Shown: piece after piece, positions 1 to 64,000 of the stretch
Layout of the letters: each line of letters opens with the position of its first letter
Position numbering within the stretch: position 1 is the stretch's first letter
Source of the DNA: Thermococcus sp. LS1
Lineage (GTDB): Archaea; Methanobacteriota_B; Thermococci; Thermococcales; Thermococcaceae
NCBI RefSeq assembly: GCF_012027395.1
Contig: NZ_SNUJ01000004.1
Coordinates: 62,001-126,000 of the forward strand
Direction: 5' to 3'
DNA: 64,000 nt
Notes under the pieces: generated by a model
Told to the model about the DNA's origin: nothing
Database searches by the model: none
What the model saw: only the letters and a program-made list of their open reading frames with translations
Position numbers and translations under genes: made by a program

Positions 1-190
1 TCCTCTAGCTTTTTGTCTCGCAAAGTTTGATCAGGTGTTAGCCAGTAAAAGCGGGACTGAATTGAGTTTGCATGTCTTTGTAAGTCTGGAGTATGTGGAT
101 TTAACTCCAAATTGAGTGAGTGGACGGTTTCTATGAGTGAAACACTATAAGACTTGCAATTGAGGAGTAAACTCGCTGAACGACGGTCAT

Positions 191-246
191 TCTAAAAGCG
201 ACATGCGAACTCTGATAAAACTCTGATCGGCAGAAGTTTAGTGTGC
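191..246 (-). repeat. tRNA-downstream hairpin element, copy A (degenerate)
   Basis: This stretch lies immediately 3' of the tRNA-Arg(CCT) CCA end. It aligns by eye with the flank of tRNA-Leu at 56657-56713, starting at a shared TCTAAAAG block and continuing through the segment around TCGGCA. It can fold into a short hairpin around CTCTG/CAGAAG, where copy B has CTTTTG/CAAAAG. The paired change suggests the stem matters. Positions 1-190 upstream show no gene that I can support. Confidence 0.5.
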
Positions 247-324
247 TGGCGGACCGGCGGGGATTTGAACCCCGGACCTGCGGCTTAGGAGGCCGCCGCC
301 CTATCCTAGCTAGGCTACCGGTCC
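247..324 (-). tRNA. tRNA-Arg (anticodon CCT)
   Basis: The minus strand reads as a full cloverleaf. The acceptor GGACCGG pairs with CCGGTCC, followed by discriminator G and an encoded CCA at 249-247. The anticodon stem GCGGC/GCCGC encloses the loop CTCCTAA, so the anticodon is CCT and reads AGG. The T arm carries GGTTCAAATCC. A TATA-like CTTTAAATA lies about 30 nt upstream at 362-354. Confidence 0.96.
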
Positions 325-353
325 ACTGCCCGCTATTCCCTCAAAGGGAAGGG

Positions 354-362
354 TATTTAAAG
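354..362. promoter_or_regulatory. shared TATA element between tRNA-Arg and lrp-type gene
   Basis: TATTTAAAG on the plus strand reads CTTTAAATA on the minus strand. It sits about 30 nt from both the tRNA start (324) and the Lrp-type start codon (392). One AT-rich element could therefore serve divergent promoters. The plus-strand transcript would have only a very short leader. Confidence 0.5.
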
Positions 363-391
363 TTTACGGTCTATTCTCTCCGGTGGTGAGG

Positions 392-844
392 ATGGTGGAT
401 GAACTCGACCTCAGGATACTTTCCCTGCTCCAGCAAAATGCTCGTCTCTCCTACCGTGAGATAGCACGCGAGCTTAAAATTGCCGTTGGTACTGTCTACA
501 ACCGGATTAAGCGCATGGAGGAAGAAGGGATAATAAAAGGATTTGCGCCAATCCTCGATTACGAGAAGCTCGGCTTCGGCCTTACGACCGTCATCGGGGT
601 GAAAGCTCAGGGGCGGAAAATCACCGAAATTGAGAGGCAGATTGCCGAAAACGACAGGGTGATAATGGTCTACGACATAACCGGTGAGTTCGATATTGTG
701 GTTATCGCCAAGTTCAAAGACAGGGCTGATATGAACCGCTTTGTTAAGTGGCTCCTCTCGCTGGACGGTGTGGAAAAAACGAACACGAGCGTCGCCATGC
801 AGGTGGTGAAAGAAGACCTGAGGCTCAAACTAACGGAGGACTAG
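392..844 (+). CDS. Lrp/AsnC-family transcriptional regulator
   Basis: This is a 150-residue protein with the usual two-domain Lrp/AsnC plan. Residues 1-60 form a helix-turn-helix (LSYREIAREL and TVYNRIKRMEEEGII). The remainder is an effector-binding RAM domain with the typical YDITGEFDIVV strand. A GTG nine bases upstream is in frame, but ATG at 392 is preferred because GGTGGTGAGG directly precedes it as Shine-Dalgarno. Such proteins bind DNA as oligomers and respond to amino acids or related ligands; the ligand here is unknown. The 3' end overlaps the convergent gene at 830-1156 by 15 nt. Confidence 0.9.
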   Translation: MVDELDLRILSLLQQNARLSYREIARELKIAVGTVYNRIKRMEEEGIIKGFAPILDYEKLGFGLTTVIGVKAQGRKITEIERQIAENDRVIMVYDITGEFDIVVIAKFKDRADMNRFVKWLLSLDGVEKTNTSVAMQVVKEDLRLKLTED

Positions 845-1156
845 GACTTCGTCCATGAAGCGCTTTGCGAAGTCATCGAGGCTTTCCACTGGAAGTCTAA
901 CCTCTTTTCCGTTTACAGTCCCCTCGAATATCAGGCTCCTGGCCGTTATCTCCCTTATTCTCTCAAAGTCGGAGTTCTCGGCTATCGTGCTTTCGAGAAC
1001 CTTGCTGAATTCATCCTCATTGACGGTTTTCACGACTCCCTCAATGACTATCTCTTTTTCGCACTCTTCGATGCTGCAGTGGAATGTGAAAGGGAGGCCG
1101 GGCTCGACCTCCACGGGAATCGTTAAGCCATCGACGTTGTAGATTAAAACCTTCAT
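830..1156 (-). CDS. conserved hypothetical protein, 108 aa
   Basis: I do not recognise this 108-residue acidic protein. It has no signal peptide, membrane segment or cysteine motif. Predicted beta-rich N-terminal stretches (VLIYNVDGLTIPVEVEPG) are followed by helical segments. It starts 5 nt after the stop of the GfcR-type gene, so the two are probably co-transcribed. Its end runs 15 nt into the convergent Lrp-type gene. Codon use matches neighbouring core genes, so it is likely real. Confidence 0.75.
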   Translation of the reverse strand: MKVLIYNVDGLTIPVEVEPGLPFTFHCSIEECEKEIVIEGVVKTVNEDEFSKVLESTIAENSDFERIREITARSLIFEGTVNGKEVRLPVESLDDFAKRFMDEVLVLR

Positions 1157-1161
1157 TTAGA

Positions 1162-1878
1162 TCACTCCAGCCTTATGAGGCTCTCCACTGGAATGTTGTA
1201 CTCCTCCTTCAGGCGGTCTATGATGTCCCCGACACTTATGAGGAAAAACATGCCGACTGGTTTCGCTCCTGCCTGCCTGCACATCTCCAGGAGTGCCCTC
1301 TGGGTCTCGCCGCTCCTAATGACATCATCGACTATGAGGACATTTTCGCCCTTCTTGAGTGCCCACTGTGGCAGATAGAGCGTCGTAACGCTTCCCGAAG
1401 CGCTTGGGACGTAGCTGACCTCGTAGAACTTCTCGACGCCGACTTCCTTCTTCTTCTTGGCGTATACGACGTCGACGTTAAGCTCCCTCGCGACGTGAAC
1501 ACCAAGTGCTATTCCATCGGTTGCAGCAGTGAGAACCTTGTCCACGTTTTTGTCCATGTACCTACTTGCAACGTCCTCCGCTATAAGGCTCATCAGGGCC
1601 GTGTCGCTAAGGACTGGCATGTTGTCGAAGAAGCCGTACTCATCGAATTTTATCCTCCTTCTAACTTCCTCCTCAATGTTTATGTAGGGAAGCAGCAGCT
1701 CCAGGAGCTCTCTTGTTCTTTCAGCGCTCGGAAGGACCTTTCCCCTGACGTATCTGTTGAGGACTGTAATGGGGAGGCCCGTTATCTTAGAGAGCTCCTC
1801 GTAGGTGTAATTTTTCTTAAGCAGTCTGAGCACCCTGACAAGCCTGAGCTTTTCCTGAACCGACTTTAGCTGACTCAT
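1162..1878 (-). CDS. gfcR: GfcR/PurR-like transcriptional regulator (HTH plus phosphoribosyltransferase fold)
   Basis: The 238-residue protein has an N-terminal helix-turn-helix (YTYEELSKITGLPITVLNRY) and a C-terminal type I phosphoribosyltransferase-like domain with the PRPP loop VLIVDDVIRSG. This is the layout of archaeal GfcR/orotate-phosphoribosyltransferase-like regulators, which use the PRT fold as a ligand sensor. ATG at 1878 is chosen over the upstream start at 1899 because GGAGGTGAGAGA precedes it. It is the first gene of a probable two-gene operon with the 108-residue protein. The regulated genes cannot be deduced from the sequence. Confidence 0.85.
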   Translation of the reverse strand: MSQLKSVQEKLRLVRVLRLLKKNYTYEELSKITGLPITVLNRYVRGKVLPSAERTRELLELLLPYINIEEEVRRRIKFDEYGFFDNMPVLSDTALMSLIAEDVASRYMDKNVDKVLTAATDGIALGVHVARELNVDVVYAKKKKEVGVEKFYEVSYVPSASGSVTTLYLPQWALKKGENVLIVDDVIRSGETQRALLEMCRQAGAKPVGMFFLISVGDIIDRLKEEYNIPVESLIRLE

Positions 1879-1932
1879 TCTCTCACCTCCGGTGGCCAAA
1901 AATTAACAAGAAAATGTATAAATATGTTTCGG

Positions 1933-2433
1933 TTACTCACCTGTGTTCACAACTTTCCTGCGGTAATCTTCTATGACGTCCCTATACTCTCTGAGGAGGA
2001 ATTCCTTTGTTACAGGCTCTCCTTCTGGATGGTTAATGCCCGGGCAGAAGGGATCTTCCTTGACGTAGACTTCCATTTTATTCCCGTGTTTCACGAAGAC
2101 AAAGGGGTAGAGTCTGCACGCTAGAGGCCTGTGGTTATAGATTTTGCACCGCATGGTCTCTGGATCGAGAAAAACGCAGCCTCCATCGAAGGGACGCTTT
2201 TTGAGGGCGTAGCTTAAGAACTTGTCCCCACGGTAGAACATCTTCTCATAATCGACGAATTCCCATGCGTTGTAGCCGAGCTCCTCTATCTGGGCTATAT
2301 CTTCATCCCGAATCGGAATCTCCAGCTCGTAGCAGCATTTTCCACAGTTCTCAACACACTTAAATTTAAAGGTGGGGTCGTACTCCACCTTCAGCGTGTC
2401 GAGGTGGATGGTCGCGACCCACCTATTCTCCAA
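1933..2433 (-). CDS. YkgJ-family cysteine-cluster protein
   Basis: This is a 166-residue protein with the family's metal-binding cysteines: CVENCGKCC near residue 26, then C in DGGCVFLD, MRCKIY, RPLACRLYPF and DPFCPG. The family (UPF0153/YkgJ) is thought to bind zinc or an iron-sulfur cluster, but its function is unresolved. The start is TTG, preceded by GGGGGTGA that overlaps the end of the upstream RAM-domain gene. It is therefore probably the third gene of the srp54 operon. Confidence 0.85.
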   Translation of the reverse strand: MENRWVATIHLDTLKVEYDPTFKFKCVENCGKCCYELEIPIRDEDIAQIEELGYNAWEFVDYEKMFYRGDKFLSYALKKRPFDGGCVFLDPETMRCKIYNHRPLACRLYPFVFVKHGNKMEVYVKEDPFCPGINHPEGEPVTKEFLLREYRDVIEDYRRKVVNTGE

Positions 2434-2437
2434 GCCT

Positions 2438-2677
2438 TCACCCCCGGTAGGAGCTTGCTATGAGTGTCTCGGTCATCTCGATGTTGTTTATCCTTCTGAG
2501 TATCTCGTCGTGAAACCTGTCGAGCTCTCCTATGTTCTCGACCTCCACACGGAGGATTATGTCGTACTCGCCGTAGACGCGGTATATCTCCTTAATGTGT
2601 TTTTCCCCCGCCAGGGCGTTGTAGACCTTTTCCTCAGTCCCGGGCTTAACAACAACTAGCACGAAGGCTTCTATCAT
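2438..2677 (-). CDS. stand-alone RAM-domain protein (Lrp/AsnC ligand-binding domain)
   Basis: The 79 residues correspond to the C-terminal effector domain of Lrp/AsnC proteins without a DNA-binding domain ([19 protein letters not shown] is the diagnostic segment). Such stand-alone RAM proteins form oligomers and bind amino acids in homologues. Its ATG overlaps the srp54 stop by 4 nt, so translation is probably coupled. Why it travels with srp54 is not clear from the sequence. Confidence 0.85.
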
Positions 2678-4020
2678 AGCCCAAACCCCCCGAGGTTAAA
2701 CTTGCGGGCCATCTTGGAGAGCTTCCTTTTATCCATGCTCTTGAACATTTTCTTCATTTGATTGTACTGGTGAAGGAGCTCCCTTACATCTTGGGTGCTC
2801 GTTCCTGAACCGCGGGCAATTCTCTTTATCCTTGAATAGTTGATTATCTCGGGATGCTCGAGCTCTTCCTCGGTCATCGAGTCCATTATGACCTTGAACT
2901 TCTTCAACTTTTCCTCCCCAACCCTGACGGCATCGTCCGGCAGGGAGTAGCCCATTCCCGGAATCATCTGGAGTATCTGCTTCAGCGGGCCCATCTTCTG
3001 CATAGCCTCAAGCTGGGCGTACATGTCCTTGAGGTTGAACTTGCCCTTAAGGAACTTCTCTAAGTCTTCCTCACTGAATTCCTGCTGCTTCTGGAGCTCC
3101 TCAAACTTTTCGAGAAGGCCCTGAATGTCACCCAGACCAAGGAGCCTTGAGACGAACCTCTTGGGGTCGAAGGGCTCTAAATCATCAATCCTCTCGCCCA
3201 CACCGATGAACTTTATGGGCGCCCCGGTTGCTGCAACCGCCGAGAGCGCTCCACCACCCTTGGCGGAACCGTCGAGCTTTGTAACAATTATTGAGCCTAT
3301 TGGAGTGGCTTCTTTAAAGGCCAGCGCTTGGTTGTAAGCCTGCTGGCCGATGGTTCCGTCTATGACAAGGATTACCTCGTGGGGCTTTATGGCAGCGCTT
3401 ATCTGTTTCATCTCCTCTATGAGGCCCTTCTCCTCCTTGTGCCTTCCTGCTGAATCCACGATGATTATATCAACGCCCTTCTCCCTGAAGTACTCGACGC
3501 CCTCTTTGGCCAGTTTTATGGCGTCCTTCTCCTCGGGATCACCAAAGACCTCTATGCCGAAGGGTTCAACGAGCTGCTTGAGCTGATGGTAGGCTCCCGG
3601 ACGCCAGGTATCTGAACATACGAGACCGACTTTGTAGCCCCTCTTCTGGAAGTATCTGGCGAGTTTTGCGATGCTGGTCGTTTTACCGGAACCCTGGATA
3701 CCCACAGTCAGCAGAACGGTCGGCTTCTCCTTTATCTCTATGGGCTTAGCTTCCGTGCCGAGGAACTTCGTCAGTTCCTCGTAGACTATTTTAATTATGT
3801 GCTCCTTCTTTGAAACTCCCGCTGGAGGCTTTTCCTCCAGGGCCCTTTTTTCTATCCTCTTAGTTAAGTCTAGAACGAGCCTAACGTTAACGTCAGCCTG
3901 AATGAGCGCCCTTTGAATGTCTCGCACTACCTCTTTAATCGTCGCCTCGTCTACGGTGCTTGAACGAGCGAGCTTCCTCAGGGCATTGTTGAGTGCCTTT
4001 CCAAGCTTTTCTAAGGCCAT
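2674..4020 (-). CDS. srp54: signal recognition particle GTPase SRP54
   Basis: SRP54 binds signal sequences and 7S RNA and delivers ribosomes to the membrane through the receptor FtsY. The 448-residue protein has an N-terminal helical bundle ([17 protein letters not shown]), a GTPase domain with P-loop [14 protein letters not shown] and [10 protein letters not shown], and a methionine-rich M domain ([18 protein letters not shown]). The start at 4020 follows GGTGGGAGAAG; an in-frame start at 4050 would add ten residues not found in the family. A TATA box (GTTTATAAAC) lies about 35 nt upstream. It leads the operon with the RAM and YkgJ genes. Confidence 0.97.
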
Positions 4021-4233
4021 CTTCTCCCACCGTAGTGATGGGGTCTCCAAAGTTTATAAACAGTTGGGTTGCTTTTTCCTGTTCGAATGTATTCTTTTGA
4101 CAAAAACGGCTCTGTTAAAGCCCTTTAAACTGTTCAATCTTGTCCATTTAATATCAAAAACCGCCATCATTGCTTTTTTGGGTGAACAGGGACATTCTAA
4201 GGACATTTATGGAGTTTTAAGGTCTCATAAGGC

Positions 4234-4240
4234 TTTTAAA
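4234..4240 (+). promoter_or_regulatory. TATA element for the 35-codon gene
   Basis: TTTTAAA lies about 55 nt before the small gene's ATG, which would put the transcription start near 4265. A second TATA-like AGTATAAA occurs at 4256-4262, so the exact promoter is uncertain. The rest of 4021-4290 is non-coding divergent promoter DNA. Confidence 0.45.
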
Positions 4241-4290
4241 CTTGAAATCTAGTTAGTATAAACTGGAGAGACCAAAAGGGGGTGAGAGAG

Positions 4291-4398
4291 ATGATATGGA
4301 TGACCGCACTTTACGAATACATGCTCGAGAGGGAGATGAAGAAGAGAAGGAAGCCCCTCCCGGAGGAGCTCGAGTACGTTGAGAGGCTCATGGAGTGA
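4291..4398 (+). CDS. small highly charged protein, 35 aa
   Basis: This short frame begins with ATG after a strong Shine-Dalgarno (GGGGGTGAGAGAG) and encodes 35 residues. It opens with MIWMTALYEYMLERE and continues with a Lys/Arg-rich stretch (MKKRRKPLPEE) and an acidic helix. There is no membrane segment. A promoter-like AT-rich element precedes it, and codon use is that of expressed Thermococcus genes (AGG, CTC, GAG). Function is unknown; a small nucleic-acid- or ribosome-binding protein is only a guess from the charge. Confidence 0.6.
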   Translation: MIWMTALYEYMLEREMKKRRKPLPEELEYVERLME

Positions 4399-4439
4399 TT
4401 TTATAAGCTCAAACCTTTTCTATTTCCCTTGGTGGTGGC

Positions 4440-5291
4440 ATGAAGATTCACTACGAGTGCATTGCATGCGCTGTAAATCAGGCTCAGAAAATAGTTGAAA
4501 TGAGCACTCCGGATTTAAAAAAGCGCAGAGAAGCAATGATATTTTTCGCCAGAAGAATTGGTAAGTTTTTTGACGAAAGCTCTGTGCCAGCAACCGATGG
4601 CGGGAGGTTGTTCCTTGAACTTTACCGCTTTCTGGGAGACGATGATCCGTTCAGGGACTACAAGCGTCGTTCTACTGAACTCGCAGCAAAGGTTGCCGCT
4701 GATATTGGGGAAGTGGGAGATTTTGGCAGGGCTCTGAAGCTGGCTATAGCTGGCAACGTGATTGATTTCGCGGTCGGCTACGACCCCGAAAAGATAGAGG
4801 AGGACATCCTCCGTATGGCTGAAGAAGAGCTCTACGTGGATGAGAGCGATGTGCTGTTTGAAGAGCTGAGGAGGGCAAAGAGCCTGCTGTATCTCGTCGA
4901 CAACTGTGGGGAAATTTACTTTGACAAACTGCTCCTTGGGCTCATAAGAAAACTGTTCCCCGGGCTCAATATATACGTTGCCGCCAAAGAGGGGCCGATA
5001 ATCAACGATGCAACCGTTGAAGACTTGAGAGAAGCTGGCTTTGAAGAGCTGGCTCATGTGGTCTCCACAGGTTCACGCCTTCCGGGGGCTCCTATGGAAT
5101 ATGCATCCAAGGAATTTAAGGAGATTTTCAGAAAGGCTGATGTCATCATCGCGAAGGGGCAGGCGAACTTTGAGACGCTGAGCGATTTAAAGGACTCGAG
5201 GATATTCTTTCTGCTTAAGGCGAAGTGCAGGCCAATTTCCAGAGAGTTGAATGTTCCCCAGGGTTCATTGGTGTGCATAAGGGGTGCGTGA
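4440..5291 (+). CDS. DUF89/ARMT1-like damage-control metal phosphatase
   Basis: The 283-residue protein is a member of the DUF89 family, whose characterised members are metal-dependent phosphatases acting on damaged or surplus phosphometabolites. The visible motifs are an N-terminal CxxC-type segment (YECIACAVNQAQK), the metal-site segment LVDNCGEIYFDKLL, and KGQANFETL near the C-terminus. Its natural substrate cannot be read from the sequence. It starts 41 nt after the small gene, preceded by GGTGGTGGC, and could share its transcript. Confidence 0.85.
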   Translation: MKIHYECIACAVNQAQKIVEMSTPDLKKRREAMIFFARRIGKFFDESSVPATDGGRLFLELYRFLGDDDPFRDYKRRSTELAAKVAADIGEVGDFGRALKLAIAGNVIDFAVGYDPEKIEEDILRMAEEELYVDESDVLFEELRRAKSLLYLVDNCGEIYFDKLLLGLIRKLFPGLNIYVAAKEGPIINDATVEDLREAGFEELAHVVSTGSRLPGAPMEYASKEFKEIFRKADVIIAKGQANFETLSDLKDSRIFFLLKAKCRPISRELNVPQGSLVCIRGA

Positions 5292-5376
5292 TAGACAATT
5301 GTCGATATTAACTTTAACGAATGTCTATAGGAAACCTTTTTATACTTTAAAGTAGTACATATAAACGGTGATACCG

Positions 5377-5586
5377 ATGACAACGGTAATTAGACGTGAT
5401 ACGGATAGATTTTTGAAGGAGCTTAGGGCTCATTACGGCGATGTCTGGAGAATGCCCGCCAGTAAGTACCTTTCAAAGCCAGATTTTGTTGTTGTGGACC
5501 CTAAGAGCGGCAAGAAGACAAAGGTAAGCTTCGTGTCCCTCGACGATGGTGAAGTCGTGGGTGTCGTTTACGACGAGCTTGGCTGA
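5377..5586 (+). CDS. small conserved hypothetical protein, 69 aa
   Basis: This 69-residue soluble protein begins MTTVIRRDTDRFLKEL and ends in a beta-rich half (FVVVDPKSGKKTKVSFV). ATG at 5377 is chosen because GGTGATACC precedes it; a GTG at 5368 lies inside that Shine-Dalgarno. A TATA-like run (TTTTTATAC) lies about 40 nt upstream, so it probably has its own promoter. I do not recognise the family. Confidence 0.7.
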   Translation: MTTVIRRDTDRFLKELRAHYGDVWRMPASKYLSKPDFVVVDPKSGKKTKVSFVSLDDGEVVGVVYDELG

Positions 5587-5678
5587 TCTTTCGTTTTTTG
5601 ACTAAGTATCCCCCATTGTGTTCTGCATGTTGGAAATCATTAAATACTCCGATATCGTAAATTTCCCCGGTGGAAATC

Positions 5679-6980
5679 ATGTCAGTGGATGTTTATCGTG
5701 AGGCCCTCAGATTAGCTTCTGATATTAGGGATAAGTATCTTCGTGCGGTCACTTACGCTAAAATAGGATACTATATGCACAGGGCCAAGAACCCGGGATA
5801 TAAAACTGCTTTTAAGTACGCATTCACTGCTACGGCTTCTATTGAAAACCCTGTTCTGATGGTTAAAGCACTGATGGAGATAGGAACGTACCTCGAGAGG
5901 ACCGGTTCAAAAACAGCTCGGAAGGTGTTTCATCAGGCTTACGAATCTATAATGGCCTTTCCTCAGCCACTGCGGGACGATCTTCTAGAGGAACTAGTGG
6001 TCAAGCTTCTGGAGCTGGACATGACTGATGATGCCCTCTTCTACGTCACGGACATTGATGACACTGTAAAGCGCAACGACCTCCTTCTGAAGATACTTCG
6101 CGTCTACCTCAAGAAGGGCAATATGCGCAAGGCCAAGCTCATTATAGAACAGATCGATGAGGAGCCTTGGCATTCGATAGGTGCAATCGAAGCCATAAAG
6201 GAGCATCTCAAGAGGGAGGAGTTTGGAAGTGCCATCAGGATCCTCTCCGAGCTGAAGAGCGAGTACTGGCTGGGGGAAGCCATGAAGGAAGTAGCAGTTT
6301 ACCTGAAAACCTCAGACGTTCCCAAGGCCACCTACGAAAAGTTCGTTGAGATAGCCCTCAGCATGTCGTCTGAGACAGGCTTTGACGTTCTGAAATCGCT
6401 CCTCGTTGGACTAGGCAACCAGGGGGAGCTCGAGTTCGTGGCGAGGATACTCGAGAGACTTTCCCCCAATGCTAGACTGTCTATCCTCAGGGGAATAGTT
6501 GAGACGTCCTTGGATAGGGAGGAGCTACTTTCTCACCTTATCGACTTCCTGAAAGGTTCGGAGTTTGAGGAAATCACCGGCTTTATTCTTGATCAACTCC
6601 TCAGTAAACCTGTGGATGAAAAGTACGAGCCTCTCATAAAGAAGATAGGCAATCGCACAAACGATGATGCTCTCCTCGTTAAGGTCACTACATACCTGGC
6701 CAAACTCGGAAAGTTCGATGATGCACTAAGCTTTGCTCAGCGTGTCCGGGGTCATTATCTCCGCTCCCTTGCCTTCGGCAGCATAGCCGTGGCGAAACTC
6801 AAAATTGGGGACATAGACGGAGCCATCGATGCGGCCCTTGAAGTTAAGGATCCCAAATGGGGCTCTTGGTTGCTTAGCGAGATACTCACCAAAATCCTCG
6901 AGCTCCAGACCGAAGGCAGGCTTGAGGAGAACATCGAGGAGAAGGCTATGCACCAGAAGGCCATCTGGGAAAAACACTAA
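5679..6980 (+). CDS. alpha-helical repeat (TPR-like) protein, 433 aa
   Basis: The 433 residues are almost entirely helical. They carry degenerate helix-hairpin repeats with the pattern of TPR-like solenoids: A/L-rich pairs such as DALFYVTDIDDTVKRNDLLL, KAKLIIEQIDEEPWHSIGAI and DALSFAQRVRGHYLRSLAF. No enzyme motif, signal peptide or membrane segment is visible. Such proteins are usually protein-interaction scaffolds. ATG at 5679 is preferred because GGTGG precedes it. It stands alone between the 69-residue gene and mtnP. Confidence 0.75.
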   Translation: MSVDVYREALRLASDIRDKYLRAVTYAKIGYYMHRAKNPGYKTAFKYAFTATASIENPVLMVKALMEIGTYLERTGSKTARKVFHQAYESIMAFPQPLRDDLLEELVVKLLELDMTDDALFYVTDIDDTVKRNDLLLKILRVYLKKGNMRKAKLIIEQIDEEPWHSIGAIEAIKEHLKREEFGSAIRILSELKSEYWLGEAMKEVAVYLKTSDVPKATYEKFVEIALSMSSETGFDVLKSLLVGLGNQGELEFVARILERLSPNARLSILRGIVETSLDREELLSHLIDFLKGSEFEEITGFILDQLLSKPVDEKYEPLIKKIGNRTNDDALLVKVTTYLAKLGKFDDALSFAQRVRGHYLRSLAFGSIAVAKLKIGDIDGAIDAALEVKDPKWGSWLLSEILTKILELQTEGRLEENIEEKAMHQKAIWEKH

Positions 6981-7021
6981 CGTTTTAAGGCCTCTCCCGT
7001 TTCTTCTCTTCAGGTGATACC

Positions 7022-7825
7022 ATGCCGAGGATAGCCATTATTGGAGGTTCTGGAGTCTACGACCCGAAGCTTCTGCAGAACGTCAGAGAGGAATGGGTTA
7101 GCACTCCATACGGGAAGGTCAGGGTGAAGATAGGGGAGTACAACGGGGAGGAGATAGCTTTCTTGGCCAGGCACGGCGAAGGCCACAGCGTTCCACCTCA
7201 CAAGATAAACTACCGTGCAAACATCTGGGCCCTCCACGAACTCGGCGTTGAAAGGATTCTCTCGACTTCGGCCGTTGGTTCGCTCAACGAGGCTATGAAG
7301 CCCGGCGACTTCGTCATTCTCGACCAGCTTATTGATTTCACGAAGACGAGGCACTACACTTTCTATGACGGAGACGAGAGCCCCCACGACAGGAAGTTCG
7401 TTGCCCATGTCGATTTCACTGATCCCTACTGCCCCGAGCTAAGGAAGGCCCTCATAACTGCTGCCAGGGAGCTCGGCTTCAAATACCACCCAGCGGGAAC
7501 CTACGCCTGCATGGAGGGCCCACGCTTTGAAACGAGGGCCGAAATAAGGGCACTCAAAATACTCGGTGCGGATGTTGTTGGCATGACCCAGTGCCCCGAG
7601 GCGGCATTAGCCAGGGAGCTTGAAATGTGCTACGCCAGCGTGGCGATAGTCACTAACTTTGCAGCGGGAATAAGTAGGGAGAAGCTCACCCACACCGAGG
7701 TCGTCGAGCTTATGGCCCAGAAGAGCGAGGAGATAAAGTACCTCCTCATGAAGTCCCTCAAATACATCCCCGGGGAGAGGCGCTGCGGCTGTAAGGATGC
7801 CCTCAAGGGCGCGACTGGAGAGTGA
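7022..7825 (+). CDS. mtnP: 5'-methylthioadenosine phosphorylase
   Basis: This enzyme cleaves 5'-methylthioadenosine with phosphate to adenine and 5-methylthioribose-1-phosphate, salvaging the by-product of polyamine synthesis. The 267-residue protein shows the PNP/MTAP family motifs IIGGSGVY, FLARHGEGH, the segment around TYACMEGPRFETRAE, and VVGMTQCPEAALARE. A C-terminal CGC is the CxC motif linked to thermostability in archaeal MTAPs. Some archaeal members also accept other purine nucleosides. GGTGATACC precedes the start. Confidence 0.92.
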   Translation: MPRIAIIGGSGVYDPKLLQNVREEWVSTPYGKVRVKIGEYNGEEIAFLARHGEGHSVPPHKINYRANIWALHELGVERILSTSAVGSLNEAMKPGDFVILDQLIDFTKTRHYTFYDGDESPHDRKFVAHVDFTDPYCPELRKALITAARELGFKYHPAGTYACMEGPRFETRAEIRALKILGADVVGMTQCPEAALARELEMCYASVAIVTNFAAGISREKLTHTEVVELMAQKSEEIKYLLMKSLKYIPGERRCGCKDALKGATGE

Positions 7826-7947
7826 CTCTCCTGTTCTCTTTTTTCATTGGTGAAATCCTCTGTGCCTGCGTTTTGAACTCAAGGTTAACGAAAGGTTAAA
7901 ATCCTTTGGTGGGTAATCCTTACTGAAAACCTTTAGGAGGACCTAAT

Positions 7948-9285
7948 ATGAAGTACGATGTTGTTGTTATAGGCGCGAGCGCGGGTGGATTAACCGCCGC
8001 AATCTCCGCCAAGAGGTTTTATCCTGACAAGAGCGTTCTCGTTATCAAGAAGGAAACTGTTGGTATGGTTCCCTGTGGCATTCCGTACATCTTCGGAACT
8101 TTCAAGAGCGTTGACGATGATATCCTTCCAGCCGAAAAGTTTCTCGAGCCCCTTGGTGTGGAGACACTCGTCGATGAGGTCGTTGAGATAGATCCGAGGA
8201 CCAAAGTCGTGAGGACTAAGGGCGGAAAAGAAATTGCCTGGAAGAAGCTCGTCATAGCAACAGGCTCAAAGCCCCTCTTTCCGGAGATACCCGGGGCTGA
8301 GCTTGAAGGTGTTTACACCGTTCCCAAGGACTACCACTACCTGAAAGCTCTCCGCGAGAGGCTTGAGAGCGCCGAAAAAGTCGTTATCGTGGGTGGAGGT
8401 TTTATAGCCCTCGAAGTTGGCGACGAGATAAGGAAGCTCGGTAAGGACGTAACTCTTCTCGTTAGGAGCAGGCTCCTGAGGAGCTCCTTCGACCCCGAGT
8501 TCAGTGAGATGATCGAAGGGAGACTTAAGGAGGCTGGCATAAATATCGTCTACGGCCAGGTTGAGAGACTTCTGGGAAGCGAAAAGGTCGAGAAGGTTAA
8601 GCTGGTCGACGGTAAGGAGCTCGACGCTGATCTGGTGATATTCTCCATCGGCTACCGCCCGAATGTTGACCTAGCCATCAAAGCCGGCCTGAAGGTTACT
8701 CGCTACGGCATCTGGACGGACGAGTATATGAGGACTTCTCACCCGGACATTTTTGCAGTCGGTGACTGTGTCGAGCACAGGGACTTCTTCACGGGCAAGC
8801 CCTATGGCTTAATGCTTGCATCAACCGCAACCTTCGAGGCGAGAATCGCTGGGGCCAACCTCTTTAAGCTCCAGATAGTCAGGGAGAACAGGAGGACAAT
8901 AGGCGTTTACTCCACCCACGTTGCCGGCCTAACCTTGGCTGCAGCAGGTCTAACCGAGGAGGCGGCCAAGAGGGAGGGCTTCGAGGTCATAGTCGGCTAC
9001 GGAAAAGGGCCGGACAGGCATCCGGCAAAGTTCCCCGACACTTCAATGGTCACGGTCAAGCTAATATTCTCAAGGGATAGAGGAGCGATTCTCGGTGCCC
9101 AGATAGCCGGCGGAAAGAGCGTTGGCGAGATGATAAACATCCTTGCTCTGGCAATACAGAAACGCCTAACCGCGAGTGAGCTCTACACGTTGCAGATAGC
9201 CACCCACCCCCTCCTTACCGCCTCACCCGTCGGCTACCAGATAGTCAAGGCTGCCGAAGATGCCCTCGCGAAGCTGAGGACTTGA
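7948..9285 (+). CDS. FAD-dependent NAD(P)H oxidase / CoA-disulfide reductase family protein
   Basis: The 445-residue protein belongs to the single-cysteine flavoprotein disulfide reductases. It has an N-terminal FAD dinucleotide fold (VVVIGASAGGLTAA), the redox cysteine in VPCGIPY, a second Rossmann motif for NAD(P)H (VVIVGGGFIALEVG), the second FAD motif (IFAVGDC) and a C-terminal dimerisation domain. Thermococcales enzymes of this type reduce oxygen, CoA disulfide or sulfur species. Which acceptor is used here cannot be decided. AGGAGG precedes the start, and a T-rich tract after the stop probably terminates transcription. Confidence 0.88.
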   Translation: MKYDVVVIGASAGGLTAAISAKRFYPDKSVLVIKKETVGMVPCGIPYIFGTFKSVDDDILPAEKFLEPLGVETLVDEVVEIDPRTKVVRTKGGKEIAWKKLVIATGSKPLFPEIPGAELEGVYTVPKDYHYLKALRERLESAEKVVIVGGGFIALEVGDEIRKLGKDVTLLVRSRLLRSSFDPEFSEMIEGRLKEAGINIVYGQVERLLGSEKVEKVKLVDGKELDADLVIFSIGYRPNVDLAIKAGLKVTRYGIWTDEYMRTSHPDIFAVGDCVEHRDFFTGKPYGLMLASTATFEARIAGANLFKLQIVRENRRTIGVYSTHVAGLTLAAAGLTEEAAKREGFEVIVGYGKGPDRHPAKFPDTSMVTVKLIFSRDRGAILGAQIAGGKSVGEMINILALAIQKRLTASELYTLQIATHPLLTASPVGYQIVKAAEDALAKLRT

Positions 9286-9398
9286 GGCTTTCTTTTCTTG
9301 TGTTTATCCTGTTTCCATTTCTCTTTAACGAGGAATCCTACCAAAACAGCAATTCTAACATGAATATGCACTTAAAAGAGCATTTTAGAACAGCCAGA

Positions 9399-9432
9399 AA
9401 CTTTTGATCAAACTTTGCACAAGCAAAATTTG
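9399..9432 (-). repeat. tRNA-downstream hairpin element, copy C
   Basis: Directly 3' of tRNA-Gly the minus strand folds as CAAATTTTG-CTTGTG-CAAAGTTTG with one mismatch, followed by the palindrome TTTGATCAAA. The same module follows tRNA-Leu (perfect stem) and tRNA-Arg(CCT) (degenerate). Confidence 0.55.
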
Positions 9433-9510
9433 TGGTGCGGTGGCCGGGATTTGAACCCGGGCCAGCGGCGTGGCAGGCCGCTGTCCTAGACCAGGCTAGA
9501 CTACCACCGC
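9433..9510 (-). tRNA. tRNA-Gly (anticodon GCC)
   Basis: The minus strand starts GCGGTGG and closes with CCACCGC, discriminator A and encoded CCA. The anticodon stem GCGGC/GCCGC encloses the loop CTGCCAC, giving anticodon GCC for GGC/GGU. The T arm contains GGTTCAAATCC. A TATA box on the minus strand (ATTTATAAAG, 9554-9545) lies about 40 nt upstream. Confidence 0.96.
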
Positions 9511-9544
9511 ACTGCGCGGCCCGTTAGATACTCACCGCTGGGCG

Positions 9545-9588
9545 CTTTATAAATCTTTCGGTGGCAGAAAAAGGTTAAATTTATAAAG
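9545..9588. promoter_or_regulatory. divergent TATA boxes for tRNA-Gly and tRNA-Arg(GCG)
   Basis: The same 10-mer, ATTTATAAAG, occurs on the minus strand at 9554-9545 and on the plus strand at 9579-9588. Each lies roughly 30-40 nt from a tRNA start, as expected for archaeal TBP sites. The two tRNAs are therefore transcribed divergently from a spacer of about 105 bp. Confidence 0.75.
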
Positions 9589-9615
9589 CGTCCCTAAGAA
9601 GGTTTAGCGGGTAGT

Positions 9616-9693
9616 GCCCCGGTGGCCTAGTCTGGATAGGGCGCGAGGCTGCGGACCTCGAGGTCCGGGGTTCAAATCCCCGCCGGGGCGCCA
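9616..9693 (+). tRNA. tRNA-Arg (anticodon GCG)
   Basis: The plus strand starts GCCCCGG and ends CCGGGGC, discriminator G and encoded CCA. The anticodon stem CGAGG/CCTCG holds the loop CTGCGGA, giving anticodon GCG (CGC/CGU). The T arm carries GGTTCAAATCC. It lacks the hairpin element found 3' of the other three tRNAs and is followed instead by a TTCTTTT tract. Confidence 0.96.
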
Positions 9694-9727
9694 TAATTGT
9701 TCTTTTCTGACATACATACTGGGGTGC

Positions 9728-10453
9728 TTAAATGTGGATCCTTTCTCGGGGTGCTAGTACCGCGGGAGTTTTCATCTGAAGTACCACCGGTCTGAATCCT
9801 CTGGATAGTCCTTTTAGCACTGCAATATTCTCAACAAACTCGTTCTCCTTCAGGATACCTTGTGTGAATATTACATAGTCACTAATGCTGACCATCCAAG
9901 AGTGAAGCTCTTTGGACACAACGTCCCTATTGACAATAAGGATATCCCAGAACCAATATCCCTTCTCCACTAGCTTTTCACCAGCAAACAAACGCGCTTG
10001 GAATAGTTTCTTCACAGTAGACGCTCCAAACCGCTCGTATAATGTGTCTAAAGTTACAAACGCATGAACTACCTTCCTTTCTTTTAAATTGTATTTTTTA
10101 GTTATCTGCTTTTTGACTTCAACATATTTTGAAATGAAGGTTCCCCCATCGACCTTGTCCACATTGTAAACGAAATCGTAGTGGGCTTCTCCTTCAAAGA
10201 CATTTATTATCGCTAGATTGCCATTTTTACCTTCCTGGATCACATCTAATCCTGCAGCCTCTATTTTTGCGCAGAACTTTCTAAAAGGAACTGCAACATT
10301 AGTTAAAAGTGCAAAATTTCCATTCTCTATCTCTTCTTTCACAAGTTTAACTCCAATTTTCCAACCCAAAGAGTACTGGTCATATGATAATAGCAAAATT
10401 CCTCCAGGTGTGATTTCTCCTAAATATTCCCTTACAGTTTTTACCTTGACCAT
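9728..10453 (-). CDS. hypothetical protein, possible DUF257-like family, 241 aa
   Basis: This 241-residue protein has no membrane segment. The opening GEITPGGILLLSYDQYSLGW and alternating hydrophobic strands (FALLTNVAV, KVVHAFVTLDTLYERFG, WDILIVNRDVV) resemble a degenerate RecA/KaiC-like fold with no intact Walker A motif. This is how I recall the Thermococcales DUF257 family, but I cannot confirm it. The start at 10453 is chosen because GGGGGT precedes it; another ATG at 10468 is in frame. Codon use is much more AT-rich than in the neighbours, and AT-rich non-coding DNA follows upstream to 10682. It looks like accessory DNA next to a tRNA pair. Confidence 0.6.
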   Translation of the reverse strand: MVKVKTVREYLGEITPGGILLLSYDQYSLGWKIGVKLVKEEIENGNFALLTNVAVPFRKFCAKIEAAGLDVIQEGKNGNLAIINVFEGEAHYDFVYNVDKVDGGTFISKYVEVKKQITKKYNLKERKVVHAFVTLDTLYERFGASTVKKLFQARLFAGEKLVEKGYWFWDILIVNRDVVSKELHSWMVSISDYVIFTQGILKENEFVENIAVLKGLSRGFRPVVLQMKTPAVLAPRERIHI

Positions 10454-10682
10454 ATTGAAAACCCCCATTATTTATCTTTGAATATTTTGATTATAAGACT
10501 TGTGGTGTATTTTAGCATAATCAAAACAATTAGTTTCTAAATATTAAATTTTTGATATAAAATGTCACAAATATTGCTAATTTTTTGAATGTTTCATGAA
10601 ATTGTGAAGATTGAACAAAAATTCAAAGAGTCTCGCGTGATGCAAGTTAATTCCACAGAAAATTAAAGGTCAAACAGAATAG

Positions 10683-11519
10683 CTAAAGCTTCCTCAATCC
10701 CGGGAACCACACTCTCTTGCCTTTCTGCTCCTTCTCCTCGTCCCATTCGGCGAGTATCTTGACGGCTTCGCTGGCAACTAAGGCGGCCTCCTTCTCACCA
10801 GCCTTGCCAAACTCATTGGTTACTCTGTTAGCGAAGACGGCACAGACACAGCCAGCCCTGAGGCCGTAGATGTTCGCCAGCGTGAAGAGGGTCGCCGCTT
10901 CCATCTCAAAGTTGGTGACCCGGGCCTGCCTGAGGTCGTCGAGGATGTTCTTGGCGAAGCTCGGGAAGTAGCCGTTCAGTCCGGGTCTTCCCTGGCCGAG
11001 GTAGAAGCTGTCAGTCGAGGCAGTTATGCCGATATGATAGCGCACTCCGAGGGTCTCGGCGGCCTCGATTAGTGCGAGGGTAACCTCCAAGTCGGCAACG
11101 GCTGGATATTCAATCCTCACGTACTGCTTTGAAGTGCCCTCGAGCCTAACCGCGGCTTTTGCTATTATGAGGTCCCCTATCTCCATCCCGGGCTGTATCG
11201 CTCCAGTCGAGCCGACCCTTATGAAGGTGTCCGCCCCTATGGCTGCGAGTTCTTCAATCGCTATCGCCGTTGAAGGCCCGCCTATTCCAGTTGAAGTAAC
11301 GCTGATTGGAACACCCTTGTATTTTCCGGTGTGTGTCCTATATTCCCTGTGGAAGGCTATCTCCTTCGCCTCATCCCATAGGGAGCTTATCTTCGGAACT
11401 CTCTCGGGATCACCTGGCAGGAGGACGTATCTTGCAACATCCCCCGGCTTGCATGCTATGTGGTACTGATATCCTTCCTCGGTCTGCGGCCTTTCGGCAG
11501 ATAGGAACTTCTCACCCAT
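10683..11519 (-). CDS. udp: uridine phosphorylase
   Basis: This enzyme converts uridine and phosphate to uracil and ribose-1-phosphate. In Thermococcales it feeds the nucleoside/pentose-bisphosphate route. The 278-residue protein has the NP-I family motifs YVLLPGDPERV, TSTGIGGPSTAIAIEEL, RVGSTGAIQPG and the substrate-site segment TNFEMEAATLF. ATG at 11519 is preceded by AAGGTGATTGAG; upstream in-frame sequence has no family similarity. It is divergent from the threonine synthase gene, with a 70 bp shared promoter region. Confidence 0.9.
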   Translation of the reverse strand: MGEKFLSAERPQTEEGYQYHIACKPGDVARYVLLPGDPERVPKISSLWDEAKEIAFHREYRTHTGKYKGVPISVTSTGIGGPSTAIAIEELAAIGADTFIRVGSTGAIQPGMEIGDLIIAKAAVRLEGTSKQYVRIEYPAVADLEVTLALIEAAETLGVRYHIGITASTDSFYLGQGRPGLNGYFPSFAKNILDDLRQARVTNFEMEAATLFTLANIYGLRAGCVCAVFANRVTNEFGKAGEKEAALVASEAVKILAEWDEEKEQKGKRVWFPGLRKL

Positions 11520-11589
11520 CTCAATCACCTTTTTATCTTGTGTGACATAGGTATAGCAAGAAGCCTCTAAAAACCCTTGGGTGGTTCGG

Positions 11590-12657
11590 GTGCTTGTATG
11601 TTCACGCTGTGGGTTCAGGTATCCAGAGGAATTTCGCTTGAGGTGCGACTGCGGGGGAACCCTCTTCGTGGAGAAGAACATAAGCGGCCGCTTTGGGGAG
11701 AACCTGCGGAACCACTTTGATATCAGGCGCTACCTGAGTTTTCTACCCGTCTCGGAGGGACATCTACCTGTCATCATTCCGGCAATAACTCCAATCGTGG
11801 AGCTTGCTCTGGATGGAGTAAACGTGCTCTTCAAACTTGAATACCTCCAGCCAACGGGCTCCTTCAAGGACAGGGGCACCTACGTAACAATTGCCAAGCT
11901 CATGAAAGAGGGCTTGACTGAGGTTGTCCTCGACAGCTCGGGGAACGCGGCGTTAAGTCTGGCCGCTTTTTCCAAAGCTGCGGGAATATCCGTCCACATC
12001 TTCGTGCCCGCTCTCACAAGCTCCGGAAAGCTTGAACTCCTGAAAAGACTTGGCACGGAGCTTCACGTCATCGATGGTTCGCGGATGGAAGTCCACAGGG
12101 CGGCTATCGAGTTCGCCGAGAGGAGAGGCATCACCTATGTCTCCCACTGGCTTAATCCATATTTCATCGAGGGGACGAAAACAATCGCCTTTGAGGTTTA
12201 CGAGAGCGCTGGCGTTCCAGACTACGTTTTAGTCCCAACCGGCAGCGGTTCCCTCTTCATCGGCCTCTGGAAAGGCTTCTCCGAGCTTAAAAAGATGGGC
12301 GAGATTGACAGACTTCCTCACTTTGTGGCGGTTCAGGCTTCCGGCTACGAGAGTCTCTGCAAGCGCTCGGAAGAGAAAAGTCACCTCGCGGAGGGCATAG
12401 CCATACCGGAGCCGCCGAGGCTGGAAGAGATGAGGAAAATACTAATCGAGACCGAAGGGAAATGCATGAGCGTTGGTGATGCTGAAATAGCGGAAGCCAT
12501 TCGCTGGCTCTGGGAGTGGGGCTTCATCGTTGAGCCGACATCAGCAACGGTGTTGGCCGCCCTGTGGAGGCTCAGAAAAGACGGCTCTGTCCCCGAGGGT
12601 TCGAAAGTCCTCCTTCCCCTCACCGGCTCGGGCCTTAAACTAACCCAAGGTATTTAA
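11590..12657 (+). CDS. thrC: threonine synthase (PLP-dependent)
   Basis: Threonine synthase converts O-phosphohomoserine to threonine. The 355-residue protein begins with a zinc-ribbon-like CSRCG...CDCGG, followed by a fold-type II PLP domain. The Schiff-base lysine is Lys93 in QPTGSFKDRG, the phosphate-loop and substrate motif is DSSGNAALS, and the PLP-phosphate segment is VPTGSGSLF. GTG at 11590 is favoured because GGTGG lies 5 nt before it; GTG at 11581 is also in frame. Its intact lysine contrasts with the second threonine-synthase-like protein at 53824-55158. Strict threonine synthase activity is inferred. Confidence 0.85.
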   Translation: MLVCSRCGFRYPEEFRLRCDCGGTLFVEKNISGRFGENLRNHFDIRRYLSFLPVSEGHLPVIIPAITPIVELALDGVNVLFKLEYLQPTGSFKDRGTYVTIAKLMKEGLTEVVLDSSGNAALSLAAFSKAAGISVHIFVPALTSSGKLELLKRLGTELHVIDGSRMEVHRAAIEFAERRGITYVSHWLNPYFIEGTKTIAFEVYESAGVPDYVLVPTGSGSLFIGLWKGFSELKKMGEIDRLPHFVAVQASGYESLCKRSEEKSHLAEGIAIPEPPRLEEMRKILIETEGKCMSVGDAEIAEAIRWLWEWGFIVEPTSATVLAALWRLRKDGSVPEGSKVLLPLTGSGLKLTQGI

Positions 12658-12692
12658 ACTTTTGAGTTGATTACCTCCTGGAGGTGATGGAT

Positions 12693-13568
12693 ATGGCGAG
12701 GTATCCGGCCGTTGCTGGGAGCTTCTATCCAGAGGGTGGAGCGCTCATCGAGATGCTTGGAAAGTTCTTCAGAGACTTGGGTGAGCACGGAAGCGAGAGG
12801 AAGATAACAGCGGGTGTTGTGCCTCATGCAGGCTACATATTCTCTGGCTACACAGCCTCAAGAACATTTAAGGCCATCTACGAGGACGGTCTGCCGGAGA
12901 CATTTGTAATTCTCGGGCCGAACCACACTGGCATTGGCTCGCCGATAGCGGTCTATCCATCCGGCTCTTGGCTGACCCCGCTGGGGGAAATCGAGGTCGA
13001 TTCAGAGATGGCCAAGGCCATAGCGAAGCTCTCTGGAATAGCAGACCTTGAGGAGCTGGCCCACAAGTACGAGCACTCAATTGAGGTTCAGTTGCCCTTC
13101 ATTCAGTATCTCGCCGAGAAAGCTGGAAGGGACGTTAGGATAGTCCCGATAACCCTCGGCATCCAGGACGAGGAGGTTGCAGAGGACCTTGGCAAAGCAA
13201 TCTACGAGGCCGCTAACGAGCTCAACAGAGACGTTGTGGTCATAGCGAGCACTGACTTCATGCACTATGGTCCAGCCTACGGCTACATGCCCTTTAGGGC
13301 TAGGGCAGACGAGCTCCCACACCGCGTCAAGGAGTGGGACTTCCGAGTTATTCAGAAAATCCTCGACTTCGACGTCAAGGGAATGTTCAGCGAACTGAGG
13401 AAGATGAACCACACCATGTGCGGACCCGGGGGAGTTGGAACTGCCATTGTTTACTCCCGCTTGGCTGGAGCTCTTGAAGCTGAGCTTTTACACTACACGA
13501 CGAGCTTTGAGGTGAGCAGGAGCACGGACGCGATAGTTGGCTATGCCTCTATAGTCTTCAGGAAGTGA
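12693..13568 (+). CDS. MEMO1-family protein (AmmeMemoRadiSam system protein B type)
   Basis: The 291-residue protein matches the MEMO family, which has a fold related to class III extradiol dioxygenases. Conserved histidines and acids are visible in [32 protein letters not shown] and STDFMHYG, and there is a conserved cysteine in HTMCGPG. Its biochemical role in archaea is not established. It sits directly upstream of mevalonate kinase, an arrangement I recall as conserved in Thermococcales. ATG at 12693 follows GGAGGTGAT; two earlier in-frame codons lie within that site. Confidence 0.88.
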
Positions 13569-13628
13569 GCTCTATTTGACCAAAACTCACATAAACTTTC
13601 TTTCCTTTTCTTGTTTGGAGGGTCAGAG

Positions 13629-14633
13629 ATGAGGGTTCTTGCATCAGCTCCTGCTAAAATTATTCTCTTCGGCGAGCACAGCGTCGTCTATGGAAAGCCT
13701 GCCATAGCAGCTGCGATAGATCTAAGAACCTACGTCTGGGCAGAGTTCAACAACAAAGGGGCGATAAAGATTGAGGCCAAGGACATCAAGGTGCCCGGAT
13801 TGACGGTCTCCTTCTCAGAGGACGAGATTTACTTTGAGAGTGACTATGGAAAGGCCGCTGAGGTTCTAAGCTACGTCAGACAGGCAATAGAGCTCGTCAG
13901 AGAGGAGGCCGACAAGAGCGGAAATGGTGTCACAGTCTCAATAACCTCCCAGATTCCCGTTGGAGCTGGCCTTGGCTCATCGGCAGCAGTTGCAGTTGCC
14001 ACCATCGGTGCCGTCTCGAGGCTCCTTGGCTTAGAGTTGAGCAACGAGGAAATAGCCAAACTTGGCCACAGGGTCGAGCTCCTCGTCCAGGGTGCTTCGA
14101 GCGGCATAGATCCAACTGTTTCGGCTATAGGGGGCTTCCTTCACTACGAAAAGGGCAACTTCGAGCACCTCCCCTTCATGGAGCTGCCAATAGTTGTTGG
14201 CTACACCGGCTCGAGTGGCTCAACTAAGGAGCTCGTCGCGATGGTCAGAAGGAACTACGAGGAAATCCCTGAAGTTATAGAGCCGATCCTCGTTTCTATG
14301 GGCAAGATAGTTGAGAAAGCCAGGGACGTTCTTCTCTCTGAACTCGACGATGAAGTCCGCTTCTCCCAGCTCGGCAAGCTCATGAACATCAATCACGGCC
14401 TTCTTGATGCCCTCGGCGTTTCGACTAAGAAGCTCAGCGAGCTTGTTTACGCTGCCAGAACTGCCGGAGCGCTAGGAGCGAAGATAACCGGCGCTGGAGG
14501 AGGCGGATGCATGTACGCCCTCGCCCCTGAGAAGCAGAGTGAGGTGGCAACTGCAATAACCATCGCCGGGGGAACGCCAATGATAACTAAAATCAGCAAT
14601 GAAGGATTGAGGATAGAGGAGGTTCTGCCATGA
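13629..14633 (+). CDS. mvk: mevalonate kinase
   Basis: This GHMP kinase phosphorylates mevalonate with ATP, an early step in making the isoprenoid chains of archaeal lipids. The 334-residue protein shows the GHMP motifs: [19 protein letters not shown] at the N-terminus, the ATP loop [15 protein letters not shown] and the C-terminal [17 protein letters not shown] at 13629 is preceded by GGAGGGTC. Its stop overlaps the ipk start by 4 nt. Confidence 0.96.
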
Positions 14634-15412
14634 TAATTGTCAAGCTTGGTGGAAGTGTTATAAGTGACAAAAATGTGGAGAAGTCCTTCCACGAGGATGT
14701 TGTGAGTCAGATAGCAAGTGAGATAGCCCAGTTTTATCCCAAGGAAGATTTCGTAATCGTTCACGGTGGCGGTAGCTACGGTCACCCACTCGCGAAGGAG
14801 TACAACCTCAGGGAGGGCATCGAGCCGAATCCAGAGAGTAAGCGCATTGGCTTCTCAAAAACTCATCAGGCGATGCTGGAGCTTAACGAAAAGATAATCG
14901 ACCTTTTCCTAGAGAAAAACCTTCCGGCCTTCTCGGTCTCTACGTCCTCAGTCTTCATAACTGAGGGTGGCTCAGTCGCCTATGGTGATGTGGAGGTCAT
15001 CAAAAGGCTGGTTGAGCTGAAGTTCATTCCAGTTCTTTTTGGCGACGTGGCAGTTGACCTTGAAAGGGGCATTGACATACTTTCCGGCGACCAGATAATT
15101 ACATACCTGACCAAAATGCTGAAGCCGAGGAAGGTCGTTTTTCTCATGGATGTGGACGGTATCTACGATGGCAAACCTGGCGAAGGAAGCCTCATATGGG
15201 AGCTCAAGGTCAGGGAGATTGACAGGCTAATTGAAAGGCTCTCCGGTGCAGCTGGAACAGATGTCACCGGTGGTATAGTCAACAAGCTCAGGGAGGCCAA
15301 AGAAATAGCCCAGTTCTCGGAGGTCTGGTTCGTGAACGGCAAAATAGCTGGAAGGCTAAGCGGAGCGATAATGGGAGACGGCTTCGGGACGAGGATCAGG
15401 CCCGAGATTTAA
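14630..15412 (+). CDS. ipk: isopentenyl phosphate kinase
   Basis: This enzyme phosphorylates isopentenyl phosphate to IPP, the final step of the alternative archaeal mevalonate pathway. The 260-residue amino-acid-kinase fold shows [11 protein letters not shown], the glycine-rich [11 protein letters not shown] with the catalytic histidine typical of IPK, and the nucleotide-binding MDVDGIYDG. It starts inside the mvk stop (ATGA). In related genomes I expect fni to follow directly, but here about 2.4 kb of AT-rich genes intervene. Confidence 0.94.
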
Positions 15413-15591
15413 TGCTCCTCTTTGTTCAGTCTTTTACTCTGGTTTCTTTTGATTAATAAGGCTTCTGAAAGTGCGGTTGAAAAGTAAGAACTCACGAAAA
15501 AAAATCGTAATAGATTGCAACTCGTAAAAGGAAATATTTATAAGTCTTGAAGTCAGAAGTATTGTTGCAGTATTTAGTGGGGGGTGCAAGC

Positions 15592-16176
15592 ATGAAAAGA
15601 CTGCTTGCGCCACTTGTTGTGTTGTTAATAGTGGCTATAGGCATACAACAAGTAGTAGCTAGTGGCAGTTGTACAAATTGCAACTGGGCACCAAGCTCAT
15701 GGACTTCTGTAAGTGTATTCATTTATCCAGACTCCCCAGATTATGCAGAAACGCAACAAAGTTTTGTTTGGTCATATGAAGATTTAGAGGCATTTTTGGC
15801 ACTGGATGCATATTACCAATACGAAATTAGAAGAGATAGAGACGTCTGGGACTATATGACAATTGGGGAGTGGGGAGATATAATCGTTGTGGGTTCTTAC
15901 TGGACTACACTCCCAAACCCTACTGATATGTGGACAGAAGAAGCGGATCTAGGAGGAGATGAAGAGTTCGAACTCAAAGTAATTAATTCCGATGAACTGA
16001 CACCTGATACATGGTACGTTGTGTATGTGGAATTCTGGAGGGATCCGGAGGATAGGGGGACTGCTTTCACTTTATGGAGTGAGTCCGAATATGCTGGATG
16101 CGTACCTTGGTATCTCCCAACACCCCCATGGTGTTTTGATTGGTGTACAATGACTGAACAAATAGAAGGGGCTTGA
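15592..16176 (+). CDS. secreted cysteine-containing protein of unknown function, 194 aa
   Basis: The first 25 residues form a clear signal peptide (MKRLLAPLVVLLIVAIG... VVAS). The mature part begins SGSCTNCNW, is rich in aromatic residues and contains five cysteines, with a final PWCFDWC cluster. Disulfides are likely if it is exported. No family is recognised. ATG at 15592 follows GGGGGTG, and a TATA box (ATATTTATAAG) lies at 15534-15544. It is the first gene of an AT-rich block that interrupts the isoprenoid gene cluster. Confidence 0.75.
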   Translation: MKRLLAPLVVLLIVAIGIQQVVASGSCTNCNWAPSSWTSVSVFIYPDSPDYAETQQSFVWSYEDLEAFLALDAYYQYEIRRDRDVWDYMTIGEWGDIIVVGSYWTTLPNPTDMWTEEADLGGDEEFELKVINSDELTPDTWYVVYVEFWRDPEDRGTAFTLWSESEYAGCVPWYLPTPPWCFDWCTMTEQIEGA

Positions 16177-16186
16177 GGTGATGGAA

Positions 16187-16891
16187 ATGAAGAAAACATT
16201 AATATTTGGAGCACTTACTGTGCTGTTAATATTATCGTCAACATTACTGCTTGAAGCATCATCTCTACGAAACACAAATAGTATTCCAGAGGCTACTACT
16301 ATTATTCCATATAATAACAGTGAGAATATGGAATTCATGAAACTTCCACATGAGGTTGTTTTAGTTAGAAATGGCTACCTTGCTGTTATTCCTAATGTGA
16401 CCAGTAAGGAGGAACTTCTTGCTTTTGTTCAACAGAACAAAGAACGTTTGAATAGCTTAAGAGATGGAGAGGTTGTTAGTGCTACAATTACGTTTAAGAG
16501 ACCCCTTAGGAAGTCAGAGTTACTGAGGCTTTTAGGAAATAACGTTAAAATTATTGCAGTGAGATATAGAGCATATCCTAAAGGCATTGGTCAGATGCCT
16601 TATCCTATGGAAGTGAACGAGTCAGAAAAGCTCAAGCGTCTTGAGAAGAATCTAAGGAAAGAACTTCAGGAAAAGCAAGGTGTTAAGGAGTTTAAACTAA
16701 TTGAGGGATTCATTTCAGCAAAAGTGATTGCGCCAAAGGAAGATTTGCTGAGAATCTCAAAATTGGAAGAGGTATTTGATGTTAACGTTGGACCTCGAGA
16801 TGTTGCAGAAAAACATGGAATAAAACGAATGATGATAGAAGATGTTTGGTGGTATTATGAGAAATATATTCTTAAACCAGAAAACGGGTAG
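16187..16891 (+). CDS. exported or membrane-anchored protein of unknown function, 234 aa
   Basis: A hydrophobic N-terminus (KKTLIFGALTVLLILSSTLLL) is followed by a charged soluble domain of about 200 residues with helical Lys/Glu-rich parts (KLKRLEKNLRKELQEKQG). It has no lipobox. The stop of the preceding gene overlaps the Shine-Dalgarno GAGGTGAT; ATG at 16187 is chosen, though 16181 is possible. AT-rich codons match the rest of the block. I do not recognise the domain. Confidence 0.7.
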   Translation: MKKTLIFGALTVLLILSSTLLLEASSLRNTNSIPEATTIIPYNNSENMEFMKLPHEVVLVRNGYLAVIPNVTSKEELLAFVQQNKERLNSLRDGEVVSATITFKRPLRKSELLRLLGNNVKIIAVRYRAYPKGIGQMPYPMEVNESEKLKRLEKNLRKELQEKQGVKEFKLIEGFISAKVIAPKEDLLRISKLEEVFDVNVGPRDVAEKHGIKRMMIEDVWWYYEKYILKPENG

Positions 16892-16942
16892 AGTTTAGAG
16901 TTCCTTTTTTATAATTTTATTCAGAAACTGGAGGTCACAAAA

Positions 16943-17334
16943 ATGAATATCACTTTACTTAAAATCCTGATGAGGCTTTTATCGTTACTTCTTTTAGGCA
17001 TTGGAGCTTACTATGGCGTTCAGATTATAGTTGGTATAGAGTTTTCTTCTGAGGTTATAGGGTTTGTCTGGTTAATCCTTTTTTAAGCATTCTTATAGCA
17101 TTAATTTCTTTTATTGATTTGAGAATCATCGTTTTGAAGGTATTCGCTAGTGTAGTGATTGGATTCGTGGCATTTTACTTCTATTTTCTTGGCTTTAAAC
17201 CGTTAATACATGCCATTACTAAAAGGATACCTCTCAAGATACCTGAATTGGTTTCCCTTGTTGTTTTCATACTTGCAACTGGAAATATTCTTCTTCTGTG
17301 GTTTGGAACAAAAGACAATGAGGATGAGAATTAG
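16943..17334 (+). pseudogene. small four-helix membrane protein, interrupted by a -1 frameshift
   Basis: A frame starting at ATG 16943 (Shine-Dalgarno GGAGGTC) encodes 47 residues (MNITLLKILMRLLSLLLL...) and stops at 17084-17086, within a T6 run. The -1 frame continues without a start codon or ribosome site of its own to 17334 (LSILIALISF...FILATGNILLLWFG). Joined at the T run, the product is about 118 residues with four hydrophobic segments. One missing T would explain the break; so would a sequencing error or a programmed slip at the stop codon. The next gene starts 10 nt later. Confidence 0.65.
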
Positions 17335-17344
17335 GGGTGATACT

Positions 17345-17788
17345 ATGCAGATGGTGAGTATAATTAAGGGTCTGATGCAAGGTATAGCTGTCCTTTTAAT
17401 TATTCTAGGACTAACCTTTGTGATTGATTATCAGCTTAACAGAGACGATCCGTATTTTGAAGATCCAGATACGGTCGAGCTTACTTATGGCACCGCTACA
17501 TACTTCTTCGTAATGGGAGGAATATTGCTACTTTTTGGTATATTTTATCGTGAGGATGTAAACCTTGTAGTAAACTTAGTTGCCACCGTGTTCTTGGCAC
17601 TGGCTGTATATACCGGGCATAGTTTAGCTGTTAGTGGTATGAAGAAAGGCCTTCTATCATATGGAAGTTATGAACGGCCAGAGCTTGTTGTATACCTGGG
17701 GGTATCCCTCTTTTTAGTGAGTTTAGTTGCCTTGGTATTGGTATGGATTCACTTTTCTACAAAACTCTTCAGAGAAAGTGCAAGCTAA
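17345..17788 (+). CDS. four-helix membrane protein of unknown function, 147 aa
   Basis: The 147 residues contain four hydrophobic segments: GIAVLLIILGLTFVI, TYFFVMGGILLLFGIF, LVVNLVATVFLALAVYTG and VVYLGVSLFLVSLVALVLVW. ATG at 17345 follows GGGGTGAT, which overlaps the end of the frameshifted gene. It is the last gene of the AT-rich block. A role with the two exported proteins upstream is an inference from the operon layout only. Confidence 0.72.
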   Translation: MQMVSIIKGLMQGIAVLLIILGLTFVIDYQLNRDDPYFEDPDTVELTYGTATYFFVMGGILLLFGIFYREDVNLVVNLVATVFLALAVYTGHSLAVSGMKKGLLSYGSYERPELVVYLGVSLFLVSLVALVLVWIHFSTKLFRESAS

Positions 17789-17845
17789 TCTTTAGTGCCC
17801 AAAAATCTCTTAACCTCCCCCGCCTTTTCTCTTCTGGTGGTTGAG

Positions 17846-18970
17846 ATGAAGGCCTTCGATAAGGAAGAGCTCACGATCATCAGGAAGTTTGAACATATCG
17901 AACACTGCCTCAAGCGGAACGTCCAGGCCCATGTGAGCAACGGATTTGAGGATGTGCACTTTGTCCACATGAGCTTGCCCGAGATAGACAAGGATGAAAT
18001 CGACCTTAGCATTGAGTTTCTCGGGAGGAAGTTCGATTACCCGATAATGATAGCCGGCATGACCGGCGGAACGAAGGGCTCTCAGCTCGCCGGGAAGATA
18101 AACAAAACCCTCGCAAAAGCCGCCCAGGAGCTGAACATCCCGATGGGCGTCGGAAGTCAGAGGGCCATGATAAGGAAGCCGGAAACATGGGAGAGCTACT
18201 ACGTTAGAGACGTCGCTCCCGACGTTTTCCTCGTCGGCAACCTCGGCGCGCCACAGTTCGCCGAGACGATGCCGGGGCGCTACGGTATAGATGAGGCCCT
18301 TAAAGCAGTTGAAACCATCCAGGCCGATGCTCTGGCGATACACATGAACCCCCTCCAGGAGAGCGTCCAGCCGGAGGGAGACACACAGTACCGCGGAGTG
18401 CTGAAGGCCCTCGCCGAGCTCAAGGCCGAGTTCCCCTACCCGATAATAGCAAAGGAAACCGGGGCAGGCGTTTCCATGGAGGTAGCGATAAGGCTAGAAA
18501 GCATAGGGATTGACGCCATAGACGTTGGCGGTCTCGGCGGGACAAGCTGGAGCGGTGTCGAGTACTACAGGGCAAAGGACGAGATGGGGAGAAACTTGGC
18601 CCTGAAGTTCTGGGACTGGGGGATTAAAACGGCTATAAGCGTTGCTGAAGTGCGCTACTCAACGGACCTGGCGATTATCGCTACCGGAGGAATGCGCGAC
18701 GGCATAACCATGGCGAAGGCTCTGGCAATGGGTGCAATCTTCGCAGGCGTGGCCCTACCGCTCCTCAAGCCAGCGGTTAAGGGTGACGTCGAGGGCGTCA
18801 TCAAGGTGCTGGAGCGCTACATTGAGGAGATAAGGAACACCATGTTCCTCGTCGGTGCCAGAAACGTCGAGGAACTGAGGAAGGTTCCGCTCGTGATTAC
18901 AGGCTTCACGAGGGAGTGGCTGGAGCAGAGAATAGACCTGCCTGTTTACCTGCGGGACAGGCGGATTTAA
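17846..18970 (+). CDS. fni: type 2 isopentenyl-diphosphate delta-isomerase
   Basis: This FMN- and NAD(P)H-dependent enzyme interconverts IPP and DMAPP. The 374-residue TIM barrel shows the family motifs [32 protein letters not shown], the FMN-phosphate loop [10 protein letters not shown] and [12 protein letters not shown] at 17846 is preceded by GGTGG; upstream in-frame codons are not conserved in the family. Codon use returns sharply to the GC-rich core pattern here, after the AT-rich block. Confidence 0.95.
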
Positions 18971-19078
18971 CCTTCTGTTTCACATTTTTAGGTTGTGTCT
19001 AGTCGGTGTCTACGTTCTTGACGCCCTCTTCTTCGATGCACACCTTTTTAAACTCACCCGGCTTACTATTTCCAACGG

Positions 19079-19107
19079 GGCCTTATGCTCTTATGAGCTT
19101 AGAGGCC
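19079..19107 (+). promoter_or_regulatory. hairpin in the 5' leader of RNase J
   Basis: The outer stem is GGCCTT (19079-19084) paired with GAGGCC (19102-19107). It surrounds an inner GCTC-TTAT-GAGC hairpin (19087-19098). It ends just before the Shine-Dalgarno GGAGG (19111-19115). A TATA-like CTTTTTAAACT near 19046 places it inside the transcript. Confidence 0.5.
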
Positions 19108-19122
19108 GAAGGAGGAAAGAGT

Positions 19123-20445
19123 ATGATAAAGATTTACACGCTCAGCGGTTACGAGGAAGTCGGTAAAAACATGACCGCCGTCGAATACAACGGAGAGGTC
19201 GTTATAATCGACATGGGAATAAGGCTTGACCGTGTCCTCATCCACGAGGATGTGAACATTCAGCAGTTCCCCACGAAGGAGCTCCAGAAGCTTGGGGCTA
19301 TTCCTGACGATTCACCAATCAGAAACAAGAAAGTCGTCGCGATAGCCTTTACCCACGGCCACCTCGACCACATAGGTGCCGTCGGCAAGCTCGCTCCCCA
19401 TTATCCAGACGTGCCGATATATGGAACTCCCTACACCATAAAGCTCGCCAAGAGCGAGGTCAAGAGCGAGCAGTACTTCGAGGTCAAGAACCCCATGTAC
19501 GAGACAGAATACGGCGAGATAGTCCAGGTGAGCGAGAACTTAGCAATCGAGTTCGTTCAGATTACCCACTCCATCCCTCAAGCTGCCATTGTTGTAGTTC
19601 ACACGCCCGAAGGCGCCGTTGTCCACACAGGAGATTTCAAGTTCGACAACAACAGCCCTCTCGGCGAGAGGCCCGATTACGACAGGCTTAAAGAGCTCGG
19701 GAAGGAGGGTGTCAAGGTTCTCATCCCCGAATCGACGCGCGTTGCTGAACCCACCAAAACACCGAGCGAGGCAGTTGCTCAGATGCTCCTCGAGGACTTC
19801 TTCCTCTATGAGGGCATGGAATCTGACGGACTGATAGCCACAACCTTCGCCAGCCATATAGCACGCCTTCAGGAGCTCATCTGGATAGCCAACAAGATGG
19901 GCAGGCAGGCTGTCTTAGTTGGCCGCTCCCTGGCTAAGTACACTGGGATAGCCAAACAGCTCGGACTAATAAAGATGAAAGGCGCAAAGGCCGTGAGGAG
20001 CCCAAACGCCGTCAGAAAAGTCCTTAAAGAAGTCTCCCAGGCAAGGGAAAATTACCTTCTCATAGTTACCGGTCATCAGGGTGAACCCGGTGCCGTTTTA
20101 ACCAGGATGGCAAATGGGGAGCTCTACGACATAGGCAAGCGCGATACCGTCGTTTTCTCCGCCGGCACCATTCCCAACCCCCTCAACAGGGCCCAGCGCT
20201 ACGTTCTCGAAACCAAGCTCAGGATGAAGGGCGTTAGGATGATAAAGGATCTCCACGTTTCAGGCCACGCCAGCAGGGAAGACCACCGCTACCTACTGAG
20301 AATGCTCAACCCAGAGAATATCGTCCCTGGCCACGGCGACTTCAGGATGCTCACCCACTACGCTGAGCTGGCTGAAGAAGAAGGCTACCTCATAGGCAGG
20401 GACGTCTTCGTCTCGCGCAACGGCTACACTGTGGAGATTAAGTAG
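19123..20445 (+). CDS. rnj: archaeal RNase J (beta-CASP metallo-beta-lactamase nuclease)
   Basis: The 440-residue protein is a 5'-3' exoribonuclease of the beta-CASP family. It has the zinc motif THGHLDH, a further ligand segment HTGDFKFD, the beta-CASP region (TTFASHIARLQ, IVTGHQGEPGAV) and the C-terminal HVSGHASREDH and VPGHGDFRM. ATG at 19123 follows GGAGG; in-frame codons back to 19006 have no family match. It sits between fni and the prenyl synthase gene, an association I recall as conserved in Thermococcales. Confidence 0.94.
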   Translation: MIKIYTLSGYEEVGKNMTAVEYNGEVVIIDMGIRLDRVLIHEDVNIQQFPTKELQKLGAIPDDSPIRNKKVVAIAFTHGHLDHIGAVGKLAPHYPDVPIYGTPYTIKLAKSEVKSEQYFEVKNPMYETEYGEIVQVSENLAIEFVQITHSIPQAAIVVVHTPEGAVVHTGDFKFDNNSPLGERPDYDRLKELGKEGVKVLIPESTRVAEPTKTPSEAVAQMLLEDFFLYEGMESDGLIATTFASHIARLQELIWIANKMGRQAVLVGRSLAKYTGIAKQLGLIKMKGAKAVRSPNAVRKVLKEVSQARENYLLIVTGHQGEPGAVLTRMANGELYDIGKRDTVVFSAGTIPNPLNRAQRYVLETKLRMKGVRMIKDLHVSGHASREDHRYLLRMLNPENIVPGHGDFRMLTHYAELAEEEGYLIGRDVFVSRNGYTVEIK

Positions 20446-20514
20446 GGGTAAAACTGATAAAGAGTTATCCCTTTTTCCTTTTGACGTTGCTTTCATCGCT
20501 CACGGGGTGATAAA

Positions 20515-21543
20515 ATGGCGAAGTACGATGAGCTGTTTGCAAGGGTTAAGGAGATGGCAAAGGACGTTGATGATGTGCTCTTCAAGCTCATTCCGGAGAG
20601 AGAACCGAGGAAGCTCTACGACGCTGCCAGGCATTATCCGCTCGCCGGCGGCAAGAGGGTTCGCCCGTTCGTCGTCCTGAGGGCGGCTGAAGCCGTTGGC
20701 GGTGATCCAAGCAAGGCACTCTATCCAGCGGCTGCCGTCGAGCTTATACACAACTACTCCCTCGTCCACGACGACATAATGGACATGGACGAGCTCAGGC
20801 GCGGAAGGCCGACTGTCCATAAGGTCTGGGGCATCAACATGGCAATCCTCGCCGGCGACCTGCTCTTCAGCAAGGCCTTTGAGGCTGTTGCCAGAGCCGA
20901 GGTCAGTCCCGAGAAGAAAGCGAGGATTTTAGAAGTCCTCGTCCAGACTTCCAACGAGCTGTGCGAGGGACAGGCTCTCGACATCGAGTTCGAGACGAGG
21001 GAAGAGGTCACCGTTGATGAATATCTCCAGATGATAAGCGGCAAGACCGGAGCACTCTTTGACGGCTCCGCAACGATAGGTGCTATCGTTGGAACTGACA
21101 ACGAGGAGTACATTCAGGCGCTCTCGAAGTGGGGCAGAAACGTTGGCATAGCCTTCCAGATATGGGACGACGTTCTCGACCTTATCGCCGATGAGGAAAA
21201 GCTCGGCAAGCCCGTCGGCAGCGACATAAGGAAGGGCAAGAAGACCCTCATAGTCAGCCACTTCTTCCAGAACGCCAGCGAAGAGGACAAGGCTGAGTTT
21301 ATGAGAGTCTTTGGAAAGTACGCAGGCGACGCCAAGGACGATGCTCTGATTCATGAGGACGTTAAGGAGGAAGTGGCTAAGGCCATCGAGCTCCTCAGGA
21401 AGTATGGCAGCATAGACTACGCCGCAGAATACGCTAAGAACCTCGTCAGGGAGGCCAACGATGCTCTGAAGATCCTTCCCGAGAGCGAAGCACGCAGGGA
21501 TTTAGAGCTCCTTGCCGAGTTCCTCGTGGAGAGGGAGTTCTGA
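20515..21543 (+). CDS. short-chain polyprenyl diphosphate synthase (GGPP/FPP synthase)
   Basis: This enzyme condenses IPP with allylic diphosphates to make FPP and GGPP for ether lipids. The 342-residue protein has the first aspartate-rich motif LVHDDIMDMD, the second DDVLD in FQIWDDVLDL, and the substrate segment GGKRVRP. The residues before the first DDxxD (HNYSL) fit a short-chain product. GGGGTGATAAA precedes the start. It closes the isoprenoid cluster. Confidence 0.94.
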   Translation: MAKYDELFARVKEMAKDVDDVLFKLIPEREPRKLYDAARHYPLAGGKRVRPFVVLRAAEAVGGDPSKALYPAAAVELIHNYSLVHDDIMDMDELRRGRPTVHKVWGINMAILAGDLLFSKAFEAVARAEVSPEKKARILEVLVQTSNELCEGQALDIEFETREEVTVDEYLQMISGKTGALFDGSATIGAIVGTDNEEYIQALSKWGRNVGIAFQIWDDVLDLIADEEKLGKPVGSDIRKGKKTLIVSHFFQNASEEDKAEFMRVFGKYAGDAKDDALIHEDVKEEVAKAIELLRKYGSIDYAAEYAKNLVREANDALKILPESEARRDLELLAEFLVEREF

Positions 21544-21546
21544 GCT

Positions 21547-22356
21547 TTACTCCTCTTTTTCCGCTAGAACCCATCCCACCGGCGGATGCTCCGCACCAGC
21601 TTTCCATTTCTCGTAGGCTCTATCCCACCGCTCCAGAAGTTCAGCGCGCTTTTTCTCGTCTTTTATCTGCTCCACGTATTCCCGCGGGATGTAGGCTAAG
21701 TAGTGCGGCAGGCCCGGCTCAAAGGTTCCGCTTTCGATTATCTCTCCACCGGCCGTTTCCACCAGCTCTTTCAGCCTTTCCAGCGGGAGATAGTGCAGGT
21801 CGTCCTTCTCGCCGAAGAGCGCCTCAAAGATGTCCTCGCGCAGGTTGTAGAGCTCAAGGTGTGCCCTTTGCCTCTCGTTGTTCGCTATGGGAAGACTCTC
21901 CGCTATGAAAACCACCTCTGCCACGCGGAGCATCTCGGAGAAGACCCTAACCATCGTTTCCTCATTTTTCAGGCTTCTAACTCCATGAACGAGAACGGCT
22001 AAATCGAAGGCCTTAAACGGAAAAGGCAGTTCCTTCGCGTCCACCTTGAAGGGGATTATCCTATGCTTTAGGCCAGCTACGGAGGATATCTCTTCAAAGA
22101 AGCGCCATCTTGCCCTGTCAACCGCCACAACGCGGCCGGTCTCGCCGACGAGGTAAGCGAGGGGAACTGTTGTTAATGCATGCGCACCACAGCCGATTTC
22201 AAGGACGTTCATCCCCTTCCTCAGCGGTGCGTGCTGGAGGACGCGGAAGCGTTCGAGCATCTCGATGTGAAGCCAGTCTGGAGGTAGCGGCGGCTCGTCT
22301 CGGAGTGGGGTTTTGGATAGGACATCTTTCTTAAATGTTTCCTCGTCAGCGAGCAT
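21547..22356 (-). CDS. class I SAM-dependent methyltransferase
   Basis: The 269-residue protein has the Rossmann methyltransferase motif I (VLEIGCGAH), an acidic motif II (VVAVDRA), a motif IV-like FDLAVLVHGV and post-motif helices. No substrate-specific motif is recognised. ATG at 22356 is chosen because TTGGTG precedes it; GTG 22368 is also in frame. It is convergent with the prenyl synthase gene, leaving only 3 bp between the stops. Confidence 0.8.
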   Translation of the reverse strand: MLADEETFKKDVLSKTPLRDEPPLPPDWLHIEMLERFRVLQHAPLRKGMNVLEIGCGAHALTTVPLAYLVGETGRVVAVDRARWRFFEEISSVAGLKHRIIPFKVDAKELPFPFKAFDLAVLVHGVRSLKNEETMVRVFSEMLRVAEVVFIAESLPIANNERQRAHLELYNLREDIFEALFGEKDDLHYLPLERLKELVETAGGEIIESGTFEPGLPHYLAYIPREYVEQIKDEKKRAELLERWDRAYEKWKAGAEHPPVGWVLAEKEE

Positions 22357-22501
22357 GGAAAACACCAAAAAATGCTAAGGAATTAGCTTTAAGGAGTTTT
22401 CGGAGAAAAAGTTTTATAAGATAGTGTTGAATTCATATCCAACTTAAATCTCGTAAGTTAAGAATGAGGGCGACTAATATATGTAACGCACAGGTGATAT
22501 T

Positions 22502-23059
22502 ATGAGGCTGGGAGCAAGAGATGCCCTGTATCTCTTCATTATTTTTCTTTTGATCGTCCAGCTTTGGTCAGTTTCACATGAAAACGAGCGTTTGAGAGAA
22601 GAACAGAAGAGTATAAAGGAAACTCTTGTGACTTCTCAGCTTATACATGAAATTTTCGAGTTAAGGCGTCATGCAAAACTAACGAATGCCCTTATGGACA
22701 CTCCCCTCGATACTGAATCCAAACTTGCCTTGCTCATTGAATTGAACAATACAAAATATTCGCTTTCGAGGCTGGAAAGGGATGTCGATCACTTGGGTGC
22801 CTGGTTGGGGTATGAAAATGACAGCCTTTTTCCTTCCGGTGGAGACTGTGTGGAGCTTCTCGAAGTGGTGTACTACACAGTCCAAAGCGAGAACATGACT
22901 CACGAGGACGTTCCTCTTGCCTCTAATGGCCTTGATACAATAATAAACTTCACCCGTGTGTACCCTCCGACCTATGAGAACATCATCCAAGAATTGAGTG
23001 ATATGAATAAAGAATGCCGGAGGTTACTTCAGGAGGCAAACAGAACGCAGAAAAAATAG
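22502..23059 (+). CDS. membrane-anchored hypothetical protein, 185 aa
   Basis: One N-terminal hydrophobic helix (ALYLFIIFLLIVQLW) acts as a signal anchor. A coiled-coil-like segment (HENERLREEQKSIKETL) and a helical extracytoplasmic domain with several N-glycosylation sequons (NNT, NDS, NMT, NFT, NRT) follow. CAGGTGATATT precedes the ATG. I do not recognise the family. Its 3' end lies 17 nt before a 31 bp relic of the leuS 3' tail. Confidence 0.7.
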   Translation: MRLGARDALYLFIIFLLIVQLWSVSHENERLREEQKSIKETLVTSQLIHEIFELRRHAKLTNALMDTPLDTESKLALLIELNNTKYSLSRLERDVDHLGAWLGYENDSLFPSGGDCVELLEVVYYTVQSENMTHEDVPLASNGLDTIINFTRVYPPTYENIIQELSDMNKECRRLLQEANRTQKK

Positions 23060-23106
23060 AGGAAATAATCTCGGACTCACTCCACAAACACCGCCGGCTT
23101 CAGCGG
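23058..23106 (+). repeat. relic copy of the leuS 3' tail
   Basis: Positions 23076-23106 match 24458-24488 (the 3' end of leuS and its stop region) at 29 of 31 positions by eye. Weaker similarity extends upstream from 23058 (AGAGGAAA..TAA.TCT in both). No leuS reading frame continues from this copy. The two copies are direct repeats flanking the pair of genes at 23287-24455. Confidence 0.75.
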
Positions 23107-23286
23107 TATTTACTCCTGTTTACGTGCTTTATAAGGCTCTGAATTGTTATCTCGGTTTTCTCTGGTTATCATGTCCGTGTCAATAGTAATTCTTTACAAT
23201 TGTTTCAAATTTACTTTAAAAAAAGAAAAGTTTATAAACATACAAGTTCATAATCATTTTGCAAAACATTATCGGAGATGAGCTCA

Positions 23287-24087
23287 ATGAAGTGGAAGCT
23301 GTTGTTTGCAGTCCTACTGGGACTGCTGATGGTCGGGATGACAGCTGAGAGCGCAAGTGCTGGGGATGTTTTTTCTGTGAATTTTTCTCATAAACGAGGA
23401 AAAGTTGTCTACGGAGGGTTAGAGGACTACTTTTATTGTTCTTGGAAATTTTTATCTGGGCAACCTTATGATGCATGGGGTATCAGAATGTATTATGTCC
23501 CTGGAAAGTATCTGACAATTTTGGATCACTGGGGTAGGGGAGGTGTATCTTACCCTCAAACGTATAAATGGTTTGTTAAGGAAAGTATTAGAGCAGGTGA
23601 TAGTAGTCCTTATGATCATTACTTTAATCTGCCCGCTCCTTGGCTCAAGGTTAGGTATAACTATATTGAGGGAACTAATAGAGTTACCTATAGATGTGCT
23701 CTCGATTTGTTTATAAAGGCTATCCCAATTTTTGATATTCCAATATATATTAAACGAAAAACTGTTATTGATTCATTCGAAGTTTTTATAGTAGGTCCGC
23801 CGAGATCTTCACCTAATACGTTTCGTTCGGAACCTTCTTTTGACCATAAAGTAGATCACATTGTTTTTCCCCTACCCGACATGAGGCAAGTTAAAAAAAG
23901 CCTCATGGAAATATTAATTAGGGGTGGCTCTCGTCCTGATTTTGTAGTTGTTGAAGTTAGAAAAATTGGTAATACTGAGGTCTTGACAATAACTGGGTAT
24001 AAAGAGGAGGAAGATCATGGGGAGGCTCGTGTTATCTTTGAGTATTCAAAAAACATTGTTCCAGCTAAAGAAATGGGGTGGTCATGA
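23287..24087 (+). CDS. secreted hypothetical protein, 266 aa
   Basis: A clear signal peptide (MKWKLLFAVLLGLLMVG, cleavage likely after SASA) precedes a beta-rich mature domain with many aromatics (YDAWGIRMYYVPGKYLTI). No family is recognised. The start at 23287 is chosen because GGAGATGA lies 5 nt before it; ATG 23278 overlaps that site. Codon use is distinctly AT-rich. Its stop overlaps the ATG of the following membrane protein gene. Confidence 0.7.
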   Translation: MKWKLLFAVLLGLLMVGMTAESASAGDVFSVNFSHKRGKVVYGGLEDYFYCSWKFLSGQPYDAWGIRMYYVPGKYLTILDHWGRGGVSYPQTYKWFVKESIRAGDSSPYDHYFNLPAPWLKVRYNYIEGTNRVTYRCALDLFIKAIPIFDIPIYIKRKTVIDSFEVFIVGPPRSSPNTFRSEPSFDHKVDHIVFPLPDMRQVKKSLMEILIRGGSRPDFVVVEVRKIGNTEVLTITGYKEEEDHGEARVIFEYSKNIVPAKEMGWS

Positions 24088-24455
24088 TGAAGAGGTCTCC
24101 ATTCCACGTTCTCTTAACTTTCTTTGAGGATGTTTTTCTTGTTTCTCTTTTGGGGATTGCGGCAAGTGCGGTCATTTACTTTTCAGTTAGCTGGCTGGAA
24201 ATTGGGAACGAATACTGGGGAACAATGTCATCCCTTATTATAGCGGTTTTGGGGGTTTCTATATTTCGGCGTGGGACTCTGTTAGCTCTAAACCAGAAAT
24301 TACCTGGAATTACTGTCTATGTTTTAGTTGCTATCACCCCTGTTATGTTTACCTTGGGATACTGGCCTGTTGGAAGTCTTCTGTTGGGGTTTTTAGGAGG
24401 CTATGCGGAAAAACAAAAAATTGCAAAAACGCAAGAGGTACACAGAGGAAAATAA
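24084..24455 (+). CDS. small multi-pass membrane protein, 123 aa
   Basis: The protein has about four hydrophobic segments (VFLVSLLGIAASAVIYF, TMSSLIIAVLGVSIF, GITVYVLVAITPVMFTLGYW, GSLLLGFLGG) and a short basic tail. ATG at 24084 overlaps the upstream stop; ATG 24087 is an alternative. GGGGTGG precedes it. The gene is translationally coupled to the secreted protein. Its stop lies 3 bp from the leuS stop on the other strand. Confidence 0.7.
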   Translation: MMKRSPFHVLLTFFEDVFLVSLLGIAASAVIYFSVSWLEIGNEYWGTMSSLIIAVLGVSIFRRGTLLALNQKLPGITVYVLVAITPVMFTLGYWPVGSLLLGFLGGYAEKQKIAKTQEVHRGK

Positions 24456-24458
24456 ATC

Positions 24459-27353
24459 TCACTCCACGAACACCGCCGGCTTCATCGGCATCGCGGCCTT
24501 TTTCTTTCCACCCCTGTCCTCCTCTGGGTTGATGATTATCTCCAAGCCAAGCTCCTTCTCGATGAAGTCCTTGGCTTCTCTCAGGGCCTTCTCCTCGTCG
24601 ATGCGCTTGATTTCAAAGGTCCTGTCCTTTATCAGGCGCTGTATCATCTTGCTTATCTCCTTGCCGTGCTTCCTCATCTCTGGATCCTTCATGAGCTCGG
24701 ACATGGCTGCCTTGAAGTCCCTCTTTTCAGCGACGACCTCAGCAACGCGCCACTTCCACTCTGGAGCAGTATAGATGTATGCCCTCTTTGCGTCCTCTAT
24801 CTTTGCCACGCGGATTATCTCCTTGATGTCCTCGAGGAGGTTCTTGACGTACTCCTCCTCCAGTTCGATGGTCTCGTTCCACCAGGCCGGGTTAGGCTCG
24901 GGCCACTTCGCCAAGCTCACAAATCCCTCTCCTCCGAGCTTCTCCCAGAGCTCCTCGCTGATGTGCGGTGTGAACGGAGCCATGAGCCTGACCCATACAT
25001 CCGCCAGCGTTCTCAGCACGTAGCGCTTTGCCTCGTCGTCCCTTCCCTCGGTTCTCCTTAGATACCAGCGCAGGTCGTTCAGGACTGAATAAAACGCCCA
25101 CTGCACGGCCGTTCTCGTTCTGAACTCCTCCAGGCCCTTGGTGGCTCCTTCAATGGCCTTGTTCAGGCGGTGCAGCATCCACCTGTCGATGTCCTTCAGC
25201 TCAACGCCCTCTTTGGCCTCATAGCCCGCGAACTCGCTCACCAGCTCGTAGAACCTCTCGACCTGCTTCCTGAGCTTGCCGACCTCCTTCCTGCGCCAGT
25301 CGAAGTCGCTGTCGTGTTCAGCCAAACCCATTATGTAAAGCCTCACAACGTCTGCGCCGTTCTCCTCGATGGCATCGATGAAGTTCAGCACGTTGCCCTT
25401 GCTCTTGCTCATCTTCTGGCCTTCGAGCGTTCCGAAGCCGTTTACAGCTATGCCCCTTGGCCAGTGCTCCTTCCTGAATATCGCCACGTGGTTGAAGATG
25501 AAGAACGTCAGGTGGTTCGGGATTAAGTCTTTCGCCGAGCAACGCCAGTCGAGCGGATACCAGTACTCGAACTCCTCCTTCATCTCGTGGATTATCTCCG
25601 CTGGAATGCCCGTCTTCTCAGCCAGCTCCTTCTCCCTCTCTTCGCTGAACTCCTCCCTGAACAGGTAGTCGAAGAACTCCCTGTCGAGCTTCTCGGGGTC
25701 GAGCCTGCCCTCTTCTCTCAGCTTGTTGATGTGCCTGCTTATGGTGTAGTAGGCCATGTAGATGGTCGAGTCGCTCAGGCTCTCGATTACCCACTCTGGA
25801 TCCCATGGGAGTGGTGTTCCGAGGCCAACTTTCCTCGCGCAGGCCTTCTTGTCGAGCCAGTCTATTACTGCCTCGAACTGTGTACGCCTGCTCTCTGGGT
25901 AAATCGTCATGTTGGCTAGAGCTTCCCTCGCCTTCTCCTTCCACTCGGGGTTTCCATAGTCGATGAACCACTGGTCGTGGATTATCTTGATGACCGCTTG
26001 GTTGCCGAACCTTGAAATGACCGGCTTCTCGGCGAACTCGTACATTATCTCGGCGATGCCCTTCTCCTGGAGCTCCTTCGCTATTAGGTCCTTAACCTCC
26101 TGAACGGGCTTGCCTGCGTAGGGTTCAATCTTGAAGACTCCCTTGTGGTACTCTGCCTTGTAGATGTTCTTGGTCGCTTCCTCGAGCTTTTCCTCGTCCT
26201 TCTGGCTCTTTACACCCAGCTTCTCAACTTCCTCAACCGCCGGGAACTCACCGTAGCCCTCAAGCTTTATCAGCGAGATGTAGCTTATCTCCTCAACCAC
26301 ACGCGGGTCGATGTCGTACTTCAGCAGTATCTCGGTCTCCTTCTTCAAATCCTCTAAAGCCACGTGGTCGAAGGGGGCATGAGCAGGAACGCTCATGACA
26401 ACTCCGGTCGCGTTGTCAGGGTCAACGAACTCCGCTGGCAGGATTATGACCTCGTCGCCCGTCACAGGGTTCTTCACGTACTTACCAATGAGTCTCTCGC
26501 CCTTGAACTCCTCGATGACTTCAATTTCCCTGTCCTGGAAGGAGAGCTTGTAAGCTGCCTCCTTGCTGATTATCCAGGTCTCTTCCCTATCGCCGCGCCT
26601 GACCTTTGCTTTGACGTAGATCGCCTCTGGATTCAGCCACATGTTGGTTACGCCATAGACAGTCTCCGGCCTCAGCGTAGCGGCCGGCATGTATATTTCC
26701 TCGCCGTTCTCCTCCAGGATAAACTTGATGATGACGTACTCCAGTATCTGAACGTCCTCGCCCTCCATTATATCGTGGTCGCCGAGCGGGGTGCCAACAA
26801 CGGGGTCCCATCTAACCCTGTGGGCGCCCTTAACGACCAGCCCCATGTCCTTGAGCGTCCAGAACTGCCACTCTATGAATTTGCTGAAGGGCGGGAACAG
26901 GCTGGTGGTGTGGAACTCCCTGCTCCAGTCAACGGAGAAGCCGGCCCTTATGAAGGTCTCCCTCGCGGCTTTCATGAAGTACTTGACTATCTCCTTCGGA
27001 TCCTCGAACTTCCACAGTATCTCCTCGGGCACCTTGTAGACGTCGCGGTAAATGTGGATGGTTTTGGGGTCGCGGTTCTTTATGCGCTCAGCGATTCCGA
27101 CTATCGGGGCCCCGGTGATGTGCCACGCCATGGGGAACAGCACGTTGTAGCCCTGCATCCTCTTAAAGCGCGCTATGACGTCGGGAATCGTGTAGGTTCT
27201 CGCGTGGCCAACGTGAAGGTGGCCCGAGAGGTATGGAAAAGCGACCGTTATGTAGAACTTTGGCCTGTTCTCCCTCTTCGGCTCGAAAACCTTCTCTTCC
27301 AGCCAGCGCTTCTGCCACTTCTCCTCAATGGCCTTGAAGTTAAGCTCAGCCAT
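24459..27353 (-). CDS. leuS: leucyl-tRNA synthetase (archaeal type)
   Basis: LeuRS attaches leucine to tRNA-Leu. The 964-residue protein has the class I signatures HVGHARTYT (HIGH) near residue 50 and KMSKSKGN (KMSKS) near residue 640. Between them is a long CP1 editing insertion ([14 protein letters not shown]), and the C-terminus carries anticodon-binding and archaeal extension domains. ATG at 27353 lies 6 nt after GAGGAGGT; ATG 27359 overlaps that site. A long structured leader precedes it. The last 10 codons form the tail copied at 23076-23106. Confidence 0.97.
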
Positions 27354-27480
27354 GCCCATACCTCCTCAAAGTTTTTCCAAAAGAGCTTGAACGATAGTCC
27401 AGAATAGGGGGGTTATCGGGGAAATCAGTTATCGATGCGATTTGAACGGTGGAGAAGACACTCCCCCCTCATAGGCATCG
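27354..27480 (-). promoter_or_regulatory. long structured leader of leuS
   Basis: A minus-strand TATA (CCTTAAATA, 27509-27501) predicts transcription starting near 27478, leaving about 125 nt before the leuS ATG. The leader's first bases, CGATGC (27480-27475), pair with GCATCG (27438-27433). They enclose a GGAG/CTCC hairpin and the sequence GTTCAAATC, which is identical to the T-loop region of tRNAs in this window. A later C-run (about 27405-27412) could pair instead with the G-run near 27464. The remaining gene-free DNA to 27698 holds the leuS TATA box and, near 27644, a TATA-like CTTATAC for the next gene. Confidence 0.45.
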
Positions 27481-27698
27481 CACCGAATAACGGTTTTGAG
27501 TATTTAAGGTTTTGGGTGCTGAGTGGATTGTCTACAAGACAATGATAGGGCCTTTTAACAATGTTGCATCCTTGGGAAATTGTTATTCCCTTTAAAGAAG
27601 GTAGTGTACTTATTTACAGATGCAATTTAAACAAAATCTTCTTATACTAGAAAAATATCCCATCTCCATGATGTAATTAATCTGCAGGAGGGATCAAT

Positions 27699-30191
27699 GT
27701 GGGGAAAATAGTTGGTTGGATCTTTGTCGTACTGTTGCTGGTAGCATTAGTGCCGACTGGGGTGAAAGCTCAGGTGATAGAAAAAGAACCTCTGTGGAGC
27801 CATGACGTTGATGGTCATTTTACAGCAGTTTCTACTTCGGCAGATGGGAGCTACATTGTGGCAGGTTCCGCTCCACCAGATAACAAGATTTACTTCTTTA
27901 ACAGGGCCGGTGGGTTGTTGTGGAGTTACAATGTGGGTGGCTGGATACACAGTGTTTCTGTCTCTTCAAATGGCTCTTACGTTGCGGTAGGCTCTGGGGA
28001 TCACGTGGTTTACTTCTTTAATTGGCAAGGTGAATTGCTGTGGAATTACGAGACTGGTGACACAGTTTATAGTGTTTCTGTCTCTTCAGACGGTTCTTAC
28101 ATTGTAGTGGGTTCTGGCGATAAGGTTTACTTTTTCAATAAGGATGGAAAACTATTATGGGATTATGAGACTAAGGGCTTTGTTTGGAGTGTTTCTATGT
28201 CCCGTGATGGATCTTATATTGCTGCGGGTTCCGGTTGGAAAAACGAGACAGGAAATTACCATGGCAAAGTTTACTTTTTCAATCGGAATGGAGAACTGTT
28301 ATGGAGTCACGAAACTCGTAGTGAAGCGTACAGTGTTTCCCTATCGGCGAATGGAAACTACGTTGTAGTCGGCTCTTGGGATGATGTTTACTTCTTTAAT
28401 CGGCAAGGTGAATTGCTGTGGAATTACAAAACCAATGACAGGGTTTACAGGGTTTCTGTTTCAGCAAATGGTTCTTATGTTGCAGTGGGTCTCGATTTCA
28501 GTAATGAAATTTACTTCTTTAACAACAATGGAAAGTTATTGTGGAGTTACAAGGGGGAGAGGGTTCACAGTGTGCACTATCCAATTCATAGCCGGCTTTC
28601 GATGTCTTCTGATGGAAGATATATAGCAGTGATATTTCCTTTAGATAGCAAGGTTTATCTTCTTGACCGGCAGGGTAAGTTATTATGGAGTTACGATACC
28701 AAAGGCTATATTTGGAGTGTTTCTATCTCCGTAGACGGAAACTATGTAGCAATATCCTCTGACAAGGTGTATTTCTTTAGTGAGAATGGTACCTTGCTGT
28801 GGGATACCAACACATCACCCCGAGGGTGGGTGGAAGGTGTTGTTCTTTCAGCGAACGGAAACTACACTGCAGTATGGGCATTCCTGAAGGTTTACCTCAT
28901 TAACAAGGCTGGAGAACTGTTATGGGATTACAAGATTGGCAACTATGTCCATAGCGCTTCTATTTCGGCGGACGGCTCTTACGTTGCAGTTGGCTCGGCG
29001 GATAACAAGATTTACTTCTTCAATCGGCAAGGTGAATTGCTGTGGAATTACGAGACCAGTGGTCGAGTATATAGCGTTTCTATTTCAGCAAACGGTTCCT
29101 ACATTGCGGCAGGCTCAAAGGACAATGTTTATTTTCTCAATAGCAAGGGAGAGTTATTGTGGAGCTACGAGACTGGAGGCCAGGTTAGGAGTGTCTCCGT
29201 CTCCTCAGACGGACATTATGTCATAACGGGTTCAGATAATGGCAGAGTTTACTTCTTCAATCGAGATGGAGAGTTGTTATGGAGTTACAAAACCAATGGT
29301 TATATTTCGAGTGTTTCAATATCCGCCAACGGCTCGTATATTGGAGTAGGCTCTTATGATCACTGGATCTACTTTTTCAACAGGGATGGAGAGCTATTGT
29401 GGAAATACCCAACTGGTTATCCCATCCTCAGCGTTTCTATATCTCCGGACGGAAATTACATTGCAGCAGGTTCGTATAGTAATAGAGTTTACTTCCTCAA
29501 CAAGACTGGAGAATTATTATGGAGTTACAAAACCGGTAAGGGAGTTTACAGTGTTTCTCTTTCCATGGGTGGCTCTTACATTGTGGCAGGCTCCGGGGAC
29601 AACAAAGTATATCTCTTTAACAGGAATGGAGAGTTACTGTGGAGTTACGATACCGGCGATGGTGTCTACAGTGTTTCCATGTCTGAAGACGGAAATTATG
29701 TTGCAGTAGGATCTTACTCAATGGTTTACTTCTTCTCCAGACGGCCATTAGTGTTGGATTATTCACCGCCGCTCCAAGTTTATGCCGGTGGGGAGGTTTC
29801 AATTCCAATAAAAGTCCAGTACAACTTTTCCGCGGATTCAAAAGTGCTTGTTAGGATACTACAATCCTCTGAAGTCTGGAGTAAAGAAGAGGCCGTAAAT
29901 GCAGGGTCTGGAGGACTATCACTCATCGCTAAATTCACTGCTCCAGTATATGCTGGGCAGTACACCTACAAGATCCGGGTTTTTTACTTGGATAATGGCA
30001 AGTGGATTCAAGGAGACGAGAAGACTTTCACATTAAATGTTGAAAAACCGCCGGAAACCCAAACTACTACAACAAGCACAATAGGTACCACCGAGACCCA
30101 GACGACAGACACCACAGACAGCGGCATCTGCGGGCCAGCTTTCATGCTCTTTTTCATCACGGTTCCACTTGTGAGAAGAAGAAAGAGATAA
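27699..30191 (+). CDS. secreted beta-propeller protein with CGP-CTERM anchor, 830 aa
   Basis: The protein has a signal peptide (MGKIVGWIFVVLLLVALVP), then 16 consecutive repeats of about 40 residues. Their consensus is LLWSYETGGxVYSVSISxDG followed by SYIAVGSxDNxVYFFNRxGE, typical of WD/PQQ-like propeller blades. An Ig-like domain, a Thr-rich stalk and a C-terminal CGP motif with a hydrophobic segment and RRRKR follow. That C-terminus is the CGP-CTERM signal known from Thermococcaceae surface proteins. Many blades carry an NGS sequon at the same place. The start is GTG after AGGAGG; the overlapping ATG at 27697 is out of frame. Sixteen blades would suit two eight-bladed propellers. Confidence 0.88.
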   Translation: MGKIVGWIFVVLLLVALVPTGVKAQVIEKEPLWSHDVDGHFTAVSTSADGSYIVAGSAPPDNKIYFFNRAGGLLWSYNVGGWIHSVSVSSNGSYVAVGSGDHVVYFFNWQGELLWNYETGDTVYSVSVSSDGSYIVVGSGDKVYFFNKDGKLLWDYETKGFVWSVSMSRDGSYIAAGSGWKNETGNYHGKVYFFNRNGELLWSHETRSEAYSVSLSANGNYVVVGSWDDVYFFNRQGELLWNYKTNDRVYRVSVSANGSYVAVGLDFSNEIYFFNNNGKLLWSYKGERVHSVHYPIHSRLSMSSDGRYIAVIFPLDSKVYLLDRQGKLLWSYDTKGYIWSVSISVDGNYVAISSDKVYFFSENGTLLWDTNTSPRGWVEGVVLSANGNYTAVWAFLKVYLINKAGELLWDYKIGNYVHSASISADGSYVAVGSADNKIYFFNRQGELLWNYETSGRVYSVSISANGSYIAAGSKDNVYFLNSKGELLWSYETGGQVRSVSVSSDGHYVITGSDNGRVYFFNRDGELLWSYKTNGYISSVSISANGSYIGVGSYDHWIYFFNRDGELLWKYPTGYPILSVSISPDGNYIAAGSYSNRVYFLNKTGELLWSYKTGKGVYSVSLSMGGSYIVAGSGDNKVYLFNRNGELLWSYDTGDGVYSVSMSEDGNYVAVGSYSMVYFFSRRPLVLDYSPPLQVYAGGEVSIPIKVQYNFSADSKVLVRILQSSEVWSKEEAVNAGSGGLSLIAKFTAPVYAGQYTYKIRVFYLDNGKWIQGDEKTFTLNVEKPPETQTTTTSTIGTTETQTTDTTDSGICGPAFMLFFITVPLVRRRKR

Positions 30192-30259
30192 TGGCAAGGG
30201 TGGCTGCATTTCTTTTCATTCTTCCTTATCCCCACTGGGCCGTGTGGCATGCTGCAATC

Positions 30260-31333
30260 CTACCCAATCGTGATCAGCTCCCTCGGTGCCTTCGTCAACC
30301 TTCTTCCCTTTCCGCCCTCAACGACCACATCGTCCTCTATTCTAACTCCCCCCAGGCCCGGCACGTAGATGCCCGGCTCTATCGTGAAGGTCATGCCGTT
30401 TTCTAGGGTTACCTCTCCATCTGGCCCTATGTAGGGCTCCTCATGGACATCCAAGCCCAGACCGTGGCCGGTTCTGTGAGTAAAGTACTCGCCGTAGCCC
30501 GCCTTGGCTATGTAGTCCCTTGCCGCTTTGTCAACCTCCTTCGCCTTTATGCCCTCGCGGACAGTCTGGAAGGCGCTCTCCTGGGCGTTCTTGACGACCT
30601 CATAAATCTCCAGGAGCTTCTCGTCTGGCTTTCCTAACGCGATAGTCCTCGTTATGTCGGAGCAATAGCCCTCCCACCTGGCGCCGTAGTCGAGGATAAC
30701 GAGGTCTCCCTCCCTCAGTTTCCTCTCGTCGGGCGCGTGGTGGGGATTTGCCCCATTCTCACCGCTGGCAACTATTGGCTCGAAGGAGACTCCATCGGAG
30801 CGCTCCCTTATGAGGAGCTCAATCTTCAGGGAGAGGTCTTTCTCACGCATTCCGATTAAGTCCATGCCGATTATCTCCTCGAAGACCTCATCGACGATCT
30901 TTGCCGCCTTCTCCATGAGCCTAATTTCCTCAGCGTCTTTTCTCATTCTAAGCTCGCGCATCAGAATGCTTAACGGATGGAACTCGAAGCTTCCAAGCTT
31001 GAGAATACCTATCAGCCAGTCTGCCCTCATCGTGTTCTCCACCAGGATTCTGCCAGATGACAGGTCGAGTTCCTTTAGGATTTCGGCGAGCTTCCCGTAG
31101 GGATTCTCTCCATCACGCCAGAAGGTAACAGGGAAATCCATGATGACGTTCTCGTAGAGGCTTGGCGCTAAAAGGTGGTACTCCCCGTCAGAATTGATGA
31201 CCAGAATCGTCAGTCTCTCTCCCGCTTCGTGGATGTGGAAGCTCGTTAGGTAGTAGAGGTTCGTCCCCGGGCTTATCAGCGCTCCGTCAAAGGCTTTTTC
31301 CTTGAGCAGAGAAGCGAGCCTGTTGAGGCGCAT
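30260..31333 (-). CDS. pepQ: M24B metallopeptidase (Xaa-Pro dipeptidase/aminopeptidase)
   Basis: This is a creatinase-fold peptidase that cleaves Xaa-Pro bonds with two metal ions. The 357-residue protein shows the five metal ligands: Asp in ILDYGARWEGYCSDITRT (two), His in HRTGHGLGLDVHE, Glu in FTIEPGIY and Glu in GVRIEDDV. The N-terminal creatinase domain is present. ATG at 31333 follows GGTGAAAACC. Whether it acts as prolidase or aminopeptidase P cannot be decided by eye; its length fits Thermococcales prolidases. Confidence 0.9.
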   Translation of the reverse strand: MRLNRLASLLKEKAFDGALISPGTNLYYLTSFHIHEAGERLTILVINSDGEYHLLAPSLYENVIMDFPVTFWRDGENPYGKLAEILKELDLSSGRILVENTMRADWLIGILKLGSFEFHPLSILMRELRMRKDAEEIRLMEKAAKIVDEVFEEIIGMDLIGMREKDLSLKIELLIRERSDGVSFEPIVASGENGANPHHAPDERKLREGDLVILDYGARWEGYCSDITRTIALGKPDEKLLEIYEVVKNAQESAFQTVREGIKAKEVDKAARDYIAKAGYGEYFTHRTGHGLGLDVHEEPYIGPDGEVTLENGMTFTIEPGIYVPGLGGVRIEDDVVVEGGKGRRLTKAPRELITIG

Positions 31334-31361
31334 GGTTTTCACCGCTCCGACTACTCCGCAA

Positions 31362-31460
31362 CTTTTAAAAACCTAATCTCGAACTTCGCCCGACTAGGCG
31401 GGGCAAACCCGCGGGATGTTCCCGTAAGGGAGAACCACAAACGAGGAAGGAGGGAGCAAG
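31362..31460 (+). promoter_or_regulatory. promoter and structured leader of rpl15e
   Basis: The TATA-like CTTTTAAAAA (31362-31371) predicts a start near 31393, so the leader would be about 65 nt. Within it are CGCC/GGCG, the palindrome CCCGCGGG (31408-31415) and the hairpin CCC-GTAA-GGG (31421-31430), which has a GNRA-type loop. GGAGGG precedes the ATG. Confidence 0.45.
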
Positions 31461-32045
31461 ATGGGAATGTACAAGTACATTAGGGAAGCCTGGAAGAGCC
31501 CGAAGAAGAGCTACGTTGGGCAGCTTCTCAAAAAGAGGATGATAAAGTGGCGCCGCGAGCCGGTCGTCGTTCGCGTTGAGAGGCCGACCAGACTCGACAG
31601 GGCCAGGAGCCTCGGCTACCAGGCCAAGCAGGGCTACGTCATTGTTCGCGTTCGCGTCAGGCGCGGCGGAAGGAAGAGGCCCAGGTGGAAGGGTGGTAGG
31701 AAGCCCTCCAAGATGGGTATGGTTAAGTACAGCCCGAAGAAGAGCCTCCAGTGGATTGCCGAGGAGAAGGCCGCTCGCAAGTTCCCGAACCTTGAGGTTC
31801 TCAACAGCTACTGGGTCGGCGAAGATGGAATGTACAAGTGGTTCGAGGTCATCATGGTCGACCCGCACCACCCGGTCATAAAGAGCGACCCGAAGATTGC
31901 CTGGATAGCAGGCAAGGCCCACAAGGGCAGGGTCTTCCGCGGCCTCACCAGTGCCGGCAGGAAGAGCCGCGGCCTGAGGAACAAGGGCAAGGGCGCCGAG
32001 AAGGTCAGGCCCAGTGTGAGGGCCAACAAGGGCAAGACCAAGTGA
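31461..32045 (+). CDS. rpl15e: 50S ribosomal protein L15e
   Basis: This is the archaeal/eukaryotic large-subunit protein eL15. The 194-residue basic protein begins [20 protein letters not shown] and contains the conserved [16 protein letters not shown] and [12 protein letters not shown] segments. It ends in a basic tail, and its length is typical. Codon use is strongly biased, as in highly expressed genes. GGAAGGAGGGAG precedes the start. AT-rich non-coding DNA follows to 32267 and holds a TATA for the next gene. Confidence 0.97.
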
Positions 32046-32267
32046 AGTTTTCTCCCCGTCCTCTTTCTGTTTGGGTTTTATATATTGTCCGATCTTTGAT
32101 TGCGAATTAATGTGTTAGGCATCTTTGAGATGTGTATTATTTGTGGGATTTTATACGGTCAAACTAAACCAGAATAACAAGATAAAATTCCATTAATACT
32201 AATAACAGTGTAAAAAGTCAAAAAGTTTAAATAGTTACAATTAAGAACTATAGATTGAGGTGATATA

Positions 32268-33146
32268 ATGGCAACATATGGATTGTGGTATTTTAAAGCA
32301 CAAGATGGAAGTTACGGAACATTTCCCTCTGCAGGAACACCATCTCAGTTGGAAGACAGAGGATTCACCTATGCAGTAGCATTACACTCTTCTGCAAAAG
32401 ATGAAAATGGGAACTTACTCTATGGGAATATTCCGTTTAGTGGGTATTCTTACAATGATGGATATCAAGATGGGGCATCTCTTGGAAGATGGGTAGATCC
32501 AATATTGAGGGGAATTGACTATCTAGTTGTGATTCCAGTTCTTATTGACGAGAGTAGAACCCGAGGAGTTAGAGGAATTCAATATTGGAAGGGGTGGGTC
32601 GATGGAGTATACAACAACACGAGCGGCTACCAAGTGGGCTTCTATTGGTATCTTGAATATCCTTGGCAGGTTAGTGATGGGATTGTTTATGAAGAAGATA
32701 TTCAAGAAATCTCAGCGTATATACGAAACAAGGGTCAGCAATTCATTTGGATACCGTATTTTCATTATTCATATCCTGATCATATTAGTGATATTACAAA
32801 AACGGATATTGGGCTTCTGGCGAAATACTTTACGTACGTGTTTATTCAGCCTAATTACTATCAGGGAACAACTAGAACACTGCAGGATTTCAACGTTGTG
32901 TATAATCAGATTGAGGAACTTAAAGAGGAGAACAATCTGAGCAACATCTTCATGGAAATGGAATGTGATGGCAGAGTTAGATCACCCGATCCAGGAACTG
33001 CTGTGGAGTATAGAGAAAGAGCATGTGCCTATGTGAGTTATACCAAGGATTACCCGCACAGGGCTTACTATTATGACACCAATCTTCAGAATATACAAAA
33101 AATGGAGGAGTATTGCAATGACAGGGGTAAGAGGTATGTATTTTAG
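32268..33146 (+). CDS. DUF4855-like protein, 292 aa
   Basis: The protein has no signal peptide. Segments such as GFYWYLEYPW, FIWIPYFHYSYPDH, YVFIQPNYYQGT and an acidic IFMEMECDG suggest a TIM-barrel glycoside-hydrolase-like fold, and they resemble my memory of DUF4855. Two acidic clusters could be catalytic, but no activity is known to me. GAGGTGAT precedes the ATG, and a TATA (AGTTTAAATAG) lies near 32228. Codons are AT-rich and the gene appears transferred. It overlaps the next gene by 29 nt. Confidence 0.55.
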   Translation: MATYGLWYFKAQDGSYGTFPSAGTPSQLEDRGFTYAVALHSSAKDENGNLLYGNIPFSGYSYNDGYQDGASLGRWVDPILRGIDYLVVIPVLIDESRTRGVRGIQYWKGWVDGVYNNTSGYQVGFYWYLEYPWQVSDGIVYEEDIQEISAYIRNKGQQFIWIPYFHYSYPDHISDITKTDIGLLAKYFTYVFIQPNYYQGTTRTLQDFNVVYNQIEELKEENNLSNIFMEMECDGRVRSPDPGTAVEYRERACAYVSYTKDYPHRAYYYDTNLQNIQKMEEYCNDRGKRYVF

Positions 33147-34170
33147 GGTTTTTATTAGCTTTTTTGTCTTTACACTTTTCTTAATAGCGTCACAGGTTTC
33201 TGCAGCATATCCGGACGTAAAAATAACCACCGAAGTTGTTCCCGGAGATGACGACTTTTTCGTTGAGCTCTCCACATACGGCGTTTACAATCTAGGCGAT
33301 GACTTAAGGGTCATCAATCTCACTGAGGACAGACTCCCGAGGGAATCTTTCATGTTCTACGTATCCAATGGGAGTTCCTACGTAGTATGGCGTGGAGACC
33401 TCTCATCGGAGTTTCACAGGGTTTTTTACTCCAATGGTTCTTGGTATCTCCTTCTACAGGGTGGCTACCCGCTCCTTAGGATAGATGGAAAGCCATTCTC
33501 GCGGGTTTACCCTTACAATTCAACCTACACCGCCATAACGGTTTACAGAATTAAAAACGGATGCATAGAGCCTACTTGGGCTATTCCTTCTCCATCTCCT
33601 GGGATTTTTGGTCCCTCAAGGTTGGAAAACGACACGGTGGTCTTTTCTTCCTATTCTGAGGCCTTCGGAAGGGGTTTCGTAGTGAGGGTGCCTTTGAAGT
33701 CCTTTGAGAAGTACCTGTCCATCATTAATGCCTCGGCTTTCGTGGATTCGCTCTTAGCCGCGCAGCTGTCCGACAGTACCCTAGTCATTTTCTTCCCCGA
33801 GCTTTACTATTTCAAGGCAAACGGGTCTATCTACGCTGGAATCGTCAAGAACGATGAATTTATCCCCGTTTTCAAGTCAGAAGAGGCAACTGGCTACGTC
33901 TTCGTTTTTCACGGTGTTCTTGATGCAATCCCAACTCTAATGGTGAACGTCGATAACGGGGAAGTGTTTCCGAAGATTACCAGTCAGTACAACCTCTGTG
34001 ATTGCTATGGGGAAGACTCCAGTTTGATGCTCTCATACAAAACCACTGCCGAGACGGGTTCTATGAACCTCGACTTGATCCTTCTCGGTCTGGTTCTTGG
34101 GATTCTCACTGGGGGAGTTCTAGGATACAAGTTTGGGCGTGATGATTTTATGGGGCGTTGGTTCCGTTAG
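33118..34170 (+). CDS. membrane-anchored surface protein of unknown function, 350 aa
   Basis: A signal peptide (RVFISFFVFTLFLIASQVSA) is followed by an extracytoplasmic beta-rich domain with many N-glycosylation sequons (NLT, NGS, NST, NDT, NAS). One C-terminal transmembrane helix (LDLILLGLVLGILTGGVLGY) precedes a short basic tail. The start at 33118 has GGAGG about 9 nt upstream; ATG 33136 is an alternative. It overlaps the DUF4855-like gene, so the two are probably co-expressed. No domain family is recognised. Confidence 0.65.
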   Translation: MTGVRGMYFRVFISFFVFTLFLIASQVSAAYPDVKITTEVVPGDDDFFVELSTYGVYNLGDDLRVINLTEDRLPRESFMFYVSNGSSYVVWRGDLSSEFHRVFYSNGSWYLLLQGGYPLLRIDGKPFSRVYPYNSTYTAITVYRIKNGCIEPTWAIPSPSPGIFGPSRLENDTVVFSSYSEAFGRGFVVRVPLKSFEKYLSIINASAFVDSLLAAQLSDSTLVIFFPELYYFKANGSIYAGIVKNDEFIPVFKSEEATGYVFVFHGVLDAIPTLMVNVDNGEVFPKITSQYNLCDCYGEDSSLMLSYKTTAETGSMNLDLILLGLVLGILTGGVLGYKFGRDDFMGRWFR

Positions 34171-34179
34171 ATTTTGCCC

Positions 34180-34551
34180 TTATTCTTCTTCTGGATTCTC
34201 TAACTTTATCCTTTTGATTCCAATTTTGTCAAAAGCTTTGTCAGAGCTGATTATCGTCCCTCTGCAGTGAGCTGCCTGGAAAGCGTCAAAAACGTTTAAT
34301 CCATGCTCTTTTATGTAAAATGCTGCCTTTAGAGGCTCTCCATCATCTATGTTGCATATGGCCATGACGGCAGCGGTGAGTCTCACCGGGTCAAGGTTGT
34401 AGCGCTTTGCCAGAAGCATCAGCTCGATGAATGTCACCTCCGAAGTTGTTATGTTGCCCTTGTGGTCGCTGTAAATCTTGAGGGCATTTTTCTTGAGCCA
34501 GTCGTTTGGCTTTAGCAGGGCGAGGAAAAAGTCGGTGTCCGCGTATATCAT
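34180..34551 (-). CDS. vapC: PIN-domain ribonuclease toxin, VapC type
   Basis: The 123-residue PIN domain shows the acidic active-site residues in MIYADTDFFLALL, SEVTFIELML, NVFDAFQAAHC and IISSDKAFDKIG. VapC toxins cleave RNA, often tRNA, when their antitoxin is lost. The ATG overlaps the stop of the antitoxin gene by 4 nt, the usual vapBC arrangement. Confidence 0.9.
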   Translation of the reverse strand: MIYADTDFFLALLKPNDWLKKNALKIYSDHKGNITTSEVTFIELMLLAKRYNLDPVRLTAAVMAICNIDDGEPLKAAFYIKEHGLNVFDAFQAAHCRGTIISSDKAFDKIGIKRIKLENPEEE

Positions 34552-34775
34552 TCCAGCTCCCTCAGGGCCTCTTCTAGTATCTCCTTCTTTAGCTCCTCGA
34601 TGGACTTGTCTGGCAGGAGTTTTCCAAGCTCTTCAAGCTCCATCAAAGGGTCCTCCGGTTTTGGGACGATTAGTATCTCGCCGTTGAGGTCAACGAGATA
34701 CACCTCTCTAGATATACCCTTCCTAATGCTTTTGGGGAGGTATAGTCTCCCCTTTGAGTCCACTTTTGCGAGCAT
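34548..34775 (-). CDS. vapB: AbrB/MazE-type antitoxin, VapB
   Basis: The 75-residue protein has an N-terminal swapped-hairpin AbrB domain (AKVDSKGRLYLPKSIRKGI) that binds DNA. The acidic helical C-terminus (MELEELGKLLPDKSIEELKKE) would wrap the toxin. It lies directly upstream of vapC with a 4 nt overlap. Inverted GTGGG/CCCAC repeats around its TATA box suggest autoregulation. Confidence 0.88.
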   Translation of the reverse strand: MLAKVDSKGRLYLPKSIRKGISREVYLVDLNGEILIVPKPEDPLMELEELGKLLPDKSIEELKKEILEEALRELE

Positions 34776-34778
34776 TTT

Positions 34779-34840
34779 CCCACCAATATTGATTTAGTGG
34801 GTAGTCTTATAAATTTTACCCAATAATTGCGTGGGTTACC
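34779..34840. promoter_or_regulatory. vapBC promoter with inverted repeat operator
   Basis: The half-sites CCCAC (34779-34783), GTGGGTA (34797-34803), TACCCA (34817-34822) and GTGGGTTACC (34831-34840) surround the minus-strand TATA ATTTATAAG (34814-34806). The GGGTA/TACCC pair is centred on the TATA box, a position where VapB binding would block transcription. The plus-strand gene at 34879 has its own TATA-like CTTTTAAAG at 34840-34848. Confidence 0.55.
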
Positions 34841-34878
34841 TTTTAAAGCGCCGTGTCGAATCAAATCCGGTGAGAAAA

Positions 34879-35334
34879 ATGGCGAAGATAAAGGCACATC
34901 ACGTCAGGCTGACCACCTTCATCCATGCAACTGAAGATGAAGACAAGGTTCTTGAGGCTATAGGCACCTTCATCCCGGAGGAGATAGACGACGATGACGT
35001 TCTCTTTGACATAGTGGAAACGCGAGGCTTCTTCGGCAACCCTATTAAAGTCGTGAACGTCGAGATAAAGCGGAGCAAGGCAGTTAGAAAGTTCATTGAC
35101 TACTTTAAGGAACTCCTGAGTGAGTGGGATAAGACCTACGTACTTGACCACCTCGATGAGAAGATCGATGAGGAAGGAACGCTCTACGTCCGCTTTAACA
35201 AGCAGAAGGCCTACCTCGGCGAGGCGGAGGTTGATGAAGGAGAAGACGTCATCCAGGTCAGGATAAAGATCAAGGCCTTCCCAATGAGGAAGGATGCGGT
35301 GGTGAAAGCCGTCAGGGAGTGGCTGGAGGAATGA
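34879..35334 (+). CDS. RNA-binding protein, COG1325 family (exosome-associated)
   Basis: The 151-residue protein begins MAKIKAHHVRLTTFIHATED and matches the archaeal COG1325 RNA-binding proteins, often annotated as exosome subunits. The fold is inferred to be related to ribosomal L5-like domains. GGTGAGAAA precedes ATG 34879; in-frame codons back to 34831 are not needed. Its stop overlaps the rnp3 start, so the two RNA-processing genes are coupled. Confidence 0.8.
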   Translation: MAKIKAHHVRLTTFIHATEDEDKVLEAIGTFIPEEIDDDDVLFDIVETRGFFGNPIKVVNVEIKRSKAVRKFIDYFKELLSEWDKTYVLDHLDEKIDEEGTLYVRFNKQKAYLGEAEVDEGEDVIQVRIKIKAFPMRKDAVVKAVREWLEE

Positions 35335-36002
35335 CCCTCGAGTCTGAGGAAGTTTCCTTCTCCCGCGAGCACTGGGTTGAGATGGACGTAAGGAGTGAGG
35401 ATGCCTACGAGCTGGCCAGTGGGTGGTTTGACGAGGTAGTTTTCACCAAAAGGCTCGTCCTGGAAAAGAGCCCCGACTTCGACGCCCTGAAGGCAGAAAT
35501 CAAGGAGCTGAAAGAGAGGTACGGAAAGGTTGCCCTCCTTATCGTCACGAAAAAGCCGAGCCTAATAAGGGAAGTGAAGAACCGCAACCTCAAGGTTCTC
35601 CTCTACGTCCAGGGCGGCGACATGAGGGTCAACCGCTTCGCCCTAGAGGCCGGCGTCGATGCCCTTATAAGCCCGTGGCTCGGAAGGAAAGACCCTGGCT
35701 TCGACCACGTTCTGGCCAAGATAGCGGCCAAAAGGGACGTTGCCATAGGCTTTTCCATATCACCCCTTCTCAGCGCTTCCCCCTACGAGAGGGCCCATAC
35801 TCTGCGCTTCATGATGAAGGTCTGGCAGCTGGTGAACAAGTACGACGTCCCGCGCTTCCTCACGAGTTCAGCCGAGAGCAGATGGGAAGTCCGCGGGCCG
35901 AGGGACTTAATGAGCCTCGGAATAGCGCTTGGCATGGAGATTCCCCAGGCCAAGGCAAGCTTGAACTTCTATCCAAGGATGATTTTGGGGAGGAAAAGCT
36001 AA
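35331..36002 (+). CDS. rnp3: RNase P protein component 3 (Rpp30 homologue)
   Basis: This is a protein subunit of archaeal RNase P, which removes tRNA 5' leaders. The 223-residue TIM-barrel-like protein shows the Rpp30 segments [44 protein letters not shown] and the C-terminal [16 protein letters not shown]. It starts in the preceding stop (ATGA). Its end overlaps the convergent trpB2 stop by 4 nt. Confidence 0.92.
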
Positions 36003-37330
36003 GCCTCCCCCTTCAAAGCTGGAAGCTCTTCTGGCTCGTAGTCCTCAAGCTTTCCGTCGAGGAAGTCCTCGTAGCCCTTGAGGTCGAGCAGGCCGTGGCC
36101 GCTGAGGTTGAACAGGATGACTTCTTCCTTGCCCTCTTCCTTCGCCTTGAGGGCCCTGTCTATTGCAGCCTTGACCGCGTGGGCGCTCTCGGGTGCTGGA
36201 ACTATACCTTCCGTCCTGGCAAAGAGCCGGGCCGCCTCGAAGACCTCCGTCTGATGGTAGGCTACTGGCCTAACTATTCCGTGGTTTATCAGAATACTCA
36301 GCGTTGGAGCCAGGCCGTGGTACCTCAGGCCGCCAGCGTGTATCGGCGGGACGTAGTAGGTGTGGCCGAGGGTGTGCATCTTCATCTTCGGCGTTAGCCC
36401 TCCAGAGTCCCCGTAGTCGTAGGTGTAAACGCCGCGCGTCATGCTCGGTGCCGCCCTTGGCTCAACCGCTATGAACTCGTAGTCATCTTTGCCGTCTAGT
36501 CTATCCTTGACGAAGGGATAGGCCAGGCCGGCGAAGTTGCTTCCTCCCCCAACGCAGCCAATTATGGCGTCTGGCTTCTCGAACTCCTTCATCTGCTCCT
36601 TGGCTTCCAGGCCAATGACCGTCTGGTGCATTAAAACGTGGTTGAGCACGCTTCCAAGGGCGTAGCGCGCTTTTTCGTCCCTTAGAACGTCCTCAATGGC
36701 CTCACTTATCGCTATTCCAAGGCCGCCGGGGTGGTTGGGGTCTTCGGCTAAAAACTTCCTGCCGATTTCAGTCCTGTCGCTTGGACTGGGGTAGATTTCG
36801 GCACCGTAGAGACGCATTATAGTCTTCCTGTAGGGCTTCTGGAAATAGCTTGCGCGGGCCATGTAAACCCTGACCTTTATTCCCATGAGTGCTCCTGCCA
36901 GAGACAGGGCAGTTCCCCACTGCCCGGCTCCAGTTTCGGTAACGAGCCTCTCTATTCCCTGCTTTTTGGCGTAGTACGCTTGAGCCAATGCGGTGTTTAT
37001 CTTGTGGCTGCCTGTTACGGTAGCCCCTTCGTATTTGAAGTATATCCTCGCCGGCGTTCCGAGGGCCTTTTCGAGGTTCGTCGCCCTGAAGAGGGGCGTT
37101 GGACGGCCTATTTTAGCATAGAGCTCACGAACTTTCTTTGGGATCTCGATGTATCGTTCCATGGTCATTTCCTGCTTCACCAGCTCCGCTGCGAAGATGC
37201 GGAGCAGCTTCTCTGGCTCCATTGGCTCGTCCGTCTCCGGGTCGAGGGGCGGCGCCAAAGGCTCCGGCAGGTCAGGCAGAATGTTGTACCACCTCTTTGG
37301 TATCTTGGAATCCGGCAGAACGGCTTTCAT
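35999..37330 (-). CDS. trpB2: tryptophan synthase beta subunit, TrpB2 type
   Basis: TrpB2 makes tryptophan from indole and serine with PLP and usually works without TrpA. The 443-residue protein has the long TrpB2 N-terminus, the PLP lysine in [13 protein letters not shown], the catalytic segment [12 protein letters not shown], and the PLP-phosphate loop [20 protein letters not shown] precedes the start. No trpA or other trp genes are nearby, which fits a stand-alone salvage role. Confidence 0.93.
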
Positions 37331-37630
37331 TCAAACCACCTCCTGATTTTTGGAAGAAGTCCCAAAGGCGAGGGAATAAAGAGCGTAAGGACTAACCCAA
37401 AGCAGAAAGCTCCAGCTGGGTGGAGGCATAAGCTTAATCCTCTAGAACCTCCAAAAACGAGCCCCCCTATCAGTCAGGCCAAAAACGATCCCGCCCTTGA
37501 GCTGTTAGGCTAACCCGAACATTCAGGGGGATCTCAGAGAGGCCAAAAACAATCACTCCTGGCCATCATGGTGCATCGGAGTTCAAGGGATTGCAATCCT
37601 TAAATGTTTTTCTTCAAGTTGACTGGAGAA
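37331..37630. other. gene-free region upstream of trpB2 with short direct repeats
   Basis: CCAAAAAC occurs at 37451, 37479 and 37543. On the minus strand this is GTTTTTGG, and two copies continue as GTTTTTGGCCT followed by CTGA. A weak TATA-like element for trpB2 lies around 37373. I see no gene or clear RNA. Confidence 0.4.
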
Positions 37631-37819
37631 ATGACGATTATTTCCACAGAATATGTTGGGTTTTTTGACATTTTTGCAATCTCTGGGCTGCGAAGGGATG
37701 TTCTGGGATACATGCCAGCCAAAACTTTTCACCCGGGTTTGGATAGGATTGCTCCGTTCGGTATTAGGGCCGATGACCTTTTGAAAGATCGTTCCATGGA
37801 CGGGTGTATTTCTGCGTGA
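37631..37819 (+). CDS. doubtful small open frame, 62 aa
   Basis: ATG at 37631 with a closely spaced GGAG opens a 62-residue frame (MTIISTEYVGFFDIFAISG...). A TATA-like CTTAAATG lies near 37597. The sequence has no recognisable domain, and the codon pattern is mixed. It could be a remnant of a larger gene or chance. Confidence 0.25.
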   Translation: MTIISTEYVGFFDIFAISGLRRDVLGYMPAKTFHPGLDRIAPFGIRADDLLKDRSMDGCISA

Positions 37820-37902
37820 GGAGCCAACCTCACTGATTGCGGCAAGGGCAATCGTAGCGGAAACGGTTATTAACCTCCCCTTACAATATCATACGATGCC
37901 TA

Positions 37903-38910
37903 ATGCTCCGGCTTGAGATCTACTGTGATGAAACCGAGGGAGAGCAAGTTTCCGCGGTTCTTGGTAAGTGGAACGTCCAATTCTACGTGGAAGAGGTGAG
38001 GGGCAACGATCACCGCGTCCTCAAGTTCGTGGCCCTTGTCCCTGATTTCATCATAAACGACCTTGCAGACGAGCTCATGAAGGCTATAGACCTCAGAAAA
38101 GGGCACTCGGCGATAACGTGGTCGCAGGTGAGCGGCAAGTCCGTCAAGTACGCCAACTCCCTCAAATCACTCAGGAAGTTCAAGCGCCGCTGGAGCCTCG
38201 CAGCTATAGAGAAGCTCATAGAAGACGCCAACAACCAGGCAACGGTTGATCCGATTCAGCTCACCCTCGGCGCGGTCGCTTCCATAATAGCCCTTTTCGG
38301 ACTGATAAACGACAGCATCGTGATGATAATCTCTGCCATGCTCCTCTCTCCTATCCTCGGCCCCCTCTACGGATTCTCCCTCAACGTCGTCATGGGCAAG
38401 GGGAGAGACGCCCTAGACGCCGTCTATTCCATCCTTAAGCTTCTCGTAGTTATCTTTCTCTCCGCCGCCATCGTGACGCTCATCCTCAAGCTGGCTGGAG
38501 CCATGCCCTCTCAGCCGACCCACGAGATAGCGATCCGCGGAAATTCCGGCCTCGTTTACATCCTGCTGGCCGTTATACTCGGCTACGCGGGTGTCGTGGC
38601 TATAGTCAGCAAGATACCCGAGATACTGGCCGGCGTTTCCATTGCTGCCGCCCTCGTCCCCCCAACGACGGTCATTGGAATATCCCTCGTCATGGGCTGG
38701 TGGGATGTTTTCGGCGGTTCGCTGATTCTAACTCTTGAGAATGTTCTTGGCCTGTTAACCGGCTCGCTGCTCGGGCTGTACATCCTCAACGTCTCGCCAA
38801 GGAGCTACTACGAGAGGAGAGCGGCGAGACTCTACACAAAGAGAACCATGCTCGTCCTAGCGTTGATGATAGCACTGATAGTTCTCCTTGAACTCATGTT
38901 TCCAGGCTAA
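37903..38910 (+). CDS. DUF389 multi-pass membrane protein
   Basis: The 335-residue protein has a soluble N-terminal domain of about 110 residues and a conserved DUF389 membrane domain. That domain includes DPIQLTLGAVASIIALFGL, MIISAMLLSPILGPLYGF, ILGYAGVVAIVSKIPEI and AAALVPPTTVIGISL, and about six transmembrane helices are visible. The family is widespread but of unknown function. No clear Shine-Dalgarno precedes ATG 37903; a TATA-like GTTATTAAC lies about 35 nt upstream, so the mRNA may be nearly leaderless. Confidence 0.85.
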   Translation: MLRLEIYCDETEGEQVSAVLGKWNVQFYVEEVRGNDHRVLKFVALVPDFIINDLADELMKAIDLRKGHSAITWSQVSGKSVKYANSLKSLRKFKRRWSLAAIEKLIEDANNQATVDPIQLTLGAVASIIALFGLINDSIVMIISAMLLSPILGPLYGFSLNVVMGKGRDALDAVYSILKLLVVIFLSAAIVTLILKLAGAMPSQPTHEIAIRGNSGLVYILLAVILGYAGVVAIVSKIPEILAGVSIAAALVPPTTVIGISLVMGWWDVFGGSLILTLENVLGLLTGSLLGLYILNVSPRSYYERRAARLYTKRTMLVLALMIALIVLLELMFPG

Positions 38911-39353
38911 GCAACCTCGGTCTGCTCATAGACCAGTTCACCCTTCCTGTGCTTGACGAGCAGGCCGTAGAAGAACTCCTTCATCTCGGGGCTCATGTCG
39001 TCATCGAGCAGCAAGTCTGCTCTGCCCCTGTAATCCTTCTCTGCCTTCGTTATGAGGAGCGCTATCTGCGGTGTGAGGTGTTCGAGCAGGATTCTAACGA
39101 GCTCGGGATAGGCTTCCTCCTCCAGTTCCTCGTCGGCCTCTATGCCAAGGTAAACGGTGAAGCCCTTCATCTGGACAGCCAGAACGAACTCATTCTCGCT
39201 CAGCTCGAAGAACGAGAAGTTGTAGCTCTTAGATTTGACCCTCGCAAGCAGGACTCCCCGTATTGAGAGCGTAACAGGCTCGCCCTCTATCTCGAACACA
39301 AGGTCCTTCGCAAGCTCTCTCTGCGCTATTGCGTAAAGCTCCTCCATCGGCAT
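38907..39353 (-). CDS. conserved hypothetical protein, 148 aa
   Basis: This is an acidic soluble protein with alternating strands and helices ([25 protein letters not shown]). It has no metal motif or membrane segment. Its stop overlaps the DUF389 stop by 4 nt in convergent orientation, and it is divergent from nikR. I do not recognise the family; codon use is that of core genes. Confidence 0.75.
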
Positions 39354-39434
39354 GGCTTTCCATTATCATTTGGAGATAAAAGGGTTTCGCGTCACGTTTT
39401 TAACGATGAACTTCAAAAATATCACGGTGGTGTT

Positions 39435-39851
39435 ATGAAGATCACGCGCTTTGGTGTCTCTGTTCCGGACGAGTTGCTCGAGAAGTTTGACAGAATCATA
39501 GAGGAGAAAGGCTACGTTAACAGGAGTGAGGCGATTAGGGATTTAATGAGGGACTTTATAGTCAGGCACGAGTGGGAGGAGGGGGACAAGGAAGTTGCAG
39601 GTACAATAACCATCGTATATAACCACGACGAAGCAGACGTGGTTAAAGAGCTTCTTGACCTCCAGCACGACTACGTCGATGAAATTGTTTCGAGCCTTCA
39701 CGTTCACATGGATGAGCACAACTGCCTCGAGGTTGTGGTCGTTAAGGGTAAGGCGGGAAGGATAAAGGAGATCGCCGAGAGGCTCATAAGCCTGAAGGGC
39801 GTCAAGCACGGAAAGCTTGTGATGACGACCACGGGGAGGGAACTGGTGTGA
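39435..39851 (+). CDS. nikR: nickel-responsive regulator NikR
   Basis: NikR binds nickel and represses nickel uptake genes. The 138-residue protein has a ribbon-helix-helix DNA-binding N-terminus ([18 protein letters not shown]) and an ACT-like metal domain. The nickel ligands His78, His89, His91 and Cys97 have the spacing of the family. GGTGGTGTT precedes the start. No nickel transporter is adjacent; the next gene is a small membrane protein. Confidence 0.93.
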
Positions 39852-39873
39852 TTGAATCCTGGAGGGGATGGGT

Positions 39874-40287
39874 ATGAGGATACTCGGTTTTCTGTCCTCA
39901 CTCGTCGTTGCCCTCTCCTTTGTTCTCCCATGGTTCCGGCTGCCTTGGGGTGGGCAAATAACGTTCCTTGGCATCCTCCGTGAGGTTTTGGCAAGTTCCA
40001 GTGGCTTTGAGGGTGCATTCTGGTGGCTCAACCCTAACACTACGGGCACTATCTTTCTCTTCATAACGTTCTTCGCGGGTATATTCATGATACTCGTCGG
40101 GATACTCTTCGGGCTTCTCGGCGGCAGGCTTGGGCCGGGCATTGGAATGGTTGGAATGCTTGTGTTTACCCTCACCGCGTGGCACATATACGGGCAGGAC
40201 TTCTTTGGAACGCTCGCTGAGGGATACGTAATAGCGCTACTGAGCTTCGTCGTCGGCTTTGTCGCTGGTGGGGGGAAGAGCCTCTAG
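39874..40287 (+). CDS. small membrane protein, four helices, 137 aa
   Basis: Four hydrophobic segments are visible (ILGFLSSLVVALSFVLPW, TGTIFLFITFFAGIFMILVGI, GIGMVGMLVFTLTAW, GYVIALLSFVVGFVAGG). ATG at 39874 is preceded by GGAGGGGATGGGT. It follows nikR by 22 nt and may be co-transcribed, but the sequence gives no sign of a metal-transport function. It overlaps the convergent rqcH stop by 4 nt. Confidence 0.72.
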   Translation: MRILGFLSSLVVALSFVLPWFRLPWGGQITFLGILREVLASSSGFEGAFWWLNPNTTGTIFLFITFFAGIFMILVGILFGLLGGRLGPGIGMVGMLVFTLTAWHIYGQDFFGTLAEGYVIALLSFVVGFVAGGGKSL

Positions 40288-42233
40288 CCGATGACCTCGA
40301 CTATATCGCCGTTCCCGGGAGGCAGGGTAGCCATGATGTCCTCTTCCCTAACTTTGTAGCCCCACTTCTCGAGGATGCGCCTGATCTTCTTCACGAGTTC
40401 ACTCTTCTTCAGTGAACCTGGTCTTATGATGATGTACTTATCCGTGTGGACTTTTATTGCCTCCACCGGCGCACAGACAACGTAATTTTCGCCCTCGTGC
40501 TCGATGACACCAACGGCCAGCTTAAGCGGTAGACCGCGGAGCCAGTTCCTCTTTCCGTAGACCATGAATGCACCTTTGCCGAGATACTCTCCGCTCGGCG
40601 CCTGCTTTGTCACCTGGTTTGGATACGCCCAGTATGCATCGGCGCTGTAGAGCCCCTGGCTCCAGGCTTTGCTCATCGAAACGGCGAACTGACAGGCCTC
40701 GAAGATAGTCTTCTCTCCAGCCTTCTGACCATCTTTTATAACGACGTGCGGCGCTCCGTAAACGTCCGCGTGGCAGTAGAGATCGTTCTCGTCCATGTGT
40801 TTCTTTATCAGATTCTCGTTGGTACTCGCGTCCTTTCCTGCCAGAACGAGGAAGCCCTCACTCGACACGAACCAGCGGAACTTCTCGAACCACTTCTTCT
40901 TTCTGCGCTCTATTCTCTTTACCGCAAGCTCCTTTTTCATTTCCTCTTCTATGAGCTTCTCGATTTCATCCAGCTTTCTCTTGGTATCCTTGTAGGCCTT
41001 AAGTGCCCCCTCAAGCTTGTGCTTGGCCTTCTTGGCCTTCTCGTAGTAGAGCTCCGCGTTTTCACCTATGCTCTTGTTGAGGTAGAGCCTGACCTTCTTC
41101 CCCTCGAGCTCTATCGTCACGGCCTTCTCCTTAGGGTCAACGGACTTTACCATAAGCGCCGCCTTGTTCCCTGCCTTCTTGCCTTCATCTATTCTCTTCT
41201 TGAACTCCTCCCAGCCGAGCTTTTCAGTTGCCTTCCTGAACTCATCCAGAAGCCTTTCGACCATCGTGAAGTTGGCGTATATCAAGTCGCCTATCTCCTG
41301 GTTGGCCTTCGCCTGCTCCTCGAAGCCCTTCAGCAGCTCCTCCTGCTTCTTAAGCGTCATAAGGAGCTGCCTCTTCTTGGCCTCGAGCTTCTTTGTCTGT
41401 TCAATCTTTGCCTTCTCGAGGGTTATCTTCCCGAAGTATTCATCCAGGGCCTCGCTGAAGGTGCTGAAGTAGCGCTTTCCGAAGTTTTCATAAATCCTCA
41501 ACTCTACCGGCACTACATCGTGCATGTTACCGTCCTTGTAGACGATGTTCGGCTTCGGATCCTCGGTGAAGAGGGCCTTCATAGTGTCGAAAATCAGCTT
41601 GAGCTCCTCCTCGCTCAGCTCGCTCGCTTTTTTCTTCTTGTCCATCTCTGCCCGAAGAAGAATTTCCTCCGCGTATAGGCCGCCCATGTTGAGCTTTCTA
41701 GCCAATGCCCTGACGACCTCAACTTCTTCCTCCAGGATTAACTCCTTAAAGCGCTCCCATTCAACATCGAGCGGGTTCTCCCTTGCTGGCGGGAACTTGT
41801 ACTCAGCCTTCGGCTTTATCGCCCTGTCCTTGAACTCTTCATAGCGTAAAGCGGCGACAATCCTGTTCTCTCCGTCAACGAGTATGATGTTTCCCCTCCT
41901 GAAGAGCTCGCCTATGAGCGTGTAATCGCCAACCCGTATCTTCACAATCCTATCGAAGTCGTGCTGCTCTATGGCATCGATGAAGCCGCCGCTGAGGTGC
42001 TTCCTCAAAAGCATCGTGAAGCTTGACGGCATTTTGGGGGCTTCCTTTACGTAAGTCGTGACGTGGAATCGCTTCCCGGCCTGAAGAATGAAGTCCTGCC
42101 TGCCCTCCTTTGTGCGGAGCTTTATTCTTATCTCGTCGCCGTCGTGGTATATCTTATCAACGCGAGAGCCGACCAACGATTGAAGCTCTCTCACGACATA
42201 GCGTATGTCAACGCTGCTCATCTCCTCCTTCAT
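40284..42233 (-). CDS. rqcH: RqcH/NEMF-family ribosome quality control protein
   Basis: Homologues bind obstructed large ribosomal subunits and recruit tRNA-Ala to add C-terminal tails. The 649-residue protein has an NFACT-N domain with the DR motif (Asp94-Arg95 in HDFDRIV), helix-hairpin-helix and coiled-coil middle regions (about residues 180-450), and an NFACT-R domain (KWFEKFRWFVSSEGFLVLAGKD). ATG 42233 follows GGGTGAGAGA; ATG 42221 after GGAGGAG is an equally plausible start. Confidence 0.92.
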   Translation of the reverse strand: MKEEMSSVDIRYVVRELQSLVGSRVDKIYHDGDEIRIKLRTKEGRQDFILQAGKRFHVTTYVKEAPKMPSSFTMLLRKHLSGGFIDAIEQHDFDRIVKIRVGDYTLIGELFRRGNIILVDGENRIVAALRYEEFKDRAIKPKAEYKFPPARENPLDVEWERFKELILEEEVEVVRALARKLNMGGLYAEEILLRAEMDKKKKASELSEEELKLIFDTMKALFTEDPKPNIVYKDGNMHDVVPVELRIYENFGKRYFSTFSEALDEYFGKITLEKAKIEQTKKLEAKKRQLLMTLKKQEELLKGFEEQAKANQEIGDLIYANFTMVERLLDEFRKATEKLGWEEFKKRIDEGKKAGNKAALMVKSVDPKEKAVTIELEGKKVRLYLNKSIGENAELYYEKAKKAKHKLEGALKAYKDTKRKLDEIEKLIEEEMKKELAVKRIERRKKKWFEKFRWFVSSEGFLVLAGKDASTNENLIKKHMDENDLYCHADVYGAPHVVIKDGQKAGEKTIFEACQFAVSMSKAWSQGLYSADAYWAYPNQVTKQAPSGEYLGKGAFMVYGKRNWLRGLPLKLAVGVIEHEGENYVVCAPVEAIKVHTDKYIIIRPGSLKKSELVKKIRRILEKWGYKVREEDIMATLPPGNGDIVEVIG

Positions 42234-42336
42234 TCTCTCACCCGTTGAGATTTCTCAGAGAAGTTTAAAGGGTTGCTGGCTGATTTCATCTCCCGAACGA
42301 AAAATCAAAGGTTAAGGTTAAATAGTTGAACGTACA

Positions 42337-42353
42337 TAACACTCTAGGTGATA
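42337..42353. promoter_or_regulatory. candidate Tgr operator (TGM-like palindrome) at the branching enzyme start
   Basis: TAACAC-N5-GTGATA matches the Thermococcales glycolytic motif TATCAC-N5-GTGATA at 11 of 12 positions. It lies between a TATA-like GTTAAATAG (42317-42325) and the GTG start, where Tgr would repress. The right half also forms the Shine-Dalgarno AGGTGAT, which weakens the case. Confidence 0.4.
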
Positions 42354-42357
42354 TATA

Positions 42358-44055
42358 GTGAAAGGATACCTAACCTTTGTTCTCCACACCCACCTCCCCT
42401 ACGTGAGGAAGCATGGAAAATGGCCGTTCGGTGAGGAGTGGCTCTACGAGGCTATGAGCGAGACCTACCTGCCCCTGCTTATGGAGCTTGAGAGGCTGAG
42501 AGCTGAAGGCATGAGATTCAGGCTGGTCATAAACGTCACGCCGGTTCTCGCCGAGCAGCTGGCCGACGACTATATCAAGCGTGGCTTTGAGGAGTACATG
42601 GCACGCAAACTGAAAGCAACGGAGGAAGACTTGAGGAGTGGAAAGTACGACGAGAAAGCTGTAAGCTTCATGCTCGACCACTTCAGAAAAGTCCATGACT
42701 ACTGGAAAGCTATCAATGGCGACATCATAGGAAAGCTCCGCGAGCTTCAGGAGGAGGGCTACATCGAGGTGATAACTTCAGCAGCGACCCACGGTTACCT
42801 GCCCCTGCTTGGCAGGGACGAGGCCATACGTTCTCAGCTCGCCAACGGCATTCTAACCTATGAGAAGCACTTCGGCAGGAAGCCTAGGGGGATATGGTTG
42901 CCCGAATGCGCCTACAGGTCCGGGGGAGAATGGCCACTGCCGGGCGGGAGGAAGGTGCGGAGACAGGGAATCGAGAAGTTTCTCGAGGAGTTTGGTCTGG
43001 AATACTTCTTCGTGGAGAGCAACCTAATTGATGAGGGGCCTGTAACGAAGGAGTACGGTGAGGTACCTCTGGCCGAGACGGAGAAGAGCACACTCAGGCC
43101 TTACTGGATTAAGGGAAGCAACATTGCGATCTTCGCCAGAAACCGTGAGGCTGGCCACCAGGTCTGGAGTGCCCACTTCGGCTACCCCGGTGACTTCTGG
43201 TACAGGGAGTTCCACAAGAAGGCCGAGGAGAGTGGCGGCCAATACTGGCGGGTAACGGGCAAGGACGTCGACCTCGGTGATAAGGAGTTCTACGACCCTG
43301 ACAAAGCTATGGAGCGCGTTGAGGAACATGCGAGAGACTTTGTCTCGCTGATTGAGCGCCTCCTGGCGGAGCATGAGGAGAAGTTCGGCGAGAAGGGGAT
43401 AATCGTCTCGCCGTATGACACTGAGCTCTTCGGCCACTGGTGGTTTGAGGGGGTTAAATGGCTTGGAAGGGTTCTTGAGCTCATAGCAGAGTGCGAGATA
43501 AGGACGACGACGCTTTCGGAGTTTCTTGATAGCTACTCCGGCGAGAGGCACGAGATAGAACTCCCCGAGGGTTCCTGGGGCAAGAATGCGGACCACTCGA
43601 CATGGTGGAACGAGGAGACGGAATGGACCTGGGAGTACGTGTATTCAGCGGAGGACAGGATGGTGGCGCTGGCGACTAAATATTACGGTAAAGACCGGCT
43701 CGCTGACAGAATTCTGGAGCAGCTCGCAAGGGAACTCCTCATCTTGGAGGCGAGTGACTGGCAGTTTCTCATCACGACGGGTCAGGCAAAGGAGTACGGT
43801 AGGAGGAGGGTTCTCCTCCACGCAAGTGACTTCCACAGGCTGGCCAATGAGCTTGAAATGTACATGAAGACTGGGCAGTTTAACTTCAAGCTTCTCGAGG
43901 AGCTCGAAGAGCGCGACAATCCATTCAGACCCATCATCATTGCTCACTACGTGAGCAGGAATCCTCCTGAGGTCCCGGAATACGTCGAGCCGCCTGAGGT
44001 TCCGCCTGAGAAGAAGGAAGAAAAACCCGAAGAACTCGTCAAGATGGAAGAGTAA
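42358..44055 (+). CDS. GH57 glycogen branching enzyme
   Basis: This enzyme makes alpha-1,6 branches in glycogen-like polysaccharide. The 565-residue protein carries the GH57 nucleophile Glu183 (GIWLPECAYR) and acid/base Asp354 (SPYDTELFGHWW), numbers matching those I recall for the T. kodakarensis enzyme TK1436. That enzyme is about 675 residues long because of a C-terminal helix-hairpin-helix tail; this one ends in a charged linker (EEKPEELVKMEE). The catalytic part is complete, so activity is expected. The start is GTG after AGGTGAT. Confidence 0.9.
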   Translation: MKGYLTFVLHTHLPYVRKHGKWPFGEEWLYEAMSETYLPLLMELERLRAEGMRFRLVINVTPVLAEQLADDYIKRGFEEYMARKLKATEEDLRSGKYDEKAVSFMLDHFRKVHDYWKAINGDIIGKLRELQEEGYIEVITSAATHGYLPLLGRDEAIRSQLANGILTYEKHFGRKPRGIWLPECAYRSGGEWPLPGGRKVRRQGIEKFLEEFGLEYFFVESNLIDEGPVTKEYGEVPLAETEKSTLRPYWIKGSNIAIFARNREAGHQVWSAHFGYPGDFWYREFHKKAEESGGQYWRVTGKDVDLGDKEFYDPDKAMERVEEHARDFVSLIERLLAEHEEKFGEKGIIVSPYDTELFGHWWFEGVKWLGRVLELIAECEIRTTTLSEFLDSYSGERHEIELPEGSWGKNADHSTWWNEETEWTWEYVYSAEDRMVALATKYYGKDRLADRILEQLARELLILEASDWQFLITTGQAKEYGRRRVLLHASDFHRLANELEMYMKTGQFNFKLLEELEERDNPFRPIIIAHYVSRNPPEVPEYVEPPEVPPEKKEEKPEELVKMEE

Positions 44056-45522
<1,467 letters not shown>

Positions 45523-45557
45523 AGAAGCACCTCCAAAAGATAAAATAAAAGGGGGCT

Positions 45558-45668
45558 TTAAGCCTTTTGCTCCTTCTCGGCACGAAGGAGCTTTGTAATG
45601 CTCCAGTACATCAGGATAAATATTGAACCCCACGCAAATACCAGGAATGCCAGAGCACCCGTGTCCAT
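45558..45668 (-). CDS. MetS-like small subunit of the NSS transporter, 36 aa
   Basis: This 36-residue frame (MDTGALAFLVFAWGSIFIL..., tail RAEKEQKA) has one transmembrane helix with a WG motif and a charged cytoplasmic tail. It begins about 10 nt after the NSS transporter stop, with Shine-Dalgarno GAGGTGAT overlapping that stop region; ATG 45674 is a less likely start. Bacterial NSS methionine/alanine importers need a similar tiny subunit (MetS). The role here is inferred from size, topology and position. Confidence 0.68.
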   Translation of the reverse strand: MDTGALAFLVFAWGSIFILMYWSITKLLRAEKEQKA

Positions 45669-45678
45669 CTTCATCACC

Positions 45679-47262
45679 TCAGAGCTTTATGAGCACCTCG
45701 TTCTTTGCGAGCTCTTCGCCGTACTTCTTCTTGATGGCCATGTAAGCCTCGATAGCACCGATGACGAGGATTATGATGATAACTATCCTGGCCCTGGTGA
45801 TGAGGCTGATGATTTCTGGGGTGTAGTCGTATCCAAGTATCTGGGTGACATAGTACTCCGATACTGAGAAGGCTCCGTTCCTTATGTAGTCCCAGGTGTT
45901 GCCACCGAGGAGGAACAGCATGAACAGCGGCGCTATTATGGTCATTATTGGCCTGTACCACTCTGGAACGTTAATGTAAGCACCCTTGTGGAGCTCCTCC
46001 CAGAAGTTGTCGGGCTTGAAGAGCCAAACTGCGACTATGATGTCGAAGAGACCAAGCAGCACGAGGAAGTAGGAACCAACCCACATGTCGAGCTCGCTGA
46101 GGTACGCTAGGGTGCTGTCAAGGGCAACCGGCAGTCCAAGCAGGAACAGGAATATGAACACTAGCCAGGTGCCAACCTTCCTATCGATGTGAATGTCCTC
46201 CTCGAGCATGGCGACGAGGTAGTTGTAGGTGGCTATAGCTGAAGTGAATCCCGCGAACCAGAGCAGGAGGAACCACATTGCACCGAATATCTGACCTGCC
46301 GGCATGTTGGCGAAGACGTTCGGAAGGGCCATGTATGCGAGACCGACACCACCCTTGACGGCCTGCTCTGGACCGAGGTAGGCGAAGGCTATCGGGATGG
46401 CGAGAGAACCACCGAGGATGACCTCTGCGAACTCGTTGAGTGAAACTGTGGCGAGACCTGAGAGGGCAACGTCGTCCTCAGGACCGAGGTAGCTTGCGTA
46501 GTTGTGTATGATACCCATACCGAGGGACAGTGTGAAGAATATCTGTCCCGCCGCTGCCAGGCTTATCTTGAAGAAGTTCTGGCTGAGTGTCTGAAAGTCA
46601 GGCTTCCAGATGTACTCGAGACCCTTAATGGCGCTCCACTCTGGCTTTACGGGTGAGCCAAGGGTCAGTGCCCTGAGAACCAGGAGTATAGCGAACACGT
46701 ACAGGAGGGGCATCATGACCTTAACCCAGCGCTCGATACCTTTGCTAACTCCCTGTCCAACTGCTATTCCAAGGAAGAGCATCGTCAGTCCCCAGAAGAA
46801 TATCACTGCCTTGGTGTTGGCGACATAGTCCAGGAAGAACTGGACGGTGTCCTTGCCGAAGTATGCTCCGGTAAGGCTGTAGTAGGTGTAAGCCGCGGAC
46901 CAGCCTATGACCTGATAGTAGTATGAGCTGAGCAGGGAAGCGACCGAGAAGGCCAGCATTCCACCGATGATACCGAAGATCATGGCTGTCCTTGGCTTGA
47001 GGCTCTCCCTGGCCATGAGGTAGAACATTGGTCCGATTGTACCGTGTCCGTATTTACCACCGTAGCGACCGGTGGTCCACTCAATCCACATCACAGGGAT
47101 TCCCAGGAACACCAACGCTATGAAGTACGGTATCATGAATGCGCCGCCACCGTTGCTAGCGAGCTGGTATGGGAACCTCCAGAAGTTTCCAAGACCTATT
47201 GCATTTCCGGCCATGGCTAAAATTAAACCAATCTTAGTCGCCCATTGATCCCTTTGTTCCAC
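45679..47262 (-). CDS. sodium-dependent transporter, NSS (SNF) family
   Basis: This is a LeuT-fold sodium:amino acid symporter of 527 residues. It has about twelve membrane helices and the family's N-terminal signature ILAMAGNAIGLGNFWRFPY, which forms the sodium and substrate site. GTG at 47262 is chosen because GGGGGTGA precedes it; the frame extends to 47295 without a ribosome site. A TATA (TTTTTATAG, 47354-47346) lies upstream. It is followed by a MetS-like small subunit, which suggests a methionine/alanine-type substrate, but this is inference. Confidence 0.9.
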   Translation of the reverse strand: MEQRDQWATKIGLILAMAGNAIGLGNFWRFPYQLASNGGGAFMIPYFIALVFLGIPVMWIEWTTGRYGGKYGHGTIGPMFYLMARESLKPRTAMIFGIIGGMLAFSVASLLSSYYYQVIGWSAAYTYYSLTGAYFGKDTVQFFLDYVANTKAVIFFWGLTMLFLGIAVGQGVSKGIERWVKVMMPLLYVFAILLVLRALTLGSPVKPEWSAIKGLEYIWKPDFQTLSQNFFKISLAAAGQIFFTLSLGMGIIHNYASYLGPEDDVALSGLATVSLNEFAEVILGGSLAIPIAFAYLGPEQAVKGGVGLAYMALPNVFANMPAGQIFGAMWFLLLWFAGFTSAIATYNYLVAMLEEDIHIDRKVGTWLVFIFLFLLGLPVALDSTLAYLSELDMWVGSYFLVLLGLFDIIVAVWLFKPDNFWEELHKGAYINVPEWYRPIMTIIAPLFMLFLLGGNTWDYIRNGAFSVSEYYVTQILGYDYTPEIISLITRARIVIIIILVIGAIEAYMAIKKKYGEELAKNEVLIKL

Positions 47263-47572
47263 ACTATTCACCCCCGTTCTTAAATGTGTGGGCAACGAAA
47301 CCCCGTGTACTATAACGGGGCATTATGTATAGGGTATTGCATTCTATAAAAAGCTTTCTGATGCCTCTTTTCGACAAAAGACGATTTACTAGACCACAAA
47401 ATGGTTGAAATTTAATTCTTATCATTTTTTTAGTACGTTAGTCTTTCGTAATTAGAAAATAGTCGTTATGACAATGTCATGCCTATATGTTAATAAGGGG
47501 TGACAACATCCGGCTGGCTCCCAATAGGCACTTGCGAAGGGTTAATATATGTAAGGAATATGACAAACGAAT
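47263..47572. other. gene-free region between the NSS transporter and the C/D RNA
   Basis: This AT-rich spacer holds the transporter TATA at 47354-47346, a perfect palindrome ATGACA-A-TGTCAT (47468-47480) and a larger inverted repeat. In the latter, TGCCTAT (47480-47486) pairs with ATAGGCA (47524-47530), with an inner ATGTT/AACAT stem (47487-47491/47505-47509). TTAATATAT at 47542-47550 fits a TATA box for the RNA at 47573. No coding frame is supported. Confidence 0.5.
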
Positions 47573-47632
47573 GCCCGATGACTGGAACAGAGAGTGAGCT
47601 GATGGGATGATGACCGACTTCTCGCTGAGGGC
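47573..47632 (+). ncRNA. C/D-box guide sRNA
   Basis: The elements occur in canonical order. A terminal stem GCCC (47573-47576) pairs with GGGC (47629-47632). The C box is CGATGA (47576-47581, one change from TGATGA), D' is CTGA (47599-47602), a 4 nt spacer follows, C' is ATGATGA (47607-47613), an 11 nt guide follows, and D is CTGA (47625-47628). TATA-like TTAATATAT lies about 27 nt upstream. Such RNAs direct 2'-O-methylation of rRNA or tRNA by fibrillarin. The targets were not determined. Confidence 0.75.
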
Positions 47633-47824
47633 GTCCCGTTTCAATTTTATTTCATTCGTTCTTATTCAAGCGTGTCCCTTAATGTTCGTTAATGTATAAA
47701 AAATCTTGGATGTACAGCCTTGTTTTTGCCCTAAAATTTCGGCAGGTTTTTTCTTTTGGCCGAAAATTTCCAGATATAACTTTTTGTTTAAAATTAACCG
47801 TTCTCCTGCCTCCTTTAGCGAAAA

Positions 47825-47834
47825 GTTTATATAT
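47825..47834 (+). promoter_or_regulatory. gdhA TATA box
   Basis: GTTTATATAT preceded by purine-rich GAAAA (BRE-like) lies 52 nt before the gdhA ATG and predicts a leader of about 30 nt. GAGGTGG serves as Shine-Dalgarno. This fits a strong promoter for an abundant enzyme. Confidence 0.65.
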
Positions 47835-47885
47835 GCAAATGCCTAAGAGCCTATCGCAAATTACCGAAACCCGAGGTGGTAAAAG

Positions 47886-49148
47886 ATGGTCGAGATAGAC
47901 CCGTTTGAGATTGCAGTTCAGCAGCTCGAGAGGGCTGCCCAGTATATGGACATAAGCGAAGAGGCCCTCGAGTTCCTTAAGAGACCACAAAGAATTCTTG
48001 AAGTAACAATTCCAGTTGAGATGGACGATGGTTCTGTAAAACTCTTTACTGGTTTTAGAGTCCAACACAACTGGGCTCGCGGTCCAACAAAGGGTGGAAT
48101 TAGATGGCACCCTGAGGAAACATTAAGCACAGTTAAAGCCTTAGCCGCTTGGATGACTTGGAAGACCGCCGTTATGGACCTCCCCTACGGTGGAGGTAAG
48201 GGTGGCATCATCTGCAACCCGAAGGAGCTCTCCGACAGGGAGAAGGAGAGGCTCGCTAGGGGCTACATAAGGGCTATCTACGACATCATTAGCCCGTACA
48301 CCGATGTTCCCGCTCCTGACGTTTACACCAACCCGCAGATCATGGCCTGGATGATGGACGAGTATGAGGCCATCAGCAGGAGGAAGACCCCGGCCTTCGG
48401 TATCATCACTGGCAAGCCGCCGAGCGTCGGCGGTATCGTCGCTAGGATGGATGCCACCGCCAGGGGTGCTGCCTTCACCGTCCGTGAGGCCGCCAAGGCC
48501 CTTGGCTGGGACACCCTTAAGGGCAAGACTATCGCCATCCAGGGTTACGGTAACGCCGGTTACTACATGGCCAAGATCATGAGCGAGGAGTACGGCATGA
48601 AGGTCATCGCCGTCAGCGACAGCAAGGGCGGCATCTACAACCCGGACGGCCTCAACGCCGATGAGGTTCTCGAGTGGAAGAAGAAGAACGGCAGCGTTAA
48701 GGACTTCCCAGGCGCCCAGAACATCACCAATGATGAGCTCCTCGAGCTCGAGGTCGACGTCCTCGCCCCGAGCGCCATCGAGGAGGTCATCACCAAGAAG
48801 AACGCCGACAACATCAAGGCCAAGATCGTTGCCGAGCTCGCCAACGGTCCGACCACCCCGGAGGCCGACGAGATCCTCTACGAGAAGGGCATCCTCATCA
48901 TACCGGACTTCCTCTGTAACGCCGGTGGTGTTACCGTCAGCTACTTCGAGTGGGTTCAGAACATAACCGGCGACTACTGGACCGTCGAGGAGACCAGGGC
49001 CAAGCTCGACAAGAAGATGACTAAGGCCTTCTGGGACGTCTACAACACCCACAAGGAGAAGAACATCAACATGCGTGACGCTGCCTACGTCGTCGCGGTC
49101 AGCAGGGTCTACCAGGCCATGAAGGACCGCGGATGGGTCAAGAAGTGA
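47886..49148 (+). CDS. gdhA: glutamate dehydrogenase
   Basis: This hexameric enzyme interconverts glutamate and 2-oxoglutarate plus ammonia, and is very abundant in Thermococcales. The 420-residue protein has the catalytic segment around [11 protein letters not shown] and [11 protein letters not shown] and the nucleotide fold [14 protein letters not shown]. Codon use changes within the gene. About 47977-48160 uses AGA, TTA, ACA and CCA codons, while the rest uses the strongly biased GC-rich set. The reading frame is intact. Confidence 0.97.
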
Positions 49149-49283
49149 TTTCTTGCCTCCTTTCACTTTGTTCCTATGTCTTTTCTCCCAATGTCTATCA
49201 ATAAAACTCTCACGGGGAAAACTTTTTAAAGTCTTCCTGTTTTACAACCTTGATATGTAAACAAATTGGACAGGGGGATGTAA

Positions 49284-49612
49284 ATGGGGGAGAGGATAGA
49301 GGCCCTGCTGAGAATACCTCTGGCAATAATATACGGGGTAATAATTTATGTCCTTGAATTTGTGATGTTTTTTGTGCTCGTAATCAGTTCTTCCACACCT
49401 TAATCCTTGGAAAGCGCCACAAGAGTCTGGCGAGGTTTTCAAACAATTACGCATCGTTCCTGTACCATGTAAACAGATACTTCCTGTTCGCCACCAATGA
49501 AAAGCCCCTCTTTGGTAACGTTGGCTGGGATGAAGTTCTACCATGCGACTTTGACAAAAATGGCCATGAAAAGTACAAACAACTAAAAGAGGCTCTTGGG
49601 GGTGGTGTGTAA
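49284..49612 (+). pseudogene. DUF4389-like membrane protein, broken by a -1 frameshift
   Basis: ATG 49284 after GGGGGATG opens a frame MGERIEALLRIPLAIIYGVI... that stops at 49401-49403. From 49385 a frame one base earlier continues QFFHTLILGKRHKSLARFS to a TAA at 49610-49612. Together these read like a DUF4389 membrane protein of about 109 residues. One missing base near 49384 explains the break. A TATA-like CTTTTTAAAG lies near 49225. Confidence 0.7.
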
Positions 49613-49621
49613 TTTGTTATT

Positions 49622-49977
49622 TCAGAACTTCCCGATTCTCTCCGTATAGAGCCTCTCTATGACCTTCATAGCCGCGGCGATCATTATGCCTGTCAGTATC
49701 ATGCCTAGGATTGGAAGCACGAAGGCACAGAGAACCTTGCCCCCAGGAGTGTGGGGAACTATGTCCCCGTAGCCGACGGTAAACGCTGAAATGAACGCGA
49801 AGTAAACTCCGTTGGCGTACGTTAGGCCCTCCCACCTGGCCAGTAGGAATCCAAAGAGAGTTATCACCCCGAAGAGGCCCAGGAGAATGCCCTTGACGTA
49901 GTAGAGCACCTTCAAAAATTCGTGGAAAAGGTGCGAAAGCTGACGAGCTCGAATTCACCCTCTTTTCCCATGCCCAT
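49622..49977 (-). pseudogene. potassium-channel-like pore protein, broken by a -1 frameshift
   Basis: ATG at 49977 overlaps the stop of the upstream gene and encodes MGMGKEGEFELVSFRTFSTNF before a TGA at 49914-49912. The neighbouring frame continues KVLYYVKGILLGLFGVITLFG to a two-helix pore domain with the selectivity filter TVGYGD (FISAFTVGYGDIVPH). One extra T in the T5 run at 49918-49914 would join the two parts. A TTG at 49915 could in principle start a shorter 97-residue channel, but it has no ribosome site. Confidence 0.7.
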
Positions 49978-51140
49978 CACGCTTTCGCCCAGTAGTCCTT
50001 CTCTTCCACCATGGCCTTTATCATCTCGTCCTCGCCCTTGAACATAGTTCTTCTAGATGGATTTTGCATGCCGTAGAACTCCATGAAGGGGCTTGGTCTC
50101 CTCTCGAACGGGTAGTAAAGGTATATTGCAGCCAGAGTCCTGTATGCCTCTGCCATTTCACTGATAACCCCAGCTGAGACTCCCTCTGCATACTGATATA
50201 CGGCTATGGCTTTGCTGACATCAACTAAATTGAAGTCTCTCTCCACGAGCTGGCGCCTTAGTATGTCGGTGGCCTGCTCTATGTCAGTCCTATCGAGCTC
50301 CTCAACAGTGTCGCCGTCGAGCAGGTGCTTGATTTTGATCCTCTTAATTGAGGGGTCTTTGTTCACTTGGTTATCATACTCGGCAACGACCCACCAGTCG
50401 TCCAGAGCACCGGGATCGAGAACCGTAAAGTGCTTGCTCAGCTTCTCGTAGAAGTCCCTGACGCGATGGTAGTACTCCTCCTCGTGGCCGGTCATCGGGT
50501 AGCTGAGATAGACGAGGGGCTTCTCATTCTCCCTGAAAATCAGATTAAGGAAGACTTCATGTGGGTGTCTTATGCCGAACTGGAGGACGTAGCGGACTTC
50601 AAGGCCTTCCTTCTTAAGCTCGCGGACGAGGGTCTTCACGTGGTTTATGGCATCCTCACGCCACATGACGAGAGTAGTGAGCTTTATATTCTCGGGGTCT
50701 TTGCCAAAGCGTTCGAACCACTCAGGGTCGTTTATTATCCTCCGCCTGACGGAGAGGACGTCGTCGAGGACTATTATAACGCGGTTCGGCTTCAGGAGCT
50801 TGAGGTTGCTGGTAGTGAAGCCTATAACACTTCCGCTTCCCCAGCGGAAGAGGCTGGGAGTTGAGACAAGGTGGTACTTCTTGTCGCTTTCGTCTATTTC
50901 CTTTCTTATTCTGTTGAATGCTTCGTCCCTTATCTCGTTCATCAGGTCTTGGTGACTTATTGCGAAATCCAGAACGTTCTTCCGGGTTATTTTAACGCCC
51001 AGTTCCTTACCGACTTCCCTTATGTATTCGAAGACGTGGTAGTATGTGTAGCTCTCTCCGTTGGCAAGCTTGAGGGCCTCGGTTATGTACTCATCCCTGC
51101 CGTTGAGAGGAGGGCCCGTTAAGAGTATTACCTCCTTCAT
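49977..51140 (-). CDS. P-loop kinase-like protein fused to a nucleoside deoxyribosyltransferase-like domain
   Basis: The 387-residue protein begins with a P-loop-like VILLTGPPLNGRDEY, in which Asn-Gly-Arg replaces the usual GKS/T, and a helical NMP-kinase-like half. From about residue 210, VYLSYPMTGHEEEYYHRVRDF resembles nucleoside 2-deoxyribosyltransferase folds (YLAGPMTG). No activity is known to me. GGTGGTAGA precedes the start. It is divergent from psmB and translationally coupled to the channel gene. Confidence 0.65.
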   Translation of the reverse strand: MKEVILLTGPPLNGRDEYITEALKLANGESYTYYHVFEYIREVGKELGVKITRKNVLDFAISHQDLMNEIRDEAFNRIRKEIDESDKKYHLVSTPSLFRWGSGSVIGFTTSNLKLLKPNRVIIVLDDVLSVRRRIINDPEWFERFGKDPENIKLTTLVMWREDAINHVKTLVRELKKEGLEVRYVLQFGIRHPHEVFLNLIFRENEKPLVYLSYPMTGHEEEYYHRVRDFYEKLSKHFTVLDPGALDDWWVVAEYDNQVNKDPSIKRIKIKHLLDGDTVEELDRTDIEQATDILRRQLVERDFNLVDVSKAIAVYQYAEGVSAGVISEMAEAYRTLAAIYLYYPFERRPSPFMEFYGMQNPSRRTMFKGEDEMIKAMVEEKDYWAKA

Positions 51141-51249
51141 TCTACCACCCTAGAAGTCCCCTTAGGACGAAACCTTTAAATACTATTCCCCTAAACCGCA
51201 CTTGTAGAAGTTCTTCTATTCTAAAAGCATACTAGCAGGGGTGTTGTAA

Positions 51250-51861
51250 TTGGCTGAAAAGCTAAAGGGAACGACTACGGTCGGCATTGTATGTAAGGAC
51301 GGCGTTGTCCTAGCGGCGGACAGGAGAGCATCGCTCGGCAACATGGTGCTGTCAAAGGAAGTCACTAAGGTGTTTCAGATAGATGACCATCTGGCCCTGG
51401 CTGGAGCTGGAAGCGTCGGGGACATTCTCTCGCTTGTTAGACTTCTGAGGGCTGAGGTTAGGCTCTACAGGGCCAAGGTCGGGAGGGAGATGGGCGTTAA
51501 GGCCCTCGCAACGCTTACTTCTAACATTCTCCACGGGAGCAGGTTCATGCCGTACTTCGGATGGTTTCTCATAGCCGGTTATGATGAGAAGCCCGCACTG
51601 TATTCCCTCGATATGGCGGGCGGCGTTACAGAGGATAAGTTCACCGCAGCCGGCTCTGGAATGGAGCTAGCCTTCGCAGTTCTTGAAGATGGGTATAAGG
51701 ACGACATTAATGTTGAAGAGGGCGTTAAGCTTGCCCTCAAGGCTATAAAAATTGCCACGAGGCGTGATGTTTTCACAGGCGATGGAATAACACTCGTAAC
51801 CGTGACGGAGGAGGGCTACAGGGAGCTGAACAGAGAGGAAATAGAGGCTCTTCTGAAGTGA
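51250..51861 (+). CDS. psmB: proteasome beta subunit
   Basis: This is the catalytic subunit of the 20S proteasome. The 203-residue precursor has a seven-residue propeptide (MAEKLKG) before the catalytic Thr8 ([13 protein letters not shown]). Further conserved features are the active-site lysine and aspartate (AADRRAS) and the C-terminal [11 protein letters not shown] region. The start is TTG after GGGGTGTTGTAA. The stop is 10 nt from the fttA TTG start, and the two genes are probably co-transcribed. Confidence 0.96.
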
Positions 51862-51871
51862 GGTGGTGACT

Positions 51872-53818
51872 TTGATAAGGAGAGAGACGTTCGTTGACGA
51901 CATTCTACGCGATATAAAAGCGGTAATCTCCCAGATGGTTCCGAGGGGGGCTAGAATAACAGACGTCGAGTTCGAGGGGCCTGAGCTCGTTATCTACGTC
52001 AAGAACCCCGAGGCAATAATGCAGGATGGGGAGCTCATCAAGAACCTCGCCAAGGTTCTCAAGAAAAGGATAAGCGTCAGGCCGGATCCGGAGGTTCTCC
52101 TCCCGCCGGAGAAGGCTGAGGAGATGATAAAGGAGATAGTTCCGCCGGAGGCAGAGATAACCAGCATCAGCTTTGACCCGTCCGTGGGTGAAGTCCTCAT
52201 AGAAGCCAAGAAGCCGGGTCTAGTGATAGGTAAGAACGGTGAAACACTCCGCTTGATAACCCAGAAGGTTCACTGGGCTCCCAAGGTGATACGAACTCCT
52301 CCGCTTCAGAGCCAGACGATATACTCCATCAGGCAGATACTCCAGACCGAGAGCAAGGACAGGAGGAAGTTCCTCCGTCAGGTCGGCAGGAACATCTACC
52401 GCAAGCCCGAACTCAAGAGCGAGTGGATAAGGATAACCGGTCTCGGAGGCTTCAGGGAAGTCGGCAGGAGTGCCCTTCTCGTCCAGACCAACGAGAGCTA
52501 CGTTTTGGTTGACTTCGGTGTTAACATAGCTGCCCTCCGTGACCCCAAGAAGGCCTTCCCTCACTTCGATGCTCCGGAGTTCCGCTACGTCCTGGATGCA
52601 GGCCTTCTCGATGCGATAATCATAACTCACGCTCACCTTGACCACAGTGGTATGCTTCCGTATCTCTTCCGCTACAAGCTCTTCGACGGACCGATATACA
52701 CGACCCCACCGACCAGGGACCTTATGGTCCTCCTCCAGCAGGACTTCATCGAGATTCAGCAGATGAACGGCGTCGAGCCGCTCTACAGACCGAGGGACAT
52801 CAAGGAGGTCATCAAGCACACCATAACCCTGGATTACGGCGAGGTCAGGGACATAGCGCCGGACATGCGCCTTACCCTTCACAACGCCGGCCACATCCTT
52901 GGTTCTTCCATAGTCCACCTCCACATAGGCAACGGCCTCCACAACATAGCAATCACCGGAGACTTCAAGTTCATCCCAACGAGGCTTTTCGAACCGGCCG
53001 TTTCGAGGTTCCCGAGGCTCGAGACCCTTGTCATGGAGTCCACCTACGGTGGAAGCAACGACTACCAGATGCCGCGTGAGGAAGCTGAGAAGCGCTTGAT
53101 TGAGGTCATTCACCAGACAATAAGGAGGAAGGGCAAGGTTCTCATTCCAGCCATGGCCGTCGGTAGGGCCCAGGAGATAATGATGGTTCTCGAGGAGTAC
53201 GCGAGGGTTGGTGGCATAGAGGTGCCAATTTACCTCGATGGAATGATTTGGGAGGCCACTGCCATACACACGGCCTATCCAGAATACCTCAGCAGACACC
53301 TCCGCGAGCAGATATTCCACGAGGGCTACAACCCGTTCCTCAACCCGATATTCAAGCCCGTCGCCAACTCCCGGGAGAGGCAGGACATCATAGACAGCGG
53401 TGAGCCGGCGATAATCATAGCTACTTCGGGCATGCTTGTCGGCGGACCGAGCGTGGAGTACTTCAAGCAGCTCGCTCCGGATCCAAAGAACAGCATGATA
53501 TTCGTCAGCTACCAGGCAGAGGGAACCCTTGGAAGACAGGTGCAGAGGGGACTCAGGGAAATCCCGCTCGTCGGCGAGGGAGGCAAGACCGAGGTCGTCA
53601 AGGTCAACATGGAGGTTCACACCATCGACGGCTTCTCAGGTCACGCCGACAGGAGGGAGCTCATAAGCTACATAGCAAGGCTGAGACCGAGGCCCGAGAG
53701 GGTCATCACAGTCCACGGAGAGCCCCACAAGTGCCTTGACCTCTCAACAAGCATCCACAAGAAGTTCGGCATCAGCACGAGGGCCCCGAACAACCTCGAC
53801 GCAATCAGGCTGAAGTGA
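51872..53818 (+). CDS. fttA: transcription termination factor FttA / aCPSF1
   Basis: FttA is the archaeal CPSF73 homologue that cleaves nascent RNA and terminates transcription. The 648-residue protein has two N-terminal KH-type domains (about residues 1-145, VIGKNGETL). A metallo-beta-lactamase core follows with THAHLDH, HNAGHILGSS and TGDFKF, interrupted by a beta-CASP domain with IIIATSGMLVGG. The C-terminus holds DGFSGHADR and VHGEPHKC. TTG 51872 is preceded by GGTGGTGA. Confidence 0.96.
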   Translation: MIRRETFVDDILRDIKAVISQMVPRGARITDVEFEGPELVIYVKNPEAIMQDGELIKNLAKVLKKRISVRPDPEVLLPPEKAEEMIKEIVPPEAEITSISFDPSVGEVLIEAKKPGLVIGKNGETLRLITQKVHWAPKVIRTPPLQSQTIYSIRQILQTESKDRRKFLRQVGRNIYRKPELKSEWIRITGLGGFREVGRSALLVQTNESYVLVDFGVNIAALRDPKKAFPHFDAPEFRYVLDAGLLDAIIITHAHLDHSGMLPYLFRYKLFDGPIYTTPPTRDLMVLLQQDFIEIQQMNGVEPLYRPRDIKEVIKHTITLDYGEVRDIAPDMRLTLHNAGHILGSSIVHLHIGNGLHNIAITGDFKFIPTRLFEPAVSRFPRLETLVMESTYGGSNDYQMPREEAEKRLIEVIHQTIRRKGKVLIPAMAVGRAQEIMMVLEEYARVGGIEVPIYLDGMIWEATAIHTAYPEYLSRHLREQIFHEGYNPFLNPIFKPVANSRERQDIIDSGEPAIIIATSGMLVGGPSVEYFKQLAPDPKNSMIFVSYQAEGTLGRQVQRGLREIPLVGEGGKTEVVKVNMEVHTIDGFSGHADRRELISYIARLRPRPERVITVHGEPHKCLDLSTSIHKKFGISTRAPNNLDAIRLK

Positions 53819-53823
53819 TGGGT

Positions 53824-55158
53824 ATGTTCGTTAGGTGTCCCTCCTGCGGGAGGCTCTATTCTTCTCTTATTCCCCCCACGTGCTCCTGCGGCGAGCCACT
53901 TAGGATAGCCTACGACTACGAGAATGTTGATGTGTCAAGATGGCGAAACAGGGATAAGGGCGTCTGGCGCTACAGGGAGCTTCTGCCAGACGTTAATGAG
54001 ATTATCAGCCTCCACGAGGGTGGAACGCCTCTTCTTAGGGCCAAACTTGGCGAGGAACTCGGACTAAACGTCTTCATCAAGGATGAAACGAGGAACCCGA
54101 CCGGCTCCTTCAGGGACAGGCTAATCACGGTTGCCGTTTCCTATGGCCTGCCCCACGCTGAGAACGGTTTCGTCGTCGCCAGCAACGGGAACGCGGCGGC
54201 TTCCCTGGCGGCCTATGCAGCCAGAGCTGGCAAAGAGGCCTACACGGTAGTCCCCAAGCTCATAGAGAAGTGCAAGCTAACTCAGATTGCTGCCTTTGGG
54301 GCCAAAATCATACGCTACGGCGAGAGCGTTGACGAGGGCATAAGCTACGCTGAGGGGCTGGCCGAGGGTAAGGGCCTGTACAACGTCACTCCCGAGAGCA
54401 ACCTGATTGGCCTCGAGGGCCAGAAAACGGTGGCCTTCGAGCTCTGGGAGGAGCTCAACCCTACTCACGTGATAGTGCCCACTGGAAGCGGCAGCAACCT
54501 TTACAGCATCTACAAAGGTTTTAGGGAGCTCCTGGAGATTGGTGCAATCGATGAGATGCCCAAGCTTATAGCGGTTCAAACTGAGAGGTGTTCCCCTATA
54601 GCAAGCGAGGTTCTCGGCGTTGAGCCTAAGGCCGAGCCCACCAAAGCTCTGGCCCTCTACGTCAAGAACCCCCTCACAAAGGAGCTCGCCCTTGAGGCTA
54701 TACGGGAGACGGACGGAACTGCAGTCCTCGTTGGGGAGGACGAGCTTGATTTGGGCGAGAGGCTCCTCGCGAAGGAGGGTATCTTTGCCGAGTACGCTTC
54801 AGTGGTAATAGTCCCGGCGCTCCTCAAGCTCGCCGAGGAGGGCTACTTTGAGAGGGACGACAGAATAGCCCTAATCGTGACGAGCTCCGGATTGAAGGGC
54901 CACTACTCGGAGAGCAGGGAAAAGTTCGCCCTTGGAGGAACCAAGCTCAAAATCCTAAAGCTGCTCGGCGAAAGGAGCATGTATGGCTACGAGATATGGG
55001 AAGCACTGGAGAAGCCGCTCAAGTATCAGGCCGTTTATCAGCACCTGCGCGAGCTCGAAAGCCTCGGTCTCATAGAGGAATCCCATAGGAAGGGACGGCG
55101 CGTGTACTACGGGCTCACGGAGAAGGGTAGAAAGTTCCTCGAGACGCTCTCTGCCTAA
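53824..55158 (+). CDS. threonine-synthase-like pseudoenzyme fused to a winged-helix domain
   Basis: The 444-residue protein has a zinc ribbon (CPSCG...CSCG), then a fold-type II PLP domain, then a winged helix. Most threonine synthase motifs are kept: VASNGNAAASLAAYAA, VPTGSGSNLYSIYKG and VTSSGLKGH. The Schiff-base lysine, however, is replaced: NPTGSFRDR has Arg97 (codon AGG) where the lysine should be. Residues 368-444 form a PadR/ArsR-like DNA-binding domain (MYGYEIWEAL, YQAVYQHLRELESLGLI, GRRVYYGLTEKG). A non-catalytic, ligand-sensing regulator is inferred. It starts 5 nt after fttA; ATG 53818 is also possible. Confidence 0.85.
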   Translation: MFVRCPSCGRLYSSLIPPTCSCGEPLRIAYDYENVDVSRWRNRDKGVWRYRELLPDVNEIISLHEGGTPLLRAKLGEELGLNVFIKDETRNPTGSFRDRLITVAVSYGLPHAENGFVVASNGNAAASLAAYAARAGKEAYTVVPKLIEKCKLTQIAAFGAKIIRYGESVDEGISYAEGLAEGKGLYNVTPESNLIGLEGQKTVAFELWEELNPTHVIVPTGSGSNLYSIYKGFRELLEIGAIDEMPKLIAVQTERCSPIASEVLGVEPKAEPTKALALYVKNPLTKELALEAIRETDGTAVLVGEDELDLGERLLAKEGIFAEYASVVIVPALLKLAEEGYFERDDRIALIVTSSGLKGHYSESREKFALGGTKLKILKLLGERSMYGYEIWEALEKPLKYQAVYQHLRELESLGLIEESHRKGRRVYYGLTEKGRKFLETLSA

Positions 55159-55206
55159 CGGAAAGGTTTTAAAACATCTTTTAAAAGCTAACCGTAGGTG
55201 AAGAAT

Positions 55207-55551
55207 GTGAAGCTGGCAATTGAGCATAAGTTTTCACTGTCCGTGTATCTATGGGGACTGATCACCGGATTAATCAGCGGAATAGCGGCGACTAAGGTTC
55301 AGTACGGCTGGCTGCTCGGCATCGCGCTATACTTCGTCATCGACAAGTTCGTGCTGGCTCTAATAAAGGAGTTGCCGCCAGAGATAGAGGACGAGCGCAT
55401 GATTCTGAAGAAGGCCTTCTGGAGCTGGTTCCTGTTCTGGCTCTACTTCACCATGCTCAGCTACACACTCATGATAAACTTCCAGCCTCAGTTCTACTCA
55501 AACCAGAGCCTGCTGTATCAACTCACGCAGAACGGAACGGTAGCGGGGTGA
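55207..55551 (+). CDS. small membrane protein, EMC6-like
   Basis: The 114 residues contain about three hydrophobic segments (LWGLITGLISGIAATKV, WLLGIALYFVIDKFVLALI, FWSWFLFWLYFTMLSYTLMI). This resembles archaeal EMC6-like proteins thought to aid membrane protein insertion; the match is from memory. The start is GTG 55207, with AGGTGA 7 nt upstream; GTG 55198 is an alternative. It ends 4 nt before rpiA. Confidence 0.6.
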   Translation: MKLAIEHKFSLSVYLWGLITGLISGIAATKVQYGWLLGIALYFVIDKFVLALIKELPPEIEDERMILKKAFWSWFLFWLYFTMLSYTLMINFQPQFYSNQSLLYQLTQNGTVAG

Positions 55552-55555
55552 GCGT

Positions 55556-56239
55556 ATGGAAGAACTGAAAAGAGCCGTCGCGAAGGAGGCCCTGAAGTTC
55601 ATCGAGGATGACATGGTAGTGGGCCTCGGCACGGGCTCAACGACCGCCTATTTCATCGAGTACCTCGGCAAGCTCATCATGGAGGAGGAGCTTGAGGACG
55701 TCTACGGTGTTCCAACCTCTTATCAGGCAAGGCTTCTCGCTCTCGAGTACGGCGTTCCGGTTCTCGGCCTCGACGAGGTCGATGCCATAGACATAGCCGT
55801 CGACGGGGCCGACGAGGTAGATCCGCACCTCAATCTCATCAAGGGGCGCGGCGCCGCTCTGACGATGGAGAAAATCATCGAGTACCGCGCCGGAACCTTC
55901 CTCGTCCTCGTTGATGAGAGCAAGCTAGTTGAGAGGCTCGGCCAGAAGATGCCGGTCCCCATAGAGGTTATTCCGGCAGCCTGGCGCGCGATAGCCGAAG
56001 AACTTGAGGTCTTCAACGCCACAGCCGAACTGAGGATGGGGAGCAAAAAGGACGGTCCGGTCGTTACCGAGAACGGCAACTTCATCCTCGACGCAAGGTT
56101 CCACAGGATAGACGACCCCCTTGACCTCGAGATAGAGCTCAACAACATTCCAGGCGTTGTCGAGAACGGCATCTTTGCTGACATAGCTGACATCGTCCTC
56201 GTCGGTACGAGAGAGGGAGTTAAGAGGATGGAGCGCTGA
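55556..56239 (+). CDS. rpiA: ribose-5-phosphate isomerase A
   Basis: This enzyme interconverts ribose-5-phosphate and ribulose-5-phosphate, supplying ribose for nucleotides. The 227-residue protein shows GLGTGSTTAYFI, the active-site DGADEVDP with LIKGRGAALTMEKI, and the catalytic segment VDESKLVERLG. The start follows the membrane protein stop by 4 nt, with GGGGTGAGC as ribosome site. Confidence 0.95.
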   Translation: MEELKRAVAKEALKFIEDDMVVGLGTGSTTAYFIEYLGKLIMEEELEDVYGVPTSYQARLLALEYGVPVLGLDEVDAIDIAVDGADEVDPHLNLIKGRGAALTMEKIIEYRAGTFLVLVDESKLVERLGQKMPVPIEVIPAAWRAIAEELEVFNATAELRMGSKKDGPVVTENGNFILDARFHRIDDPLDLEIELNNIPGVVENGIFADIADIVLVGTREGVKRMER

Positions 56240-56370
56240 ATTCAATTCTTCGATTTTTGTCCTTTCTATGCATCTCTTCTATGTTGGCCTTCTGTGAATG
56301 ATCTGGACTGTTAAGTGCACAAAACCTTGTGGTTCAGCATTTCAGAAGCAGTTAGAATCTTTCCGCCAGC

Positions 56371-56460
56371 GCTTCGTGAGAAGCGAAGCTTCCCGACGTG
56401 TTGAGACGCAGTCTCAACATGCGAAGCAAAGCAAACTTTACACTGCAAAGTTTGATCAAA
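56371..56460. repeat. cluster of three adjacent inverted repeats
   Basis: GCTTC-GTGA-GAAGC occupies 56371-56384, and GTTGAGAC-GCA-GTCTCAAC (8 bp perfect stem) occupies 56400-56418. CAAACTTT with CAAAGTTTG (56432-56454) is followed by the palindrome TTTGATCAAA (56451-56460). The last resembles the tRNA-downstream hairpins. No gene is supported between rpiA and tRNA-Leu (56240-56713). Confidence 0.55.
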
Positions 56461-56656
56461 GTTTTAAACTCCCTCAAAACTTGCTGGAAGAGTTTGTATA
56501 TCTTTCTAAAAGTGGCAAATCACAAATTGGTTTCTTGTTGAGCATTGGGATCTTCTAAGTTGTTTCTATTTTCTCTTGGCCCCCTCTGGGCGCCATGTTG
56601 GAGCGAAACACTGTAGGACCGTCTGATAACGAACAAACCACATGAGAATCGAGGAA

Positions 56657-56713
56657 TCTAAAAGAAACATACCAACTTTGATCAAACTTTTGTTCGGCAA
56701 AAGTTTGTTAGAA
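56657..56713 (-). repeat. tRNA-downstream hairpin element, copy B (perfect)
   Basis: Immediately 3' of tRNA-Leu, CAAACTTTTG (56683-56692) and CAAAAGTTTG (56698-56707) form a perfect 10 bp stem with the loop TTCGG on the plus strand. The palindrome TTTGATCAAA overlaps the left arm. It shares sequence with the tRNA-Arg(CCT) and tRNA-Gly flanks. Confidence 0.65.
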
Positions 56714-56801
56714 TGGTGCGGGGGCGGGGATTTGAACCCCGGAACCCCTACGGGAGTGGATCTTGAGTCCACCGCCTTTGACCAGGCTCGGCAACCCCCG
56801 C
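56714..56801 (-). tRNA. tRNA-Leu (anticodon CAA)
   Basis: The minus strand begins GCGGGGG and ends CCCCCGC, discriminator A and encoded CCA. The anticodon stem GTGGA/TCCAC holds the loop CTCAAGA, so the anticodon is CAA (UUG). A long variable arm identifies a class II tRNA. A TATA (GTTAAATTTATAAG) lies about 40 nt upstream. Confidence 0.96.
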
Positions 56802-56894
56802 GCACTGCGGGTCAGAAGGAATAATCAGGAGCGAACTTATAAATTTAACGTAGGTCGTGCATCCTGGAAAATCGAGAAAGGAAAGAAACGCACC

Positions 56895-57563
56895 TCAGAC
56901 CTTAATCGGCGCTCCAAATGCTCTGTCTCCAGCATCGCCAAGGCCCGGCAGGATGTAGCCCTTTTCGTTGAGCTCCCTGTCTATCGCCGCGACGAACATC
57001 TCCACGTCGGGGTGAGCTTCCTTTATCCTGCTTATTCCCTCCGGAGCCGCAAGGACACCAACGATGACATAGCGCTTGGCCTTCCCGTACTTCTTGACCT
57101 CATCGAGAACCTTAATCAGCGTCGAACCCGTCGCTATCATTGGGTCGGCTATGATGACTGTATCTTTCTCCGTTATCTGGGGTACCTTAACGTACTTCAT
57201 TTCTATTTCGAACTTCGGAGCCTTACCGCGGGAGGCCGAGACTATTCCCACGCGGGCGTGGTCGAGAACCTTAATGAGCCCTTCCATAAGAGGTATTGCC
57301 GCCCTCAAAACGGTTATTATGACAACGTTGCGCCTGTCAGTGATGAGGATTCCGTCGGTCTCTTCGAGGGGCGTCTTTATCCTGATTCTCTCGGTCTCCA
57401 TTGTCTTGGTTATCTCGTAGGCCATGTATCTGCCAAGCTTGACAAGACCCTTCCTGAAGGCTATCGGACCTGTGCTCTCGTCTCTTAACTCAGTCAAAAT
57501 CTCCATAATGAATGGGGAGTCCTCAAAAGAGTAGACACCTTCCCAGCGTTCGTCCCTGATCAT
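56895..57563 (-). CDS. upp: uracil phosphoribosyltransferase
   Basis: This enzyme joins uracil and PRPP to give UMP in pyrimidine salvage, and could use uracil from the uridine phosphorylase at 10683-11519. The 222-residue protein has the PRPP loop [14 protein letters not shown] and the uracil-binding [19 protein letters not shown] at 57563 follows TTGGTGATGGC; upstream in-frame codons to 57671 are unlike the family. A TATA-like CTAATAAAC lies at 57604-57596. Confidence 0.94.
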
Positions 57564-57698
57564 GCCATCACCAAAAGGGGGTTGGGGAGGGGGTTTATTA
57601 GTCTGACCCTTGATTTGAGCCGCTGATTGCACCCCTGATTTTAGGTTCGAATTTTTACTTAGAATTTCCAAGAAAGTTTTAAAAAATTATCGGTTCTT

Positions 57699-57728
57699 AC
57701 TCGTGAAAGCAGGAAACTTTTCACGAGT
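57699..57728. promoter_or_regulatory. perfect 10 bp inverted repeat between MATE and upp genes
   Basis: ACTCGTGAAA (57699-57708) and TTTCACGAGT (57719-57728) are perfect complements with a 10 nt loop. The element lies about 135 bp upstream of upp and 55 bp downstream of the MATE stop, both on the minus strand. It could be a terminator-like hairpin for the MATE transcript or a dyad operator. Confidence 0.45.
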
Positions 57729-57781
57729 ATCTTTACTTAACGACTTTTCAGGCTCTGCCTTTTGGGAGCAAAATGGGGAGA

Positions 57782-59206
57782 TTACCATCTTTCAATTATC
57801 CTTTTCATCCATGTGCCCCGCACGAACCATACTAATGCAACGCCGGCGGCTATGAAGTTACTCAAGCCCATACCAAAGAAAACGCCCTTGCTGGTGAAGT
57901 TGAAGAGCTCGGCAAGGGGTATCGTGAGCCCGAGTATTGTTATCGCCGGTATATATCCAAAAGCGTAGCTGAGAGGTATCCTGAGTCCCCAGAGACGCAG
58001 TATGCTCAGCGTCATGCTCTTTTTGGTATGGCCCGCACTCCTAAAGACGTTGGTCACGACGACAAAGATGCCGTTGAAGAACGGGACTGAGATGAGGAAG
58101 TACTTGAGCACTATCGCGCTTTCCCCTATCACGGCAGGATCATCGAGGAAGATGCGGAAAATCTCCTCCCGGAAGATCCCTATGAGGAGGACTGAAAGCG
58201 AGGCTATCGCGAAGTTCACCATCATCGTCCTTTCGGCTATCTTCTTGGCCCTCTCGTACTGCTCCGCACCGACGTTCTGGGCAACCATTGTGCCCATTCC
58301 CATTCCTATTCCCCTGGCTATGCTCGTGAGGACGTTCACGAGACGGGTGGTGATTATGTAGGCAGCGTAAGCCACATCACCGAAGCCAAATATAATCCTC
58401 GTCAGGACTACGAAGCCAAAATTGTTTGCCGACTGTCCGACGCTCGAGGGTAGCCCTATGCGGAATATCTTGCCGTAGAACTCCAGATCGGGCTTGAGGG
58501 TTTCAAGCGTCAGGTGGACCCCAACCCTACCGCTGAAGAGGAGGTAAGCCCCAATGAGTGAGCCAACGCTGTTGGCCGTTATCGTTGCCAGGGCGGCTCC
58601 CTTTATCCCCATCTCCGGAAGGCCGAGCCAGCCGAAGATAAGTATCGGATCAAGGATTATGTTAATGGCCACCGTTAAAAGATTGAGCTTCATTGGCGTT
58701 TTGGTGTCACCAACCGCCCTCAGGAGGAAGCTGAAGGCGAAGCTGGTGAAGGCAAAGGGTATGCCAAGGAAAATTATTCGGGTGTAGGCCAGGGCGTAGG
58801 GATAGACGCTCTCCGAGACCTTCATGAAATGAAGCGCATGGGGGGTCACGAAGTAGCCGAATACGCCAACGATTGTCGCAAATATGAGGACAAGGGAGTA
58901 GAGCGAGCCAGCTGCCTTGTTGGCCCTGTCGTACCTTCCAGCTCCAACGTACTGGCCGACCAGAGCAAAGCCGGCAGTTGCAAAGCCCATGCCTAAAGCC
59001 ATGAGAGTCCCTATCATTGGCCATGCCGTTCCAGGGGCTGAAAGTTCTGCTCTTCCAAGCTTGCCGAGCCAGAAGGTGTCCGTGAGATTGTAAAGAACCT
59101 GCACTAAGTTGTTGATTATGAGCGGAAGCGAGAGAGACAGAAGCGTCTTCTCAATGGGCCCGTGGAGAATTTCCTCGCGCATCCTCTGAACTTTGGAGTC
59201 CCTCAT
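57782..59206 (-). CDS. MATE-family multidrug/sodium exporter (copy 1)
   Basis: The 474-residue protein has about twelve membrane helices. Its MATE motifs include PLIINNLVQVLYNLTDTFWLGKLG at the N-terminus, a GxxFAxxGF-type loop and NVFRSAGHTKKSM in the second half. These transporters export cationic compounds in exchange for sodium or protons; the substrate is unknown. ATG 59206 lacks a strong Shine-Dalgarno. It lies downstream of a paralogue on the same strand, with a 39 nt gap. Confidence 0.9.
   Translation of the reverse strand: MRDSKVQRMREEILHGPIEKTLLSLSLPLIINNLVQVLYNLTDTFWLGKLGRAELSAPGTAWPMIGTLMALGMGFATAGFALVGQYVGAGRYDRANKAAGSLYSLVLIFATIVGVFGYFVTPHALHFMKVSESVYPYALAYTRIIFLGIPFAFTSFAFSFLLRAVGDTKTPMKLNLLTVAINIILDPILIFGWLGLPEMGIKGAALATITANSVGSLIGAYLLFSGRVGVHLTLETLKPDLEFYGKIFRIGLPSSVGQSANNFGFVVLTRIIFGFGDVAYAAYIITTRLVNVLTSIARGIGMGMGTMVAQNVGAEQYERAKKIAERTMMVNFAIASLSVLLIGIFREEIFRIFLDDPAVIGESAIVLKYFLISVPFFNGIFVVVTNVFRSAGHTKKSMTLSILRLWGLRIPLSYAFGYIPAITILGLTIPLAELFNFTSKGVFFGMGLSNFIAAGVALVWFVRGTWMKRIIERW
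59058..59125 (-). repeat. 68 bp segment identical between the two MATE genes (copy 1)
   Basis: Positions 59058-59125 are identical to 60474-60541 over 68 bp. They cover the codons for the conserved NNLVQVLYNLTDTFWLGKL segment. Flanking codons diverge sharply although the amino acids stay similar, which suggests gene conversion. Confidence 0.8.
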
Positions 59207-59245
59207 ATTCAATCAGACGGCAATCGAAACGCTGATATAAAAGGG

Positions 59246-60631
59246 TTATGGTGCTTTTTCTATTATCTTTCTCATCCAGCTCCCCCGGAGGAACCAGGCG
59301 AGAGCGAACAGTGCGCTGAGGATGTTACTCAGCCCCATACCAAGCCAGACGCCGATGGTGTCATTCAGGAACAGTCCGAGACCGTAAGCGAGGGGAATTC
59401 TCAGGATCCAGAGCCTTATCATGCCAAGCACCATGGCCTTCTTAGTGTGGCCGGCGCTCTGGAAGACGTTGCTTACCGCGGAGAGTATGCCGAAAAAGGG
59501 CAGTGAGACCGCGAAGTACTTCACGAACTTGACGCTCTCCGCTAAAACTTCTGGGTCCTTTATGAAGAAGCCGAATATCTGCGGCCTGAAAACGATGACT
59601 ATGGCCGTTCCAGCGCTCAGGATCATGAAGTTGATGAGCATCGCTTTTTCGGCTATCTTCTTGGCCCTCTTGTACTTCTCTGCCCCAACGTTCTGACCTA
59701 CCATCGTACCCATGGCCTGGCTTATGCCGTTGGCAAAGGCGAACATGAAGTTGATCAGCCTGTTGGCTATGCTGTACGTTGCGAAGGCTACAGTTCCGTA
59801 ACCGTATATAATCCTTGTAAGCACAACGAAGCCTAGGGCATCCGTGGAGAAGCCGACACTTGACGGAATGCCTACCCTGAAGATACGCTTGTAGAAGTCC
59901 CAGTTTGGCTTCAGGTTCTCCAGCGTTAGGTGGATTCCAACCTTGTCCTTGAAGAGCAGGTAGCCGCCTATGAGCGAACCGATGCTGTTTGAGACCATCG
60001 TAGCTACAGCCGCTCCGACGACGCCCAGCTCCGGAAAGCCAAGCCAGCCGAAGATCAGAAACGGGTCTAGGACTATGTTAAGGAAGACCGTGAATGCGTT
60101 TATCTTCATCGGCGTCTTAGTGTCTCCTATAGCCCTCAGGAGGAAGTTGAAAGCGAAGAGCGTAAAGGAGAATGGTATCCCGATGAAGACTATCCTCGTG
60201 TAGCTCAGGGCATAGTCATAAACCTCAGGCGTGACGTTCATAAAATCCATCGCCAGAGGCGCTATCAGAACACCGACGACAGCTACAATTGCGGAGAATA
60301 TCATCATGAGGGAGTAAAGTGAGCCGGCCGCCCTGTTTGCTTCGTCGTACCTCTTGGCTCCCACGTACTGGCTCACGAAGGCGAAGCCTGCTATTGCAAA
60401 GCCCATCCCTATACTCATAAAGAACCACACGAGGGGCCACGCGGTCCCCGGTGCAGAGAGCTCTTCCCTGCCGAGCTTGCCGAGCCAGAAGGTGTCCGTG
60501 AGATTGTAAAGAACCTGCACTAAGTTGTTGATTATGAGCGGGGAAGCTAACTTGATGAGGGTCTTCTCCACGTGTCCCTCGACGATTTGCTGCCTCATCG
60601 CATCTATTTTGTCCCTTCTGTCGCCGTCCAT
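59246..60631 (-). CDS. MATE-family multidrug/sodium exporter (copy 2)
   Basis: This 461-residue paralogue of the adjacent gene has the same N-terminal motif (PLIINNLVQVLYNLTDTFWLG) and twelve predicted helices. ATG 60631 follows TTTGATTGGC; an in-frame start at 60640 is possible. The two proteins are similar along their length and arose by tandem duplication. The first gene in the transcript is this one. Confidence 0.9.
   Translation of the reverse strand: MDGDRRDKIDAMRQQIVEGHVEKTLIKLASPLIINNLVQVLYNLTDTFWLGKLGREELSAPGTAWPLVWFFMSIGMGFAIAGFAFVSQYVGAKRYDEANRAAGSLYSLMMIFSAIVAVVGVLIAPLAMDFMNVTPEVYDYALSYTRIVFIGIPFSFTLFAFNFLLRAIGDTKTPMKINAFTVFLNIVLDPFLIFGWLGFPELGVVGAAVATMVSNSIGSLIGGYLLFKDKVGIHLTLENLKPNWDFYKRIFRVGIPSSVGFSTDALGFVVLTRIIYGYGTVAFATYSIANRLINFMFAFANGISQAMGTMVGQNVGAEKYKRAKKIAEKAMLINFMILSAGTAIVIVFRPQIFGFFIKDPEVLAESVKFVKYFAVSLPFFGILSAVSNVFQSAGHTKKAMVLGMIRLWILRIPLAYGLGLFLNDTIGVWLGMGLSNILSALFALAWFLRGSWMRKIIEKAP
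60474..60541 (-). repeat. 68 bp segment identical between the two MATE genes (copy 2)
   Basis: This is the partner of 59058-59125, identical at all 68 positions by eye, and lies at the corresponding place in the paralogous gene. Confidence 0.8.
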
Positions 60632-60789
60632 GCCAATCAAATGAATGTCGAAACGCTAATATAAAAGCCTTGCCGTGGATAAAGAATCCATTTCTGTTTT
60701 TCGGAAAACCGGAGAATGCGTTAAGTCACAGGAGATAGAAATCAAAGGAGATAGAAAAGAAGGAAGCGCGGAGCGCTGCTCGAAGAGGT

Positions 60790-63141
60790 TCACTCGAAGA
60801 GCCTCTTCCTGGCGGCCTCGAGCATGAGCTTCTGCTCTTCCCTGGCGACGGTCTTCCTGACGAGCTCGACGGCGTCCGGGTTGGCGCTGACGCTGTCGAT
60901 GCCCATCCTGACGAGGAGCTTGACCATCTTCGGGTCGCTGCCGGCCTGGCCGCAGATGCTGGTCTCGACGCCGTACTTCTTGCAGACCTTGATGACGTTC
61001 TCGATGAGCTTGAGAACGGCCGGGTGCTTCTCGTCGTAGAGCTTGAAGACGCGCTCGTTGTCCCTGTCGATGGCGAGGGTGTACTGGGTGAGGTCGTTGG
61101 TACCGAAGCTGACAAAGTCGATGCCCTCCTTGATGAGGTCCTCGATGATGAGGGCGCTGGCCGGGGTCTCGATCATGACACCCCACTCGACGTCCTTGTG
61201 CGGAATGAGGCCGACCTCCATGGCTATCTCCTTGGCCTTCCTTATCTGCTCTGGGTGGCTGACGAGCGGGAGCATGACACCGATGTTGTCGTAGCCCTCG
61301 TCAACGAGCCTCTTGATGGCCTTGAACTCGGCCTTAAGGAGCTCCGGCTGGTCGAGACCGCGCCTGATGCCTCTCCAGCCAAGCATCGGGTTCCTCTCTT
61401 CTGGCTCGTCCTCGCCACCTGGGAGCTCGCGGAACTCGTTGGTCGGGGCGTCAAGGGTCCTGTACCAGACCCTCCTCGGGTAGAAGGCCTCAACGACCTT
61501 CCTGATGCCCTCGACGAGCTTCTCAACGAGCTCTTCCTCCTTGCCCTCCTTGATGAACTTGATCGGGTGGGCACCGATGCCGAGGATCATGTGCTCGGCC
61601 CTGAGGAGGCCAACTCCGTCGGCGCCGGTGGCGGCGGCCCTCTCGGCGACCTCAGGCATCGAGACGTTGACCTTGACCTCGGTGGCGGTGATGAGCGGAG
61701 CACCGGCGACAACTACCTGACCGCCAGCGGCCTTCTCCTCTTCGCCCTTAACGAGGCTCTTGACTATGCCCTCGTAGACGACACCCCTGGTACCGTCGAC
61801 GGTAACGAGCATGCCGTCCTTGAGGACCTTGGTAGCATCCTTGGTACCGACAACGGCTGGAATACCGAGCTCCCTGCTGACGATGGCAGCGTGGCAGGTT
61901 CTTCCGCCCTCGTCGGTGACAATAGCGCTGGCCCTCTTCATGGCCGGAACCATGTCCGGGTTGGTCATGGTGGTGACGAGGACATCGCCCTCTTTGACCT
62001 TGTCTATGTCACTCGCGTCGAAGATGACGACAACCTTACCAGCACCGATACCGGGTGAGGCTCCAAGACCCTTGAGAAGAACCTTCATCTCCTCGGTCAT
62101 CTCGGCCTCCTCCGTCTTGACTTCCTCCTTAAGGGTCGTAATCGGCCTGGACTGGACGATGTAGAGCTTGCCGTCGTCCTTGTCGTAGGCCCACTCGATG
62201 TCCTGTGGCCAGCCGTAGTGCTCCTCGATCCTGGCACCAATCTTGGCGACCTCGAGTATCTGTTCGTCGGTGAGGACCTGCTTCTCGACGTACTCTGGGC
62301 CGAGGTACTCGGCGGTCTTAACGGTGACGGTTCCCTTGCCGGTCTCGGGGTTCCTGACTATCATTATCTCCTTCTTGGCGATGTACTTCTCCTTGATCTT
62401 CCAGGTGCCCTTCTCAACGATGTACTCGTCCGGAGAAACGGCACCGCTGACGACGGCCTCACCGAGGCCCCAGGCGGCGTTGATCATGATCTCGCTCCTG
62501 TCGTTGGTGACCGGGTTGGCGGTGAACATGACACCGCTGGTCTCGCTGTTGACCATCTTCTGGACGACGGCGCTGAGGTAGACCTTGCTGTGGTCAAAGC
62601 CCTGCTTGGCCCTGTAGAAGGTGGCCCTAGCTGTCCAGAGGCTGGCCCAGCAGCGCTTGACCTTCTCGAGAACGTCGTCCTCGCCATAGACGTCGAGGTA
62701 GGTCTCCTGCTGGCCGGCGAAGGAAGCCTCAGGAAGGTCCTCAGCGGTGGCAGAAGAGCGGACGGCAACGTAAACGGCGTCCTTGTTGAAGCGCTGGCTG
62801 AGCTTCTTGTAGGCGTCAACGATCTCCTTGGCTATCTCTTCTGGCATCTCCATGGAGATGATCTTCTCCCTTATCTTAGCGGTGTTCTCCTGGAGCTGCT
62901 TGGAGTCATCAACGTTGGTCTGGGCGATGATGTCCATAATCCACTCCTGAAGGGTTCTACCGTCCTCAACGCGGACGTTCTCAACGAAGTACTTGTAGGC
63001 CTCAGCAGTAACACAGAATCCGGGCGGAACCGGAATGCCGGCGTTGGTAAGTTCGCCGAGGTTTGCACCCTTGCCACCAACAAGGGCAACATCTTTCTTT
63101 CCGAGCTCCTCAAACCACTTTATAAACTTGTATTCACTCAT
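60790..63141 (-). CDS. ppsA: phosphoenolpyruvate synthase
   Basis: This enzyme converts pyruvate and ATP to phosphoenolpyruvate, AMP and phosphate, and is central to gluconeogenesis in Thermococcales. The 783-residue protein has an ATP-binding domain (VGGKGANLGEL, AVRSSATAEDLPEASFAGQQ), the phosphohistidine domain with catalytic His in GGRTCHAAIVSRELG, and a C-terminal TIM barrel (IETPASALI, SFGTNDLTQYTL, CGQAGSDP). ATG 63141 follows GGAGGGGATTTGG. Codon bias is extreme, indicating high expression. Confidence 0.96.
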   Translation of the reverse strand: MSEYKFIKWFEELGKKDVALVGGKGANLGELTNAGIPVPPGFCVTAEAYKYFVENVRVEDGRTLQEWIMDIIAQTNVDDSKQLQENTAKIREKIISMEMPEEIAKEIVDAYKKLSQRFNKDAVYVAVRSSATAEDLPEASFAGQQETYLDVYGEDDVLEKVKRCWASLWTARATFYRAKQGFDHSKVYLSAVVQKMVNSETSGVMFTANPVTNDRSEIMINAAWGLGEAVVSGAVSPDEYIVEKGTWKIKEKYIAKKEIMIVRNPETGKGTVTVKTAEYLGPEYVEKQVLTDEQILEVAKIGARIEEHYGWPQDIEWAYDKDDGKLYIVQSRPITTLKEEVKTEEAEMTEEMKVLLKGLGASPGIGAGKVVVIFDASDIDKVKEGDVLVTTMTNPDMVPAMKRASAIVTDEGGRTCHAAIVSRELGIPAVVGTKDATKVLKDGMLVTVDGTRGVVYEGIVKSLVKGEEEKAAGGQVVVAGAPLITATEVKVNVSMPEVAERAAATGADGVGLLRAEHMILGIGAHPIKFIKEGKEEELVEKLVEGIRKVVEAFYPRRVWYRTLDAPTNEFRELPGGEDEPEERNPMLGWRGIRRGLDQPELLKAEFKAIKRLVDEGYDNIGVMLPLVSHPEQIRKAKEIAMEVGLIPHKDVEWGVMIETPASALIIEDLIKEGIDFVSFGTNDLTQYTLAIDRDNERVFKLYDEKHPAVLKLIENVIKVCKKYGVETSICGQAGSDPKMVKLLVRMGIDSVSANPDAVELVRKTVAREEQKLMLEAARKRLFE

Positions 63142-63184
63142 CCAAATCCCCTCCACAGTGGTTTACTGCAGTTGCTTACTGCGG

Positions 63185-63214
63185 GTGATATATCGAGAGT
63201 TCATATTTAAAATT
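63185..63214 (-). promoter_or_regulatory. ppsA promoter region
   Basis: A minus-strand TATA-like TTTTAAATAT (about 63213-63204) is followed by GATATATCACC. TATCAC (63190-63185) is a half-site of the Thermococcales glycolytic motif, but its partner GTAAGC matches GTGATA at only 3 of 6 positions. Tgr control is therefore only suggested. Confidence 0.35.
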
Positions 63215-63384
63215 AACTATCCAGAGGTGTTCTCTGGCGTACAGGAATGAAAGAGATATTCAATGTGTCCATTGGTAAAATAAGGCTCCCCTAATTCTTC
63301 ATTTTATGTTGGGATTTCTCACTCATATCGCTTGAAGTGGTTGGGCATGAGGATGAAAATATGACAAAAATGAAAATACAAGCC

Positions 63385-64000
63385 TCACTCGAACTTTACG
63401 AGGGGATGAAGGCTCAGCAGTTCATTTATCATGTCCAGGGCTTTATCCTGGCCGTAGGCGTAGCCGAAGTGACGGTACATGGTTAATATTGTGTCCAGTG
63501 GGTGGACTTCTCTGTTGGGATCAAAGGTGTTGAAGATGAACTGTATCGTCTTGTTTTCATCCTCGGTGAATCCAGCGACGTGGTATATATAGGCCATTTG
63601 AGCGTAGGTGGCGCGCGAGTAGGCGTACTCAAACTTCTCAGCCTTTAGCTTTCCGCTCTCTTCCTGCTGATCCCTCAGCCACTCCGCGGCCTTCTTTATC
63701 GACTCGAGCACCGTCTCATTGCCCGTCAGCTGGTAGTACCTGGCGAGGCCTGAGGCTATCGCCACGGTCGTTCCCACGTTATCGTTCCAGCTGCCTCCCC
63801 TCTTCTGCTCTTTAAGTATTTCCTCAAGCACATTTTTCTCAGTGGTCTCGTTGAGTATTCCCAGCTCCTTGTAGAGAGGAAGTAGCATGGCGTTGACGAC
63901 AAGTGACCCCTTCTCGTCCTTCGGCGTCGTCATGAAGTAGTCTTCCATCTCCCGGCTCTCGAGGAGCTCAATTGACTTCTCTTTACCATCGAAATTGATG
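63385..64000 (-). CDS. alpha/alpha-toroid (prenyltransferase/squalene-cyclase repeat-like) protein, partial
   Basis: The frame is open to the window edge, so the N-terminus is missing; an ATG at 63948 is internal or doubtful. The visible residues show helical repeats of the alpha/alpha-toroid type (GTTVAIASGLARYYQLTGNE, KKAAEWLRDQQEESGKL, TYAQMAYIYHVAGF) and N-glycosylation sequons (NET, NKT). No catalytic motif is visible, and a surface protein is likely. The 243 bp between it and ppsA hold no supported gene. Confidence 0.6.
   Translation of the reverse strand, partial: INFDGKEKSIELLESREMEDYFMTTPKDEKGSLVVNAMLLPLYKELGILNETTEKNVLEEILKEQKRGGSWNDNVGTTVAIASGLARYYQLTGNETVLESIKKAAEWLRDQQEESGKLKAEKFEYAYSRATYAQMAYIYHVAGFTEDENKTIQFIFNTFDPNREVHPLDTILTMYRHFGYAYGQDKALDMINELLSLHPLVKFE

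Follow-up and report, generated by a model that had tools for sequence, protein, structure and literature searches.

A degenerate threonine synthase fused to a winged helix is predicted to sense PLP and regulate vitamin B6 genes in archaea

In bacteria, vitamin B6 supply is controlled by PdxR (MocR/GabR family), in which a winged helix is fused to a domain derived from a PLP enzyme and whose regulon comprises pdxST together with genes of B6 transport and salvage (PMC5320631). MocR proteins are described as absent from Archaea (PMC5320631). In the literature that we searched, with subscription journals largely outside its reach, we found no archaeal B6 regulator of the kind proposed here and no description of the TS-WH fusion, PRK05638, TK1427, or PF1406. 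The protein analysed here, a degenerate threonine-synthase domain followed by a PadR-type winged helix (TS-WH), resembles PdxR in its fusion of a winged helix to a PLP-enzyme-derived domain, and its predicted regulon, pdxST plus a PF07155 S-component gene, is likewise comparable, as an analogy and not as membership in the same family. In PdxR an N-terminal GntR helix is combined with an aminotransferase domain of fold type I, whereas TS-WH has a fold type II sensor and a C-terminal PadR-type helix and has lost its lysine. It shares with threonine synthase (ThrC; PRK08197, PRK08329, TIGR00260; PDB 1uim, 6cgq) the zinc ribbon, the fold, and the contacts to the PLP phosphate and ring, but it lacks the Schiff-base lysine, its substrate-binding residues are replaced, and a winged-helix domain has been added. 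This last domain is common to the PadR/ArsR-type regulators and is predicted to be the DNA-binding module of what is otherwise a large PLP-fold protein. From the sequence evidence presented below, we consider it highly probable that TS-WH is a one-component archaeal repressor that senses PLP and controls B6 synthesis and uptake.

The TS-WH protein and the fate of its pocket

In the window (i.e., the whole stretch of 64,000 nucleotides that was analysed), the TS-WH gene occupies positions 53824–55158 of the forward strand, as do all features given below, with its ATG at 53824 and its stop at 55158, and encodes a 444-residue protein predicted to be a PLP-sensing regulator of vitamin B6 genes. 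The zinc-ribbon cysteines C5, C8, C20, and C22 (53836–53889) are invariant among 59 aligned family members. They precede a fold type II PLP (PALP) domain (residues 61–353, 54004–54882; Pfam PF00291, 3.6e-66), a flexible linker with pLDDT <50 (residues 358–368, 54895–54927), and the winged-helix domain (residues 369–443, 54928–55152), which matches Pfam PadR at 2e-10 (residues 377–440) and HTH_5 at 3e-5. The PadR match (PF03551) scored 41 bits against a gathering cut-off of 27, the C-terminal domain also matches PF01022, and no GntR-type winged helix was matched in the Pfam domain search. In an AlphaFold2 model built on an alignment of 59 relatives (mean pLDDT 92), helix 401–413 is found by DSSP at the recognition-helix position, and the nearest solved structures are the threonine synthases of B. 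subtilis, M. tuberculosis, and Thermus. The threonine-synthase fold and zinc ribbon are thus present, but the lysine of GSFKDR is not: the motif reads GSFRDR, with Arg97 (codon AGG, 54112–54114) at the Schiff-base position, equivalent to Lys61 of the Thermus enzyme. The zinc ribbon, the threonine-synthase fold, Arg97, and the appended winged helix, as well as a lysine-containing threonine-synthase paralogue at 11590–12657, had been pointed out in the initial annotation and were confirmed. Among named genome contigs, the proteins most similar to that of the window (83–86% identity or less) are from Thermococcus MAGs, which places the window in Thermococcus or a close relative. The genome of the window has three threonine-synthase paralogues besides TS-WH (one in the window and two more), all with Lys. 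A Lys paralogue of this genome with the motif TWSFKDR (L002, C1:213602–214669) lies two genes from a second psmB-like gene.

The NCBIfam family that contains TS-WH, NF004170 (PRK05638), is present in 66 of 94 Thermococcaceae genomes. Profile searches also found the two-domain protein in a second family (f2) of the same class and in about 63 of the 398 genomes sampled from the Thermoproteota (here the phylum of the ‘Thermoprotei archaeon’ MAG L050); of these carriers, 62 show the fusion itself and one (G195) is interrupted at a contig end. Many of the genomes compared are MAGs. The fused proteins form a single clade (support 100/94), and among 128 distinct sequences from Thermococcaceae and Thermoproteota the Schiff-base residue is Arg in 112, Leu in 3, Met, Ile, and Thr in 2 each, Phe in 1, gapped in 3, and Lys in only 3, so that 125 of 128 (>97%) have a gap or a residue other than Lys. 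Among 24 proteins scored as unfused, the residue is Lys in 18, Arg in 5, and Leu in 1; the Arg cases all come from truncated or split genes, and the complete unfused paralogues that we saw all retain Lys except for one haloarchaeal protein with Leu. Such a haloarchaeal homologue (L052:5974–7140; L090, Halobellus), which has no winged helix, carries its Leu within the motif NPTGTVLDRG. The winged helix is present in every complete TS-WH gene, bearing out the expectation that it and Arg97 would occur together.

Among the complete Thermococcaceae orthologues examined, only that of G002 (L066; Lys, codon AAA) departs from Arg, which is also the residue of most Thermoproteota relatives. It had been suggested that an orthologue with Lys would point to a sequence error in the window; one such orthologue does exist, but an error at codon 97 was rejected because Arg is conserved across orthologues of both groups. 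The Lys-bearing fused proteins (L066; L157, L160) look like reversions because they are nested inside Arg clades, and the G002 orthologue reads as one also because its genome retains the operators described below and its substrate residues are absent.

Pocket residues were read from a joint alignment of the 59 family members with Thermus threonine synthase. The PLP contacts are retained, namely the equivalents of Asn87 (58 of 59) and Thr317 (54 of 59) and the glycines of the phosphate loop. Selectively lost are Thr85 (Asn/Asp in the family), Asn154 (Thr), Ser155 (Pro/Ala), Arg160 (Gly or small), and Asn188 (Ser), which we take to be the phosphohomoserine contacts of the Thermus enzyme and which K-type paralogues mostly retain. 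The protein of the window follows this pattern: its asparagine loop ASNGNAAAS (residues 119–127, 54178–54204) keeps Asn123, presumably the contact to PLP O3', with Asn/Asp in place of the enzyme's Thr85; residues 189–196 (54388–54411) read Thr-Pro...Gly in place of Asn154-Ser155...Arg160; and both the phosphate loop GSGSN (residues 221–225, 54484–54498) and Thr353 (54880–54882; Thr317 of the Thermus enzyme, the pyridine-nitrogen contact) are unchanged. This is what would be expected of a protein that binds PLP without binding substrate.

The equivalog name of NF004170 is ‘threonine synthase’, and its profile spans full-length TS-WH at 780 bits. Together with the intact fold, this would suit a protein that is still an enzyme, either a threonine synthase or a catalyst of another PLP reaction through a different lysine, with the winged helix as an accessory. 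We regard this as very unlikely, given the near-universal absence of the Schiff-base lysine among fused proteins, the lost substrate residues, the separate Lys threonine synthases that genomes retain, and operators that track the presence of TS-WH. The name thus appears to be wrong, and the members examined are predicted regulators.

The PF07155 partner and the predicted operators

PF07155 is the family of PdxU and PdxU2/HmpT, which are among only three characterised prokaryotic transporters of B6 vitamers or PLP (PMC9997740); HmpT has pyridoxamine as its substrate (PMC4860826). In Thermoproteota the gene 3' of TS-WH usually encodes a PF07155 ECF S-component, followed at some loci by a tandem ABC ATPase. 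For two archaeal S-components tested, HmpT (4hzu_S) was the only PDB sequence match, and with the family match this predicts a B6 substrate for the partner. Co-occurrence is strong in both groups, although the counts and p-values ignore the relatedness of genomes and so overstate independence: PF07155 is found in 66 of 66 Thermococcaceae with TS-WH vs. 14 of 28 without (p = 2e-9), and in 61 of 63 Thermoproteota with TS-WH vs. 143 of 335 without (p = 1e-17). Under the same reservation, PF07155 and pdxS are almost mutually exclusive among the 398 Thermoproteota (both in 26, PF07155 only in 178, pdxS only in 158, neither in 36; p = 1e-46), and only 4 of the 63 TS-WH carriers have pdxS, which fits a predicted role of PF07155 as B6 importer where PLP synthesis is lacking. 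At about 18 loci (L203:7222–8226 and 17 similar ones), an AIR-synthase-superfamily, HypE/ThiL-like kinase gene follows TS-WH and PF07155; the genomes concerned mostly have no pdxS, and the gene is a candidate for a missing archaeal B6 kinase.

Thermococcaceae that have TS-WH carry a palindrome with the core AGTTNNAACT at the promoters of PF07155 and pdxST; where TS-WH is missing, this palindrome is nearly absent. One PF07155 promoter of a carrier, for example, reads ATTTCAAGTTTTAACTTGAAAT, and that of the window's genome reads TTTTTTAAAGTTGAAACTTGAAAT, overlapping the TATA-like TTTTTTAAAG. A genome-wide scan of 27 genomes, which used exact patterns only, found MAAGTTNNAACTTG at the PF07155 promoter and at scattered single sites, and also at the pdxS-pdxT promoter in four genera (G073, G090, G093, and G007, the last of genus g3, which is probably Pyrococcus). 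Scored against TCAAGTTNNAACTTGA, pdxS promoters reached at least 12 of 14 positions in 15 of 16 genomes with TS-WH vs. 1 of 13 without (p = 3e-6), and PF07155 promoters reached at least 11 of 14 in 33 of 37 vs. 1 of 13 (p = 2e-7); as the consensus was derived from the same promoters as those scored, the sets without TS-WH are the real control. The two exceptions are incomplete MAGs, G052 (73% complete; pdxS) and G003 (78% complete; PF07155), in which the TS-WH gene may have gone unsampled. Operators were weaker in some carriers: PF07155 promoters of the Pyrococcus-like g3 scored 8–12 of 14, and G029 and G048 had weak operators or none. Stretches resembling TTCAAATCANAAYCTGA, located ∼44 nt before the pdxS start in genomes without TS-WH (L320, L332, L333, L322), may be decayed operators.

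In Thermoproteota, the form TAGTATAGTTNNAACTATACTA (core as TATAGTTNNAACTATA) precedes PF07155 at 19 of 39 loci with TS-WH vs. 0 of 20 without (p = 7e-5), and an intermediate form, TAGTAAAGTTATAACTTGACTA (L206), bridges the palindromes of the two groups. In one carrier (G273, L335), TCAAGTTATAACTATAC immediately precedes the likely start of pdxS. Under the consensus used, a clear operator was not found at about half of the Thermoproteota loci or in some Thermococcaceae carriers. The co-occurrence of TS-WH and palindrome is a correlation only and would also arise if another regulator, retained and lost together with TS-WH, read the site; this seems very improbable to us, since the core is found alongside TS-WH in two phyla, and in neither of them do PF07155 genes carry it where TS-WH is missing. 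Changes between presence and absence of TS-WH number at least four on the PdxS tree and at least two on the PF07155 tree; joint loss of regulator and operators therefore probably happened more than once, though not often.

Archaeal activators usually bind upstream of the BRE/TATA elements. The palindrome instead either overlaps TTTTTAAA or TTTATAT or comes immediately after it, a placement that is, in this predicted operator, the position of a repressor; at the pdxS promoter of the window's genome, CTTATATTCAAGTTTTTTCTTGAGATTATTGCAAGTTAAAGCTTGAAAAGGTGATACCGATG comprises two near-palindromes 3' of the TATA box. The opposite logic, in which apo-TS-WH activates pdxST and uptake with PLP as anti-activator, has a precedent in several bacteria, where apo-PdxR activates pdxST in this manner on what would be the same regulon (PMC5320631). 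Because the palindrome does not lie upstream of the TATA box, we judge such activation unlikely. A repressor with PLP as co-repressor would be the simplest account because of where the operator lies, on the TATA box or just behind it, and because the predicted regulon is PLP supply and the pocket has no covalent trap.

Gene neighbourhood

In the window, TS-WH follows two genes that we take to be psmB (proteasome beta; 51250–51861) and fttA/aCPSF1 (51863–53818), its ATG coming only 5 nt after the stop of fttA. The usual order in Thermococcaceae is psmB-fttA-TS-WH-(small membrane protein)-rpiA, with the small membrane protein and rpiA absent downstream in the Pyrococcus-like g3; fttA is the conserved upstream neighbour except in the Palaeococcus-like genus g2, where TS-WH lies beside spermidine synthase. 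At Thermoproteota loci no fttA linkage was seen. A role tied to fttA or psmB was therefore rejected, the linkage being constant in most Thermococcaceae yet absent from g2 and not seen in Thermoproteota, and the special meaning first attached to the position behind a termination factor found no support. The conserved neighbour psmB is likely co-transcribed with TS-WH but outside the mechanism.

Nor did we find signs of autoregulation through the same palindrome: a search for such a site gave 5 matches in the window against 4.1 expected by chance, none of the palindrome lay upstream of psmB, fttA, or TS-WH there, and Thermoproteota showed no shared operator upstream of TS-WH, the operator lying before PF07155 instead. 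In lineages whose Schiff-site residue is Ile or Leu, a palindrome stands immediately ahead of the TS-WH start, GCCTATATATAGGC in L164 and L172 and TATATAAGCTTAATCTTATATA in L171, possibly reflecting autoregulation via another motif.

In nine Thermoproteota genomes (L104, L106, L108, L111, L112, L113, L114, L170, and L215), a canonical thrC stands divergent to TS-WH, separated from it in two cases by one or two small genes and in some accompanied by a nearby homoserine dehydrogenase. This adjacency is unaccounted for by the B6 model. Along with the descent of the sensor domain from threonine synthase, it would favor a sensor of phosphohomoserine or threonine, the kind of ligand implied by the initial annotation, that controls threonine biosynthesis. 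However, the substrate contacts are precisely what the pocket has lost, no palindrome was found at the genes for threonine synthase in the genome of the window (best matches 8–10 of 14), PF07155 is the partner that recurs, and the predicted operators stand at pdxST and PF07155. The threonine or phosphohomoserine ligand is thus unsupported, and a threonine regulator is, in our estimation, highly unlikely.

Predicted mechanism and significance

In the PLP-sensing repressor that we favor, the former threonine-synthase pocket would still hold PLP through the phosphate loop, the Asn at O3', and the Thr at N1, while the change of Lys to Arg would block the internal aldimine and phosphohomoserine would no longer be held. 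Because neither the aldimine nor substrate binding would be possible, PLP would act as a reversibly bound signal and not as a catalyst. At high PLP, the protein would be in its holo-form, probably as a dimer, and would bind the palindrome (CAAGTTNNAACTTG in Thermococcaceae, TAGTATAGTTNNAACTATACTA in Thermoproteota, with their common core), shutting off both the de novo synthesis of PLP by pdxST and the uptake of B6 through the PF07155 S-component; as PLP declines, the apo-form would come off the palindrome and these genes would be expressed. We infer that the protein binds PLP and DNA, forms dimers, and represses its targets with PLP as co-repressor. The general idea that an amino-acid enzyme was turned into a ligand-sensing transcription regulator gains support from the fusion, the lysine loss, the pocket, and the operators; the predicted regulon, vitamin B6 synthesis and uptake, had been overlooked.

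We think it likely that these proteins constitute a new family of archaeal B6 regulators, spread over two phyla and misnamed threonine synthase, in which loss of the lysine made PLP a freely exchanging effector, and that they are a second, independent B6 regulator based on a PLP enzyme beside MocR/PdxR. A database family named threonine synthase would be corrected, and the near exclusion of pdxS strengthens the case that archaeal PF07155 proteins are B6 importers. The work supplies a testable regulator, operator, and regulon for archaeal B6, and carriers of TS-WH include Thermococcus-like archaea with existing genetics. The comparison with PdxR suggests convergent evolution, in which fusion to a winged helix made regulators of B6 supply out of two unrelated PLP folds, with the covalent lysine removed in TS-WH.
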